This document shows, one piece after another, positions 1-53,644 of a stretch of DNA of 53,644 bases. Below the pieces are notes generated by a model. It had not been told where the DNA came from. It was given only the letters and a program-made list of their open reading frames with translations, and did not search any database. Location of the stretch: NCBI GenBank assembly GCA_017465055.1, contig JAFTWZ010000028.1:1-53644 (forward strand). Reading direction: 5' to 3'. Each line of letters begins with the position of its first letter. Position 1 is the stretch's first letter. The position numbers and the translations under genes are program-made. The stretch is from Alistipes sp. (GTDB lineage: Bacteria; Bacteroidota; Bacteroidia; Bacteroidales; Rikenellaceae).

Positions 1-380
1 CCAGACATCACACCTCGCAGGTTACTCTGCCACGCCGCGAGAATCGTCAGTAGTTTTTACAGAATATAAAAACAACAGGGAGGCGTCTCACGACGGCTCC
101 CTGCGTTCCAGAAACAAATTCTGTAAAAACTACTAACCCAAACTTAAATAAATGAAGAAACCTAACTACGTTGTCTCGTTGCCAACGTAGCTGTTAGAGT
201 TATTTGCAAAACTCATACCTAAAACGCGTGGCACAACAAAATTATTGCACGATATCGTTAATTAGCGTGATTTTGACCTATTTTTGCCATTTTCGGAGAG
301 TCTCGCTGTCGGTGTGGCTGTTGGCTATGGCAGTTTGTCGGAGAGGTGGGGCGCTCGGTGCTTTAGTGTAATGGGGGCGC
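1..380. other. Gene-free left edge
   Basis: No convincing coding region is visible in this stretch. It holds a large inverted repeat (listed separately) and a short hairpin at 166-190 with arms CTACGTTG and CAACGTAG. No tRNA or rRNA was recognised. The gene to the left of the window cannot be seen. Confidence 0.6.
50..133. repeat. Inverted repeat with nested hairpin
   Basis: Perfect 16-bp arms GTAGTTTTTACAGAAT (50-65) and ATTCTGTAAAAACTAC (118-133) enclose 52 bp. The interior holds a second dyad, CAGGGAG (76-82) with CTCCCTG (97-103). The shape suggests a cruciform, a MITE-like insertion or a strong terminator for a gene beyond the left edge. No second copy was noticed in this window. Confidence 0.6.
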
Positions 381-605
381 TATGGGGTAGTGTGTGTTAC
401 TATGGGATAAAATGGGATAAAATGTGTTAATATGTGTTACGATGGGGTAGTATGGGTTAAAATGTGTTACTATGTGTTAAAATGTGTTACTATGGCTAAA
501 TGCTTACCGCACAGCCACTATCATTATAGTAGCCCATCGAAACTCATAGTAACCCATAGAAACCCACAAAGTCGCCACCCACAGAGTCTCCACCCACAGA
601 GTCAC
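381..605. repeat. Decameric (10-bp) repeat array with an inverted half
   Basis: From 381 to 500 there are twelve consecutive 10-bp units of the form (A/T)ATG(G/T)G(T/A)TA(A/C/G). From about 527 to 605 similar decamers occur in the opposite orientation (ATAGTAACCC-like, drifting to CACCCACAGA). The period is close to one helical turn. Similar decamers recur at about 28,472-28,512 and 32,512-32,560. The function is not known. Confidence 0.75.
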
Positions 606-628
606 CACAATCGTGCGTAATGCGTAAC

Positions 629-670
629 AAAAAAAGCTGGGGGCATCTAATCAACATTAGACGCCCCCAG
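629..670 (-). terminator. Rho-independent terminator of folC
   Basis: Arms 637-651 and 656-670 (CTGGGGGC...GCCCCCAG) form a strong hairpin. On the minus strand it is followed by a run of seven T, placed 19 bp after the folC stop codon. Confidence 0.85.
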
Positions 671-688
671 TTTATTATCTGCCCTCCT

Positions 689-2008
689 CTAATCGAGGCC
701 AATCTTTGTGGCTATCTCCGCGACCTCGGCGATGACAAAGTTGCTGCCACCTATAAATATGGTATCTGTAGCGAGTGCCAGGCTACGTGCGCGAGCTATG
801 GCCTCGCCAACCGTCGAGGCGCACTCGAAGTCGAGACCGAGCGTTGTGGCTACGGCGGCGATATCCTCGACACAGCGCGCGCGGTCTACAGAGGCGCGAG
901 TGAAGATATAGTGTATCTTCTTGGGCAGCAGCCTAAGTATAGCCTCGAGATCCTTATCCTTCGCAAAGCCCATAACGGCGAATATACGGTCGGTATCGAG
1001 TGCCTCGAGCTGCGCGGCGACATACCTTATGCCGTCGGCGTTGTGGCCTGTATCGCAGACGGTATAAGGCTCCGAGGCGATAACCTGCCAGCGGCCCATA
1101 AGTGAGGTGTTGGCCGCGGTGCGTGCCAGGCCCTCGCGGAAGGCGCGGCGCGAGATGGTCAGTGGCGTAAGCTCGGCGAGGTAGTCGGCCGCAGCGCACG
1201 CCGTGATGATGTTGTGGCGCTGGTAGTCGCCCAGCAGGTCGATGTCGAGCTCGAAGGTGCGGCTGTCGCGTGTGCGCTCGACGCTGAAGTGCTGATTCTC
1301 GTTGTCGAAGTGCTCGATGCCGTGCAGCAGGAACTCATCCTCGGCATATATCACGCGCGAGTGAAGCTCCGCAGCGCGCGACTCGAAGATGTGGTTGTAG
1401 CCCTCGCTGCGCTGGCCCACGACTACGGGGATGCTCTTCTTTATGATGCCAGCCTTCTCCGAGGCTATCTTCTCGATGGTGTCGCCGAGGTACTCGGTAT
1501 GCTCCATCGCCACGTTGGTGACCACGCTCAGCAGCGGCGTGATGATGTTCGTGGCATCGAGCCTACCGCCGAGGCCTGTCTCTATAACGGCCACCTCGAC
1601 ATCGCTCTGGTCGAAGTAGTCGAAGGCCATAGCTGCGGTCATCTCGAAGAACGAGAGGTCGAGCTGCTGCATCTTCTCGCGATGCTTATCTACGAAGTTG
1701 ACGACCTTCTGTTTGGGTATCATCTCGCCATCGACGCGTATACGCTCGCGGAAGTCCACAAGGTGTGGCGAGGTGAAGAGTCCTGTGCGGTAGCCTGCCT
1801 CGCGGAGTATCGAGGCGAGCATATGCGAAACCGAGCCCTTGCCGTTGGTACCTGCAACGTGTATGGTGTAGAAGTTACGTTGGGGGTTGCCGATATGTCC
1901 GCAGAAGGCCGCTATGCGCTCTAATCCTGGCTTGTAAGCATCGCCGCCAACACGCTGGAACGATGGCATCGCCGTAAATAGAAACTCGAGAGTCTGTGTG
2001 TAGTTCAT
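689..2008 (-). CDS. folC: Bifunctional folylpolyglutamate synthase / dihydrofolate synthase
   Basis: This cytosolic Mur-ligase-family enzyme adds glutamate to dihydropteroate and to reduced folates using ATP. The 439-residue product has the family P-loop GTNGKGS near residue 54, followed by HMLASIL, an ETGLGGRLDATN block, KAGIIK, and a C-terminal CDTGHNADG block typical of the ligase C-domain. The length fits FolC. The gene lies 28 bp downstream of lnt with no terminator between them, so the two are probably co-transcribed. A strong terminator follows it. Whether it has both activities or mainly one cannot be decided from the sequence. Confidence 0.93.
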   Translation of the reverse strand: MNYTQTLEFLFTAMPSFQRVGGDAYKPGLERIAAFCGHIGNPQRNFYTIHVAGTNGKGSVSHMLASILREAGYRTGLFTSPHLVDFRERIRVDGEMIPKQKVVNFVDKHREKMQQLDLSFFEMTAAMAFDYFDQSDVEVAVIETGLGGRLDATNIITPLLSVVTNVAMEHTEYLGDTIEKIASEKAGIIKKSIPVVVGQRSEGYNHIFESRAAELHSRVIYAEDEFLLHGIEHFDNENQHFSVERTRDSRTFELDIDLLGDYQRHNIITACAAADYLAELTPLTISRRAFREGLARTAANTSLMGRWQVIASEPYTVCDTGHNADGIRYVAAQLEALDTDRIFAVMGFAKDKDLEAILRLLPKKIHYIFTRASVDRARCVEDIAAVATTLGLDFECASTVGEAIARARSLALATDTIFIGGSNFVIAEVAEIATKIGLD

Positions 2009-2036
2009 AGTGATGAGGTATATGTTTTCGTTTCGA

Positions 2037-3626
2037 TTAATCTACTAAGTAGTTACGCTTGCGCACGCGATATGCCACGTAGTATAGCGCGGCTAATACC
2101 GCCACTAACGTCGCCGTGCGCGCTATCCAGTCGCCGTAGAGCGTATATATGGTCTTCTCGCTACGTAGCTCGAGCTGGGCGCTAAGCACACCCTCCTCGT
2201 CCCACTCCAAGCGGTCGCCGATGACAGCTCCTGTGGGCGATATAAATCCCGAGATACCCGTATTTGCCGAGCGAGCTATGGCGCGACGTGTCTCTATGGC
2301 GCGCAGGCGACAGAAGTCGAAGAGTCGGCGGTGACCAGGGGTGTCGCCCCACCAGCCATCGTTAGATATGAGCGCCATAACCTCGGCACCGTTGCGCGCG
2401 AAGCCTGCAAAGTAGCTACCGTAGAGGCCCTCGTAGCAGATTGATGGGCCTATGGCTACGCCGTTGCTGTGAAATAGTGTGTGCTCGCGTCCCCAGCCGA
2501 GCTGTCCCGAGACGCCACCGAGGTCCACCTCGAAGAGGTCGAATAGGCTCTTCAGCGGCACGGCCTCGACGCCTATAACCAACTTGCCCTTGTGGTAGAT
2601 ATCCTCCACGTGGCCCTCGCTGTCGACCGCAAGGGCGCTGTTGTACTGGTCGTACCAGCCATAGTTAGGGTAGTGGTGGGCGGTATCCGTCGTCTGGTTA
2701 TCGCCGTAGCGTACTATGGTCGAAGCTCCCGTTATCAGCTTTGTACCGCTTAGGTTGTCGCCAAAGAGTGCCTTGAGCTCGGGGGCGATAAAGTCGAGGC
2801 GAGACTCGTCTATCGAGCCGATGGTGGGTATGTAGGCTAAGGCCGACTCGGGCATCAGCACATAGTCGGCATCGTCGGGCACATCGGCCATAAGCCTCTT
2901 GACGTCCTCGCGTGGGTCGAACTTGCTTGCGGCGATGCGCTCCTCCTCGTAGCAGGGCACGTTGGGCTGCACGACGCTTATCTGCGTACTCTTGTCCGAG
3001 GGTGTGTAGCTCGCAAGTAGCGCAACAGAGAGGGCTATGGGCAGTAGTACTATTGCCGCGGCGCGTACTATGGCGGTGGTTGTGCGCTGCCTGAGTATCT
3101 CGAAGATTGCTATATTGGAGCATAGCGCCCAGAGCGTACCGCCGAATATGCCAGTGTACTCATACCACTGCACGGCCCAGCAGTCGCCCGAGAAGCCGTG
3201 GCCGAGGAGCAACCAGGGGAAGGTCATCACGTCGGCAGAGTTGTAGGCCCACTCCGTAGCTATCCATATGGTTGCCAGCAGCGTGTATGCCAATGCGCGA
3301 GGTGCGCGCTTCGAGGTGTAGTGATAGGCCATAAAGGCGCAGAGGTTGTAGAACGTGCCCACGATAGCCGCCGTAATAGGGCCTATGGGCGTAGCTATCC
3401 ATACCCACCATATCGTCGCGGCGTTCCAGAGCAGGAAGGCGATGGCCGCATAGAGGCACATACGCCACCAGTCGCGCGTCGAGTCCGAGAGGTTCTCGCT
3501 GATGATAAGCAGGGGTACGAGGGCTACTAAAAGCGTAAGTCCAGTGATGCCAAGCCAGCCCGCCGAGAGCAGGGCTACGCTGCATATGACAAGCAGCATA
3601 TGGTGCTGCCAAGAGTTCTGTTTCAT
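2037..3626 (-). CDS. lnt: Apolipoprotein N-acyltransferase
   Basis: Lnt is an inner-membrane enzyme that N-acylates the lipid-modified cysteine of lipoproteins. About 529 residues: several N-terminal membrane helices (residues ~8-200), then a nitrilase-type domain with MPESALAY (first catalytic Glu region), the HKGKLVIGVEAVP block carrying the catalytic Lys, and SICYEGLYG carrying the catalytic Cys, and a C-terminal membrane helix. An upstream in-frame ATG at 3665 was rejected because the promoter -7 box (3650-3657) lies between it and the ATG at 3626, so transcripts should start downstream of 3665. The many lipoprotein genes nearby are plausible substrates of the same maturation pathway. Confidence 0.92.
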   Translation of the reverse strand: MKQNSWQHHMLLVICSVALLSAGWLGITGLTLLVALVPLLIISENLSDSTRDWWRMCLYAAIAFLLWNAATIWWVWIATPIGPITAAIVGTFYNLCAFMAYHYTSKRAPRALAYTLLATIWIATEWAYNSADVMTFPWLLLGHGFSGDCWAVQWYEYTGIFGGTLWALCSNIAIFEILRQRTTTAIVRAAAIVLLPIALSVALLASYTPSDKSTQISVVQPNVPCYEEERIAASKFDPREDVKRLMADVPDDADYVLMPESALAYIPTIGSIDESRLDFIAPELKALFGDNLSGTKLITGASTIVRYGDNQTTDTAHHYPNYGWYDQYNSALAVDSEGHVEDIYHKGKLVIGVEAVPLKSLFDLFEVDLGGVSGQLGWGREHTLFHSNGVAIGPSICYEGLYGSYFAGFARNGAEVMALISNDGWWGDTPGHRRLFDFCRLRAIETRRAIARSANTGISGFISPTGAVIGDRLEWDEEGVLSAQLELRSEKTIYTLYGDWIARTATLVAVLAALYYVAYRVRKRNYLVD

Positions 3627-3649
3627 TGTTGTGCGATCTAATATCGTTG

Positions 3650-3657
3650 CAAAATTA
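3650..3657 (-). promoter_or_regulatory. Promoter -7 box of lnt-folC
   Basis: TAATTTTG on the minus strand matches the Bacteroidetes TAnnTTTG consensus, 24 nt upstream of the chosen lnt ATG. The predicted start of transcription is near 3643, which rules out the upstream ATG at 3665. Confidence 0.6.
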
Positions 3658-3717
3658 GTAAACATTATATAAATATCAACCCATCGGCGAGTTTTTAGAG
3701 GCGAATATCTCTACAAA

Positions 3718-3749
3718 TTTGGAGTATGTATATATTTTACGTACCTTTG
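3718..3749 (+). promoter_or_regulatory. Promoter of the acyltransferase gene
   Basis: TTTG at 3718-3721, exactly 20 nt, then TACCTTTG at 3742-3749: a near-perfect Bacteroidetes promoter. The leader to the annotated start at 3818 is about 60 nt and contains a possible 31-codon reading frame (3756-3851). Confidence 0.7.
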
Positions 3750-3817
3750 CCGATTATGAATTATGGCGTCGTAAGTCTCTATGATGCCGAAGATAGAGAA
3801 CTGATAAACGAGTACGG

Positions 3818-4783
3818 ATGGGTAGCAACAAGGATAGAGGGCCAAAGCTGAGGTGGTATCAGCGTATTGCGCTTGAGGTGCTGTGGGCCATAAGTTGGCT
3901 CATAGGTCGTGCGCCACGCTGGTTTCAGTTCCGACTGCTCGCCCCGATCTTGGCCTTGCTGCTGCGCCTGGTGCGTTACCGCCGAGGCGTTGTGTTGTCA
4001 AACCTGAAGCACTCGTTCCCAGAGCGGAGTGACAAGGAGATTAGGGCTATTATGCGAGCCTTCTACCATACGCTCGGCGAGGTGTTTGTAGGCACTATGG
4101 CGCTGGCAGGTGCTAAGAGCGAGCATAATGGCGACCTTATAGAGTGGGTCGATTACAAGGCCCATATTGAGCGTAACAGGGGGCGCGATTGGGTGGCCTT
4201 AGCCTCGCACTTCGGCTGCTGGGAGTACTACCCGCTGTGGTGCTGGCTCGATACCGAGTGCCATTTTATGAGTGTCTACCATCCGCTTAAGAGCGATATA
4301 TTTGAGCACTTCTACTGCCGTATGCGTAGGTTTGCACCCAATATTACCACGGTGCCTATGGCCGAGACGGTGCGCTTCTATCTGAAGAACCGCACGTCGG
4401 AGCGCACCACGGTGCTGGGCCTTATCTCGGATCAGAGCCCTCGCCTTACGGCCGACAGCCAGTGGATTGACTTCCTCGGCCAGAAGACCTCGTTTATCGA
4501 GGGTGGCGCGCGCATAGCCAAGAAGTTCTCAGTGCCGGCTTACTTCGTCGATGCCGAGCGTATGGCACCAGGTAGGTATAGGGCACGATTTATAGAGATT
4601 TATGATGGACAGGAGGAGATTCCCGAGGGTGAGATAGTCCGCCGCTACGCCGAGGCGCTGGAGCGTATGGTGCGCCGCGCGCCCGAGTTGTGGCTATGGT
4701 CGCATAAGCGCTGGAAGCATACGCCCGAGAAGCAGCGTAAGAAGTACGGCAGGTCGACACTCGACGTAGAGAGTGGGGAGTAG
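3818..4783 (+). CDS. Lysophospholipid acyltransferase, lipid A biosynthesis (LpxL/HtrB) family
   Basis: A peripheral inner-membrane enzyme expected to add a secondary acyl chain during lipid A assembly. The 321-residue protein has a hydrophobic N-terminal segment (residues ~14-50), the family sequence VVLSNLKHSFPERSDKEI, and the HX4(D/E) catalytic motif as ASHFGCWEYYPL. Length and motif order fit LpxL-type acyltransferases of Bacteroidales. The start has no clear Shine-Dalgarno, which is usual for this phylum. A Stealth-family gene follows after 32 bp, so both are probably on one transcript concerned with surface glycolipids. Confidence 0.85.
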   Translation: MGSNKDRGPKLRWYQRIALEVLWAISWLIGRAPRWFQFRLLAPILALLLRLVRYRRGVVLSNLKHSFPERSDKEIRAIMRAFYHTLGEVFVGTMALAGAKSEHNGDLIEWVDYKAHIERNRGRDWVALASHFGCWEYYPLWCWLDTECHFMSVYHPLKSDIFEHFYCRMRRFAPNITTVPMAETVRFYLKNRTSERTTVLGLISDQSPRLTADSQWIDFLGQKTSFIEGGARIAKKFSVPAYFVDAERMAPGRYRARFIEIYDGQEEIPEGEIVRRYAEALERMVRRAPELWLWSHKRWKHTPEKQRKKYGRSTLDVESGE

Positions 4784-4815
4784 CCTCTAATGTAAATTAG
4801 TGAAAAGTAGAGACG

Positions 4816-5694
4816 ATGGATATTGTAATAACATTTGTTAACGGTCTTGACCCTGTTTGGCAGAGGGAGTACGAGGAGTATACCAATACGCCAATTTTAG
4901 AGAAGCGTTTCCGCGACTGGGGAACGCTCAAGTACCTATTCCGCGGTATAGCTAAGAATATGCCCTTTATTCGCAAGGTGCACTTGGTGGTGTCGGGCGA
5001 GAGTCAAGTGCCTGAGTGGGTTAACCGCGACGAGGTTAACGTGGTGCTGCATAGGGATATAATCCCTAAACAGCTACTGCCTACGTTCAATTGTAACCCT
5101 ATAGAGATGCACCTCCATAATATCGAGGGGCTGGATGAGCAGTATCTATATTTCAACGATGATATATTCCCCCTCTTGCCTTGCAAGCCTACCGACTTCT
5201 TCCGCGATGGCAAGGGAGTTATACGTATGAGTCGTCACCTCTTTGTCTTCGATATGTTTAAGCAGATATGTCGCAACTCTAATCGTGTGGCATACGAGGC
5301 ATTGGGGCTGCGTCCGTCGCTCTTGTTCCTACGCCCGCAGCACGTCTGTACTCCGATGCTACGCAGCGAGGTGCAGGCTGTCTACAATGCGTCGAAAGAT
5401 GTGATATTGGCTTCGATGACAACGACACGTACTGGTAAGAACCTCAATCAGTATCTCTTCTTGGACTATATGTACCTCAAAGGTAAGATTATCAACGAGC
5501 GATTGTCCAAGAAGCACCTCTCGGTGGGTGTTGTGTCGGCAAACAAGTTGCGCCAAGCTATCGAGCAGCCTACGCATAAGCTGATATGTATCAACGATGT
5601 GCAGCTTAGCGAGGAGCGTTACGCGGAATTGCGCGCCGCGTTATTGGAGGCATTCGAGCACCGCTTGCCCGAGAAATCGAAGTATGAGATATAG
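4816..5694 (+). CDS. Stealth-family sugar-phosphate transferase
   Basis: Stealth proteins transfer a hexose-1-phosphate or similar group from a nucleotide sugar to a surface polysaccharide. In the 292-residue product all diagnostic blocks are visible: MDIVITFVNGLDPVW (CR1-like), FRDWGTLKYLFRGI with KVHLVVSGE (CR2), LPTFNCNPIEMHLH, and YFNDDIFPL (CR3-like acidic site). It starts 32 bp after the acyltransferase and is followed by a very strong terminator. The acceptor and donor cannot be inferred. The LicD/CDP cluster facing it across the terminator suggests a shared theme of phosphodiester-linked glycan modification. Confidence 0.85.
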   Translation: MDIVITFVNGLDPVWQREYEEYTNTPILEKRFRDWGTLKYLFRGIAKNMPFIRKVHLVVSGESQVPEWVNRDEVNVVLHRDIIPKQLLPTFNCNPIEMHLHNIEGLDEQYLYFNDDIFPLLPCKPTDFFRDGKGVIRMSRHLFVFDMFKQICRNSNRVAYEALGLRPSLLFLRPQHVCTPMLRSEVQAVYNASKDVILASMTTTRTGKNLNQYLFLDYMYLKGKIINERLSKKHLSVGVVSANKLRQAIEQPTHKLICINDVQLSEERYAELRAALLEAFEHRLPEKSKYEI

Positions 5695-5739
5695 AACAGC
5701 TAAGGAGTCGTGGAGTAAGATAGGCAATAGTGGCCTAAC

Positions 5740-5781
5740 AATAGGGGTTGACTAATGAGAAAAGATTAGTCAACTCCTATT
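5740..5781. terminator. Bidirectional terminator
   Basis: Perfect 17-bp arms (5740-5756 and 5765-5781, AATAGGGGTTGACTAAT and its complement) with an 8-nt loop lie between two converging transcription units. It can serve both the Stealth gene and the minus-strand glycosyltransferase operon. Confidence 0.85.
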
Positions 5782-5861
5782 TCGTTTAAGGCCTGCTCGG
5801 AGCTTCAGTGAGGCTCTATAGATTAGCGACTCAAAATCTTACTTGGCTAATTGGTGTCGAC

Positions 5862-6800
5862 TCACTTAAATAGCGCGATAAGCTTTGTGGCTATCTGTGC
5901 AACAATCCACACATCGGCCCTGCCACGAATCTTAGCGCGACGGATGGCCTCGGCCAGCCACGGGTAGTTGTCGAAGAGGTCGAGGTTGTAGAGTATAGAG
6001 TACCAACCTGCCTGAATAACTATATCGTCTAAGATAGCGGCTACGGGGTTCTTCTCCTGAGGTATGTCGCGGTACTTCTCGTAGAGGTCTATAAAGTTGA
6101 GCGCATACTCGCGCTTACGCTTCTTGCGCTGCTGCTTAGTCAGAGCGTTGGGATTACCCTTACGGTAGTGATATAGGCACTCTTCGAGGTGTGCGATGCT
6201 CTTCGAGTAGCCGACAAGTTGCGACATTAGGTAGCAATCCTCGGCATAGCCATATTGTGGTGTGTAGATGGTGTTGTCGGTATATAGCGAGTGGCGCACA
6301 CACTTGTTCCATACGCTGGCATAGGAGCGGTGGTTGTACATATTGCGTACATACTCGCGCTGTGCGTTGGCGTCGTAGTCGCGCTCGTGCTTGACCTTAG
6401 TGCGCGTGGGATACTCCTTGTAGAAGTCGAAATATACGATGTCGGCATCGGTTTGGGCTATCTTCTCGGCAATCTTCGCTATGGCATCCTCGGCAAGCCA
6501 GTCGTCCGAATCGGCGTGGTAGATATAGTCGCCCGTAGCGTGGTCTAAGCCCGTACGTCGTGCTGCAGGCAGACCAGCGTTAGCCTTGTGTACTATCTTA
6601 ATCTGAGGCTTTAGGTGGCTATATTTACGCTCGATGAGCTCTTCGAGAAGCTCTACCGAGCGATCCTTAGTGCCGTCGTTGACGAAGATAAACTCGATGT
6701 GGGGGTAGCGCTGCGACAGTAGCGTCTCGGCGAAGTTGACAATGTAGGGCTCTACGCCATACATCGGGGCGATTACTGATATGGTTATCGGTGACTTCAT
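5862..6800 (-). CDS. Family 2 glycosyltransferase
   Basis: A GT-A-fold enzyme that transfers a sugar from a nucleotide donor, probably at the inner face of the membrane. The 312-residue protein opens with ITISVIAPMYGVEPYI, then FIFVNDGTKDRS and the metal-binding DxD region YHADSDDWLAEDA, as in GT2 enzymes of polysaccharide loci. It is the last gene of the minus-strand LicD operon, 33 bp after the SDR gene. The acceptor is unknown; the context suggests LPS or a capsule-like glycan. Confidence 0.88.
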   Translation of the reverse strand: MKSPITISVIAPMYGVEPYIVNFAETLLSQRYPHIEFIFVNDGTKDRSVELLEELIERKYSHLKPQIKIVHKANAGLPAARRTGLDHATGDYIYHADSDDWLAEDAIAKIAEKIAQTDADIVYFDFYKEYPTRTKVKHERDYDANAQREYVRNMYNHRSYASVWNKCVRHSLYTDNTIYTPQYGYAEDCYLMSQLVGYSKSIAHLEECLYHYRKGNPNALTKQQRKKRKREYALNFIDLYEKYRDIPQEKNPVAAILDDIVIQAGWYSILYNLDLFDNYPWLAEAIRRAKIRGRADVWIVAQIATKLIALFK

Positions 6801-6833
6801 ATATTCGTTATCCAGCTATTTTGGGTGTAGGGC

Positions 6834-7553
6834 CTATTTAAAGCAGTATCCGCCACTTACCTCTATGACCGAGCCATTGACAAAGGAGTTGTTGATGCAG
6901 AAACGCACGGCGTCGGCAACCTCCTCGGGCAAGGCAAAGCGCTTTGTGGCACTCTTGGCATAGATATTTTGGCGTATCTGCTCGGGCTTTGCCGCCTGCC
7001 ACTCGGTCTCGACAAAGCCTGGGGCTATGGCATTTACCGTCGTGCCCGTAGCCTCGAAGCACTTGACAAGGTTGAGAGCTAAGGCGTGGACGGCGCTCTT
7101 CGATACGCCATAGGCAAGCGATGTGCCGTGGGGGTGTATGCCCATAAGTGAGCCGATAAATATTATGCGGCTGTCGTGCGGTATAAGGTCGAAAAGATCG
7201 CGGATAAGGTAGAGGCTACTGTTTAGGTTTACCTGCATCGTGCGCTCCCACGCCTCGTCGGTAATCTCCGTAAGCGAGCAGCGTAGCGTGGTGCCTGCAT
7301 TGCACACTATGCAGTCGATATGACCTTTCGGGCGCATAGCCTCGGCAAAGCTGCGCATCGCCACCTTGTCCGACTGGTCGGCGCGTAGCACCTCGAAATT
7401 TGCTGATAGCGCAGCAAGCTCCTCGCGGCACTTTGCGGCCGAGGTCTCGTCGTTGGCGTACGTCGCAGTTACGAAGTAACCCTCGCGAAGTAGCATCTTG
7501 GCAATGGCAAGGCCTATACCCTTAGTGCCTCCCGTTACAATGGCATTTTTCAT
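6834..7553 (-). CDS. SDR-family oxidoreductase
   Basis: An NAD(P)-dependent reductase or dehydrogenase of 239 residues. It has the Rossmann motif TGGTKGIGLAIA at residues 7-18, the CNAGTT block, the catalytic Ser in IIFIGSLMG, and YGVSKSAVHA (YxxxK). It resembles FabG in sequence, but its stop-start overlap with the cytidylyltransferase-oxidoreductase gene (4 nt) and its place in a LicD operon argue for making a polyol or modified sugar that is then activated as a CDP derivative. That role is an inference. Confidence 0.85.
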   Translation of the reverse strand: MKNAIVTGGTKGIGLAIAKMLLREGYFVTATYANDETSAAKCREELAALSANFEVLRADQSDKVAMRSFAEAMRPKGHIDCIVCNAGTTLRCSLTEITDEAWERTMQVNLNSSLYLIRDLFDLIPHDSRIIFIGSLMGIHPHGTSLAYGVSKSAVHALALNLVKCFEATGTTVNAIAPGFVETEWQAAKPEQIRQNIYAKSATKRFALPEEVADAVRFCINNSFVNGSVIEVSGGYCFK

Positions 7554-8893
7554 ATCGTGAATATGTTTTGGCGCTCGGCAAATTGCTGCATAATGCGAGC
7601 CATCGTTATACTCATCTTAGGCGTCATACGTGCCGAGGTGCGGCGGTTGACGATGCACGACACAAACTCCTGAATCTCGTACCTCAGGCCTGGCTCATCC
7701 CACTTGTAGAAGTACTTCTTGTTGCGATTTTGGTCCTCGTATCGAAGTTCGAAGTAGTCGGTCTTCCACCAGGGCGAGGGTACGTAGGCATAGCCCTGCG
7801 TGCCCGAGATTACGAGGTTGCCCTCGGTCTTGACGCCCAAGCCAAGCTGGAACGAGGCTACGGCATTGTGATAGCGTATGATGCCGCGCGTGTAGACATC
7901 CACGCTGTTGTCATTAAGGCGGCTATATATGTTTATGTTCTCATACTCCGTGCCGAGTAGCTTGAGGATGGGGAGTAGTGGGTAGGAGCCCATCTCAAAC
8001 ATCGAGCCTCCAGCCTCGTTGGGGTCCAACTCGCGACGGAGCTTATCTTCGCCCCAAAGTTTCGACTCCGAGGCATCGATGCCCACCACGTCGCCAATAA
8101 GACCGCTCTTGATGAGCGAGATTAGGTGGTTGAAGGCTGGGCAGAAGGCTGTTTTGTTGGCCTCGAGGAGTATAAGACCTCGGCCCTCGGCTATCGCGTA
8201 CAGCTCCTCGGCCTGGTCAGCGTTGAGCACCATAGGTGTCTCGCAGAGCACGTGGCGACCACGCTCTAAGGCATATTTGGCCTGTGCATAGTGCTGAAGA
8301 TGTGGTGTGGCGATATATACAGCATCGGACTTGTCTACAAGAGCCTCGAAGCTGTCGCATACGAGACTGCTATCGGGCGTAAGTGCCTCGGCTGCTGTGC
8401 GGCAAGTGTCGTACAAGGCGCATAGATGTGCTGCATCGACTCGCGATACTTCGCTGACAAAACGCTTGGCAATGCGTCCGCAGCCTACGACGCCGATGTT
8501 TATGACCACCTCGCTCTCGGCGCGTAGCATCGTCGACGACACCCCCTCGGTGCGGGGCAGGTAGGCCACTTCGCAATACTCCTTCAGGTAGTCGAACTTA
8601 CCCTCCCAGTCGGAGCCTATCGCGAAGATGTCGACATCGTACTTGATTATGTCGTCAATCTTTTGACCCACGTAGTCCTCGATGATAATCTTGTCGGCTA
8701 TGCCCGTGGCGCGTATCGCCTCAACGCGCTCGAGAACATTGTCGCGCACGTTGAGCTTGCCGCGCTCGCGGTCGAAGCTGTCGTTGGTAACGCCCACGAT
8801 AAGGTAGTCGCCTAAGGCCTTAGCGCGGCGTAGGAGGTTGAGATGACCCTCGTGGAGAAGGTCGTATGTTCCGTATGTTATTACCCTTTTCAT
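7550..8893 (-). CDS. Cytidylyltransferase / Gfo-Idh-MocA oxidoreductase fusion
   Basis: A 447-residue two-domain protein. Residues 1-132 are a glycerol-3-phosphate cytidylyltransferase-like domain: YGTYDLLHEGHLNLLRRAK with the HxGH nucleotide-binding motif, and RTEGVSSTMLR near the end. From about residue 133 a Rossmann domain begins (INIGVVGCGRIAKRF), followed by YIATPHLQHY and CETPMVLN, as in Gfo/Idh/MocA dehydrogenases. The likely chemistry is formation or modification of a polyol phosphate and its activation with CTP. It overlaps the genes on both sides by 4 nt, so translation is probably coupled. The exact product (CDP-glycerol, CDP-ribitol or another) is not determinable here. Confidence 0.88.
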   Translation of the reverse strand: MKRVITYGTYDLLHEGHLNLLRRAKALGDYLIVGVTNDSFDRERGKLNVRDNVLERVEAIRATGIADKIIIEDYVGQKIDDIIKYDVDIFAIGSDWEGKFDYLKEYCEVAYLPRTEGVSSTMLRAESEVVINIGVVGCGRIAKRFVSEVSRVDAAHLCALYDTCRTAAEALTPDSSLVCDSFEALVDKSDAVYIATPHLQHYAQAKYALERGRHVLCETPMVLNADQAEELYAIAEGRGLILLEANKTAFCPAFNHLISLIKSGLIGDVVGIDASESKLWGEDKLRRELDPNEAGGSMFEMGSYPLLPILKLLGTEYENINIYSRLNDNSVDVYTRGIIRYHNAVASFQLGLGVKTEGNLVISGTQGYAYVPSPWWKTDYFELRYEDQNRNKKYFYKWDEPGLRYEIQEFVSCIVNRRTSARMTPKMSITMARIMQQFAERQNIFTI

Positions 8894-9714
8894 TGCTCTT
8901 TACCGTAAATCTCCTCGATATACTCCTCGGAGTGTATCGCCTTGCGTATCTGCTCGTCGGTAGGTAGCTTGCGCCAGTCGCCATAGACGTTCGTTAGATA
9001 GGCATCCGCATCCTTAGGCGCGGGGAAGCGGCGACCCTCGAACTCGATAGTCGTAAGCGGGAATATATCCTTGGCGTAGAAGGTGCTACGTGGCCAAGCA
9101 TTGCCGAGCGTGTAGTGGTACTCTCCCTTAGGATTTATCGCGCCAATAACTCTAAATATAGGGTTGAGGATGCCGAGGCATAGTATCTCGATAAGGCGTA
9201 TCATAGCGTGACGCAACCAGCGCCACTTGATATAGAGCGTCGGGTGCTGAAGATTCATATATACTACACGTGCTATGCGTGCGGCCAAATAGCTTGTCTT
9301 CTCGATGCAGAAGATGTCGACAAAGAGACCCTTGTAGTTTAGGTATCGGTATCTTCCGCCCGTAATCTTAATCTCTCCCTTGCGTTTGCGGAACTTGCCA
9401 AAGGTGTTTACGTACTCTATGTCGCTTCGCATCGACTGGTAGACATACTCCTCGCTCTGCATATTGTGGAGAATCTTCTCTAAGCGGCGAAAGTCCTTGC
9501 GTAGCATAACGATGTCGATATCGTCATCCCAGGGTATGAAGCCTTTATGGCGTGCTGCGCCGAGCAGCGTGCCCGAGCTTAGCCACCACTGTATATTGTT
9601 CTTGTCGCAAATGTCGGCCAAATCGGTAAGTATGCCAAAGAGCTCGCGCTGTACGCCTCGTAGCTTCGAGCCTTCGGGTGAGTATCGTCTTCTAAGTTCC
9701 TGCTCTGTAGTCAT
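8890..9714 (-). CDS. LicD-family phosphotransferase (copy 1)
   Basis: LicD enzymes move a phospho-alcohol (phosphocholine, polyol phosphate) from a CDP donor to a glycan. The 274-residue protein carries the signature SSGTLLGAARHKGFIPWDDDIDI near residues 45-70, with the metal-binding DDDID. It is closely similar to the next LicD gene upstream (same core and same C-terminal block GDWRKLPTDEQIRKAIHS), so the pair is a tandem duplication. It overlaps the cytidylyltransferase fusion by 4 nt, which suggests that protein supplies its donor. Confidence 0.9.
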   Translation of the reverse strand: MTTEQELRRRYSPEGSKLRGVQRELFGILTDLADICDKNNIQWWLSSGTLLGAARHKGFIPWDDDIDIVMLRKDFRRLEKILHNMQSEEYVYQSMRSDIEYVNTFGKFRKRKGEIKITGGRYRYLNYKGLFVDIFCIEKTSYLAARIARVVYMNLQHPTLYIKWRWLRHAMIRLIEILCLGILNPIFRVIGAINPKGEYHYTLGNAWPRSTFYAKDIFPLTTIEFEGRRFPAPKDADAYLTNVYGDWRKLPTDEQIRKAIHSEEYIEEIYGKEQ

Positions 9715-9728
9715 ATGTGAGGGAATTG

Positions 9729-10565
9729 CTATTTTGAGTCGCCGTATATCTCCTTGATATATATAGGGCTATGTATCGCCTTGCGTATCTGCTCGTCGGT
9801 AGGTAGCTTGCGCCAGTCGCCATATACCTGACTTAGGTAGGCATCCATATCCTTTGGCACTGGGAACTCCACCCCCTCAAACTTAGCGCGGCCCAATGGG
9901 AAGGTGTGCTCCATAAAGAACTTATGGCGTCCCCACCCTAAGCCTAAGGTGTAGTGGTACTCGCCACTGGGATTTATAAGCCCCACAAGTCGAAGTAGTG
10001 GCACAATTATACCTAAGCAGAGTAGGTTGACCAGTAGGATTAGAGGCCTGCGTAGCCACGACCAGCGCACGTAGGAGGTGAGGTGTTGCAGGTTGTTGTA
10101 TATGATGCTCGAGGCGCGTGCTGCGAAGTAGTTTGTCTTCTCGATGCAGAAGATATCGACAAATGGCCCCTTATATTTGTAGAACTTGCTGCGCCTATGC
10201 TCCTCGCCTGCATCGCCCTGACGTTTGCGGAACTTCGAGAAGAGGTAGACGTAGTCTACATCGGTCGACATAGAGTGGTAGACGTACTCTTCGCTCTGAT
10301 AGTTGCGCATAATCTTATCGAAGCGTTTGAAGTCCTTGCGCAGCATAACGATATCGATATCGTCGTCCCAGGGTATGAATCCCTGGTGACGTGCCGCGCC
10401 GAGCAGCGTGCCCGAGCTTAGCCACCACTCGATGTTGTGCTCTTTGCAGATGCCGTCCATAACCTTGAGTATCTCGAGTAACTCTAACTGTGTGCGTCGC
10501 AATGCCGAGCCGTCGGGGTTGTAGCGTAGTCTTAGGGCGTCGTTGTCGGGGTTAGGCTTGTTCAT
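9729..10565 (-). CDS. LicD-family phosphotransferase (copy 2)
   Basis: First gene of the five-gene minus-strand operon. The 278-residue protein has the LicD signature GTLLGAARHQGFIPWDDDID and shares most of its length with copy 1, 14 bp downstream. Differences cluster in the middle of the protein (the region after residue 95), where acceptor recognition may lie. The two copies may act on different acceptors or positions; this is an inference. Confidence 0.9.
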   Translation of the reverse strand: MNKPNPDNDALRLRYNPDGSALRRTQLELLEILKVMDGICKEHNIEWWLSSGTLLGAARHQGFIPWDDDIDIVMLRKDFKRFDKIMRNYQSEEYVYHSMSTDVDYVYLFSKFRKRQGDAGEEHRRSKFYKYKGPFVDIFCIEKTNYFAARASSIIYNNLQHLTSYVRWSWLRRPLILLVNLLCLGIIVPLLRLVGLINPSGEYHYTLGLGWGRHKFFMEHTFPLGRAKFEGVEFPVPKDMDAYLSQVYGDWRKLPTDEQIRKAIHSPIYIKEIYGDSK

Positions 10566-10593
10566 TTTATGTCGTCAACAATTTAAATTTAGG

Positions 10594-10601
10594 CAAATTT
10601 A
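10594..10601 (-). promoter_or_regulatory. Promoter -7 box of the LicD operon
   Basis: TAAATTTG on the minus strand (TAnnTTTG) lies about 30 nt upstream of the first LicD start. The surrounding sequence is very AT-rich. No convincing -33 box was found. Confidence 0.5.
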
Positions 10602-10690
10602 TAAATTTTTTCTCATATAGAGAATTATTTGGCGATAATTAGCAATCGGCGATAGGGAATTGATAATAGGCGCTATCCCACTCGCACAAC

Positions 10691-10719
10691 AAAAAAGGGC
10701 CAGCCGCAGTGGCCAGCCC
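10691..10719 (-). terminator. Rho-independent terminator of prs
   Basis: GGGCCAGCC (10697-10705) and GGCCAGCCC (10711-10719) pair with a two-base internal mismatch, followed on the minus strand by six T residues. It is placed 24 bp after the prs stop. Confidence 0.75.
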
Positions 10720-10743
10720 CTCAGTATCTATCTTGACTATCTG

Positions 10744-11685
10744 TTAGCGATAGAAGATCGACGAGATTGACTTGTAGTTGTGTACGCGCTCGATAACGTC
10801 AGCAAAGATAGGTGCTACGCTCAGAACGGTGAACTTGTGCAGATCCTCGCCCTCCTTCAAAGGGATGGTGTCGGTGGTGATAACCTCCTGGATGGCACTC
10901 TCGTTGATACGGTCGTAGGCCTTGCCCGAGAGCACTGGGTGGGTCACTGCCGCGCGAACGCTCTTAGCACCCTTGTCCATAAGCATATTAGCTGCCATAC
11001 AGATAGTACCTGCCGTATCGATCATATCGTCTACGATGATGACGTTGCGGCCCTCAACCTCGCCGATAGCGGTCATCGAGCCTACGACGTTGGCCTTGGC
11101 GCGCTCCTTGTGCGAGATGATGATAGGTGCCTGGAAGTGCTTGGCGTATGCCGAGGCACGCTTAGCACCACCCATATCTGGCGAGGCAATCGACAAGTCG
11201 GGAATCTCGAGCTTCTGGATGTAGGGCACGAAGATGCCCGATGCGTAGAGCGCATCCATAGGAAGGTCGAAGAAGCCCTGAATCTGGTCGGCGTGCAGGT
11301 CCATAGTCATCACGCGCTGAACACCTGCGGCGATGAGCATATTGGCCACGAGGCGTGCGGTGATAGGCACACGTGGACGATCCTTACGATCCTGACGTGC
11401 CCAGCCGAAATAGGGGATAACGGCGATAACCTGGTGTGCCGAGGCGCGACGTGCAGCATCTGCCATCATCAGCAGCTCCATCAGATTATCTGAGGGTGGG
11501 AAGGTTGACTGAATGATAAATACGGTGCAACCACGAATAGACTCGTGGAAGCAGGGCTGGAACTCGCCGTCGCTAAACTGCAGAACGTCAGAGTCTCCGA
11601 GCTTGATGCCATACTCGGCAGCAATCTTCTCGGCAAGGTAACGTGAACCTCGGCCTGCAAAGAATTTGATTTTATGGATCGCCAT
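10744..11685 (-). CDS. prs: Ribose-phosphate pyrophosphokinase (PRPP synthetase)
   Basis: A cytosolic enzyme that makes phosphoribosyl pyrophosphate from ribose 5-phosphate and ATP for nucleotide, His and Trp synthesis. The 313-residue protein has the N-terminal KIKFFAGRGSRYLAEKIA, the Mg/ATP motif YFGWARQDRKDRPR, MDLHADQIQGFF, and the PRPP-binding loop VDDMIDTAGT. Length is typical. It is monocistronic, with its own promoter and terminator. Confidence 0.96.
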   Translation of the reverse strand: MAIHKIKFFAGRGSRYLAEKIAAEYGIKLGDSDVLQFSDGEFQPCFHESIRGCTVFIIQSTFPPSDNLMELLMMADAARRASAHQVIAVIPYFGWARQDRKDRPRVPITARLVANMLIAAGVQRVMTMDLHADQIQGFFDLPMDALYASGIFVPYIQKLEIPDLSIASPDMGGAKRASAYAKHFQAPIIISHKERAKANVVGSMTAIGEVEGRNVIIVDDMIDTAGTICMAANMLMDKGAKSVRAAVTHPVLSGKAYDRINESAIQEVITTDTIPLKEGEDLHKFTVLSVAPIFADVIERVHNYKSISSIFYR

Positions 11686-11715
11686 AATTAAATATTAGGT
11701 TAGGTTAACTAATGA

Positions 11716-11723
11716 CAAAGTTA
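11716..11723 (-). promoter_or_regulatory. Promoter -7 box of prs
   Basis: TAACTTTG on the minus strand fits TAnnTTTG, about 31 nt upstream of the prs ATG. Confidence 0.55.
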
Positions 11724-11766
11724 GGGCAAACAATCTTAAAAAACAACTTTTTCGCACTTAATTTTT

Positions 11767-12366
11767 TCACTCCGCAGCCAGGCACTCCTCTATGAATGCC
11801 AGAATCTCGTCGCGGCCACGACCCTTCTCGCTAGACGAGATGAACATCGGAGGTAGCTCCTCCCAACTCTCCGCCAGCGTGCGTTTGTAGTTGGCAATGT
11901 TGCGGTTAAGCTGTGCCTGCGAGAGCTTATCGGCCTTAGTAAAGATTATGCCAAAGGGCACACCGTTGTTGCCTAAAAGGTCGATGAAGTTGAGGTCTAT
12001 CTTCTGTGGCTCGAGGCGCGAGTCGACAAGCACAAAGAGGAAGTGCAGCTTCTCGCACTTAAGCACGTAGTCGGTGATAATCTTCGAGAACTCGCCGCGC
12101 GTGGCCTTCGACACGCGGGCATAGCCATAGCCGGGCAGGTCGACCAAGTACCAGCTGTCGTCGATGAGGAAGTGGTTTATAAGGCGTGTCTTGCCTGGTG
12201 TGCCCGAGACCTTAGCCAGGCCCTTGATGCCTGTGAGCATATTTACCAGCGACGACTTGCCGACGTTGCTACGTCCGATGAAGGCGATATCCTTGAGGCT
12301 GTCCTTGGGCACTTGCGAGATACGCTCGGAGCTACTTTTAAACTTTGCTTTGATAGAAATAGCCAT
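11767..12366 (-). CDS. engB: Ribosome biogenesis GTP-binding protein EngB/YsxC (YihA)
   Basis: An essential TRAFAC-class GTPase that helps assemble the large ribosomal subunit. About 199 residues with G1 GRSNVGKSS, the switch region TPGKTRLINHF, G3 DLPGYGYA, G4 TKAD and G5 SSEKGRG. An in-frame ATG at 12,393 exists but overlaps the promoter box at 12,391-12,398, so the start at 12,366 (MAISIKAK) is preferred. It is divergent from the BACON lipoprotein gene. Confidence 0.93.
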   Translation of the reverse strand: MAISIKAKFKSSSERISQVPKDSLKDIAFIGRSNVGKSSLVNMLTGIKGLAKVSGTPGKTRLINHFLIDDSWYLVDLPGYGYARVSKATRGEFSKIITDYVLKCEKLHFLFVLVDSRLEPQKIDLNFIDLLGNNGVPFGIIFTKADKLSQAQLNRNIANYKRTLAESWEELPPMFISSSEKGRGRDEILAFIEECLAAE

Positions 12367-12390
12367 ATTGGTGTGGTTATTAATTCGGCG

Positions 12391-12426
12391 CAAAGTTACG
12401 AAAAATAGAAAAACTTCCTACCTTTG
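12391..12426. promoter_or_regulatory. Back-to-back divergent promoters
   Basis: TAACTTTG on the minus strand at 12,391-12,398 serves engB. TACCTTTG on the plus strand at 12,419-12,426 serves the BACON lipoprotein gene. The two -7 boxes are only 20 bp apart, so their -33 regions overlap and the two polymerases should compete. Confidence 0.6.
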
Positions 12427-12459
12427 CATTGTCGAAAAGGCTGAAAATTTAATGATGAT

Positions 12460-14766
12460 ATGAAAAACGTGAACTTTTTTAGGGTGCTCGCCACCGCTGT
12501 GGTGGCACTTTGTGGTCTGGCTGCGTGCGAGAAAGACCCCGTTGCGAAGAGCGGCAACATAGAACTCTATGCCGAGAGCCTCGAGGCTAAGCCCGAGGGC
12601 GAGGAGCTGCGCTTCAACTACTCGATTATTAAGCCCGTCGAGGGCGTTTCGGTAGAGGTAAAGTGCGATGTTGAGTGGGTGTCGAACATACGCTCGACGG
12701 ATAACTTTGTCCTCTTCGAGGTGGCGAAGAACTCATCGGGCCAGGAGCGTTCTGCGGAGATGACGCTTACCTATGGCGGCGACCGTAAGTCGCTAATCGT
12801 AGTGCAGAAGCCATTCCTTGAGCCGCTGAATTTGGCGATTGAGAAGATTGATGCTACGTCGGTGACCATAGCCGTCACGGCACTCGACCAGGAGACTACG
12901 TGGATAGGCCAGATTGTAGGTCGTGAGTGGTTCGATGCCTACACCGAGGAGCAAATCTTCGACGAGGACCTCGCCTACTATAACTCGGAGGCTGGCAATG
13001 CCGATATGGAGCTTGAGGAGTACCTCGCACAGATTCTTAGTCGCGGCTCGCACTCGGGCATACGCATGGCAGGTCTCGACGTGGAGTCGGAGTATGTGGT
13101 CTATATCTATGGTATGAATACCGCAGGTGAGAAGACTACGTCGCTCTATTACGAGGCATTTACCACAACGCCTCCTTACGAGGGTAACGACGTGACGTTC
13201 GATATCAGTGTCGAGGTAAACCGCGCGCTTGCCAATATCTCTATCCAGCCGTCGCACGAGGGCGTGGCCTACTACCACAATATCACCACTCGCGAGCACT
13301 TCGAGAGGTGCGGTAGCGACATCGATGCGCTGGCAAAGGATGTGGTGGCTACGGCGCTGGATAACTACCTCTACTGGGAGTATACCGAGGAGGAGTTCTT
13401 TAATTATAATACTTCGTATCGTGCCGATGTCTATGAGTTTGAGGGTATTGCTAACACCGAGTATGTAGTCTTTGCCTTTAAGTGGGACGAGCGTCTTGAG
13501 CCGCTTAGCGAGGTCTCTTATGCGTGGTTTAAGGTCGACGATATCCCACCATCGGACAACAAGCTATCGATGACGATTACCAACATTACGCAGACCACGT
13601 TCGATATCGAGGTGACCACCACGAATAACGACCCCTACACCATCTTTGCAGTGCCTACGTTGGAGATTGCGAAGATGACTACCGATGCGCAGATACTCAG
13701 CTATCTTATCGCAAACTATGGCGTTTCGGAGCTTGAGGTTAACCAGTGTGAGGGCCCTGTGAAGGGTACATTTAGCGGCCTGGAGCAGGATACCGATTAT
13801 GTCGTGCTGCTCTTTGGCTACGAGGCGGGCGTTGCCACTACGTCTATGGTGCGTCAGAAGATACATACGGCCGTAGCGGGCGATGTTGAGGCTTGCCTAT
13901 ATACGGTTGAGGTTACGGAGATTGGCGATCGCGAGGCACACGTGTCGATTACGCCTTCGGACTACAGCGTATGGTACTACTGGAATGTGTTCGAGGCTAC
14001 GACCACCGAGGAGCAGATTAAGGAGTATATCCTCGACCTATATAATACATACTACTACGCCGACTACTGGGAGTTTAGCTACTACGAGATCGCGCAGGGT
14101 GGCGTGAATAGCTACATCTCGCAGCTACGCCCAGCGACAACCTACAAAGTTGTGGTAGTGCCTATGGACCCATATAAGTTCGAGTACACGGGCTCGGTGC
14201 GCTACGTGGGAGAGTTTACCACTGAGGAGGCTGTGTTGGCCGATATAGCGATTACCGCAGGCTTCGATGCCTACTACGATGGCGACGAGGTGTATGCCCT
14301 CGAGCCAGGTAATTTGAGTAGTTTCCAGGGTTACGCCATCCTGCCTATGTACGTAACTATCGAGGGCGAGTACTCGCGATTCTTGTACACCATCTTCAAC
14401 TATGTCGATGGCCTTGAAGATGAGACGATGTATGGCGACGACATTTTGCTCGAGACGCTCTACGAGGTGGGTGCCTACTGGACTCCGGCCTACTTCCGTG
14501 GCGAGTGGGAGAAGGATTTGATGATTGCCGCCGTAGCCTTCGATATGGAGGGTAATCCATCGAAGGTCTACCGCGAGAAGTTCTACCTCACACGCGAGGG
14601 AGCGGCACCGGCTCAGGAGTTCGTAGACTACTATATGGGCCGCAGTTCAGCCTCGGCACTGTCGGTGGGCAATGGCTTGTCTAACAGTACGGTAGATGCT
14701 CCAGCGCTAAGACCACGTGTGGAGCGTGTAGGCTCGGAGTATAAGATGAGTTTTAGTAGGCGATAG
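12460..14766 (+). CDS. Large BACON-domain lipoprotein
   Basis: A 768-residue predicted surface or periplasmic lipoprotein. The signal peptide ends in the lipobox LAAC (Cys23), followed by EKD, which fits the acidic export signal of Bacteroidetes surface lipoproteins. Residues ~35-115 look like a BACON domain (VKCDVEWVSNI... then LIVVQKP). The rest consists of several fibronectin-type-III-like repeats with the recurring phrase 'TEYVV/TDYVV...F' after aromatic-rich stretches. No catalytic motif was seen. It has its own promoter and terminators. A role in glycan or mucin adhesion is plausible for BACON proteins but not shown here. Confidence 0.82.
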   Translation: MKNVNFFRVLATAVVALCGLAACEKDPVAKSGNIELYAESLEAKPEGEELRFNYSIIKPVEGVSVEVKCDVEWVSNIRSTDNFVLFEVAKNSSGQERSAEMTLTYGGDRKSLIVVQKPFLEPLNLAIEKIDATSVTIAVTALDQETTWIGQIVGREWFDAYTEEQIFDEDLAYYNSEAGNADMELEEYLAQILSRGSHSGIRMAGLDVESEYVVYIYGMNTAGEKTTSLYYEAFTTTPPYEGNDVTFDISVEVNRALANISIQPSHEGVAYYHNITTREHFERCGSDIDALAKDVVATALDNYLYWEYTEEEFFNYNTSYRADVYEFEGIANTEYVVFAFKWDERLEPLSEVSYAWFKVDDIPPSDNKLSMTITNITQTTFDIEVTTTNNDPYTIFAVPTLEIAKMTTDAQILSYLIANYGVSELEVNQCEGPVKGTFSGLEQDTDYVVLLFGYEAGVATTSMVRQKIHTAVAGDVEACLYTVEVTEIGDREAHVSITPSDYSVWYYWNVFEATTTEEQIKEYILDLYNTYYYADYWEFSYYEIAQGGVNSYISQLRPATTYKVVVVPMDPYKFEYTGSVRYVGEFTTEEAVLADIAITAGFDAYYDGDEVYALEPGNLSSFQGYAILPMYVTIEGEYSRFLYTIFNYVDGLEDETMYGDDILLETLYEVGAYWTPAYFRGEWEKDLMIAAVAFDMEGNPSKVYREKFYLTREGAAPAQEFVDYYMGRSSASALSVGNGLSNSTVDAPALRPRVERVGSEYKMSFSRR

Positions 14767-14788
14767 TCTCTCGCCATAGAATAAGAAT

Positions 14789-14905
14789 CTGTTTTGAATT
14801 TTATTGAAATAGTTTGTTCGTTGCAGCAAAAGATAATCTCGAAATAAAATTCAAACAGCTTCTAATAACGTGGTTGCTTGGTCATTTGGTCGAGCAACCT
14901 TTTTT
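14789..14905 (+). terminator. Two hairpins after the BACON gene
   Basis: First, AT-rich arms at 14,789-14,805 and 14,843-14,858 (CTGTTTTGAATTTTATT against AATAAAATTCAAACAG). Second, a classical terminator, GGTTGCT (14,872-14,878) with AGCAACC (14,893-14,899) followed by T6. Confidence 0.75.
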
Positions 14906-14961
14906 CGTCGTGTAAATCAGCTAATTCGTTGATTTTATTTCTCTCGAGAGAAACTTTGTAG

Positions 14962-14969
14962 TATATTTG
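14962..14969 (+). promoter_or_regulatory. Promoter -7 box of the fimbrillin-like gene
   Basis: TATATTTG matches TAnnTTTG, 28 nt upstream of the ATG at 14,997. It overlaps an earlier in-frame ATG at 14,967, which is therefore not used. Confidence 0.55.
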
Positions 14970-14996
14970 CGCACCAAAATTTATATATATTTGTCT

Positions 14997-16817
14997 ATGA
15001 AGATTTTTACGAAGATAGCCTCTGTGTTGGGTGTGGCGTTGCTGGCTGTGGGCTGCAATGCTACGCTCGATGAGCACAACGAGGCTTTTAACCCAACGCC
15101 TGAACTTACAGAGGTTGGATTTATGCTTCCCGAGGAGGCTACACGTACGTCGCTCGACCCCGATGGCAAATCTACACGTTGGTCTGTGGGCGATAAGCTC
15201 GCTGTGTGGGCCAAGAGTGGCGATGGAGAGTTTGTGTTTAAGAGTACTCAGTTTGCCCTGCGCTACTACTCTGAGGAGTACGCAAAGGCATATTTTACCT
15301 CGAATATCGAGCGTATGGCCGAGGGCGAGTACACCTATATGCTCTCATATCCGATGCCTACGTCGGTAAATGGCACGTTGGCAACATATACGCTTCCCTC
15401 GACGCAGACAGGCGCCTACGATGGTCGCTACGATGTGATGCTTGCCGAGCCTGTTGTCGAGGGCGCGCTTACGGCAGAGCAGAAGGTTGAGCTTAATACC
15501 GTGATGCGCCATAAGATGCACGCCCTGAAGATTACTGTGCCCGAGAAGGCTTCTAACTTCGATAACAAGATATACTCGTTGGAGATTACCTTTCCTACGG
15601 CTGTTGTCGGAGATATGGTTATAGATGTTAGTGACCCCAGTGAATCTCCGATCTACACAAATACCTCAAACGTTATCACCGTGTCGAGTAGCGAGGGTTT
15701 CAACGTCGGGGATGCTATCTGGGTCTTTGTGCTACCTGGTCAGGTTACTGGTGATGTGAGCTATACGATTCGAGGCAGCGAGCAGCGCTCGGAGAAGGCA
15801 ACCTATCCTATAGACCGCAATATGCAGCGAGGACATATAACGCCCATACGTATGGCTATGCCCCCATTTGCTAAATACACGGCTTTCAACTTCTCAGTCG
15901 GAGAGAACTACTTAGGCGAGGATTTCAACTTCTTTACGCTATACGATAGCAATGGTACCAATATGGGTACGTTCTATCGCAACGCCGAGAATCGCTATAC
16001 GTTTGCTTATGAGGGTGAGTTTGACGTAGCACCATACAACAATAGCAATTGGAAACTCGTCTTCGATACGGATAATGCCATTGTCGAAAATAGTGTGAAT
16101 TTGGGGACTCTTAGGGCCTATTACGAGAACGATATCGCCCCTGTAGATATTCCATATCTTCTTTATGAGGACTTCAATGCTGCAAGCGAGAGCGAGAGCT
16201 ATGGCAATAATGACTACGCATCTTCCGAGCGTGAGCAGCCAGGTAAATTGCTCGATGGCGCTATGCCAACAAATGGTTGGAATGCTGCGCGCTATTGGCT
16301 TAAGCCTGGCGCTATGCGACTCAACTCTCGTGCTCAGTGTGTTAAAATACTTATCTCGTTTGCCTCATCACACCACGGCCGTATGGATACTCCGCCACTC
16401 GGTAGCGACACACGAGGACTTAAGCCGGGTAAGACGGTGAAGCTACAGATGTCGTTCGATGCTGCACTTTATAATCATAAGGAAAGCTCTGCGGAGATTA
16501 CACAAGCGGCTATTAATGTGGCTACGCATACCAATTATAACAACCCGATTGATGGAATCCCAACTGGAACAGCTGGACTTGGCTCATCGTATAGTACAAC
16601 GCTTGCCGATTTTGGAACACTACACCTAACGGAGTATTTGCAGAATAGTGTTGGAGATAATGCCTTTGGACAGAGTTTCCCTACATATACCGCTGAGTTT
16701 GAGGCTACAAGCCAGTCGAGAATATGTTTCTATCCAACCCTCTCAATATCGGATGGTATCGTTAATGCCGAGGTAAATGTTTATATTGACAACATCAAGG
16801 TACAGATAGTAAAATAG
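14997..16817 (+). CDS. Fimbrillin-like lipoprotein
   Basis: A 606-residue secreted lipoprotein with lipobox LAVGC (Cys20). The region after it, with TRTSLDPDGKSTRWSVGDKLAVWA, then SYPMPTSVNGTL and MRHKMHALKITVP, follows the layout of Bacteroidales fimbrillin-family or Mfa2-like N-domains. The C-terminal half (from ~residue 385) contains YLLYEDFNAASES and resembles a jelly-roll/CBM-like module ending in VNVYIDNIKVQI. It is probably an accessory or tip-type surface protein. It precedes the DUF4493 operon by 73 bp with no terminator in between. Confidence 0.65.
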   Translation: MKIFTKIASVLGVALLAVGCNATLDEHNEAFNPTPELTEVGFMLPEEATRTSLDPDGKSTRWSVGDKLAVWAKSGDGEFVFKSTQFALRYYSEEYAKAYFTSNIERMAEGEYTYMLSYPMPTSVNGTLATYTLPSTQTGAYDGRYDVMLAEPVVEGALTAEQKVELNTVMRHKMHALKITVPEKASNFDNKIYSLEITFPTAVVGDMVIDVSDPSESPIYTNTSNVITVSSSEGFNVGDAIWVFVLPGQVTGDVSYTIRGSEQRSEKATYPIDRNMQRGHITPIRMAMPPFAKYTAFNFSVGENYLGEDFNFFTLYDSNGTNMGTFYRNAENRYTFAYEGEFDVAPYNNSNWKLVFDTDNAIVENSVNLGTLRAYYENDIAPVDIPYLLYEDFNAASESESYGNNDYASSEREQPGKLLDGAMPTNGWNAARYWLKPGAMRLNSRAQCVKILISFASSHHGRMDTPPLGSDTRGLKPGKTVKLQMSFDAALYNHKESSAEITQAAINVATHTNYNNPIDGIPTGTAGLGSSYSTTLADFGTLHLTEYLQNSVGDNAFGQSFPTYTAEFEATSQSRICFYPTLSISDGIVNAEVNVYIDNIKVQIVK

Positions 16818-16890
16818 ACGAAAATAAACATAAACATATACTGAGACGAAAATAATATAAATATAATAAACCAATTAAAATCAATTATTT

Positions 16891-17661
16891 ATGAGAAAGT
16901 TTTTTACAATCGCTTCGCTCTTTGCGTTGACGCTTTCGGCTTGCTCGAAGGAGTCGGTAAAGGGTGATGAGAAGGGTGAAGGACGAGTAACCATCAGCTG
17001 TGTGACAACAACAGAGGTTGATGACACGCGTGCGAATGTTAGCTGCACAACCCCAGCAGCAGGTGATTTCTCGCTCAGAATCGAGGGCGTAGGCCACACC
17101 TACACCGCCGACTATGCAACTATTGCAGAGTTCAACGAGGGTGATAACTACCTCCCCAACGGCACATTCAAGGCTACGGTAACGGCTGGCAATATCGCCG
17201 AGGAGGGCTACGACAAGGCTACATTCGCTGGTAGTGCGGAGTTTACGGTAGCGCCTCGCGAGAATGCCGAGGTTGATGTTACTGCAACCATTGCTAACGC
17301 TTTGGTTAAGGTTGAGACCACCGAGGCTTTCGAGACCTATTTCGAGGGTGGCCACACTCTTAAGCTCACTACCGCAGCAGGTAATGAGTTCGACGTGACC
17401 GAGCAGACCGAGCCACTATTTATCGCTCCTGAGTCATTCACAGTATCTGGTACTGCCGTGAAGCAGCCTAACCAGTCGGGTGCTGAGGGTGCGACAATCA
17501 CGCTTCCAGAGTACAAGAACACTGAGGCTAAGGCACAGACACTCTACACCGTAAAGCTCGATGTGGAGAATGCTGGTAGCGCTCAGCTCACCATCACGCT
17601 CAACGATACGCTCGTGGAGTCAATCGATATCGAGCAGGAGCTTAACGATAACGCTAAATAA
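16891..17661 (+). CDS. DUF4493-type lipoprotein (short)
   Basis: A 256-residue lipoprotein, lipobox LSAC (Cys18), followed by SKES. The body has the DUF4493 pattern: DFSLRIEGVGHTYTADY, an EFNEGDNYLPNGTFKATV segment, and a TVAPRENAEVDVTATIANALVKVE strand region. It lacks the C-terminal extensions of its two neighbours. It is the first of six tandem plus-strand genes (to 24,755) with short gaps. The molecular function of DUF4493 is not known; a fimbrial or surface-assembly role is only an inference from fold-like resemblance to fimbrillins. Confidence 0.75.
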   Translation: MRKFFTIASLFALTLSACSKESVKGDEKGEGRVTISCVTTTEVDDTRANVSCTTPAAGDFSLRIEGVGHTYTADYATIAEFNEGDNYLPNGTFKATVTAGNIAEEGYDKATFAGSAEFTVAPRENAEVDVTATIANALVKVETTEAFETYFEGGHTLKLTTAAGNEFDVTEQTEPLFIAPESFTVSGTAVKQPNQSGAEGATITLPEYKNTEAKAQTLYTVKLDVENAGSAQLTITLNDTLVESIDIEQELNDNAK

Positions 17662-17676
17662 TAGGAGATTAAGAAT

Positions 17677-19323
17677 ATGAAATCAATAGTAAGAATACTA
17701 AGCATCGCCTTTGTTGCGGCTCTCACACTGGGCGCTTGTAACAAGGATAAGGTGGATTATACCGACAAGGGCAGTGACCCTCAGAGTAACATCGGTTATC
17801 TCCAGCTCGGAGGTATGGAGGCATCGGTATTGGAGGATACCGAGAATATATCGTCGCCAGCATCAACACGCGCCGAGGGCGTAGATATCAACACCTTCGA
17901 CGTGGTTATTACCAACACTGCAGGCGAGCAGATGGCATCGTTTAAGTATGGCGAACGTCCATCGGAGCCTATTGCACTGGAGGCAGGTGTGTATACCATT
18001 GCGATGTCGTCGGCAAAGATGGAGGGCGCTGCTTGGGAGACTCCAGTATATGCTGGCCAGAAGGAGGTTGTCATCACTCGCAAGCAGACAACTGAGGTCA
18101 AGGATTTGGTTTGTAAGCTTGCCAACATCAAGGTTACTGTAGCCTACTCTGCAGACCTCGCTGAGCAGCTCGACCCTGACCACACCAAGATGACCGTAGA
18201 GTTGGGGGAGAGCAGCCTTGAGTATGCCTTTGCGGAGACACGTGCCGGCTACTTCGCTCCTGTGGCTGCGGAGAACACGCTGAAGCTCACGTTCAACTGC
18301 CGCTATAAGGGTGAGACTAAGGATATCACTATGACAAATGAGATTAAGGGCGTTAAGGCTGCGCAGTGGCGTAAGATAAATGTCGTTGTACAGCACGCTG
18401 CCGACGGTACTGCTACTATAGGCATCGTTTGCGACACGTGGACATACGACGAGGAGATTACGTTCGACACCTCGGCATCGCTTATGGAGGAGACTATTCC
18501 AGACGATACCGACGCTCCAGTAATCGTATGGGAGGGTCACGACCTTAGCCAGCCTTTCGAGCTTACTGACGATATGTTCGACGCCGAGGGTAACTTCACC
18601 TCGAGCATCAACCTCGACATCACAGCTAAGGCTGCTATCAAGTCGTTGGTAGTTAAGGTATCGTCGGATAATGCCGACTTTACCGAGGCATACTCTGAGA
18701 TTATGTCATTGGAGGAGGATTTGTGCGCACCAAAGGCGTCGAATGCCATCCTCAAGATGATGGGTTATCCAACCGATGCTAAGGATGCTACGACTGTGCG
18801 CATTAAGCTCGCTTCGCAGGCCGATATGCTTAAGTCGTACGAGGGTACGCACTCTTACGAGATTACTGTTACAGATGTAAATGGTGCCAGCACTACTATC
18901 ACTCTTAACATTCAGTATGGCCAGAATGTTGCTCCACGTATCGTATGGGAGGGCTACGACATCGACAAGCAGCAGACATATGTCGCAGGTATGACTTGTG
19001 ACCTTACGATCACAGCTCCATTGACCATCGCAGACCTCGGCGTTAAGATTATCTCTGCTACGCTTACCCCTGAGGAGCTCGCTGGCGTAGGCCTTGCAGG
19101 CGAGTTTAGCCTTGTCAACGGTACTCAGTTCTTCGAGTCGTTGAAGAACCTCGGCTTCCCTGTTGGCGATGAGGTAGCTGGTAAGACAGAGCTCAACCTT
19201 AGCATCACAAACTTCCTCAGTGTGCTCAATATGCTTGGCGCTGGTGAGCATAGCTTCGAGATCTCGGTAATCGATGCCGAGGGTAACAACACAACAAAGA
19301 CCGTAATGATGCGCTTCGAGTAG
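17677..19323 (+). CDS. DUF4493-type lipoprotein with Ig-like C-terminal repeats
   Basis: A 548-residue lipoprotein, lipobox LGAC (Cys21), followed by NKDKVDYTD. The N-terminal ~270 residues have the DUF4493 layout (FDVVITNTAGEQMASFKYGE, LEAGVYTIAM, KQTTEVKDLVCKLANIKVTV). Two related C-terminal repeats follow, each introduced by a similar phrase (IVWEGHDLSQPFELTDDM and IVWEGYDIDKQQTYVAGM) and ending in strand-rich segments. It starts 15 bp after the shorter DUF4493 gene with a purine-rich leader, so it is in the same operon. Confidence 0.75.
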   Translation: MKSIVRILSIAFVAALTLGACNKDKVDYTDKGSDPQSNIGYLQLGGMEASVLEDTENISSPASTRAEGVDINTFDVVITNTAGEQMASFKYGERPSEPIALEAGVYTIAMSSAKMEGAAWETPVYAGQKEVVITRKQTTEVKDLVCKLANIKVTVAYSADLAEQLDPDHTKMTVELGESSLEYAFAETRAGYFAPVAAENTLKLTFNCRYKGETKDITMTNEIKGVKAAQWRKINVVVQHAADGTATIGIVCDTWTYDEEITFDTSASLMEETIPDDTDAPVIVWEGHDLSQPFELTDDMFDAEGNFTSSINLDITAKAAIKSLVVKVSSDNADFTEAYSEIMSLEEDLCAPKASNAILKMMGYPTDAKDATTVRIKLASQADMLKSYEGTHSYEITVTDVNGASTTITLNIQYGQNVAPRIVWEGYDIDKQQTYVAGMTCDLTITAPLTIADLGVKIISATLTPEELAGVGLAGEFSLVNGTQFFESLKNLGFPVGDEVAGKTELNLSITNFLSVLNMLGAGEHSFEISVIDAEGNNTTKTVMMRFE

Positions 19324-19353
19324 CATAATTAATGTAGATAGGAGATTATGACT

Positions 19354-21408
19354 ATGAAAAAGATATTAGCATTAATGAGTATGGTGCTCGTTGTAGCGGC
19401 CTGCTCAAAGGATATAGACGCAAGTGTGGAGATGGCTACGGGTGAGGGTGCTATGCGTTTTGCCCTTGCAGCACAGTCCGATATTACGGCTGACGATAGC
19501 GTTGTCATCAAGATATATAAGGTCGATGGCGAGGATGAATCGCTCATTCGTCGCTACGACTCGGTAAACGACGTGCCCGACTATATGTCGCTGCTGGCTG
19601 GTAACTACGTAGCAAAGGTGCAGGTGGGCCAGAAGCGCGCCGTGTCGTTCGACGAGAAGTACTACTATGGTGAGTCAGAGTTCGAGGTTAAGCCTTCGGA
19701 GGTGGCAGCCGTAACGGTAGATTGTAAGCTGCAGTCGACAATCGTTGCCGTAAACTACGACGCAACGGTGGCTGAGAAACTTTCAGAGGGTTATTTTACC
19801 ACCGTGGCCATTGCTGAGTCTTACGACAAGCAGGCAATAGCTACCGGCGATGTCCTCTCGCTTACCTACGAGGAGTCGAAGGATGGCTATGTGATGATGC
19901 CCGAGGGTCAAACATCGCTATACTGGCACTTCGAGGGTACTCATCCCGTAGAGGGCGATATCGTTAAGGAGGGTCTTATCGAGAACGTTAAGCCTGCAGC
20001 GCGCTACACTATCACTCTCAAATACTCGAAGGATGCTCCTGGTAACCTTGTATTCGAGGCTACGGTGGATGAGTCTATGGAGGAGTACGATGATGTTATC
20101 ATATTCTCGCCAGACCCAACTATCCTTGGTGATGGCTTCGATTTGACTGAGCAGCAGCTCTCAACAACCGCTTCACGCACCTACAACGTGGCATCGTTGG
20201 CCGCAATCTCGACGATGACTCTTAGCGTGTCGGGCGTTGAGTACGACCTTCTTACCAACGTGCCAGCAGGCATTACTGTAGATAAGAACGATGACCTTAC
20301 TTATAAGGTAACGGTTACCGAGGCCTTCTTTGCGCAGGTAGCTGGTGGCGCTCAGGCTCTTACCTTCCATATCGAGGATGTCGACGGCGGTAAGCTCAAT
20401 AAGGAGGTAAACTACCTCGTTCAGGGAGTTATGCCACTCTCTACGTCGGACTACGACCTCTGGTTTGGTAACGTGACATTCAAGGCTACGGTGCTCAACA
20501 CTGCTGCTTCGTCAGTAAAGATTGCCTACTCGGCAGATGGCGCTACTTGGACCGAGGTGGCTGCTACGGCAGGCGAGAATAACACCTATACGGCCGTTGG
20601 TGCTGACTTCGCAGCTGAGAAGAACTATACCTACAAGCTTGTTGTCGATAGCGTAGAAGCTGGTAAGGCTCTTACACACCAGACAGCTGCTGGCGCTCAG
20701 ATTCCTAACGGCGATATGGAGTCGTGGTCTGATGCAGGAGGTGTAATCTATCCATACGCTGCTGGCGCTTCGCCATTCTGGCTCACGGGTAACGATGGTG
20801 CTAAGATGGCTGATGCTACGCTTACAATGTCATCTACTGATGTTCGCCCAGGCTCAACGGGTCAGTATTCGGCATACCTTAAGTCGCAGAAGGCAGCGGT
20901 GATGGGTATCGGTAAGTTTGCCGCAGGTAACCTCTTCGTAGGTACATTCTCGATGAGCGGTCTGAACGGTACCGTAAACTTCGGTCGTGACTTCAAGTTT
21001 ACGGCTAAGCCAAAGAGTCTGTCGTTCTGGATGAAGCATAACGAGGGTACGATTAACGAGGGTGCTGGTACACCTGCTGAGGCTACAGGTACGGATAAGG
21101 CTACTATTATGGTGATTATCACCAATTGGGATACCCCTTATGCTGTGAACACAGCCGATACTTCGACATTCTTCACTATGGCCGACCTGGCAACTATGGA
21201 GGGTGTTATCGGCTATGGTTATATCGAGAAGCGAGAGTCTGCTACAGAGTGGGCAGAGTACACTATCGACATCACCTACCGCGAGGATATGAAGAACGTG
21301 AAGCCTAAGAAGCTCGTTGTGTCGTTCACACCTTCGGGCTTTGGTGACTACTTTACGGGCTCTACGGACTCGTGGATGTATGTCGACGATATCATCTTCA
21401 ACTATTAG
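19354..21408 (+). CDS. DUF4493 + PCMD-domain lipoprotein
   Basis: A 684-residue lipoprotein, lipobox VAAC (Cys17). Residues ~30-220 are DUF4493-like (VVIKIYKVDGEDESLI, LLAGNYVAKVQVGQ). A middle strand-rich region follows. The last ~240 residues (from IPNGDMESW through NFGRDFKFTAKP to GDYFTGSTDSWMYVDDI) match the PCMD module, named as a putative carbohydrate-metabolism domain and jelly-roll-like. An ATG at 19,348 is 3 nt from the AGGAG-like site; the ATG at 19,354 has better spacing and starts a standard signal peptide. Surface glycan binding is an inference. Confidence 0.78.
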   Translation: MKKILALMSMVLVVAACSKDIDASVEMATGEGAMRFALAAQSDITADDSVVIKIYKVDGEDESLIRRYDSVNDVPDYMSLLAGNYVAKVQVGQKRAVSFDEKYYYGESEFEVKPSEVAAVTVDCKLQSTIVAVNYDATVAEKLSEGYFTTVAIAESYDKQAIATGDVLSLTYEESKDGYVMMPEGQTSLYWHFEGTHPVEGDIVKEGLIENVKPAARYTITLKYSKDAPGNLVFEATVDESMEEYDDVIIFSPDPTILGDGFDLTEQQLSTTASRTYNVASLAAISTMTLSVSGVEYDLLTNVPAGITVDKNDDLTYKVTVTEAFFAQVAGGAQALTFHIEDVDGGKLNKEVNYLVQGVMPLSTSDYDLWFGNVTFKATVLNTAASSVKIAYSADGATWTEVAATAGENNTYTAVGADFAAEKNYTYKLVVDSVEAGKALTHQTAAGAQIPNGDMESWSDAGGVIYPYAAGASPFWLTGNDGAKMADATLTMSSTDVRPGSTGQYSAYLKSQKAAVMGIGKFAAGNLFVGTFSMSGLNGTVNFGRDFKFTAKPKSLSFWMKHNEGTINEGAGTPAEATGTDKATIMVIITNWDTPYAVNTADTSTFFTMADLATMEGVIGYGYIEKRESATEWAEYTIDITYREDMKNVKPKKLVVSFTPSGFGDYFTGSTDSWMYVDDIIFNY

Positions 21409-21419
21409 TAACTTAGCGA

Positions 21420-21466
21420 GATAGTGGCAGCCATTGTGTGTTGCCACTATCTCTTTGAACTTTTTT
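21420..21466 (+). terminator. Intercistronic hairpin with T-run
   Basis: GATAGTGGCA (21,420-21,429) pairs with TGCCACTATC (21,442-21,451), followed about 10 nt later by TTTTTT. It sits within the surface-protein operon, just before the barrel-like gene, and may lower expression of the downstream genes. Confidence 0.6.
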
Positions 21467-21468
21467 CG

Positions 21469-22287
21469 ATGAAGAAATTTTATTTAGCTCTCCTGCTGAT
21501 GACCGCTACATTTGGCGTGTCGGCACAGCAGGCAGACAGCATCTCTACCAGTGGTGAGCCTGCTTCGAGTGTGGTGCTTACGCCCAACCAGGCTCGTAAG
21601 CAGCGCGGCTTTACCTCCGATACCAACTTTGTGCCTAAGGGACAGTGGATATTTGGCGGCACGGCTTCCTACTCAACACATCACAATGCTGACTACAAAT
21701 TGGCAATTATCGATGGCATCGACTCGGAGGGTTACACCGTAAAGGTTAGCCCTATGATAGCCTATGCCCCCTGGAAGAATATGGCCGTGGGTGTAAGGTT
21801 TGGCTATGGCCGCTCGATGCTTGCCATCGACAACGCCTCATTAGCCTTTGGCGAGGGCGACTCGGGCATAAGCATCGACGTCGACTTCTACCACCAGATA
21901 AAGCACTCATATACGGGTACGCTCTTCTGGCGTCCGTATATCCCTCTGGGCAACAGCAACCGTTTTGCTATATTCGCCGAGGTGCAGCTCAACTTCACAG
22001 GCTCGCAGTCGAAGCTCGTGGCCGAGGATGGCGTCATTGATGGCTACCAAAACTATCGTGGCCGCTACGGCGAGTCGTTGGGTGGCTCTATAGCGCTGCA
22101 GCCAGGTATCGTGGCCTTCGTGACCAATAATACGGCGCTCGAGTTGTCGATAGGCGTATTCGGCATCGGCTACGAGAAGAGTAAGCAGGTGCGCAACCAG
22201 ATAGAGACAGGTAGCGTCGAGTCGAGCAATATGAATTTCAAGGTCAACCTGCTATCGATTGGCTTTGGCGTGTCGTTCTACCTATAA
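21469..22287 (+). CDS. Outer-membrane beta-barrel-like protein (copy 1)
   Basis: A 272-residue exported protein with signal peptide MKKFYLALLLMTATFGVSAQ. The mature part has alternating aromatic/Gly strands (WIFGGTASYSTHH, VGVRFGYGRSM, FWRPYIPLG, GIGYEKSKQ) and ends in SIGFGVSFYL, a terminal aromatic typical of outer-membrane barrels. The ATG at 21,424 was rejected because the signal peptide begins at 21,469. It is paralogous to the next gene, 12 bp away. It could be the outer-membrane anchor or channel for the DUF4493/PCMD proteins; this is unproven. Confidence 0.68.
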   Translation: MKKFYLALLLMTATFGVSAQQADSISTSGEPASSVVLTPNQARKQRGFTSDTNFVPKGQWIFGGTASYSTHHNADYKLAIIDGIDSEGYTVKVSPMIAYAPWKNMAVGVRFGYGRSMLAIDNASLAFGEGDSGISIDVDFYHQIKHSYTGTLFWRPYIPLGNSNRFAIFAEVQLNFTGSQSKLVAEDGVIDGYQNYRGRYGESLGGSIALQPGIVAFVTNNTALELSIGVFGIGYEKSKQVRNQIETGSVESSNMNFKVNLLSIGFGVSFYL

Positions 22288-22299
22288 ACTTGCAGCACT

Positions 22300-23145
22300 A
22301 TGAAGAGACTATTTTTACTTTTGGCGGCTGTAACGTTTAGTTTAGCGTCAGCCACAGCGCAGAAGAGCAGCGCGACCGTAGCGTCGCAGGATAACGCTGC
22401 GGCAAGCTCCGTGGTGGCGAAGAAGGGCCACTTCCTGCCTACCTCGCGCCGCGTAGATAGAAATATCGATCGCAACAAGTTTGTATATAAGGGCGAGGTG
22501 ATGCTCGGTATCGCTGCCTCGTACGGCACGCTCGACGTCGCCGATAGCGACCTTATGCTCCTTGTCGACGACATAAACTTGGGTCTTCGCCGCACGGCAA
22601 TTATGCCCTACGTGGCCTACGCCTATCGCGATAATCGCTCGGTGGGTCTGCGCTTCGGCTACGAGATGCTCCGTGGCGATCTGGGCAACGTAGCCTTAGA
22701 CCTCGGCTCGGCAGCCGACCTATCATTCTCGCTTGCTGATATGGGCCTCAAGAGCGAGAACTTCGCCTGGTCGCTCTTCCATCGCAACTACATAGGTCTC
22801 GACCGTCGTGGCATCGTGGGTGCTATCCTCGAGACCGAGCTGCTGGTTAAGAGCGGAACCTCGTCGATGTATACGGGCGCTGGCGATGCTCGCGACTACT
22901 CCGTAAGTAAGAACTTCGCCGCGAAGCTCAACTTCAACCCAGGCCTTGCCGTTTACGTATTCCCTGAGGTGTGTGTGACGGTGACGGTGGGCATCGGAGG
23001 CCTCTCGTACAACAACATACGTCAGTACGACGCTGTGGGCGTAGAGACAGGACGCCGCGACCACTCGGCGCTGAAGTTTAAGCCCAACATTGCCAACATA
23101 CAGATCGGCTTGGTGGCACATTTGTGGAACAAAAAGAAGAATTAA
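22300..23145 (+). CDS. Outer-membrane beta-barrel-like protein (copy 2)
   Basis: A 281-residue exported protein with signal peptide ending at TAQ (~residue 21). It shares layout with the previous gene: a basic linker, FVYKGEVMLGIAASYG, IMPYVAYAYRDNRSVGLRFGYE, FHRNYIGLD, and a C-terminal strand IQIGLVAHLW. The pair probably arose by tandem duplication. It is 5 bp upstream of the second PCMD gene. Confidence 0.67.
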   Translation: MKRLFLLLAAVTFSLASATAQKSSATVASQDNAAASSVVAKKGHFLPTSRRVDRNIDRNKFVYKGEVMLGIAASYGTLDVADSDLMLLVDDINLGLRRTAIMPYVAYAYRDNRSVGLRFGYEMLRGDLGNVALDLGSAADLSFSLADMGLKSENFAWSLFHRNYIGLDRRGIVGAILETELLVKSGTSSMYTGAGDARDYSVSKNFAAKLNFNPGLAVYVFPEVCVTVTVGIGGLSYNNIRQYDAVGVETGRRDHSALKFKPNIANIQIGLVAHLWNKKKN

Positions 23146-23150
23146 CGACG

Positions 23151-24755
23151 ATGAATAGAGTGATAAAGTATTGCGCCGCTGGGGTAGCGTTGCTCCTCGC
23201 GGCAGTGGGTTGCATAGAGAACGACGTTCCCTATCCAGTCGTTAAGCTCGATATCGTAGCGTTGGAGGCCGAGGGCCTTAAGTCGGCGCCCGCAATCGAT
23301 GCTACGAACCATACCGTACGCCTCGAGCTCGAGGAGACAACGGATATCCGCAAGGTAAACATCACCTCGGTAACGATGACCGAGGGTGCTACGTCGAGCG
23401 TCACCTTCCCAGGAGTCTTCGACCTGCGTACGCCCCTCTACGTTATGCTCTCAAAGTATCAGGAGTTCGAGTGGACCATTACCGCCGAGCAGACCATCGA
23501 GCGCTATTTCAACGTCGAGGGCCAGATTGGCGAGTCGAAGATCGACGCCGAGCACCACGTGGCTACGGCATATGTGCCTATGGATCACGATATGAAGAGC
23601 GTGACAATCACAGCCCTGAAGCTCGGCCCTAAGGATATCACAACCTACTCGGTAGATTTCTCGGAGCTCACGGACTTTAGCGACGACTCTATGCGTCAGG
23701 TTATGGTGTCGTACCACGGCGATATAGAGGAGAATTGGTGGCTGCAGGTGATACCTACCGACGTCGAGGTGGAGTTCTCGGCCGTAGATGCGTGGGCTAA
23801 GCGCATATGGCTCTATGCCAATGGCCGTAGCGGTACGGATCTCGGCTTTAGATATCGCAAGGCTGGTGACCAGGAGTGGCTCGCGGTAAACGATATCACG
23901 GTCGATGGCGGTAGCTTCTCGGCCTGCATCGAGGGCCTTGAGCCTATGACCCAGTACGAGGTTATCGCCTACTCGGGTGAGAATGTCACCGAGCAGGTGG
24001 CTGTGACTACCGAGGATATCTTCGTGCTGCCAAACGCTGGCTTCGAGGAGTGGTCTATTATCGATGGCATCGTATGTCCCTACCTTGATGGCTCTGCTCC
24101 ATTCTGGGGCTCGGGTAACGATGGCGCTGCTATGGCCAGCACAACGCTTACGGAGCCTGTCGAGGATGTGCGCCCTGGTAGCGAGGGTAAGTATGCCGCG
24201 TCGCTGCAGTCGAAGAAGGCGGCACTGATGGGTATCGGTAAGTTCGCCGCAGGCAACATCTTCCTCGGCGAGTTCGGAGGCCTTGTCGGCCTCGATGGCT
24301 TGGTTAACTTCGGACGCCCCACGACGGCGCGCCCTGTGGCTCTGCACGGCTGGGTGAAGTATAACTGCGGTGCTATCGACGAGCTTGGCCGCGTACCTTC
24401 GGCACGCCCCGACCTCAAGAAGGGCGATAACGACGAGGGTCAGATTATGATTGCCGTAGGTAACTGGACCGCCGAAGAGTATGGCGGTAGCGAGAGCTGC
24501 CCTGTGGTGGTAAATACTAAGGATGAGTCTACGTACTTCAACAAGAGTGGCAAGAACGTCATCGGCGTGGGCGAGATGATACTTACGGAGTCGACAGATG
24601 GCTGGGTGGAGTTCACGCTGCCACTGGAGTATAAGGCTACCGACGTAGTGCCTACGCATATGATTATCATCTGCACTGGCTCGCGCTTCGGCGACTACTT
24701 CACTGGCTCGACTCATAGCCTTATGCTTGTCGACGACTTCGAGCTGATATACTAA
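23151..24755 (+). CDS. PCMD-domain lipoprotein
   Basis: A 534-residue lipoprotein, lipobox AAVGC (Cys21). The N-terminal part has Ig-like segments (FDLRTPLYVMLSKYQEFEWTI, VATAYVPMDHDMKSVTI). The C-terminal ~235 residues are a PCMD module paralogous to that at 20,700-21,408: LPNAGFEEWS, GSGNDGAAMAS, KKAALMGIGKFAAGNIF, LVNFGRP, GDYFTGSTHSLMLVDDFELIY. The ATG at 23,151 is preferred over one at 23,124 that overlaps the previous gene and lacks a signal peptide. Last gene of the operon. Confidence 0.8.
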   Translation: MNRVIKYCAAGVALLLAAVGCIENDVPYPVVKLDIVALEAEGLKSAPAIDATNHTVRLELEETTDIRKVNITSVTMTEGATSSVTFPGVFDLRTPLYVMLSKYQEFEWTITAEQTIERYFNVEGQIGESKIDAEHHVATAYVPMDHDMKSVTITALKLGPKDITTYSVDFSELTDFSDDSMRQVMVSYHGDIEENWWLQVIPTDVEVEFSAVDAWAKRIWLYANGRSGTDLGFRYRKAGDQEWLAVNDITVDGGSFSACIEGLEPMTQYEVIAYSGENVTEQVAVTTEDIFVLPNAGFEEWSIIDGIVCPYLDGSAPFWGSGNDGAAMASTTLTEPVEDVRPGSEGKYAASLQSKKAALMGIGKFAAGNIFLGEFGGLVGLDGLVNFGRPTTARPVALHGWVKYNCGAIDELGRVPSARPDLKKGDNDEGQIMIAVGNWTAEEYGGSESCPVVVNTKDESTYFNKSGKNVIGVGEMILTESTDGWVEFTLPLEYKATDVVPTHMIIICTGSRFGDYFTGSTHSLMLVDDFELIY

Positions 24756-24779
24756 GTTGTTGATGCTCTGTGACTATCG

Positions 24780-25130
24780 AGGTGCTGGAAGGGGTGAGTG
24801 TGCGCCTAAAGGCACGAAAGGGTAGGGCGCTCGCTAAGGCGAGCTTAAGAGTAGTAAAAAGAGTAGCTCGCACCTGCGGTGCTAAAGAGTAGTAGAAGGG
24901 TAGTTCGCGCCTAAAGGCGCTAAAGGGAATTTAGTGATTTTAAGGAGTTTAGCGAGTTTAGCGACAACGCCTCAACCGCACAAACCTTGCTGCACCCTTC
25001 ACTACCCTTTAGCTCGCTTTAGCGAGCGAGCTACCCTTTAGCAGGCTCTGCCTGCGAACTACTCTTTAGCGCCTTTAGGCGCGAACTACTCTTAATCTTT
25101 CACGCGCCAGCCCTCACGCGCCAGCTAAAT
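24780..25130. repeat. Composite intergenic hairpin-module repeat, locus A
   Basis: The 430-bp gap holds modules of the form AGAGTAG(T/C)TCGC-hairpin-GCTAAAG. Hairpins include GCACCTGCGGTGC, GCGCCTAAAGGCGC, GCTCGCTTTAGCGAGC and GCAGGCTCTGCCTGC. Modules in the left half run in one direction and those in the right half in the other, around a central GAGTTTAGC segment. It ends in CTTAATCTTTCACGCGC, as loci B and C do. Confidence 0.8.
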
Positions 25131-25187
25131 CCCACTTCCACCCTCACGAGTGGTGCACAGTCAATACTTTTTTACTATCTTCGCGGT

Positions 25188-25838
25188 ATGAAACCAAAAT
25201 TGATAATCTTCGACTTCGACGGAACGCTCTGCGATACGCGCCAGAATATAATCAAGGCGTTTCGTGCTACGATAGAGGCTCTCGGCCTCGCGTTGCGCGA
25301 CGACGAGGCGTGTGGCGCGACAATAGGCCTCACACTCAGGGATGGCTTTGCACAGCTATACCCCTCGTTCTCGGACGCCGAGCTTGACACGTGCGTGGTT
25401 ACCTACCGCCGTATCTTCGCCGAGCACCGCGAGGAGTATATGCCCGAGTTGTTCCCAGGCGTGCGCGAGCTACTCGATAGGCTCTATCGCGAGGGTTATA
25501 GCCTCGCCATCGCCAGCTCGCGCCTGACCGACTCGCTGCTACTATTTATGCGTGCTCACGCCATAGAGCACTACTTTAGCTTCGTAGTGGGGTCAGATAG
25601 CGTTACGCGCCATAAGCCCGATGCCGAGCCAGTAGTAAAGTGCTTGGAGCACTATGGCGTAGATGCCACGGAAGCTCTTGTTGTAGGCGATATGCCTGTG
25701 GATGTAGGTATGGCCCACAATGCTGGCGTTAGGGCCGTAGCGGTGAGCTATGGCAACGCCTCGCGTGCTGAGCTTGAGGCCTCGCGTGCCGATGCTATTA
25801 TCGACGACATAGGCGCGCTGCTCGACTATGTGAAATAG
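25188..25838 (+). CDS. HAD-family hydrolase, phosphoglycolate phosphatase-like
   Basis: A 216-residue cytosolic phosphatase with motif I IFDFDGTLCDT (residues 6-16), motif II AIASSRLTDS, a lysine region RHKPDAEP, and motif IV VVGDMPVDVGMAHNAG. A four-helix cap lies between motifs I and II, as in the Gph/PgmB group. The substrate is not predictable. A TATCTTCG box 5-12 nt upstream of the ATG is a weak promoter candidate. Confidence 0.85.
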   Translation: MKPKLIIFDFDGTLCDTRQNIIKAFRATIEALGLALRDDEACGATIGLTLRDGFAQLYPSFSDAELDTCVVTYRRIFAEHREEYMPELFPGVRELLDRLYREGYSLAIASSRLTDSLLLFMRAHAIEHYFSFVVGSDSVTRHKPDAEPVVKCLEHYGVDATEALVVGDMPVDVGMAHNAGVRAVAVSYGNASRAELEASRADAIIDDIGALLDYVK

Positions 25839-25861
25839 TTGGATTTTCGTAGTATATAACG

Positions 25862-26317
25862 CTAATTCTCGCGTCGAAATATGGCCCACTGAGCGCCCTC
25901 GATGGTGTAGTCGGAGTGGACTATGAAGTTGCGTTGCTTGAAGTCCGAGACCCACTGGCGACCATTCCATATGGCTATATGTCCGTGCTTGCGCCCGCCT
26001 ATGGGCTGAAAGACCACTATGTCGCCCACCTTGCGCTCCTCGTTTACGGCTACCTCGCGGAAGTTGAGAATCGTGAGCACCTTGTTGTATCGCCACGCGC
26101 TGCCACACCTCCATAGCGGTATGCCTCCAGCGTTTATCGCCTTGCGCACGTATAGTGCACACATACCCACAGACTTTTCCTCGGCGTTCTCGGTGGCATA
26201 TTCTGCCGCCTGCTCTGGATTCCACTCGCAGTGGCGCAGATATATCAGCCCTCCAGCCGCCACTATCACCACACCCAAAATCAGCGCAAATGCTATCTTA
26301 ATTAGACGTCTTATCAT
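25862..26317 (-). CDS. Membrane-anchored CHAP-like amidohydrolase
   Basis: A 151-residue protein with one N-terminal membrane helix (residues ~5-24), then an NlpC/P60 or CHAP-like papain fold. The probable catalytic Cys lies in SVGMCALYVRKAI, and the His in RKHGHIAIWNGRQWVSDF. It probably cuts peptidoglycan peptides in the periplasm. An ATG at 26,404 in frame lies upstream of the promoter box and was rejected. Converges with the HAD gene (23 bp apart). Confidence 0.72.
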   Translation of the reverse strand: MIRRLIKIAFALILGVVIVAAGGLIYLRHCEWNPEQAAEYATENAEEKSVGMCALYVRKAINAGGIPLWRCGSAWRYNKVLTILNFREVAVNEERKVGDIVVFQPIGGRKHGHIAIWNGRQWVSDFKQRNFIVHSDYTIEGAQWAIFRREN

Positions 26318-26352
26318 CTTAGCACGTTTTAGTTTGATTCTATTCTCTATTA

Positions 26353-26360
26353 CAAAGGTA
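26353..26360 (-). promoter_or_regulatory. Promoter -7 box of the CHAP-like gene
   Basis: TACCTTTG on the minus strand, 36 nt upstream of the chosen ATG. It decides the start codon. Confidence 0.6.
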
Positions 26361-26391
26361 GCAAATTTTTGATTATATCCTATATGACAGC

Positions 26392-27057
26392 CTATCTTGA
26401 CCACCCCTCTCGTAGGGTGATTGTGTCGCTACGGATTTCAACCGTGATGTAGCTGCCATCCCAATCCACAACCTCGCTGCCATCATCCATAGTCACCATC
26501 CTATCGCACGAGCCACGACTGCGGTCAACAGGCGTAGTATCAGGGTAGATGCAATATTCGTAAATTGCTCGCTCCTTGTCGCTCTGCCAGTGCGCAGGGT
26601 CGCTCTCACAGGCTTGATCCAGGCCTCTGTAGAAGCTACGGCTTAGGCCCTCTTTTGCTACGAACTTATACTCGTAATAGGTGTTGGGATTGATGCACAT
26701 ATCGTCGTAGTAGAGCGAGTCGACCATCTCTAATTCGGGGAACTCGACCCCCGTGAGCTTGTAGAAATCTTCGCTGCTCCGATAGGTGGCTGGGCAAACA
26801 CCCTCGCGGGTTATTACGGGCGTAGTGTCTGCGGTGTTGAAGAGACGATATACAACGAAGACGGCAACCTTAAGTGTTACGTTGCAAATCGCAATAGTGC
26901 CATATAGGGCCCACCAAAATTGCCTCCAACCATTAGACATCCTCTCTTTGAGGAGTCTGCTTGGCCAGATTAGGTAGAGTATAGTAGTAACTGGAAACGC
27001 AATCAGAGCTATAATCAGAGCTATAATTCGAAGTGCTCTCCTCAATATATTCATCAT
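26392..27057 (-). CDS. Hypothetical membrane protein
   Basis: Not recognised. The 221-residue product has an N-terminal hydrophobic helix (residues ~8-31), a second around residues 49-71, and then a soluble, charged domain of ~150 residues with the phrase DMCINPNTYYEYKFVAKEG and four cysteines. No catalytic motif is evident. It lies 16 bp after the M23-like gene in a minus-strand set of cell-wall-hydrolase-like genes, so an envelope role is plausible. Confidence 0.6.
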   Translation of the reverse strand: MMNILRRALRIIALIIALIAFPVTTILYLIWPSRLLKERMSNGWRQFWWALYGTIAICNVTLKVAVFVVYRLFNTADTTPVITREGVCPATYRSSEDFYKLTGVEFPELEMVDSLYYDDMCINPNTYYEYKFVAKEGLSRSFYRGLDQACESDPAHWQSDKERAIYEYCIYPDTTPVDRSRGSCDRMVTMDDGSEVVDWDGSYITVEIRSDTITLREGWSR

Positions 27058-27073
27058 ATCGACGTCCGTTAGT

Positions 27074-27590
27074 TTATTTATCGAGATACTCTATCGGGTT
27101 TAGGTAGAACATCTTCTGCCAGCCTACGGGGGCATCGTCTATGCGCCAGGGGTAGGGAACGAGCGTCGCAATGCTATAGTGGAGGTGTGCAGGTGTTGTG
27201 GCGGCGTTGCCCGTATTACCCACAGTGCCTATAACGGTGTCGTGCGAGACGAGGGTAAACGGCTTGGTAGTAATCTCGTCGAGGTGCGCATAGTAGTGTA
27301 GTCTCCATTTAGGCCCGAGAATCACTACGTACTTACCTCCCTTGCCACCCTCCGAGGCCGCAACCACTATACCGAGTGTCGAGGAGTGTATGGGCGTGCC
27401 TCGCTTAGCGAAGATGTCGACCCCTTTGTGCACTACAGACGACCCCCCACCCCTCGTACCAGAAGGTCTCGTGGTTGTAGCTATTGGCGTTTGCGCCAGC
27501 AACTGGCATCCTCAAATCCTGGGGCACAACAAATCCCGCTATGGCGATTATCACGATGCCCAACATAACGATTTTAATCGACTTTCTCAT
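27074..27590 (-). pseudogene. M23-family peptidase-like gene with a homopolymer frameshift
   Basis: The reading frame starting at 27,590 gives a signal/membrane segment and SYNHETFWYEGWG, then runs out of frame. A second frame gives SSVVHKGVDIFAKRGTPIHSS, a YAHLDEI block and the HLHYSI motif of LytM/M23 endopeptidases. The break is at a run of six C (27,443-27,448, plus strand). Five would restore one frame reading WGSSVVHKGVDIF. The result is either a broken gene, a phase-variable tract or a sequencing error. The intact product would be a ~170-residue anchored peptidoglycan endopeptidase. Its start overlaps the YiiX-like gene by 4 nt. Confidence 0.75.
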
Positions 27591-28216
27591 TTTACATCCT
27601 TTAGTAGGTTAGACTCAAAGATATCCACAGGGGCTACGGCCTGCTGCTCGGTGGTGATGCCGCGGCGAGACATCTCCTTCTCGATGATTGGGAGCTTGTC
27701 GGTGCAGAGGATAAGGTAGTCGCCAACCTTTTTAGGCTCGCAGAGCTTGATGCCGAGCTGCTTAAGGTAGATGTCGTAGACCAGCTCCGAGCAGTAGTAA
27801 GTGTCGTTGTCGAAGCTAAAGGCTGAGTCGTAAGGCTTACCTAAGTACTTGCCGTACTCGATGTTGACGCTCTCTACATCGGCGCGCTTAAGCCAGTATC
27901 TGCCACCCTCGCCACGGGCGATAAACTTATCCAGCGGCGTAAGGACTAACGTCTTCAGCGTCTCGAGCACGTAGGGCTTACCCTCGCGCATAACGATAAT
28001 GCCGCAGTGGGTAATCTTGGAGCGTGTAGCCACCTGCAGGAGGGGCGACTGGCGCGACTTCGAGGTATGGAAGATGATGTCGCCCTCGCGTACCTCCTGA
28101 TTGGTGGGGAGGGTCTGTGCCGTGAGCCTCTCGCCGAGCATAGGGCTGTAGGGTAGTGCCACGCCAACCAATGCGATGGCAATAATCAAAAGCAGAATCT
28201 TAAAAAATTTCTTCAT
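27587..28216 (-). CDS. YiiX/YebB-like permuted NlpC/P60 cysteine hydrolase
   Basis: A 209-residue protein with an N-terminal membrane helix and a circularly permuted papain-like domain. REGDIIFHTS begins the domain, the His is in KITHCGIIVMREG, and the Cys is in TYYCSELVYDIYLK. These features fit YiiX-type enzymes, which act on peptidoglycan or lipid amide bonds. First gene of the minus-strand set continuing with the M23-like and unknown genes. Confidence 0.8.
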   Translation of the reverse strand: MKKFFKILLLIIAIALVGVALPYSPMLGERLTAQTLPTNQEVREGDIIFHTSKSRQSPLLQVATRSKITHCGIIVMREGKPYVLETLKTLVLTPLDKFIARGEGGRYWLKRADVESVNIEYGKYLGKPYDSAFSFDNDTYYCSELVYDIYLKQLGIKLCEPKKVGDYLILCTDKLPIIEKEMSRRGITTEQQAVAPVDIFESNLLKDVK

Positions 28217-28304
28217 AGTTGTGACATTTAAGTGTGTTTTAAACTCTTTTCACTCTATAATGTCGCAATATGAAAAAGGTAACCGCCGAGTGTGAAAAAA
28301 TGCA

Positions 28305-28640
28305 GGATTGGGGGGGGAGCAGAAGGGTAGAGCGCACCTGCGGTGCTAAAGAGTAGTAGAAGGGTAGTTCGCGCCTGCGGCGCTAAAGGGAGTTTAAGGA
28401 GATTAGGGAACTTAATGAGATTAAGGAGTTTAGCGTAAGAGGCAACGTGGTTAACGCACAAACCTCTGCGTCATAGAAACTCATTATAACCCATCGAAAC
28501 TTATAGTAACCCACTCTCACGCCAACAACAACGCCACTACCGCACAACGCATCCTGCTCCCTTCACTACTCTTTAGCTCGCTTCAGCGAGCGAGCTACCC
28601 TTAATCTTTCACGCGCAAGCCAACCCTCCACGCGCCAGCA
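28305..28640. repeat. Composite intergenic hairpin-module repeat, locus B
   Basis: The same module order as locus A: TAGAGC-GCACCTGCGGTGC hairpin, TTCGC-GCCTGCGGCGC, then 9-bp GAGTTTAAG-type repeats (28,385-28,440). Next comes a decamer array (ATAGAAACTC, ATTATAACCC, ATCGAAACTT, ATAGTAACCC; 28,472-28,512). It closes with GCTCGCTTCAGCGAGC and CTTAATCTTTCACGCGC. No gene is supported in this 430-bp gap. Confidence 0.8.
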
Positions 28641-28647
28641 CTACCCA

Positions 28648-29382
28648 TTAGAAGTATTGCAATATCTCCTGCGCCCAGCCGAGGGGGTCGGTGATGATAT
28701 CGAGGGGGTAGTAGTAGAATACGCGGCCAACGGCCTTAAGAACGCCGCCCTTAGGGATGGCGAGGATAAGCGCCAACACGGCAAAGTGAACAAACGAGAT
28801 ATAGACCACCGAGCGTGCGATGCCGCTACTTGTGATGTCGGACTGGTAGGTGTGCGTCTGCTTGATGAACGTGTGAACGTGGAACGCGTAGCTCAGGCCT
28901 ATAAGCGCATCGAAGAGAATCATATAGTCGGCGTCGCCTGCAAGGCGGAATGGAAACAGCATAAAGGTGTAGATAGGTATGCAGTAGGGCGCAAGCGAGA
29001 TGCTGAGCTCGCCGATGCCCCAACGATTTACCCGATACCGCACGTAGCACTCGTAGCCGCGCACTACAAACTCGCTAATCTTGCCGAAGAGTGCCACCAC
29101 GGCAAGCGTGTGCGTAAGCTCGTGGGTAAACTTCATAAACCAATCGAGGTTGTGCCCTCCACGGAGCTTGCGGAGCACCACGGTGATGAGGATATAGCTT
29201 AAGGCGCCTGCGGCGAGGCCTAAGTAGTTGCCCGTATAGTGCCAGTCGAGGCCACTACGAGTGCTCATAAAGATGGTATTCTTGAATAGCGACGTGATAA
29301 GCACGCCCAAGAAGAGCAGTGCCAGCAGGCCATAGAGTGCCGTAGAGGCAACGTAGCCAACTCCGCGATTACGCCCTCCCAT
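28648..29382 (-). CDS. M50-like integral membrane protein
   Basis: A 244-residue protein with about six hydrophobic segments. KFTHELTHTLAVVALFG contains an HExxH zinc motif within a membrane context, as in M50 (site-2-type) proteases; the second metal-binding motif is less clear (DADYMILFDALIG is a candidate). The ATG shares one base with the stop of the sigma-factor gene, so translation is coupled. A membrane protease directly behind an ECF-like sigma gene suggests control by intramembrane proteolysis, but the family may instead have lost protease activity. Confidence 0.65.
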   Translation of the reverse strand: MGGRNRGVGYVASTALYGLLALLFLGVLITSLFKNTIFMSTRSGLDWHYTGNYLGLAAGALSYILITVVLRKLRGGHNLDWFMKFTHELTHTLAVVALFGKISEFVVRGYECYVRYRVNRWGIGELSISLAPYCIPIYTFMLFPFRLAGDADYMILFDALIGLSYAFHVHTFIKQTHTYQSDITSSGIARSVVYISFVHFAVLALILAIPKGGVLKAVGRVFYYYPLDIITDPLGWAQEILQYF

Positions 29383-30101
29383 TACCTCTCCTCCTCGCTA
29401 TCGTCGTTAATATCGAGCGCCGCCGTACGGTCGTAGGTGTCGGCTTCGGCAATCTCGGCACGTATCAGCTCCCTGAGTGCGGCACGCTCCACGGCGCTAC
29501 GCACAGCCTCCTCGGCAAGCTCATCGCTCTCGACAAGCTGCGCGGCTATATCCTTGAACTTATTCATACACTTGCTCTTTTTTGTTTTGGCCGAGTCGGC
29601 GTTGCGCATACCTAAGAGGCTCGCAATCTTATCCATAGGCTTACGCTCCCAGTAGAAGTACTTCAATAGTTGCGCGCACTCCGAGGGTAGCAGCGAGAAG
29701 ACATTGTCGAGAAACTCATCCTGCTGTTGCTGTCGCTCCTCGGTGCTCATCGTGGCCTCCTCTTCATTATGTCGGCTAAGCGAAATGGTAACCGCCGCGT
29801 CGCTGGCGATGGGGCGCTTCTTGCGCAGAAAGTTCTGAGTAAGGAGCGTGCCTATCTCCACAATGTAGCTAAAGATGCCTCCATCGTGGCGTGTGGCAAC
29901 GACGCTACCTGCCTTGACACGCTGCATCAAGATTACCAGCGACTCCTGGAACAGATCGTCGATATCCTCTGCGCTGAGGCCGTAGCTGCTGAACTTACGG
30001 CGTAGGATGGCTATAAATCCGTAGCGTAGCTCGCGGCATATATATCGCCACGCGCGCTCGTCGTTCTGCTTAATGCCGAATATAAGTTGTGAGTCAGTCA
30101 T
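29382..30101 (-). CDS. RNA polymerase sigma-70 family factor (ECF-like)
   Basis: A 239-residue sigma factor. Region 2 is DERAWRYICRELRYGFIAIL through AEDIDDLFQESLVILMQRV. Region 4 is LLPSECAQLLKYFYWERKPMDKIASLLGM, with the helix-turn-helix and a basic KTKKSKCMNKF tail. An acidic C-terminal extension of ~60 residues (ending NDDSEEER) goes beyond a standard ECF and could mediate regulation. It lies 47 bp after GH97 and overlaps the M50-like gene by 1 nt. No anti-sigma gene is adjacent. Confidence 0.85.
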   Translation of the reverse strand: MTDSQLIFGIKQNDERAWRYICRELRYGFIAILRRKFSSYGLSAEDIDDLFQESLVILMQRVKAGSVVATRHDGGIFSYIVEIGTLLTQNFLRKKRPIASDAAVTISLSRHNEEEATMSTEERQQQQDEFLDNVFSLLPSECAQLLKYFYWERKPMDKIASLLGMRNADSAKTKKSKCMNKFKDIAAQLVESDELAEEAVRSAVERAALRELIRAEIAEADTYDRTAALDINDDSEEER

Positions 30102-30148
30102 CTCTTAATCTTTTCGGGGGGCACGAAACGATATCTCCGTAGCCGATA

Positions 30149-32209
30149 TTAGTAGGCCTGTAGCTGCAGCGCAAAGCCGCCACCAGGGGCCATATGCACC
30201 TTGAGGGTGTCGCGCGAGGTGACCGTGCGCCTCTCGATAGCGTAGTCGGTGGGGTATGTGTCCCAGCCAGCCTTGTCGCCATCGCGGTAGAGCGTCGCCT
30301 CGTACTCGCGGTTGCGGTCGAGGAAGTCGAGGCTTACCTCCACAGTGCGGGCCTCGCCATCGGTGATGCCGCCCACGTACCAATCCTCCGAGTGCTTATC
30401 CTTGCGCGCCGTGACCACGTAGTCGCCAATCTCGGCATCGAGGCAGCGTGTGTCGGCCCAGTCGACAGGCACGCGGACGATAAACTGTAGGGCATCGGGC
30501 CTCTGGCGGTAGTTATCTGGGAGGTCGGCAACCATCTGTATGGGGCTGTAGAAGACAACGTACTGCGCGAGCTGGTGCGCCAGCGTGGTGTTGACGAAGA
30601 AGTCGTAGCGGTAGTCGGCGTTGACGCGGCCATCCTCCGTAGCGGCGGCCTTGTTGATGGTGTTGTGGTAGCGCAGGTCGAAGATGCCTGGCGTAAAGTC
30701 CATAGGGCCAGCGATGTTGCGCGTAAACGGAAGCGTGGGGTTGTGGTCGAGCGAGTTCCCCGAGTTCCACGCTTGCCACTCCTGGCCACGCATACCCTCG
30801 GCACTCATAAGGTTGGGGTAGGTGCGCGAGATGCCTGTGGGGTGTATCGGCTCGTGGATGTCGATGCAGAGCTTATGCTCGGCGCCTAAGACGACGGTGC
30901 TGTTGTAGTGGTCTACCATCGTGCGGTCGTAGTGCTTACGTCCTGCGATAGTGCCCACATAACCGGTCTTGACGTTGTGGATGCCGTGCTGTGCGTAGTA
31001 TTCGTATGCCTCGGCCATCTGTGCCTCGTAGTTCTCAACGTTGGCATATGTCTCGTGGTGGCCGATTATCGTCACGTTGCGCGCTGCGGCGTAGCGCACA
31101 AGCTCTTCGATGTCGAAGTCGGGGTATGGCTGCGTGTAGTCGAACCTCTCGCCGCGACCCCAGCCAACGTTCCACCCCTCGACAAGCACGCCGCCAAAGC
31201 CATTCTCGGCCGCAAAGTCGATATAGCGCTTCACATTCTCGGTGGTGGCGCAGTGTGGATAGGCCCCGTCGCAGTCCCACGTCGAGACCTTGAGGTGCAT
31301 CTCCCACCATACGCCCACGTACTTCATAGGCTTAATCCACGAGGTATCCTCCAACTTGCAGGGCTCGTTAAGGTTGAGCACCATATTCGACTCCACCAGT
31401 GCCCCTGCGCGGTCGCCCACGATGATGGTGCGCCACGGCGTAGAGAAGGGTAGCGTGACCTCGCTCTTGACCTCCGCATCGCCTGCCAGCAACGACGTGA
31501 AGCGATTGTTGGCCCTATCCCACGCGAGAATCATACCCGGGTAGTGCCATAGTGCCGCCTCGTGGATGGCGAGGTGGTTACCCGTGGCGAGGCTCTTCAT
31601 AGCCACAGGTGTAGAGACGCCGCAATCAATAAGGCCGCGCACGCGACCTGCCGACTCGGCCATAGTCTCGGCGTTTATCTGGCTTAGTGGCGTATGCACG
31701 TAGTCAAACTCGGCATCGTCATCGCTACCCGCAATCCAGTGTGCGAGGTAGTCGTCGCCCATAACAAACTCCGTGCGCTCCGAGGTTATCGCCGCTGTGC
31801 CCTGGCCTAAGAGCGTGTATCGCAGGCCGAGGCCATCGTCGAAGAGGCGCATCTCGACCACTATTTCGCGACCCTCGGCATCCGTTAGCGTGGCGGTGAG
31901 GGCGTTGTAGTTGTTCTGAATCTCGGCATATTCGCCCCATACGGGACGCCACGTCTCGCTCTGCGTCGAGGTCTCGAGGCTTGTGAGCGTCAGCCCCTCG
32001 GTGAAGTCGGCCTCGGTGGTTGTAAGACCTAAGCGCGAGAGGGGCACTACCTCCTCGCCATCGTAGGCGAGAGCATATGCCGCCTCGCCAGCCTCGGTAA
32101 TCTCGAAATGGAGCGTTGCGCGGCCATCGGGCGAGGTGATGTCGCTCTGTGTGGCGCAGCATCCTACGATGATAAGTAGCGATGCAACAAAACTGGTTAC
32201 TCTGTACAT
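30149..32209 (-). CDS. Glycoside hydrolase family 97 (alpha-glucosidase-like)
   Basis: About 686 residues with a lipoprotein-like N-terminus (LLIIVGCCATQ). The N-terminal beta-sandwich starts with ITSPDGRATLHFEI. The central barrel contains IKPMKYVGVWWEMHL, GFGGVLVEGWNVGWG, IIGHHETYAN and MRGQEWQAW, and the C-terminal sandwich follows. These are GH97 blocks (SusB relatives). The Glu in HHETYAN fits the inverting alpha-glucosidase branch more than the retaining galactosidase branch; this is moderate evidence. It is not beside a SusC/D pair. The start is placed at the signal peptide because the promoter box at 32,314-32,321 leaves almost no leader for the ATG at 32,308. Confidence 0.9.
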   Translation of the reverse strand: MYRVTSFVASLLIIVGCCATQSDITSPDGRATLHFEITEAGEAAYALAYDGEEVVPLSRLGLTTTEADFTEGLTLTSLETSTQSETWRPVWGEYAEIQNNYNALTATLTDAEGREIVVEMRLFDDGLGLRYTLLGQGTAAITSERTEFVMGDDYLAHWIAGSDDDAEFDYVHTPLSQINAETMAESAGRVRGLIDCGVSTPVAMKSLATGNHLAIHEAALWHYPGMILAWDRANNRFTSLLAGDAEVKSEVTLPFSTPWRTIIVGDRAGALVESNMVLNLNEPCKLEDTSWIKPMKYVGVWWEMHLKVSTWDCDGAYPHCATTENVKRYIDFAAENGFGGVLVEGWNVGWGRGERFDYTQPYPDFDIEELVRYAAARNVTIIGHHETYANVENYEAQMAEAYEYYAQHGIHNVKTGYVGTIAGRKHYDRTMVDHYNSTVVLGAEHKLCIDIHEPIHPTGISRTYPNLMSAEGMRGQEWQAWNSGNSLDHNPTLPFTRNIAGPMDFTPGIFDLRYHNTINKAAATEDGRVNADYRYDFFVNTTLAHQLAQYVVFYSPIQMVADLPDNYRQRPDALQFIVRVPVDWADTRCLDAEIGDYVVTARKDKHSEDWYVGGITDGEARTVEVSLDFLDRNREYEATLYRDGDKAGWDTYPTDYAIERRTVTSRDTLKVHMAPGGGFALQLQAY

Positions 32210-32313
32210 ATATTTACTTCTAATAGCCCGAGGTGATCTGCTCGGGTAGGTTAATACTCTGCGGCGTAGGTCGTCGCCCTGGCGTTGTGGCCCTTTATCG
32301 CGGCTCACGACCT

Positions 32314-32321
32314 CAAAGGTA
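32314..32321 (-). promoter_or_regulatory. Promoter -7 box of the GH97-sigma-M50 operon
   Basis: TACCTTTG on the minus strand, about 105 nt upstream of the signal-peptide start. The long leader could hold regulation; nothing specific was recognised. Confidence 0.55.
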
Positions 32322-32349
32322 GTAAATTTTTCTTAGAAAACAAAACGGA

Positions 32350-32705
32350 GGTGTGAGGGGCGCAGACGATGTCTGCCAAAGGGTAGTAGAAAGGGTAGTT
32401 AAAGGGTAGCTCGCGCCTGCGGCGCTAAAGGGAGTTTAAGGAGCTTAAGGAGTTTAAGGAACTTAAGGAGTTTAGTGTTAGCGACAACGCGACTACCGCA
32501 CCGACCTTGCTGTCATAGTAACCTATAGTAGCCCATTGTAACTCTTTGAAACCCACTCTTACGCCAGCAACAACGCTTTAGCCGCACAACCCTTGCTGCT
32601 CCCTTCGCTATCCTTTAGCTCGCTTTAGCGAGCGCACTACCCTTTAGCAGGCTCTGCCTGCGAACTACCCTTCTACTACCCTTAATCTTTCACGCGCAAG
32701 CCCCT
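32350..32705. repeat. Composite intergenic hairpin-module repeat, locus C
   Basis: Contains TCGCGCCTGCGGCGC, then five consecutive 9-bp units GAGTTTAAG/GAGCTTAAG/GAACTTAAG (about 32,429-32,475). Next is a decamer array (ATAGTAACCT, ATAGTAGCCC, ATTGTAACTC; 32,512-32,560). It closes with GCTCGCTTTAGCGAGC, GCAGGCTCTGCCTGC and CTTAATCTTTCACGCGC. The order is the same as in loci A and B. No gene is supported here. Confidence 0.8.
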
Positions 32706-32723
32706 CCTCCCCAGCCAACCCAC

Positions 32724-32767
32724 AAAAAAAGGCGAATAGGCAACACTTGCGTGTACACCTATCCGCC
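32724..32767 (-). terminator. Terminator behind GGGtGRt remnant 1
   Basis: GGCGAATAGG (32,731-32,740) pairs with CCTATCCGCC (32,758-32,767) and is followed by seven T on the minus strand. It is probably the native terminator of the GGGtGRt gene at this locus. Confidence 0.75.
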
Positions 32768-32818
32768 ATTGTGGCGTGGCGTCAGGGTGACGCCGATAAC
32801 CGATACCTATGTAGTATC

Positions 32819-32923
32819 TTAGTTCATTGCCTGCTGGATAGCAACGGCAATAGCTACAGTTGCACCCACCATAGGGTTGTTACCCATACCGAGGAAGCCC
32901 ATCATCTCGACGTGTGCTGGAAC
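32819..32923 (-). pseudogene. 3' remnant 1 of a GGGtGRt-family gene
   Basis: The minus strand reads VPAHVEMMGFLGMGNNPMVG then ATVAIAVAIQQAMN and stop, which I recognise as the C-terminus of GGGtGRt proteins. Homology ends abruptly at about 32,923, where AT-rich sequence begins. Only the last ~34 codons remain. It is best read as a displaced 3' end at an integration site. Confidence 0.75.
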
Positions 32924-32980
32924 TTTGATAAACTATTACAATTGTTATGGTAAAGATTTGATTTGTTGATACATCATCAT

Positions 32981-33012
32981 ATTGCTAACTGATGAAATTA
33001 TTGCTACCTTTG
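32981..33012 (+). promoter_or_regulatory. Promoter of the TIR-WD40 gene
   Basis: ATTG at 32,981-32,984, a 20-nt spacer, then TACCTTTG at 33,005-33,012, with the ATG at 33,041. No Shine-Dalgarno; the leader is A/T-rich. Confidence 0.6.
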
Positions 33013-33040
33013 TCATATAATCAAATAAATATATAGAAAT

Positions 33041-35554
33041 ATGGAACAAGGAAGACAATATTACGCATTTATTAGCTATAAACGTGAAGATGAGAAATGG
33101 GCAAAGTGGTTACAGCGTAAATTGGAACACTATCGCTTTCCTACAAATATAAACGGATATGCAGAATTACCGAAGTATATTCGTCCTATTTTTCGTGATA
33201 CTACGGATCTTACACCAGGCTTGTTGGTTGAGGAGATTGACAGTGCACTGCGTAGCTCCGAATGGCTAATTGTTATTTGTTCTTCTCGAAGTGCGAAAAG
33301 TCCATGGGTGTGTAAAGAGGTACAACAATTTATTGACATGGGAAGAGCCGATCATATTATTCCATTCGTTATTGAAGGAACTCCATTTTCTAATGATGCA
33401 ACTACCGAATGCTTCCCAGACCCTCTTATTAAGCTGACCGGCAGCCAAGAGATTCTTGCTGCAAATATTAATGAGATGGGGCGAGATGCAGCAGCTATTA
33501 AAGTTGTTGCTCGTATGTTCAATCTTCGTTTCGATACTGTTTGGCAACGCTGGGAGCGTGAACAAAAAAGGCGAAGTAGGTGGATTGCAGGTCTTATGAC
33601 ATTGGGCTTGGTTGTAGCTATGGTAATTATTGGCGAGATGTATTATCAGCATAATCAACTACAGATTAGTCTAGCTAAATCTGCAGCTGCACAAGCGGAG
33701 CTATATGTTGATAAAGGCGATACAGATATGGCGAAAACTGTGTTAGCAGAAGTATTACCATGTGATGTTGGTGAAGTAGAGGCGGCTTTAAGAAGATCAT
33801 ATGATAGCAGAAGTATTGTACTTCGAGGACATAACTCACCCGTTGAATACATAAATTGTAGCCCCGATGGTAGATTTTTAGTGTCAGCAGCTAATGATAC
33901 ATCCATTAAGGTATGGGATACGGCGTCATTTAAGTGCATTAAGACTTTTAAGGATGATTGTGAATCTATTTGGTGTGTCAGATTTGCACCTGACAATAAA
34001 TCCATTATATCTGCTACATCTAATGGTATTAAAATTTGGGACATAGAATTGGGTGAGTGTGTTAAAACAATTAAAGATGATATTATACGCTCTTACAGTA
34101 CAGAAATAAGTAATGACGGAAGATATGTTATTTACGCAAGTACATACGACTATGGAATTAAGATATGGGACCTATTAGAGGAAAAATGTCTACACCATAT
34201 TGAACGAAATTATAATTGGATTAATTATATTTCAATTAGCCCTAATAATAAATATTTTATTGTAGCAGATAAGGATATAGAACTTTGGGATATAGAAAAA
34301 GGAAGTTGCATAAAAAAGTATAATATAGAGTCCCAACTTTATAGTTATACATCTGCTGTATTTAGTCCGGATGGAACTAAAATAGCATCAACAGATCGTG
34401 GCCGTGTAATTAGAATCTGGGATATAAATACTGGTGAATGTATAGAGTCGTATAATTGTTTTACGGATGTATCAAATGTGATGTTTTGCCCAGATAATAC
34501 ATCTGTACTTGTAATTGCAGATGCTAATACTATACGAAAATATAGAACATATGAGAACATTATATCCGAGTCAATGGCAGGCGAAATTTTAGCTACAGGC
34601 ATACGAAGAGAGGAAAGCATTATCGCATCATACAATTGTTATTTGAAACATATTGTGCATTATAATCAAGATGGTAGATTTATTATATCATCTGGTGATG
34701 ACGGGAATATATATATTGCAGATATGGACCCTTGTAAGGAACTAATTAAAGATGTGTATGACATTAATAATTGGATACGTCATATTACTGAAAGCCCTAC
34801 TGGAGAAGTATTGGGACTCGCATACTACGATAGTGACCGAGGGTTTTCATTGTATAATATTACAACTAGTAGTGTTATTAGAGAATTTGAGGGTCATAGT
34901 AATAATATCCTTTGTGCAACATTAAGTAAGGATTGTAAATACATTATATCCGTCTCAAGAGATAATAGTATTAAACTATGGAGTGTTGAAACTGGTGAAT
35001 GTATTATGAGTTATGAGGATATGGAGCATCCTTCTCTATATGTAAAAATAGCAGATAGTGGTAAATATTTTGTATCTATCTACCCTGAAAATATCATAAA
35101 GTTACATGATATAAACACAGGCGAGACAATAAAATCTTTTGAACTTCAGAGTAGTAGTGGGATAAGACGTTTTGATGTAAGTCCAAAAGGAGATACACTT
35201 GCTGTTACAACGACAACAGGAGATTTGAAATTTATATCGATTGATACGGGAAAATGCATTAATACAATAAAGATATCTAAAGGAGGTACAAGTGCATTAG
35301 ATGTAGTCTATAGTAAAAATGGAGAATATATAGCTATTGCTACATACGGATGCATCAAAGTCTGGAACTTGAAGTCTAATGTATGTGTAAAAACGTTTGA
35401 TGTTGGTTTTAATTTACCTTATTACACTACACTCTGTGCTACATTTAGCGAAGATGGGAAACGTATTTATGTGGGAGAAGTTTCCAAAGTGTATCTAATT
35501 GATTTTGTACCATTGTCTACATTAGTAGAGACGACTATGTCTCAATATAAGTAG
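33041..35554 (+). CDS. TIR domain - transmembrane - WD40 repeat protein
   Basis: An 837-residue protein. Residues 5-145 form a TIR-like domain: YYAFISYKREDEKWA, IRPIFRDTTDLTPG, WLIVICSSRSAKSPWVCKEV, where Glu93 is the expected catalytic NADase residue. Residues ~181-202 are one membrane helix. From about 255 to the end, WD40-like blades recur (RGHNSPVEYINCSPDGRFLV, SIKVWD, IRIWDINTGEC, SIKLWSVETGECI), probably enough for two propellers. The architecture suggests a sensor (WD40) joined to an NAD-depleting or signalling effector (TIR), as in phage-defence proteins; this role is an inference. The gene is AT-rich and sits alone between two copies of the same gene end, so it is probably horizontally acquired cargo. 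Confidence 0.88.
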   Translation: MEQGRQYYAFISYKREDEKWAKWLQRKLEHYRFPTNINGYAELPKYIRPIFRDTTDLTPGLLVEEIDSALRSSEWLIVICSSRSAKSPWVCKEVQQFIDMGRADHIIPFVIEGTPFSNDATTECFPDPLIKLTGSQEILAANINEMGRDAAAIKVVARMFNLRFDTVWQRWEREQKRRSRWIAGLMTLGLVVAMVIIGEMYYQHNQLQISLAKSAAAQAELYVDKGDTDMAKTVLAEVLPCDVGEVEAALRRSYDSRSIVLRGHNSPVEYINCSPDGRFLVSAANDTSIKVWDTASFKCIKTFKDDCESIWCVRFAPDNKSIISATSNGIKIWDIELGECVKTIKDDIIRSYSTEISNDGRYVIYASTYDYGIKIWDLLEEKCLHHIERNYNWINYISISPNNKYFIVADKDIELWDIEKGSCIKKYNIESQLYSYTSAVFSPDGTKIASTDRGRVIRIWDINTGECIESYNCFTDVSNVMFCPDNTSVLVIADANTIRKYRTYENIISESMAGEILATGIRREESIIASYNCYLKHIVHYNQDGRFIISSGDDGNIYIADMDPCKELIKDVYDINNWIRHITESPTGEVLGLAYYDSDRGFSLYNITTSSVIREFEGHSNNILCATLSKDCKYIISVSRDNSIKLWSVETGECIMSYEDMEHPSLYVKIADSGKYFVSIYPENIIKLHDINTGETIKSFELQSSSGIRRFDVSPKGDTLAVTTTTGDLKFISIDTGKCINTIKISKGGTSALDVVYSKNGEYIAIATYGCIKVWNLKSNVCVKTFDVGFNLPYYTTLCATFSEDGKRIYVGEVSKVYLIDFVPLSTLVETTMSQYK

Positions 35555-35895
35555 TGACTTATATTTTGTTGTTGAATTATAAATCTATTGTGGCTGTTAA
35601 TAATCATATATCCATATTCGTATCTCAGCATAGCATTGCTTGAAAAGGTTTATGTATATTTGTAAATTAACAAAAATTCTTAATTTATATAATTTAGTAA
35701 CATAATACAAAAAAGGAGTAGACCTGAAAGTTTGCTCCTTTCTTATGTGCTATAAACCAATCATTTGATTAGTATCAAGTGGGCCTGCGAGTTTAATTTC
35801 TTGTCAGGAGGGGTTAGGCTTGGTCTCGACATGAAAATAGATAGATTGAGGGGCGTGTGAAATTTTTGATTTTAGAGGAGCAGATTTGTTATATC
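35555..35895. other. Gap downstream of the TIR-WD40 gene
   Basis: Apart from the hairpin at 35,712-35,743 no feature was recognised. It contains no coding region I can support. Confidence 0.5.
35712..35743 (+). terminator. Terminator of the TIR-WD40 gene
   Basis: AAAGGAG (35,712-35,718) pairs with CTCCTTT (35,735-35,741), with an A-run before and a T-rich tail after. It lies about 155 bp past the stop codon and may work in both directions. Confidence 0.55.
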
Positions 35896-35947
35896 ACAAA
35901 AGAAGAGTCCGTGGGATAGTAGTTTGACCTACAGCCCTCGGACTCTT
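35896..35947 (-). terminator. Terminator behind GGGtGRt remnant 2
   Basis: AAGAGTCCG (35,903-35,911) pairs with CGGACTCTT (35,939-35,947), followed on the minus strand by CTTTTG. It differs from the terminator of remnant 1, so the two gene ends came from different sources. Confidence 0.7.
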
Positions 35948-35988
35948 ACTTTTAGGGATAGGACGAAGATGCCCTATACAAATCAAAA

Positions 35989-36158
35989 TTAGTTCATTGC
36001 CTGCTGGACAGCTACTGCAATAGCTACAGTTGCACCCACCATAGGGTTGTTACCCATACCGAGGAAGCCCATCATCTCAACGTGTGCAGGTACCGATGAA
36101 GAGCCTGCGAACTGAGCGTCTGAGTGCATACGGCCCATAGTGTCGGTCATACCGTGGG
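35989..36158 (-). pseudogene. 3' remnant 2 of a GGGtGRt-family gene
   Basis: The minus strand reads HGMTDTMGRMHSDAQFAGSS, then SVPAHVEMMGFLGMGNNP and VAVQQAMN with stop. It is about 55 codons long, 65 bp longer than remnant 1. The shared ~105 bp differ at several mostly silent positions, so it is a diverged copy and not a recent duplication. Homology ends at about 36,158. It probably marks an att-type junction of a second integrated element. Confidence 0.75.
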
Positions 36159-36370
36159 ACAACTTTCATATAGTCATATCATACAGACAATAACCGTTCT
36201 CCGTAATCACTGTATATCAACTTGATAAGAACGCTTTTAACCTCATATAGTTTCTCGGCTCGGTTAATAATAAGGTTGTATTTTCAGCCGATGGTCGTAG
36301 ATAAGTAGCAAAACCTACTATTTACGACCTTTGCTTACTGCAAAGATAGTAAAATATATGTGTTAAACAA

Positions 36371-36808
36371 TCATCGATATTGATTAATCTTGACTGCTTC
36401 AATCAACGCCTTCTCATCGACATTTAGCTCTAGTGACGTGTTGTCGCGAATAAAGTCTTGTAGGTCATCAAGCATTATTAAATATTTACATTTCTCTTCG
36501 TTGAAATCACCACTATAGTATATACACAACTTACATTCTTTATTCATCTGCCCCATAGAATATGTAACAAAGACTGTTATATTTTGGCCGCTAAGGGTGC
36601 AAGCGTACTGTGGTCTATCATCTTCCTTTTGAAAACCACAGGCCTCCAATATCCCTTTCTTTAATAGGCTAATATGTAAACAATTGGCGTCATTTATAAC
36701 ATTGGTTGTTCCTACTTTACGTATTGTATAGCGAGGATACCTCCCAGATATAATCTGTACAACACTGCCGTCATATAACGCATAATTATTTGAGTTCATG
36801 ATAATCAT
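36371..36808 (-). CDS. Hypothetical protein
   Basis: Not recognised. A 145-residue, probably cytosolic protein with no signal peptide. A beta-rich N-terminal part (YALYDGSVVQIISGRYPRYTI) is followed by a helical, acidic C-terminal part (CKYLIMLDDLQDFIRDNTSLELN). The start at 36,808 has AGGAG 10 nt upstream, and that site lies in a hairpin. It is the last gene after M64 and fimbrillin on the minus strand. Confidence 0.6.
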   Translation of the reverse strand: MIIMNSNNYALYDGSVVQIISGRYPRYTIRKVGTTNVINDANCLHISLLKKGILEACGFQKEDDRPQYACTLSGQNITVFVTYSMGQMNKECKLCIYYSGDFNEEKCKYLIMLDDLQDFIRDNTSLELNVDEKALIEAVKINQYR

Positions 36809-36818
36809 TTAGTATGTA

Positions 36819-36845
36819 CTCCTGCGGCCTTTGCAGTCGCAGGAG
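36819..36845 (-). promoter_or_regulatory. Hairpin containing the ribosome binding site
   Basis: CTCCTGCG (36,819-36,826) and CGCAGGAG (36,838-36,845) form a perfect 8-bp stem between the fimbrillin stop and the 145-residue gene. On the minus strand the AGGAG ribosome site is in the 3' arm, so the hairpin could hide it or act as a weak attenuator. Confidence 0.5.
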
Positions 36846-36855
36846 CGATGTAATA

Positions 36856-37740
36856 TTAATCCCAATCTTCAATTTCACCATCTATTGATATTTCAATCTT
36901 CTCTTGTTCTGGAGAAGAATTAAGAGTCACGGTGATAGTGTGTTGATACCCTGGCCTAAATGACATCGAATAATTCAAGAGGTAAGCAATGCCCTCCATT
37001 GTAATCTCTACAAGAGGAGTTCTTCTCTCAATGTTTTGTGGAACAACAATAGCAGCAAATGTATCACCCGAAAGTTGCTTCATTATGATAGTATTCTTTT
37101 CACCGTGAGCATATCTTTGTAATGAGCCATGTGTGAAATCAACCTCTGCTGTCGTTACTGTGTTGTAGAGATGCACAGTGATATCCTCTGGAAGCTCTCC
37201 CTCATACTTATCACCTCGTTCAATTTTTACCACAACTCGTGACATCATATGCTTGAATTGGAGTTGTACAGCATCATCCTCACGAGAGACCTTTGTAGCC
37301 TTTGCCCACATGATGTCGGCAGCCTCATATCCCGATAGAGCATCATCTGTTTCGGGGCTATTCTGGTCAGTTGGGAGATTAAAGAGATACTCACTTACTG
37401 TTGTTAGCTCCTGGTATGGATATATTCCATAGAAGTCGCAAGGTTTTCCACTCCAATAAAGTGTGCGATCTCCTGACCAAACAGAGCCATCGTAGGTCAA
37501 TGCCTCATTGTTGATGAAGTTACCTGCTACCTGAAGTGATGCTACCTCGTCTCCATTATATTCCACAGCATATAAGCCCATCTTATCTCCTATATCGAAA
37601 GATGTGCCAGATGCTCGTGCCTGCTTCATCGAAGCCTCCACACGAATCTCGTTAGAGGTGTCAACTGAAGTGTCCACGACCTTATCACAACCCACCATCA
37701 AAAGAGTTGCTATCGTCAAACTTAATATATTCTTTCTCAT
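36856..37740 (-). CDS. Fimbrillin-family lipoprotein
   Basis: A 294-residue lipoprotein, lipobox LMVGC (Cys18), with DKVVDTS after it. The fimbrillin pattern is clear: ARASGTSFDIGDKMGLYAVEY, WSGDRTLYWSGKPCDFYGIYPY, QLQFKHMMSRVVVKIE and PGYQHTITVTLN. Such proteins are fimbria subunits or related surface antigens. It has an unusually strong ribosome site for this phylum (AAAGGAGGGG, about 6 nt before the ATG). It follows the M64 gene by 18 bp in one operon. Confidence 0.82.
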   Translation of the reverse strand: MRKNILSLTIATLLMVGCDKVVDTSVDTSNEIRVEASMKQARASGTSFDIGDKMGLYAVEYNGDEVASLQVAGNFINNEALTYDGSVWSGDRTLYWSGKPCDFYGIYPYQELTTVSEYLFNLPTDQNSPETDDALSGYEAADIMWAKATKVSREDDAVQLQFKHMMSRVVVKIERGDKYEGELPEDITVHLYNTVTTAEVDFTHGSLQRYAHGEKNTIIMKQLSGDTFAAIVVPQNIERRTPLVEITMEGIAYLLNYSMSFRPGYQHTITVTLNSSPEQEKIEISIDGEIEDWD

Positions 37741-37758
37741 AGTTTTCCCCTCCTTTGA

Positions 37759-38499
37759 TTATTTGTTAGACTTATTGAGATGGGGTTTATCTCCCATAAA
37801 CTTTGGTGGCATCTGCTTGCCTGCACATGTTAGAGTTATGGCGTTATCTTCCACACTCATGCGTGTTGCGCCTGTAAGATTGCCCTGTGAGTCAAGTACA
37901 TCATTAGCATAGAATTCGTTAATATCAAACTCTTCTCCAGCATAACATTTAATGCGCTTTACAATCTCTTGGCGTGATATCGCAGAGTAGTATGGTATAT
38001 AGTTGTTCATACATGAATTAGGTTCTGAACGGAAAATACCTCTTGTATGGAAGTATCCGCCTTCATACACATCAACCATATTGGAATATTTAGGATTGAA
38101 TATAAGGTGCGACCAGCTAACCTTGTCTATGTCTTCAGTTAGCGATAGGTTCTGGTACCAACTTCGGCTATGAGCTTGGCGAACTATGATGCTCGCATCA
38201 CCACAAAAACCACAAGATGTTACAAATGAATTGTGTTCAATAGATTCATCTCCAAGTTTTCCAAAGCCATGACCACCTGCTTCATGTTGCACAATTCCTC
38301 GATAATCGTATGGATATGCATCGCTTGACATGGGACATATTGCGATAGATGAACCATCATCCCACAATAGACATTGTCCGCCATATTCAGATGTGTTTTC
38401 AATAAGTACTATCAACGATTGGGCAATATTATCATCACAAACAGTCGGAGCCTTGTATGCATACTCAAATAGTATCTTTGGAAGAATCGCATAACCCAT
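37759..38499 (-). pseudogene. M64-type (IgA peptidase family) metallopeptidase, 5'-truncated
   Basis: The 246 visible residues contain the zinc motif HEAGGHGFGKLGDE, with an upstream block VCDDNIAQSLIVLIENTSEYGG and a downstream WSHLIFNPKYSNMVDVYEGG, as in M64 peptidases. These usually have a long N-terminal half and a signal peptide. Here a stop codon directly precedes the first ATG and no signal peptide is visible, so the 5' half has been lost or separated. Activity is doubtful. The adjoining 570 bp are gene-free. Confidence 0.7.
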
Positions 38500-39072
38500 T
38501 CAAAATAAAAAGTTTATGCGATATGTCTTAGAACGAGGTAATGAGTTGGCAACAGTTCTGATTTCTACATACTTACAACATTTGCATTGATGTACAACTC
38601 ATCATATTGCAAAGGTATAACTTTTTTATGAATAGGCAAAAAGGTGGTGAAGATTTCATTGTATGGGTATGATTATTTGAATTTGTTCTATCATCAATCT
38701 GTGATATTATAAGTTTCCCGATTCCGCCATTCACCCATTTTCGTTGCTCGTCTGCAAAGGAAGTACAGACTTCATTTGAAAGTTGAAAGGTCAAGCGGCA
38801 AGCCGTTTCGGGCTGAATCTTCCTCCTCCTGAGAGTATTCACCCCGAAAACCTTTCCCCTTTCAAGCCTGTACTTAAAACCGCAGACGGCAACGGAAATG
38901 AGCGACTGACGAAAATGTAGATAAACAAACAGACAGCATACAAAAGGGTTCTTACATTGATAACCCATTTGTATGCTGTTCTTGTCTCTATCCATAGGGG
39001 CACTATTATTTTGTGTTAGATGAATATATGGGCAAGCGGTAAATTTCGCTCCCTCCAAAAATATAGATGAGG
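38500..39072. other. Gene-free junction region
   Basis: It lies between the truncated M64 gene and the excisionase-like genes. A 161-codon open frame on the minus strand (38,573-39,058) has no recognisable motif and odd composition, and I do not accept it. It may hold the edge of the mobilizable element; no repeat marking an att site was found. Confidence 0.5.
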
Positions 39073-39384
39073 TTATCCGCTGTTGTTCATCAGGTGCGTG
39101 CCATTATACTCCCGTTTCAAGGCTTGCTCAATTTCACTACGCTTGTAGAGGACTTTGCCACCAAGCACATAATAAGGGAGTGTTCCGTTACTGCGATACT
39201 CACTCAATGTTCTTCTACTGACTTTAAGCATATATGCCACCTCTTTGTCGCACATATATTCATCGTCATTAGGTAAGGTTGCCCCGTCTTTAGGAATACT
39301 ATCAATGATTTCCGACAGTTGGTCGATACTCTCGTGAATGGACTGCATCCACGCATCGTCTTTTGTTCTCATCTCTTGGTACAT
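39073..39384 (-). CDS. Excisionase-like helix-turn-helix protein (1)
   Basis: A 103-residue DNA-binding protein with the MerR/excisionase-type module CDKEVAYMLKVSRRTLSEYR then NGTLPYYVLGGKVLYKRSEIE. Such proteins accompany integrases of Bacteroides mobile elements and shape the att DNA for excision. It pairs with the next gene upstream, 29 bp away. Confidence 0.82.
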   Translation of the reverse strand: MYQEMRTKDDAWMQSIHESIDQLSEIIDSIPKDGATLPNDDEYMCDKEVAYMLKVSRRTLSEYRSNGTLPYYVLGGKVLYKRSEIEQALKREYNGTHLMNNSG

Positions 39385-39413
39385 CGTTTCTGAATTTTAG
39401 TGTTATACTTCAG

Positions 39414-39734
39414 TTAAATTTCTCTGCCTCTCCATTTGGCTTCTTTTCGTCTGTCCTCTACCTTTGTAACGATGCTATCCACATCTTCAGGTAGGTAATA
39501 GGTGCGGTTGCCGATTTTGGTATAGGCAAGTGTTCCGTTATCTCGCAAGGTTTGTAATGTACGCTTGCTTATTTTCAACTTCTGACAAACATCCTGATGG
39601 TCGAGCCAATTGTTTGTCTTTTTCCTGCCACCCTTTACGATGGGTGAGTTCGATACTCGCAGAATGAACTGCTCAATCTTCGTGGCAAATTCCTCGAATG
39701 CTTTACGCTCAAAAATGATTAAATCCATACTCAT
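39414..39734 (-). CDS. Excisionase-like helix-turn-helix protein (2)
   Basis: A 106-residue protein with the same module: LDHQDVCQKLKISKRTLQTL then DNGTLAYTKIGNRTYYLPED. It is a distant paralogue of the downstream gene. The first two codons are MS with a second ATG just after; either start is possible. It is likely to regulate excision or transfer genes of the mobilizable element. Confidence 0.82.
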   Translation of the reverse strand: MSMDLIIFERKAFEEFATKIEQFILRVSNSPIVKGGRKKTNNWLDHQDVCQKLKISKRTLQTLRDNGTLAYTKIGNRTYYLPEDVDSIVTKVEDRRKEAKWRGREI

Positions 39735-40546
39735 AGTTTTCTATATTATTTCATTTGTTTTCTCGTTTCGTACCGCTAAATAAGGAATAGATTTTCATAC
39801 TTCAATGGCACTAACCAGAGGTGTCATAGCTTGTCATATCGTTTCATATTCAGCACGATAATCAGCCATTGAAATAAGCCTAATCCTCATACGCAGTTTC
39901 GTTTTCTGAGTGATAATGATAGTGCAAGCGAGTGAGTGAAAATTTATTTTCACACGCAACGAGCACAGCCTATCATCGCGACAGCAAAGAAATAGATAAG
40001 TTTTCACACCTCAATCATCTTGTGAGCCTGTTGCAGTATTTGGCATAGTTCGTGGCACTTTTAAGTGTATAGGATGATACATATCTGAGCATACATCACA
40101 TTGTAATCCGTATTATATAGGAATATACAAAGCGACCGCCCGTTTCGGATCTTGCCCGTAGCATTGCCGTTTATCAGACCGATGCTTATCCGTCTGACAA
40201 ACTTCTGCACGAACAGCCGAAATCGTCAGTCGCTTATCTTATGAAAACAGAATGGCAGATAGACCGACCTCCGAGACTTCGGAAATTCGTCTATCTGCCG
40301 TTGAATTTAAGTCCTTAATTCTCTCACTTAAGGTTTTCGATATTGCTCAATCATTGTCGTTCAACTTGGGAAAAATCGTGAAGTCGGAACGCCACTTCAA
40401 TCAGCCTAAAAAGCAATACAATTCATAATTGCCTACATAGATCTAATTAGTTGTGGTAGAATAGTATGCATATTTTCTTTGCAGCAGATAATCGGTCAAG
40501 ATTGTGCACAAAGACCATATGTTGAACTATTAAAACCATTTGAAAA
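39735..40546. other. Divergent intergenic region of the mobilizable element
   Basis: This 812-bp stretch separates the HTH genes from the DUF3408 gene. It holds a perfect 11-bp inverted repeat, GGCAGATAGAC (40,254-40,264) and GTCTATCTGCC (40,289-40,299), with an inner CCGAGACTTCGG dyad. No gene was supported. It may contain regulatory sites for both gene sets. Confidence 0.55.
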
Positions 40547-41047
40547 ATGAGCAAAAAAGAGATTAAAATCAGTAACGAGGAAATGATGGAGTTGATGGGA
40601 TTAAAACATACACCAGCCTCCGATGACGACTCGGACAAGACAGCCATTGAGTTGGATATCGAAAAGTATTCAAAGGAAGAGTTGGCGGCAAAGGAAACTG
40701 AACTATCTGCCGAAGCAACAACTGATGAAATTACTCCAGACGCTACGGAGAAGTTGCCAAAGGTTGATAATGCAGAGGAACAGCCACCAGCACCTACTAT
40801 CCAACGCAGGGTGAGCAACAAGCAACGCAAACTCTCATTGGAGGAGTACCGCAATACCTTTATGCGACCTTACAAGATTGAAGACCGCAAGCCTGTATTC
40901 ATCAGCGGTAAGTTGCGCAAGATGCTCGATAAGTTTGCTTGCAAAATCGGTGAGGACAGAATGAGTATGTCGGGATTGTTGGAGAACATAGTTCGACACC
41001 ATATCGAACTATATGCCGATGACTTTGAGCATTGGAAAGGGATGTAA
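40547..41047 (+). CDS. DUF3408-type mobilization-associated protein
   Basis: A 166-residue protein. An acidic, low-complexity N-terminal half (to ~residue 85) precedes a basic C-terminal domain, ISGKLRKMLDKFACKIGEDR with MSGLLENIVRHHIELY. This fits the ribbon-helix-helix-like DUF3408 family found beside transfer genes of Bacteroides conjugative and mobilizable elements. It probably binds DNA near oriT. The first gene of the plus-strand mobilization set. Confidence 0.75.
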   Translation: MSKKEIKISNEEMMELMGLKHTPASDDDSDKTAIELDIEKYSKEELAAKETELSAEATTDEITPDATEKLPKVDNAEEQPPAPTIQRRVSNKQRKLSLEEYRNTFMRPYKIEDRKPVFISGKLRKMLDKFACKIGEDRMSMSGLLENIVRHHIELYADDFEHWKGM

Positions 41048-41193
41048 TCAATGGTTGGTGTGCTTGCCCAATTGCTTACTTGCTTGTGATATATCACCAC
41101 ATAGCAGGGATAATGAGAGGGAAGCATCTACACTATGAAAGGGCTATAAGAACCTGATTACAACATCTTATTTCCATTCAATTAAGAACCATT

Positions 41194-41325
41194 CCAACGG
41201 CATTTCATTTTGAGGCACTCAAAACTTCCTAACCTTCGGTTTGTGGGGAAGCAAGTTTATGTTTTGGGCAGACCAAAACCACTCGCTTCCACTCCCGAAG
41301 GTCGCAGAAGATGACATCCCGTTGG
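41194..41325. promoter_or_regulatory. Nested palindrome, candidate oriT
   Basis: Four symmetric layers are visible: CCAACGG (41,194)/CCGTTGG (41,319), CCTTCGG (41,233)/CCGAAGG (41,295), GGAAGC (41,247)/GCTTCC (41,285), and GTTTTGG (41,261)/CCAAAAC (41,273) around a 5-nt centre. It lies directly upstream of mobC and the relaxase gene, the usual place for an origin of transfer. The nick site cannot be assigned. Confidence 0.65.
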
Positions 41326-41372
41326 TCTATCAAGTGAACTAAGTATGTATCATTTCAAAAAAGAGTAATCGT

Positions 41373-41738
41373 ATGAAACGAAGTACCAAAAACAAGAACC
41401 CCAATAAGGGAGGACGACCCACGAAGAAGTTGTCAGAGAAGCGCAAGTATCGAATAACGGTCAAGATGGCTACCGAAGAGTACTACGCAATGAAACTAAA
41501 AGCAAAGAATGCAGGAATTTCGGCAAGCGAGGTGGTAAGAATGGCTCTCCGAGATTGCCATATCAAGGCACGACTGACCACCGAACAAGCGGACTATATC
41601 CGTAAGCTATGCGGTATGGCTAACAACCTCAACCAACTTACCCGAAAAGCACATCGGGAAGGCGTGAGATTACATTACGGACAATGCCAACACCTGTTGC
41701 TGTCGTTGGAAACCATTATAGACCATATCAGCCTATGA
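41373..41738 (+). CDS. MobC-type relaxosome accessory protein
   Basis: A 121-residue basic protein with a ribbon-helix-helix-like core (YRITVKMATEEYYAMKLKA then GISASEVVRMALRD) and the MobC tail motif LCGMANNLNQLTRKAH. MobC proteins bind oriT and help the relaxase. Its stop overlaps the relaxase start (ATGA). Confidence 0.85.
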   Translation: MKRSTKNKNPNKGGRPTKKLSEKRKYRITVKMATEEYYAMKLKAKNAGISASEVVRMALRDCHIKARLTTEQADYIRKLCGMANNLNQLTRKAHREGVRLHYGQCQHLLLSLETIIDHISL

Positions 41739-42667
41739 TGGCGAAGATAGTCAAAGGCTCAGGAGCCAAAGGAATTGTCGATTACATCCTCGACAGTAAG
41801 AAGCAAGCAACGCTCATAGATTGTCAGGGTGTGCTGTTCAACGACAACAGCTCCATTGCTCGAAGTTTCATCGCTCAATCGCAGCTTAATCCACGAGTGG
41901 ATAAGTTCATCGGACATATATCGCTAAGTTTCTCAAAGCAGGATTTGCCACGCTTAACTGACGAACTTATGATACAGATAAGCCGGGAATATATGCAGAA
42001 GATGGGCATCCGAGATACGCAATATATCATCGGACGGCACTATGATAAGGAGCATCCGCATGTTCATATTGCCTTTAATCGGGTGGATGATAACGGCAGA
42101 ACCATCAGCGACAGGAACGACCGTTACCGCAGTGAACGCATATGCAAGGAGCTGACACGCAAATACGGGCTATACTTCGCAAACGGTAAGGAACAGGTAA
42201 AAACGCACCGACTGAAAGAGCCGGACAAGAGCCGTTACGAGATATACCAAGTTCTCAAACGGGAGGTTGCCCGATGCTCGGATTGGAACACCTTGCTAAG
42301 ACGCTTGAAAGCCGAGGGCATAGATGTACGCTTCAAGTATAAAGGAAACACCGATGAGATACAAGGCATTGTCTTTACCAAAAACAGCTACCACTTTAAT
42401 GGCTCGAAGATAGACCGCAGCTTCAGCTATTCAAAGATTGATAGGGCACTGAACTGTAATGCTCAAGAGGAAAATCAACGACATTATGAGCCTTACCATA
42501 TGCAGATAAGCCATTTCGAGAACAGAGAATCAGAGCTTATCAGCGGTTCATTAGGCTTGTTGGACTTCACCTCTTCGCCCGATGTGGATAGTCAAGAGGA
42601 GGCGGAGTTCCGCCGCTTGATACAGCAGAAGCCGAAGAAAAGAAGGTCAAGAGGAATTAAATTCTAA
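41735..42667 (+). CDS. Relaxase / mobilization nuclease
   Basis: A 310-residue HUH-type relaxase that nicks oriT for conjugative mobilization. The start MMAKIVKGSGAKGIVDYILD is followed by the three-histidine motif GRHYDKEHPHVHIAFNRVD near residue 115-133, and an ERICKELTRKYGLYF helix. The C-terminal ends in a basic tail KPKKRRSRGIKF. An earlier in-frame ATG at 41,684 lies inside mobC and was rejected. It needs a helper conjugation system, as no type IV secretion genes are in view. Confidence 0.9.
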   Translation: MMAKIVKGSGAKGIVDYILDSKKQATLIDCQGVLFNDNSSIARSFIAQSQLNPRVDKFIGHISLSFSKQDLPRLTDELMIQISREYMQKMGIRDTQYIIGRHYDKEHPHVHIAFNRVDDNGRTISDRNDRYRSERICKELTRKYGLYFANGKEQVKTHRLKEPDKSRYEIYQVLKREVARCSDWNTLLRRLKAEGIDVRFKYKGNTDEIQGIVFTKNSYHFNGSKIDRSFSYSKIDRALNCNAQEENQRHYEPYHMQISHFENRESELISGSLGLLDFTSSPDVDSQEEAEFRRLIQQKPKKRRSRGIKF

Positions 42668-42695
42668 TCATTAACAAACAAAAAACAGATTTATT

Positions 42696-43430
42696 ATGCA
42701 GGAAAATAACTCAATCATTATCGCAATGTTGGAAGAGTTGCTGACCATCAGCAAGAGCCAACGCACAGAACAAACAGTGACTGCCGATGTCGATTTGACA
42801 CCAATTAAGGAGCTAATCGAAACCAGTAACCGAGAGAACAAAGAGTATTATGATGCTAAATCCAATAGGTTTACTGGGGCAATAGTCAATGAACTATCCA
42901 AGATCAACAAACGAATGGATGGCTTAGAGCAACAAGAACAACCCGACTTTGAGGGTGTAAAACAGCAACTTGCAGAAGCTGTCGACAAGATGGATGAGAT
43001 AAAGGTAAAGCACAACATTGACGAAAAACGCCACTCGTTTGTGCTTTACACAAAGGAATCTTGGATTCTCCTGTCAATGTTTATTGCCGTAGTTGCAGGA
43101 AGTATTTCCACAATATGCCACTTATCAAGACCGAATGTCCAAAGGGATGATGATGCTCTGAAATATCGCTACATCAAGATGAAGGGTGATGCCTCGGCTG
43201 AGCAGATAGCGACTTTGGAGGACATCTTTGAACTCAATAGAGATAACCAAAAGATTGAGCAGATGCGTGAAGATGTTGAGACCTACGAAGAGGCTGTCCG
43301 CAAGCAAGCTGCCCTTGCCGAGCAGGCTCGACTCAAAGAGCAAGCAGCAAAGGAACAAGAATCCAAAGCCAAATCAATTAAGGCAAAGCAGGAGCAGAAG
43401 GATAACCCAAACAAGAAATCAAAACCTTGA
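42696..43430 (+). CDS. Mobilization-associated coiled-coil membrane protein
   Basis: A 244-residue protein. Charged N-terminal coiled coil (~residues 1-115), one membrane helix near residues 128-146 (WILLSMFIAVVAGSISTIC), and a very charged C-terminal coiled coil rich in Lys, Glu, Ala and Gln ending in NPNKKSKP. No enzymatic motif. It lies 28 bp after the relaxase and 4 bp before the recombinase gene, so it belongs to the mobile element. The function is not known. Confidence 0.75.
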   Translation: MQENNSIIIAMLEELLTISKSQRTEQTVTADVDLTPIKELIETSNRENKEYYDAKSNRFTGAIVNELSKINKRMDGLEQQEQPDFEGVKQQLAEAVDKMDEIKVKHNIDEKRHSFVLYTKESWILLSMFIAVVAGSISTICHLSRPNVQRDDDALKYRYIKMKGDASAEQIATLEDIFELNRDNQKIEQMREDVETYEEAVRKQAALAEQARLKEQAAKEQESKAKSIKAKQEQKDNPNKKSKP

Positions 43431-43434
43431 GCCT

Positions 43435-44634
43435 ATGGCAAGTATCAAGGTAAAGTTTCGTCCCTCGACAAGCGAGAACAATGAGGGCACAATCTACTAT
43501 CAAATCATTCAGAATCGTGTAATCCGTCAGTTAAAGACGGATTACCGACTCTTTATGCACGAATGGAATGAGGAAAGCAATGCAATAATCATTACCAATA
43601 GCAGCCGACAGGGCTATCTTCAATCCATCGAAGAGCGTATAGATTGGGATGTTAAGCGACTGCAAAGTATCATCAACCAATTAGAGAATAAGCGAGTAAA
43701 ATACTCTGCCGATGATATTATCTCTACATTCCAGAGGCAAGCCAACGAGCAATCATTATTCAATTTTATGCAGAGCGTTATTGCCCAATTGCAACAGATG
43801 GGCAAGCAACGCACATCGGAAACCTATCGTGCCACACTCAGAAGCTTTATGCACTTTCGGGAGGATAAGGATATTCTTTTGGAGGAGATAAATTCAGATA
43901 CGATGCTGATGTATGAGGCATACTTACACAATAGAGGACTAACCAAGAACACCACTTCGTTCTATATGCGAATACTCCGAGCAGTCTATAATCGTGCTGT
44001 TGAAAAGGATTTGACCACCAATCGAAACCCATTCAAGCACGTTTATACAGGCATTGATAAGACTGTAAAGCGAGCCATTCCATTGAAAGCAATCAAGCAG
44101 ATTAAGAACCTCGACCTATCGTTGCAACCTTCGTTGGACTTTGCCCGCGATATGTTCTTGTTCTCATTCTATACTCGTGGAATGTCATTCATTGATATGG
44201 CATACTTGAAGAAGAAAGACCTATCGAATGGCATACTATCGTACCGCAGACGCAAGACTGGGCAACAATTATTCATCAAATGGGAGAAGTGCATGCAAGA
44301 GATTGTCGAAAAGTACAATACGGATTATTGCAGCCCGTATCTATTACCAATTCTCAAATACCCATATGACAACCGCAGTCAATACAAGAATGTGCTGTTC
44401 AAAACCAACAAGTATTTGAAAGAAGTTGCAAAGATGGTTGGTATTTCCGTGCCATTAACCCTCTATGTCGCCCGTCATTCATGGGCAAGCATTGCCAAGA
44501 GCAAGAACATACCAATCTCGGTTATCAGTGAAGGTATGGGGCACGACTCAGAAATGACCACCCAAATCTATTTGGCATCGTTAGATAATGCCGTAGTCGA
44601 TAGAGCAAATGCACAGATATTAAAGGATTTGTAA
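43435..44634 (+). CDS. Tyrosine recombinase
   Basis: A 399-residue site-specific recombinase. The N-terminal arm-binding domain (residues 1-~100) starts ASIKVKFRPSTSENNEGTI, followed by a SAM-like core-binding domain. The catalytic domain has SFYTRGMSF (first Arg), LYVARHSWAS (HxxR region) and GHDSEMTTQIYLASL (catalytic Tyr). A longer in-frame start at 43,228 overlaps the preceding gene and was rejected. It is likely the integrase of the mobilizable element. Its stop is only 31 bp from an 18-bp inverted repeat bracketing a promoter, so it may also, or instead, act as an invertase. Confidence 0.9.
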   Translation: MASIKVKFRPSTSENNEGTIYYQIIQNRVIRQLKTDYRLFMHEWNEESNAIIITNSSRQGYLQSIEERIDWDVKRLQSIINQLENKRVKYSADDIISTFQRQANEQSLFNFMQSVIAQLQQMGKQRTSETYRATLRSFMHFREDKDILLEEINSDTMLMYEAYLHNRGLTKNTTSFYMRILRAVYNRAVEKDLTTNRNPFKHVYTGIDKTVKRAIPLKAIKQIKNLDLSLQPSLDFARDMFLFSFYTRGMSFIDMAYLKKKDLSNGILSYRRRKTGQQLFIKWEKCMQEIVEKYNTDYCSPYLLPILKYPYDNRSQYKNVLFKTNKYLKEVAKMVGISVPLTLYVARHSWASIAKSKNIPISVISEGMGHDSEMTTQIYLASLDNAVVDRANAQILKDL

Positions 44635-44664
44635 GATAATGGGATGTTTAGCAAAATGGATGTT

Positions 44665-44853
44665 CTCTATGTAAGAGATACTTAATTTACTGCAAAATTA
44701 CGCAAAATAAAGCAACTATCACCATTTTAGAGCCAATAAAAGCACTCTGCGATGCTATAAAGCATATAATTGTTTAGCAAAATAAGGATTTAATATTCAA
44801 ATAAGGACTAATTCTCAAGCACTTCCATCTGCCATAGTATCTCTTACATAGAG
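44665..44853. promoter_or_regulatory. Putative invertible promoter element
   Basis: Perfect 18-bp inverted repeats CTCTATGTAAGAGATACT (44,665-44,682) and its complement (44,836-44,853) enclose 153 bp without a gene. Each arm contains the dyad CTCT-ATGTA-AGAG, as expected for a tyrosine-recombinase core site. In the present orientation the plus strand inside has no TTTG at all, while the minus strand has one TAATTTTG box (44,693-44,700). After inversion that box would lie about 40 nt upstream of the first restriction-modification gene. Confidence 0.7.
44693..44700 (-). promoter_or_regulatory. Promoter -7 box inside the invertible element
   Basis: TAATTTTG on the minus strand, just inside the left repeat arm. 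As sequenced it points leftward into the end of the recombinase gene (the OFF state for the restriction-modification operon). No good -33 box was found, so promoter activity is uncertain. Confidence 0.45.
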
Positions 44854-44872
44854 AGGATTAGCAAGATGGAAT

Positions 44873-45535
44873 ATGAGTCAAATTAAGTCTAAAGAAAGAG
44901 TTGCACAGCGAGGTGAGGTGTTTACCGCAGAGCGTGAGGTAAATGCTATGCTCGACCTTGTGGAGAATGAGTGTCTGCGACCCGATTCCCGATTCTTGGA
45001 GCCTGCTTGTGGTGATGGAAATTTCCTTTCTGCCATTCTCAAACGCAAACTCGCCGAGCTGAGAAGAAAATACAAGAAGAGCCCTCGTGACTACGAAAAG
45101 CAAGCTATCGTAGCCATAGGAAGCCTTTACGGAGTGGATATAATGAACGACAATGTAATTGCTTGTCGTGAACGCCTCTTCGCCATTTGGGACGAGGAAT
45201 ATACAGCCCATTGTAAGGCAGAAGTGTCTGACGAGGCTCGCGAGGCAGCCAAGTTTATCATCAGTCGAAATATCATCAACGGAAATGCACTAACACTGAT
45301 GTGTGTCGATGCCGAAGGTAACGACACCTCTGCTCCTATTGTATTCTCCGAGTGGACGCTTATCGGTGGCACTCAGATGCAACGCTCCGACTATACAATG
45401 TCCGACCTTCTTCTATACAACGACAGTAGCGAGGGCAATCTGTTCGCTCTTACTAAGGAGCAAAAGGAAGAGGGCGGAATATTCCTAAGAAGATATATTA
45501 CTCACTATAAAAAGGTTCAGGATTATGGAGAATAG
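44873..45535 (+). CDS. DNA methylase-like subunit 1 (restriction-modification)
   Basis: A 220-residue protein. RGEVFTAEREVNAMLDLV is followed by the SAM-binding motif I FLEPACGDGNF (residues 41-51) and a motif II-like GVDIMNDNV. No NPPY catalytic motif is present, so alone it is probably inactive, or it is a specificity/cofactor partner of the next protein. It overlaps the next gene by 11 nt. Its start lies 20 bp after the right arm of the invertible repeat. Confidence 0.78.
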   Translation: MSQIKSKERVAQRGEVFTAEREVNAMLDLVENECLRPDSRFLEPACGDGNFLSAILKRKLAELRRKYKKSPRDYEKQAIVAIGSLYGVDIMNDNVIACRERLFAIWDEEYTAHCKAEVSDEAREAAKFIISRNIINGNALTLMCVDAEGNDTSAPIVFSEWTLIGGTQMQRSDYTMSDLLLYNDSSEGNLFALTKEQKEEGGIFLRRYITHYKKVQDYGE

Positions 45536-47078
45536 TTTGTTTCAAAGCGTCTATAATCCCGACGTGCTTTCGTGTATCGCCAACTTGAGTAACGATGAGG
45601 TGTTTACTCCTCCCGAATTGGCGAATAAGATTATTGATATGCTCCCGCAGGAGTTGTTCGAGAATCCCGACACCACATTCCTTGACCCTTGTTGCAAGAG
45701 CGGTGTTTTCTTGCGTGAGATAGCGAAACGACTAATCAAAGGACTTGAACAGCAGATACCCGATCTTGAAAAGCGTATAGAGCATATCTTCTCAAAGCAA
45801 CTCTTTGGTATAGCCATTACGGAGCTTACAAGCCTGCTTTCTCGCCGAAGCGTATATTGCAGTAAATATCCGAGCGGAGAATTTTCGGTATATCAATTCC
45901 CCGAAGATAAGCCACAAGGAAATATCATATTTCAGCGTATCAAGCACACTTGGGACAATGGCAAATGTATCTATTGCGGTGCTTCGCAAGGTGAGTACGA
46001 TCGTGGGGCTGAACTTGAAACCCACGCTTATCAATTTATCCACAACTTAGATGTAAACAAAGTATTCAATATGAAATTCGATGTGATTATAGGTAATCCG
46101 CCATACCAACTAAGTGACGGAGGAGCGCAAGCTAGTGCAAAGCCGATCTATAACTTATTTATAGAGCAAGCAATGAAACTTAATCCTCGTTATTTGACTA
46201 TGATTATTCCTGCAAGGTGGTATACTGGCGGTAAGGGGTTGGATGCTTTTCGTGACAAAATGATCAATGATAAGCGTATACGAGTATTACATGATTATGC
46301 TGATGCATCCGAATGTTTTAGTGGCGTTGAAATTAAAGGTGGTGTATGTTATTTCCTATGGGATAAGCAGTATTCTGGAGAATGTGAAATATACAAACAC
46401 AAAGGTAATGAGATTGAAAAATCACAAAGATATCTGGTTGAAAAGGGTGAGACTATTTTTATTCGAGAAAATAAACTTATCTCTATTATGAGAAAAGTGT
46501 GGACTAACAATGATATTGAGAAAGAATCCTTTGAGACTATTGTATCTTCTATGAAACCATATGGACTGAGAGGAGATTTCTTTAAAGATCCATCGAAATA
46601 TGGTTTGCCTCCAATAAAAGATGTGCCATCTGATGGAGACTTAAGAATATTAGGATTAGATGGATTGAAAAGAGTATATAGATATATACCTCAAGATTAT
46701 CCACTGCCCAAACGAGACCTCCTAAATGATTATAAGATTTTTATTCCACGAAATGTTGGTAGTGGTGAATTTGGTGATTTTACGCCGACAACGGTTGTTG
46801 CCTCACCGAAAGACCTATGTACTGAGACATTCGTTCAAGTAGGTCCATTTCATTCTATGAATGAGGCTAATAATGCAGACAATTATCTCCGTACAAAATT
46901 CTTTAGAGCTTTGATAAGTATAAGGAAACAAGACCAAGGTGCCTCAAAAGCTGTTTATCATTTTGTTCCTATTCAAGATTTCTCTAAGTCTTGGACTGAT
47001 AAGGAATTGTATGAGAAGTACAATTTGACTCAAGAGGAGATTGAATTTATTGAATCTATGATAACCTCAATGGAGTAA
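45525..47078 (+). CDS. N6-adenine DNA methyltransferase subunit 2 (Eco57I/TaqI-like)
   Basis: A 517-residue protein. EVFTPPELANKIIDML precedes a motif I-like TFLDPCCKSGVFL (residues 51-63), where the usual Gly-rich loop is altered. The catalytic NPPY is at residues 191-194. A CIYCG pair near 148-152 with downstream His may bind zinc. A target-recognition-like region follows (LDGLKRVYRYIPQDYPLPKRD). It probably works with subunit 1 to modify adenine at the site cut by the third protein. The middle part is more AT-rich than the ends, which may reflect exchange of recognition modules. Confidence 0.85.
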   Translation: MENSLFQSVYNPDVLSCIANLSNDEVFTPPELANKIIDMLPQELFENPDTTFLDPCCKSGVFLREIAKRLIKGLEQQIPDLEKRIEHIFSKQLFGIAITELTSLLSRRSVYCSKYPSGEFSVYQFPEDKPQGNIIFQRIKHTWDNGKCIYCGASQGEYDRGAELETHAYQFIHNLDVNKVFNMKFDVIIGNPPYQLSDGGAQASAKPIYNLFIEQAMKLNPRYLTMIIPARWYTGGKGLDAFRDKMINDKRIRVLHDYADASECFSGVEIKGGVCYFLWDKQYSGECEIYKHKGNEIEKSQRYLVEKGETIFIRENKLISIMRKVWTNNDIEKESFETIVSSMKPYGLRGDFFKDPSKYGLPPIKDVPSDGDLRILGLDGLKRVYRYIPQDYPLPKRDLLNDYKIFIPRNVGSGEFGDFTPTTVVASPKDLCTETFVQVGPFHSMNEANNADNYLRTKFFRALISIRKQDQGASKAVYHFVPIQDFSKSWTDKELYEKYNLTQEEIEFIESMITSME

Positions 47079-47082
47079 TACA

Positions 47083-50016
47083 ATGGAACACAACTTCTTT
47101 CCCCAACGCCCTGCAATTACTCCAACGATTTATACTTATCGCTTACCGGGAGTAGATTCGCACAAAGGATATCTGAAAGTCGGCTACACAGACCGCACTG
47201 CAAAAGAGCGTATTGAAGAGCAACTGCATACAAGCAAGATTGCCTATGAAATTGTATTGGTCGAGTCGGCAATGACCAATGACGGCTCTTGTTTTACAGA
47301 CAAGGACGTGCATAGACTCCTTGAGCGAAAAGGTTTCAGGCGTCTCAATCCACTTGACAAAACAGACGAATGGTTTAGGTGTACCGTTTCGGATGTGATG
47401 GCTGCTATATTGTCGCTCCGTACAGGGACTGACAATGTAGAGAACAGAACGCAGAATTTCACTATGCGCCCGGAGCAGTTTCGTGCAGTTGAGCAAACAA
47501 AATCCTATTTCGAGCAGGCATTGAAAGAAGAGCCTAACCGCATACCCAAATTCCTATGGAATGCCAAGATGCGTTTCGGAAAGACCTTTGCGTCGTATCA
47601 GTTGGCAAAGAAGATGGGCTTGTCGCGCATATTGATTCTTACATTCAAGCCCGCAGTTGAATCGGCTTGGAGAGAAGACCTTGTATCGCACATCGACTTT
47701 GAGGGGTGGCAATATATCTCCAACAAAGATGCCCGAAACAACAATCTGAATATCGACCAAGAGTTCAGCAGAGCGGACAAGTCAAAGCCTATTGTTGTGT
47801 TCGGTTCGTTCCAAGATTTGCTCGGCACAAACGAGAGTGGCGGTATCAAGACCAAGAACGAATTTATACACACCACAAATTGGGACTTAGTAATCTTCGA
47901 TGAATACCATTTCGGTGCTTGGAAAGAGCGAGCAAAGGAGTTGTTTGAGAAAGAGGATGAAGAAAACACTGTGGATTTTGATGCCGAGAAATACAAGAAA
48001 GATGAAGCGAGCAACGCCATTAACGAAACATGGTTGCCAATATCCACACGCTACTATCTCTTCTTATCGGGCACACCATTCAGAGCAATAAATAATGGTG
48101 AGTTTATCGAGGAACAGATTTTCAACTGGACTTACTCTGACGAGCAACGAGCAAAAGCGGAGTGGAAAGGTAGCGGTAATCCTTACCTCGCTTTGCCACG
48201 AATGGTGATGCTTACCTACCGTATGCCCGATGAAATACAGGAGGTAGCCAAACAAGGCGAATTTGATGAGTTTGACCTCAATTTGTTCTTTGCAGCAGAG
48301 GGCAAAGGCGAGTTTGCAAGATTCAAATATGAGAATGAGGTGCAAAAGTGGTTGGACCTTGTTCGTGGAGCATATTTGCCTGCAAGCATAGATGACTTGA
48401 AATTGGGGCAAGACAAGCGACCACCAATGCCATTCAGCGATACACGATTGCTGAATGTACTTTCGCATACACTGTGGTTCTTGCCAAATGTAGCCTCTTG
48501 CTTTGCTATGGCCAATCTGCTTGCACAACGGCAGAACAAGTTCTACCACGATTACAAAGTTGTGGTATGTGCGGGAACAGCAGCCGGCATTGGCTTGGAT
48601 GCTTTACACCCTGTGCAGGCGAATATGGGCGACCCACTCACGACAAAGACAATCACGCTCACTTGTGGTAAACTGACAACGGGTGTTACTGTCAAGCCAT
48701 GGACGGGTATATTTATGCTCCGCAACTTGAAAAGCCCCGAAACATATTTCCAGGCTGCTTTCCGTGTACAAAGCCCGTGGGAGGTAAAGAACGAAGAGGG
48801 AAGCAAGACCATAATGAAGAACGAGTGTTATGTGTTCGACTTCGCTCTTGACAGAGCTTTACGCCAAATATCGGATTACAGTTGCCGCTTGGATATAAAC
48901 GAAAGTAACCCCGAAGCAAAGGTCGGTGAGTTCATCAAGTTCTTGCCCGTACTGGCTTACGATGGCAGCAGTATGAAGGAGGTCGATGCACAGGACATTC
49001 TTGATATAGCTTTAGCAGGTACATCAGCTACTCTGTTGGCGAAACGATGGGAATCAGCATTACTTGTCAATGTGGATAACGATACGCTGAAACGCCTACT
49101 TGCAAGTCCGGAGGCAATAAAAGCATTGATGAACATTGAAGGCTTCCGCAACCTCAACAGCGACCTAACCACCATTATCAACAAATCCGAAGCAGTCAAG
49201 AAGGCAAAGAAGGAGAATCCTAATCCTACGCAAAAGGAGAAAAAGGAGATATCCGATGAGGAGAAGGAGATGAAGAGCAAACGCAAGCAGATTCAAGAGA
49301 AACTGATAAAGTTTGCAACTCGCATTCCTGTCTTTATGTACTTGACCGACTACCGTGAGCGATGCCTAAAAGATGTTATCACCCAATTGGAGCCGGGACT
49401 ATTCAAGAAAGTTACAGGCCTAAGCGTTGAGGATTTCAATATGCTATGCTCGCTCGGTGTGTTCAATGCACCGCTAATGAACGATGCAATCTTCAAATTC
49501 AAACGCTACGAAGATGCCAGCCTTACATATACAGGAATCAACAAACATACAGCCGATGAAGTCGGTGGTTGGGACACAACCATACGCAGAACGCAGTATG
49601 AAAAGTTGTTCTATAATCAGCAATCTTCAATGAGTGAGGTTGATTATAGTTCGTATTCAAAAAGTAGCGAGCCTGCCGAAAACAAGCGTGCAGAACAGCA
49701 AAGAACGGCTGTTAAAGTGGAACAACCTCAACCAAAGTCCGATGTTCAACCACAACCTGCAAGGTCAGCAGCACCTTTATCGCCAACACCATCTGTTGCC
49801 TCCAATATAGCTGAAATTGACCTCAAAACTCAATTAGAAACATTGGCAGTGGATAGCATTGTTCTACACAAGAAATTCGGCAAAGGTACAGTTGTCAAAA
49901 TCAACAAGAACGAAAAGTTTATCCATATCAAATTCACCCTTGGTGAAAAGAAATTTATCTTCCCCGATGCATTCCTAATGGGATTCTTGGAGGTAGAGTG
50001 TACCCTTCCCTGTTAG
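47083..50016 (+). CDS. GIY-YIG (T5orf172-like) nuclease - SF2 helicase restriction protein
   Basis: A 977-residue protein. Residues ~14-110 resemble a GIY-YIG/T5orf172 nuclease (TYRLPG, KGYLKVGYTDRTAKERI). Residues ~130-620 are a superfamily 2 helicase: Walker A AKMRFGKT (161-168), DEYH (273-276), LFLSGTPFRAI, and a motif VI-like YFQAAFRVQSPW. A long helical region follows, then a Pro/Gln linker (~870-905) and a C-terminal Tudor/SH3-like end (KKFGKGTVVKINKNEKFIHI). It is the likely restriction subunit of the three-gene operon. The stop codon lies 2 bp before the IS3-family element, so the last residues may not be native. Confidence 0.82.
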   Translation: MEHNFFPQRPAITPTIYTYRLPGVDSHKGYLKVGYTDRTAKERIEEQLHTSKIAYEIVLVESAMTNDGSCFTDKDVHRLLERKGFRRLNPLDKTDEWFRCTVSDVMAAILSLRTGTDNVENRTQNFTMRPEQFRAVEQTKSYFEQALKEEPNRIPKFLWNAKMRFGKTFASYQLAKKMGLSRILILTFKPAVESAWREDLVSHIDFEGWQYISNKDARNNNLNIDQEFSRADKSKPIVVFGSFQDLLGTNESGGIKTKNEFIHTTNWDLVIFDEYHFGAWKERAKELFEKEDEENTVDFDAEKYKKDEASNAINETWLPISTRYYLFLSGTPFRAINNGEFIEEQIFNWTYSDEQRAKAEWKGSGNPYLALPRMVMLTYRMPDEIQEVAKQGEFDEFDLNLFFAAEGKGEFARFKYENEVQKWLDLVRGAYLPASIDDLKLGQDKRPPMPFSDTRLLNVLSHTLWFLPNVASCFAMANLLAQRQNKFYHDYKVVVCAGTAAGIGLDALHPVQANMGDPLTTKTITLTCGKLTTGVTVKPWTGIFMLRNLKSPETYFQAAFRVQSPWEVKNEEGSKTIMKNECYVFDFALDRALRQISDYSCRLDINESNPEAKVGEFIKFLPVLAYDGSSMKEVDAQDILDIALAGTSATLLAKRWESALLVNVDNDTLKRLLASPEAIKALMNIEGFRNLNSDLTTIINKSEAVKKAKKENPNPTQKEKKEISDEEKEMKSKRKQIQEKLIKFATRIPVFMYLTDYRERCLKDVITQLEPGLFKKVTGLSVEDFNMLCSLGVFNAPLMNDAIFKFKRYEDASLTYTGINKHTADEVGGWDTTIRRTQYEKLFYNQQSSMSEVDYSSYSKSSEPAENKRAEQQRTAVKVEQPQPKSDVQPQPARSAAPLSPTPSVASNIAEIDLKTQLETLAVDSIVLHKKFGKGTVVKINKNEKFIHIKFTLGEKKFIFPDAFLMGFLEVECTLPC

Positions 50017-50053
50017 TTGGACAGATCTAAATTAGACAAAAATCATTAGATTT

Positions 50054-50326
50054 GTGTCTATGAAGAGAAGTGTACACACAGAAAGTGAAATGGTAAAGGC
50101 AGTCCAGGAATTGGAAAGCGGAATTGATGCAGAGACAGTAGCTCGTAATCATGGTATTTCCAAAGCGACCTTGTACAATTGGAAGAGCAAGTACAGTGGC
50201 ATGGACGTAAGCCAAGTAAGGCGTTTAAAAGAACTGGAAGAGGAGAACCGCAAGTTGAAGCAGATGTATGCTGAGCTGGCGTTAGACAACAAGATTCTAA
50301 AGGACGTCATAGAAAAAAAGCTCTAG
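50054..50326 (+). CDS. IS3-family transposase OrfA
   Basis: A 90-residue protein with a helix-turn-helix (ETVARNHGISKATLYNWKSK) and a C-terminal leucine zipper (LKELEEENRKLKQMYAELAL). Near its end is the slippery site A-AAA-AAG (50,314-50,320). A -1 shift there joins the frame of OrfB and makes the OrfAB transposase. Confidence 0.9.
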   Translation: MSMKRSVHTESEMVKAVQELESGIDAETVARNHGISKATLYNWKSKYSGMDVSQVRRLKELEEENRKLKQMYAELALDNKILKDVIEKKL

Positions 50327-50403
50327 AGCCCGAGGTAAAGAAAGAGCTGGCCGACGAAATTGTAAAGGAGTATGACATAAGCATTTCTCGGGCGTGTAAA
50401 CTG

Positions 50404-51138
50404 ATGGATATTCACAGATCCTACTTTTACTATACGGAAAAGAAGGATGATAGTGAGGTTGAAGCAGCAATACGAGAAGCTGCAGAGTTTGGAGATGGCT
50501 TTTGGAAGATTTATCAACGTCTTCGCCGAGAAGGTCATCTATGGAACCATAAGAAAGTGTATCGTGTGTACAAGCAGATGCATTATGAAAAACGCAGCAA
50601 ACTCAAAAAGCGTTTACCGGCACGCGTAAAAAGCCCATTAGTAATACCATCAGAACCTAATATCACATGGTCAATAGACTTTGTGAGTGACAAACTACAT
50701 AGCGGAAGGACTTTCCGTGTACTTAATATTATTGATGACTGTGACAGAGTAGCTGTAGGACAGGAAATTTCAATGTCCATGCCAGCAGAAAGAGTCATTA
50801 AGTTGCTTGAAAAAGTGATATGGCTTCAGGGGAAGCCGAAAAACATACGATGTGACAACGGACCGGAATTCATATCCAAAGTATTCCAGGAGTGGTGTAA
50901 AGGCAACGATATAAATGTAATCTATATCCAGCCGGGACATCCAACGCAGAACAGTATCATTGAACGCTTTAATGGCAGTTACAGAAGAGCTGTGCTGGAT
51001 GCCTATATCTTCAGGACCTTACAGGAAGTAAGAGATCTGACAGATGCATGGATGACAGACTATAACGAATGCCGCCCTCATGAATCTCTGGATAATATGA
51101 CACCGATGGAATATCGCCAAAAGAAAAAAGCATGTTGA
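50404..51138 (+). CDS. IS3-family transposase OrfB (DDE domain)
   Basis: 244 residues are shown from the first ATG, but the frame is open back to 50,320, where the -1 frameshift from OrfA enters. The DDE triad is visible: Asp in WSIDFVSD, Asp in IRCDNGPEFIS, Glu in QNSIIERFNGSYRR. The frame is intact, so the element may still be active. Confidence 0.9.
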   Translation: MDIHRSYFYYTEKKDDSEVEAAIREAAEFGDGFWKIYQRLRREGHLWNHKKVYRVYKQMHYEKRSKLKKRLPARVKSPLVIPSEPNITWSIDFVSDKLHSGRTFRVLNIIDDCDRVAVGQEISMSMPAERVIKLLEKVIWLQGKPKNIRCDNGPEFISKVFQEWCKGNDINVIYIQPGHPTQNSIIERFNGSYRRAVLDAYIFRTLQEVRDLTDAWMTDYNECRPHESLDNMTPMEYRQKKKAC

Positions 51139-51358
51139 TCGTTCAGAAAGGCAAAGTTACCATTTGCCGTATTGACTGTCAAGGCTGAAATAAACGCCCT
51201 TCAGGCGGCCTTGCCATTCAATCCATCAAACGCAATTGGTGGCCTATCTGAAAGAACAACACGAACTGAAACAATACAAATTATTAACCAATCAGTCTAA
51301 TTATAGGCTGTCCGAAAAAGGGGAAGCTTACAAGAGTAACGAAGTTTAAGTAAATAAT

Positions 51359-51423
51359 AAAAAGAGGCTAATCTCGCTTCGACAGATTATTTCTATTATT
51401 AAGTAAAGAATTTGCCTCTTTTT
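51359..51423. terminator. Bidirectional terminator
   Basis: AAAAAGAGGC (51,359-51,368) and GCCTCTTTTT (51,414-51,423) pair over 10 bp. It lies 22 bp after the stop of the minus-strand NACHT-like gene. Confidence 0.7.
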
Positions 51424-51444
51424 ACTATTTAAAATTACTCTTAA

Positions 51445-53506
51445 TTATAGTACTCTCATTAATATCTTTCTATACTCCTCTTTTTCTGTGACTGATTCAA
51501 TCTTATTGTACTCATTAATTGCAGACAACAACATTTTGCTATCTTTGAACTGAGAAGAAGTATACTTTAATAATATTAGTTTGTCAAATATATTTAACGA
51601 AGATGACCTTACTAATTCTCCAAAACCTGTTGTATTAAAAGGTGTATCGGGATTGAATGAAAAATGAATCCGATTATAATTATGCTTTATCCAATATAAT
51701 ATATTTTCATTCACAACTCCTTTGGTAAAAAGATTTGACAAGGCATATATTATGGCTCTATTTAGTCTTATATGGGTTGCCCAGTGAATTGTATCATAAT
51801 ATTTCATTAATAAATCTAATTCATCATTGTTATGAATTATTATTTCTTTAGATTCAGTACTGATTGCAGATATTACTATATCGCAAAATGGGATAATTGT
51901 ATGAGTATGTATGCCAAAGTATGGTTCTAATTTTTCACAAGTAAAAGGATAATCAATAATATCAATATTCCCTTTATGATCTATTGCATATAACAATTCA
52001 TTACCTTTCTTTTTGTAAATATCTATACCATTAAAAGTGATAATTGGATAATCTTCTAAGCCTAATGACTTATAATAATCAAGTTTTTCTATGTGATTTT
52101 CTATTCGACTCAAATCAAAACTAGGATAACTTGTTTTGACAGCATCATAATATGCTCTAATATTATCTATATCTCCCATTCCCCATGAAAATACATAGAA
52201 ATCAATAAGATCTTTCTTTATTCTTGGGTCAGTAATTAAATTTATAGATAATAGCCATGCTTCTAAATCCTCTTTAAAACAACAACTATATTGTGTTGGT
52301 AAATGACCTTCGTATTTTTGTGAATATGAAGGGGAATTTATGTAATTAACAATCTCATTACGAAATAATTCAGTCTTGACTATATCTGCAACAGGTAAAA
52401 CTGTACTATAGTGGAACATATGAGATTTTATCTCATCTTGATCTGATTCTAATATCCTTATTAAACTGGTATGTACAGCTGAAATGTTAGAAGCCCCCAT
52501 AAGGATACGAACAAGTCTTTGAGATAGTATTGAAGATGGGTCAGATTGTAATATGTCAAATATTCGTTCTAGTAAATAATTTTGATATCCATTTGTACCT
52601 AAAAGCAACGTAATACAGTTTTCATCTATAAAAGAAGTGTGGAAGTCTATACTTTCATCTTTCACAGATAATAAACGATTAAAAATTTCATCAATGATGT
52701 TTTTAAGTACATCAAATTCTATTTCCATATCATCGCTTAGTATCTGACACACAAGATGTAAGCGACGATTTATTTCTGGTAGTAGTTCTTCTGTCTTTAA
52801 AATATCTGTAATAAACTTTGTTGCATTACTACGTCCTAATCTACCTGATTCTTTTATCTTAAATAATGATGCAGTCAATTTAATAATTTCTGTCCAATTC
52901 GAATTATAAATATAATCATTCAAACTTAAGCTACCTTCTTTCCATTTTGTGTTAAATTCAATGGCCGCAAAGTATTCTTGAAAAGTTAGGTGCACAAAAC
53001 CAAACAAAGCTTCTCCATTTTCAGCAAATCCTTTCTCAAATAGAAATCCAGCATCTTCCCTCAAAAATGAAATAATATCATTGACGTCTTGTTTCAATTC
53101 CTTTTGAGGCATATAAGGATATATCTTCGAGTATTCATTAGTAAGCATTTGGGTTAACTCTTTTTCAGGAATTAAACCAGATGAATAATGCTCATGAATA
53201 TGAAAGGCGATTATGGCTAATAGCTCAATAAGAATTTCTCTATCAATATTATTTTTTTGATTAGCTCTAAGTTTAACCCAATTATCCAGCAGTGTTGATG
53301 TTGCAACTTCATATAGTGCTACTCGTTTTTCTGGCAATTTACTTCCTTGATAATATATTAATGCAATAATGGTTATCAATAGGGGATTTTGTGCCAGTCT
53401 GTATACAGATTTATTTTGCTTTATAGAACGGTATAATTTTCTTGCTTCTTCTGTAGCATTTTCAAGATTATTATCTGAATACGAAGATATTGACGAATAC
53501 CAATTA
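51445..53506 (-). pseudogene. NACHT/STAND-type ATPase, 5' part missing
   Basis: The frame is open upstream of the first usable start (TTG at 53,379) and reads NWYSSISSYSDNNLENATEE, then RLAQNPLLITIIALIYYQG, the end of a NACHT ATPase module. GFVHLTFQEYFAAIEFN follows, the typical winged-helix end of STAND proteins. The remaining ~500 residues are a repeat-like, helical sensor region. The P-loop and Walker B parts are missing, because homology stops at about 53,507, where an IS-like end begins. Intact relatives are often phage-defence NTPases. This copy is probably inactive unless its 5' part resumes beyond the window. Confidence 0.75.
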
Positions 53507-53644
53507 TGGGCAGGAAAACGAAATGTACAAGTAGTGTAGAGGATAAAAGAGGTGTAGCGATATAGTAGTCAATGAGTTACGGATATGTGCCTAAATTTTG
53601 GCGGCAAAACGAAATGTACATTTACTTGGATTTTACTTGGATAG
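53507..53644 (+). mobile_element. Left end of a putative IS21-like element (partial)
   Basis: Two related repeats, TGGGCAGGAAAACGAAATGT(ACA) from 53,507 and TTGGCGGCAAAACGAAATGT(ACA) from 53,598, share the 15-mer AAAACGAAATGTACA (53,515-53,529 and 53,606-53,620). Multiple spaced terminal repeats starting with TG are typical of IS21-family ends. A tandem TTTTACTTGGA repeat follows at 53,621-53,641. Any transposase genes would be to the right of the window. Confidence 0.45.

Follow-up and report, generated by a model that had tools for sequence, protein, structure and literature searches.

What controls a restriction-modification (RM) operon that lies behind a tyrosine recombinase gene and a short inverted repeat? 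Restriction systems are barriers to phages and gene transfer, and an RM system entering a new host must avoid cutting its unmethylated DNA. The window analysed here, a stretch of 53,644 nucleotides from Alistipes sp., carries such an arrangement. The gene order on the plus strand is MobC/NikA, relaxase, p244, recombinase, repeat with its segment, MT1, MT2 and RE3:

41373..41738, plus strand: MobC/NikA-like mobilization protein gene (Pfam NikA-like 6.1e-14, MobC 6.3e-08)
41684..42667, plus strand: relaxase gene (Pfam Relaxase 6.8e-40)
42696..43430, plus strand: p244, a 244-aa accessory gene whose stop lies 4 nt before the recombinase start
43435..44634, plus strand: tyrosine recombinase gene, presumed invertase (Pfam Arm-DNA-bind_5, Phage_int_SAM_5, Phage_integrase)
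44647..44655, plus strand: outer copy of TTTAGCAAA, 17 nt before the left arm; motif shared with several related loci
44664..44682, no strand: left inverted-repeat arm with core CTCT-ATGTA-AGAG (repeat search and shuffles)
44683..44835, no strand: candidate invertible segment of 153 bp (repeat search, segment alignments)
44693..44700, minus strand: putative promoter -7 box TAATTTTG, facing the recombinase (OFF; motif scan)
44773..44781, plus strand: inner copy of TTTAGCAAA, inside the segment
44836..44854, no strand: right inverted-repeat arm (repeat search)
44873..45535, plus strand: MT1, methylase-like subunit with a conserved SAM-binding-type motif and no NPPY (weak MTase matches)
45525..47078, plus strand: MT2, predicted Eco57I-type adenine methylase, variable at residues ~291-517 (Pfam Eco57I 6.3e-37)
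47083..50016, plus strand: RE3, predicted GIY-YIG-type (T5orf172/MUG113) nuclease domain plus SF2-type helicase (Pfam MUG113, T5orf172, ResIII)

IS3-family transposase genes (50054-51138) follow directly after RE3 at the operon end. The window also encodes a 644-aa protein next to an insertion sequence (51445-53379, minus strand), which has no Pfam, PADLOC or NCBIfam match, and an 837-aa protein that consists largely of WD40 repeats in a bacterial genome (33041-35554).

The region between the recombinase gene and the RM operon is intergenic and contains a perfect 19-bp inverted repeat with 153 nt between its arms. The left arm begins 29 nt past the recombinase stop, 18 nt separate the right arm from the first operon gene, and the inner dyad of the arms reads CTCT-ATGTA-AGAG. 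The preliminary description had placed a perfect 18-bp repeat with an inner CTCT/AGAG dyad around 153 bp directly after the recombinase gene; the position, perfection, spacing and dyad stand, and the length is corrected to 19 bp. The repeat exceeds chance expectation. In 100 dinucleotide shuffles of the whole window, searched for perfect repeats with 20-500 nt between the arms, the longest repeat was 15 bp, and 0/100 shuffles reached 19 bp. A longer perfect repeat of 26 bp is also present in the window (24900-25089, arms 138 bp apart), and a repeat alone is therefore insufficient as evidence. This 26-bp repeat was considered as a second switch and rejected; it is built of G+C-rich repeats and is located between a PCMD-domain gene and a HAD-hydrolase gene in an intergenic position, and a scan of its neighbouring genes revealed no recombinase gene. 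Another perfect inverted repeat, of 17 bp with 52 nt between its arms, lies at the start of the window (49-134).

What does the segment contain? A motif scan identifies a single TAnnTTTG inside the repeat, TAATTTTG, which lies on the minus strand at a distance of 10 nt from the arm; the plus strand has none, just as the preliminary description had stated. When the segment is mirrored (x to 89518-x), the box moves to 44818-44825 on the plus strand, leaving a gap of 47 nt to the ATG at 44873, in line with the earlier estimate of about 44,818-44,825 and some 48 nt. The locus thus shows three features of an inverton: inverted repeats that bracket a short intergenic segment, a site-specific recombinase in cis (the tyrosine recombinase gene 29 nt away) and a TAnnTTTG-type promoter inside the segment that is able to face the operon once inverted. 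We propose, at a probability of roughly 0.85, that the segment is an invertible promoter for the RM operon and that the operon is OFF as sequenced. This central claim of the preliminary description is supported because the recombinase, the arms, the segment length, and the position and context of the box fit a large family of recombinase-adjacent repeats.

In the proposed mechanism, the recombinase, with its arm-DNA-binding, SAM-like and catalytic domains, would exchange strands within ATGTA, the 5-bp spacer of each CTCT-N5-AGAG core, and thereby flip the segment. In the OFF state, the single Bacteroidales-type promoter would fire to the left and enter the recombinase gene from its 3' end, leaving the RM operon without its promoter. 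In the ON state after inversion, the TAATTTTG box would lie 47 nt before MT1 and drive MT1-MT2-RE3. We infer inversion at the window locus, the recombinase as its agent and the activity of the promoter from this arrangement and its relatives. TTTAGCAAA may be an accessory (arm-type) site that binds the arm-binding domain of the recombinase, and several relatives have the same motif 16-19 nt ahead of their arm. Folding of the 5' leader gives nothing unusual (z 0.50).

The related loci come from recombinase searches of three sets: 393 genomes of the order, of which 29, including the source genome, had matches with E-values no higher than 1e-100; 200 genomes of the family, with 67 at 1e-80 or lower; and viral contigs, with 6 loci. 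A repeat scan behind the fetched recombinases covered 67 loci, one of which (L126) lacks the recombinase, and 37 of the other 66 were picked by eye. Loci without a plausible repeat were dropped, as were L114 (a different long repeat), L090 and L091 (copies of L092), and L130 and L131 (arms 292 and 257 bp apart). Four loci (L171, L172, L179 and L180) were added to the 37 picked, and the near-copies L096, L099, L172 and L180 were left out, which gives 37 segments counted.

The promoter geometry is a conserved property of this family. An outward TAnnTTTG ending 3-20 nt from the arm is found in 29/37 dereplicated segments, compared with 1.44 expected from dinucleotide shuffles. The eight segments without an outward box in this range include G021 and L179, both of which carry the operon studied here. 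The segments also share a context upstream of the box, with T at -7 to -4 and AAAT at -27 to -24 as the commonest letters. The repeats behind related recombinases are 11-29 bp long with arms 134-225 bp apart, and they start 2-42 nt from the recombinase stop at 30 of the 35 measured loci and 59-114 nt from it at the other five. CTC[CT]-N5-[AG]GAG is present in 25/37 left arms with 20 different spacers and is absent from the remaining 12. These sequences suggest that the recombinase family may use a fixed half-site with a locus-specific crossover. Behind the same repeat and promoter geometry, non-defence cargo is also found, including DUF3575, NusG-type and TonB-type genes. Repeats of at least 13 bp precede six relatives of MT1 (L176, L186, L195, L200, L228 and L267) without a recombinase and without a TAnnTTTG inside; therefore, not all such repeats are switches.

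What is the relation of the switch to the mobilization genes? MobC, relaxase and p244 are located directly upstream of the recombinase at 12/12 recombinase loci with DNA-modification defence cargo (the window, G021, G183, L171, L172, L179, L180, L095, L096, L098, L099 and L093), and p244 is found at 0/58 other recombinase rows, a contrast in which the label 'defence' was assigned after the cargo had been seen and the p244 search profile was built from the same loci. Some of these 70 rows are near-identical. For most loci, the cargo class rests on the Pfam matches of the first gene, and several first genes have none, so some of the 'other' loci could conceal unrecognised defence genes. Four of the 58 have a relaxase (L135, L143, L146 and L154); L135 has MobC and relaxase without p244 and ends in the arm, with no cargo assigned. 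The recombinase frame is open over its full length at 11 of the 12 MobC-relaxase-p244-recombinase loci, and in G183 it is cut by the contig end.

p244 itself, which has no Pfam match, was considered as a switch-specific gene, and this idea had to be narrowed. Its relatives occur at 23 places in 18/393 genomes. Of these places, 17 were new; retrieval of their sequences recovered p244 at all but one (L323), and of the 16 recovered, 14 have the relaxase and 0 have this recombinase. The mobilization genes are therefore a general platform, and the recombinase-promoter unit is an optional part of it. In G292, a third such mobilization module is followed by SspBCD-PbeA genes (L308 5296-12740), which are preceded only by a plain TAACTTTG box; this module lacks both a recombinase and an inverted repeat of the type described here.

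The presence of an integrase-like protein with an arm-DNA-binding domain beside a relaxase and MobC could also mean that the recombinase is the integrase or excisionase of a mobilizable element and that the repeats are part of its attachment region, with no promoter switch. However, the stretch scanned upstream of the recombinase contains no such relaxase at 54 of the 58 non-defence loci, and many of these loci keep the repeat and promoter geometry. Furthermore, the repeats are inverted and one segment length apart and are not direct repeats at element ends. We regard the integrase explanation as very improbable and retain the invertible promoter.

Does the segment flip? Related loci that carry other operons include two pairs of related segments in opposite orientation (L139 versus L141 and L137 versus L092), a sign of inversion, and the segments of the group L095/L096/L098/L099, as well as those of the window and G021, are in the same orientation. 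Among the loci of the three-gene operon, every readable segment is OFF (7/7: the window, L171, L172, L179, L180, G021 and G629); a search for the opposite orientation gave five homologues and one locus of the same genus (G629), all OFF like the window, and no ON copy of this operon was found among the readable loci. L095, L096, L098, L099 and L093 are also OFF, which brings the readable defence loci to 12/12 OFF; G183 is unreadable. These 12 differ from the 12 loci of the p244 linkage in that they contain G629, whereas the latter contain G183. In the wider family, 25 of the 29 segments in which boxes were placed face the recombinase and four face the operon (binomial p 0.0001, with loci treated as independent, which they are only partly), and five of the 12 readable OFF defence loci are also counted among the 25. 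G021 was considered as an ON copy through a plus-strand TAGTTTTG and rejected because its aligned segment has the same orientation as the window and the box is 48 nt from the arm. In the viral contigs, the exact arm has 0 matches, and the flipped-junction pattern has one match, in unrelated coding sequence. Four viral contigs carry the arm of the other clade.

The uniform OFF orientation is the main result against a freely flipping switch and fits an OFF-biased or a locked switch. In the locked case, the locus would be a former switch, and its RM genes would be silent or only read through from the mob-recombinase operon. Both uniform counts are in keeping with such a loss of function, as are the missing exact box in G021, L179 and L180 and the lack of a terminator-like site before the operon. 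However, the arm spacers differ between genomes and agree within each genome, with ATATA in both arms of G021 and ATGTA in both arms of L179, a locus of the cultured carrier Phocaeicola faecicola AGMB03916, and this agreement is what continuing exchange would require. The recombinase frames are also open in L171, L172, L179, L180, G021 and G629, which is not the picture expected of a locked switch. Contig ends may also point to inversion. The left arm terminates contigs G314:C1 and G511:C1. A third contig, G183:C13, has this very operon with an MT1 of 92% identity and starts exactly at the right arm, which speaks against locking. These three ends in an arm compare with ~0.14 expected over 60 fetched regions by a rough estimate. 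An assembly can break at an arm when both orientations coexist, and other causes of such breaks exist. The partner arm was not found elsewhere in the G314 and G511 assemblies, and the contig-end argument therefore stays indirect. We consider a permanently locked segment unlikely and favour an invertible promoter with an OFF bias.

The surroundings of the segment suggest how the operon may be transcribed in the OFF state. With just 4 nt between the p244 stop and the recombinase start, the recombinase is probably made together with the mobilization genes. The RM operon lies on the same strand, with 238 nt from the recombinase stop to MT1, and no terminator-like site separates the two (44400-45100 scanned); therefore, some read-through is possible in the OFF state, which may leak. 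An extended version of this argument holds that read-through from the mob-recombinase operon mainly drives the RM genes and that the inverted promoter only modulates them. However, across the family the box keeps both its place beside the arm and its surrounding sequence, which indicates that a promoter able to face outwards is under selection, and a merely modulating role strikes us as improbable beside an invertible promoter that switches the operon.

Since the OFF promoter faces the recombinase gene without a terminator-like site in between, an active promoter would be expected to transcribe that gene in antisense, and such transcription could stabilise the OFF state. We can take this one speculative step further to a transfer-coupled, self-silencing defence switch, in which flipping would be tied to transfer of the element, given that the recombinase is the last gene of the mobilization operon, and the OFF promoter would hold the OFF state by antisense transcription into the convergent recombinase gene, reached ~50 nt beyond the expected antisense start. 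If true, the restriction cargo would reach a new, unmethylated host silent and would be ON in a minority of cells only. This scheme would account both for the 12/12 readable defence loci in the OFF orientation and for the coupling of p244 and recombinase that is found here only with DNA-modification cargo. We nevertheless rate it as rather doubtful.

Is the switch bound to one restriction system? In the recombinase tree, 11 of the 12 defence loci fall into two separate subclades of four and seven. Recombinases that are 92-96% identical head three different cargos in the larger subclade. The first is the three-gene system (G021, L179 and L180). The second consists of a 344-aa gene, which lacks NPP[YFW] as MT1 does, and a 1316-1318-aa helicase-methylase (L095, L096 and L099) whose N-terminus resembles that of RE3 by eye. 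The third is a PLD-type helicase with an Eco57I-type methylase (L098). G292 contains two copies of the switch (L098 and L099) with the same arm core, ~309 kb apart and with two different restriction systems downstream, and recombination between the two copies is conceivable. Conversely, the recombinase is upstream at only 4 of 80 genome-contig loci of MT1 relatives (L171, L172, L179 and L180; some loci have no upstream DNA), so the operon usually lives without the switch. L175, L177 and L178 carry the three-gene operon with more than 6 kb upstream and have neither the recombinase nor the repeat. These comparisons suggest that the switch is a mob-linked unit with changing DNA-modification defence cargo, and we infer its mobility from them.

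The genes of the operon resemble a Type II/IIG-like RM system with a helicase. Is the first gene a methylase, as had been claimed? MT1 is methylase-like and keeps a conserved FLEPACG-type motif, which we take to be SAM-binding motif I. However, none of the 81 sequences of the MT1 family has NPP[YFW], and a conserved P-I-x-F-x-E-W is found near the place of NPPY. Because of this absence in 81/81 sequences, MT1 is probably not a working methylase but a catalytically silent, methylase-like partner of MT2. MT1 relatives occur widely and reach far outside Bacteroidales, as in a Lactococcus plasmid in which MT1 is followed by a 1461-aa Eco57I-domain protein. MT2 provides the NPPY of an adenine methylase (present in 75/76 sequences) and a variable part; relative to the window as reference, 11 homologues are 76-87% identical over residues 1-290 and 31-58% over residues 291-517, and residues ~291-517 are likely the target-recognition region. 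In the nuclease domain at the RE3 N-terminus, Y17, R43 and E96 belong to the columns that show at least 95% conservation across 66 sequences, and these three are presumably the catalytic residues of a GIY-YIG-type nuclease. No solved structure matches MT1, MT2 or RE3 by sequence. A function of MT1-MT2-RE3 in DNA cleavage and methylation is presumed. In G183:C13 (L126 36-866), an MT1 homologue with a broken frame lies beside MT2 and RE3 homologues with long open frames.

How does the locus compare with known systems? Phase-variable type I RM shufflons of Bacteroides are reportedly described by Ben-Assa 2020. In B. fragilis, the tyrosine recombinase Tsr19 is linked to the invertible promoter of the large capsule, and TAnnTTTG is named as the promoter consensus (PMC3090145). 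The window matches this layout of a known Bacteroidales invertible promoter, as the preliminary description had claimed, with a tyrosine recombinase and an invertible promoter ahead of an operon (PMC3090145). Unlike the B. fragilis invertons, the candidate switch in the window has restriction genes as its cargo, and its recombinase is the last gene of a mobilization operon. Alteration of RM systems by inversion is known from the consulted parts of the literature mainly as hsdS shufflons (PMC3090145, PMC5729914, review PMC12632263). The window resembles the type I RM shufflons of Bacteroides in that a site-specific inversion would alter an RM system; however, shufflons swap hsdS specificity parts, whereas inversion in the window would turn a promoter and leave specificity untouched (PMC3090145, PMC5729914). 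The repeats lie in the intergenic region before MT1 and not inside hsdS genes, and no hsdS family is among the matches of the operon genes.

Mobile elements provide further parallels. In the IP-ARG systems, invertible promoters drive antibiotic-resistance genes on Bacteroidales integrative conjugative elements, with a highly variable cargo region (hotspot) directly downstream and invertases that are >96% identical with different cargo (PMC8748976). The window would share with IP-ARG a mobile element, an adjacent invertase, an invertible promoter and variable downstream cargo (PMC8748976). However, the IP-ARG elements are conjugative and carry genes for resistance and glycan synthesis, frequently together with upxY (PMC8748976), whereas the window carries a DNA-modification defence behind MobC, relaxase and p244. 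Since the variable IP-ARG cargo is in print, the idea that cargo is exchanged behind a mobile invertible promoter already exists. In hCom2, the invertons of group 145 are enriched near tyrosine recombinase, relaxase and MobC genes, as in the window, and spread by transfer has been suggested; unlike the window, the enrichment concerns inversions overlapping hsdS genes, and the part of the paper that we draw on describes no promoter switch of a GIY-YIG-helicase/Eco57I RM system (PMC11892184). No description of a mob-linked promoter switch before a GIY-YIG-helicase RM system was found in the open literature searched, a scope that does not extend to Jiang 2019 and Ben-Assa 2020. Invertible promoters, inversion-controlled RM systems and invertible promoters with variable cargo on mobile elements are known for Bacteroidales, and the RM-carrying, mob-operon-linked, uniformly OFF form is a variant that is new within the literature searched.

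The mob-linked, putatively flippable unit, with its several cargos and its OFF orientation in the assemblies read here, suggests that some annotated restriction systems of gut Bacteroidales are silent in most cells. If so, surveys of methylomes or phage resistance that rely on genes only would overcount active systems. The unit also offers a clean way to ask whether RM systems overcome the difficulty of establishing themselves through phase variation.
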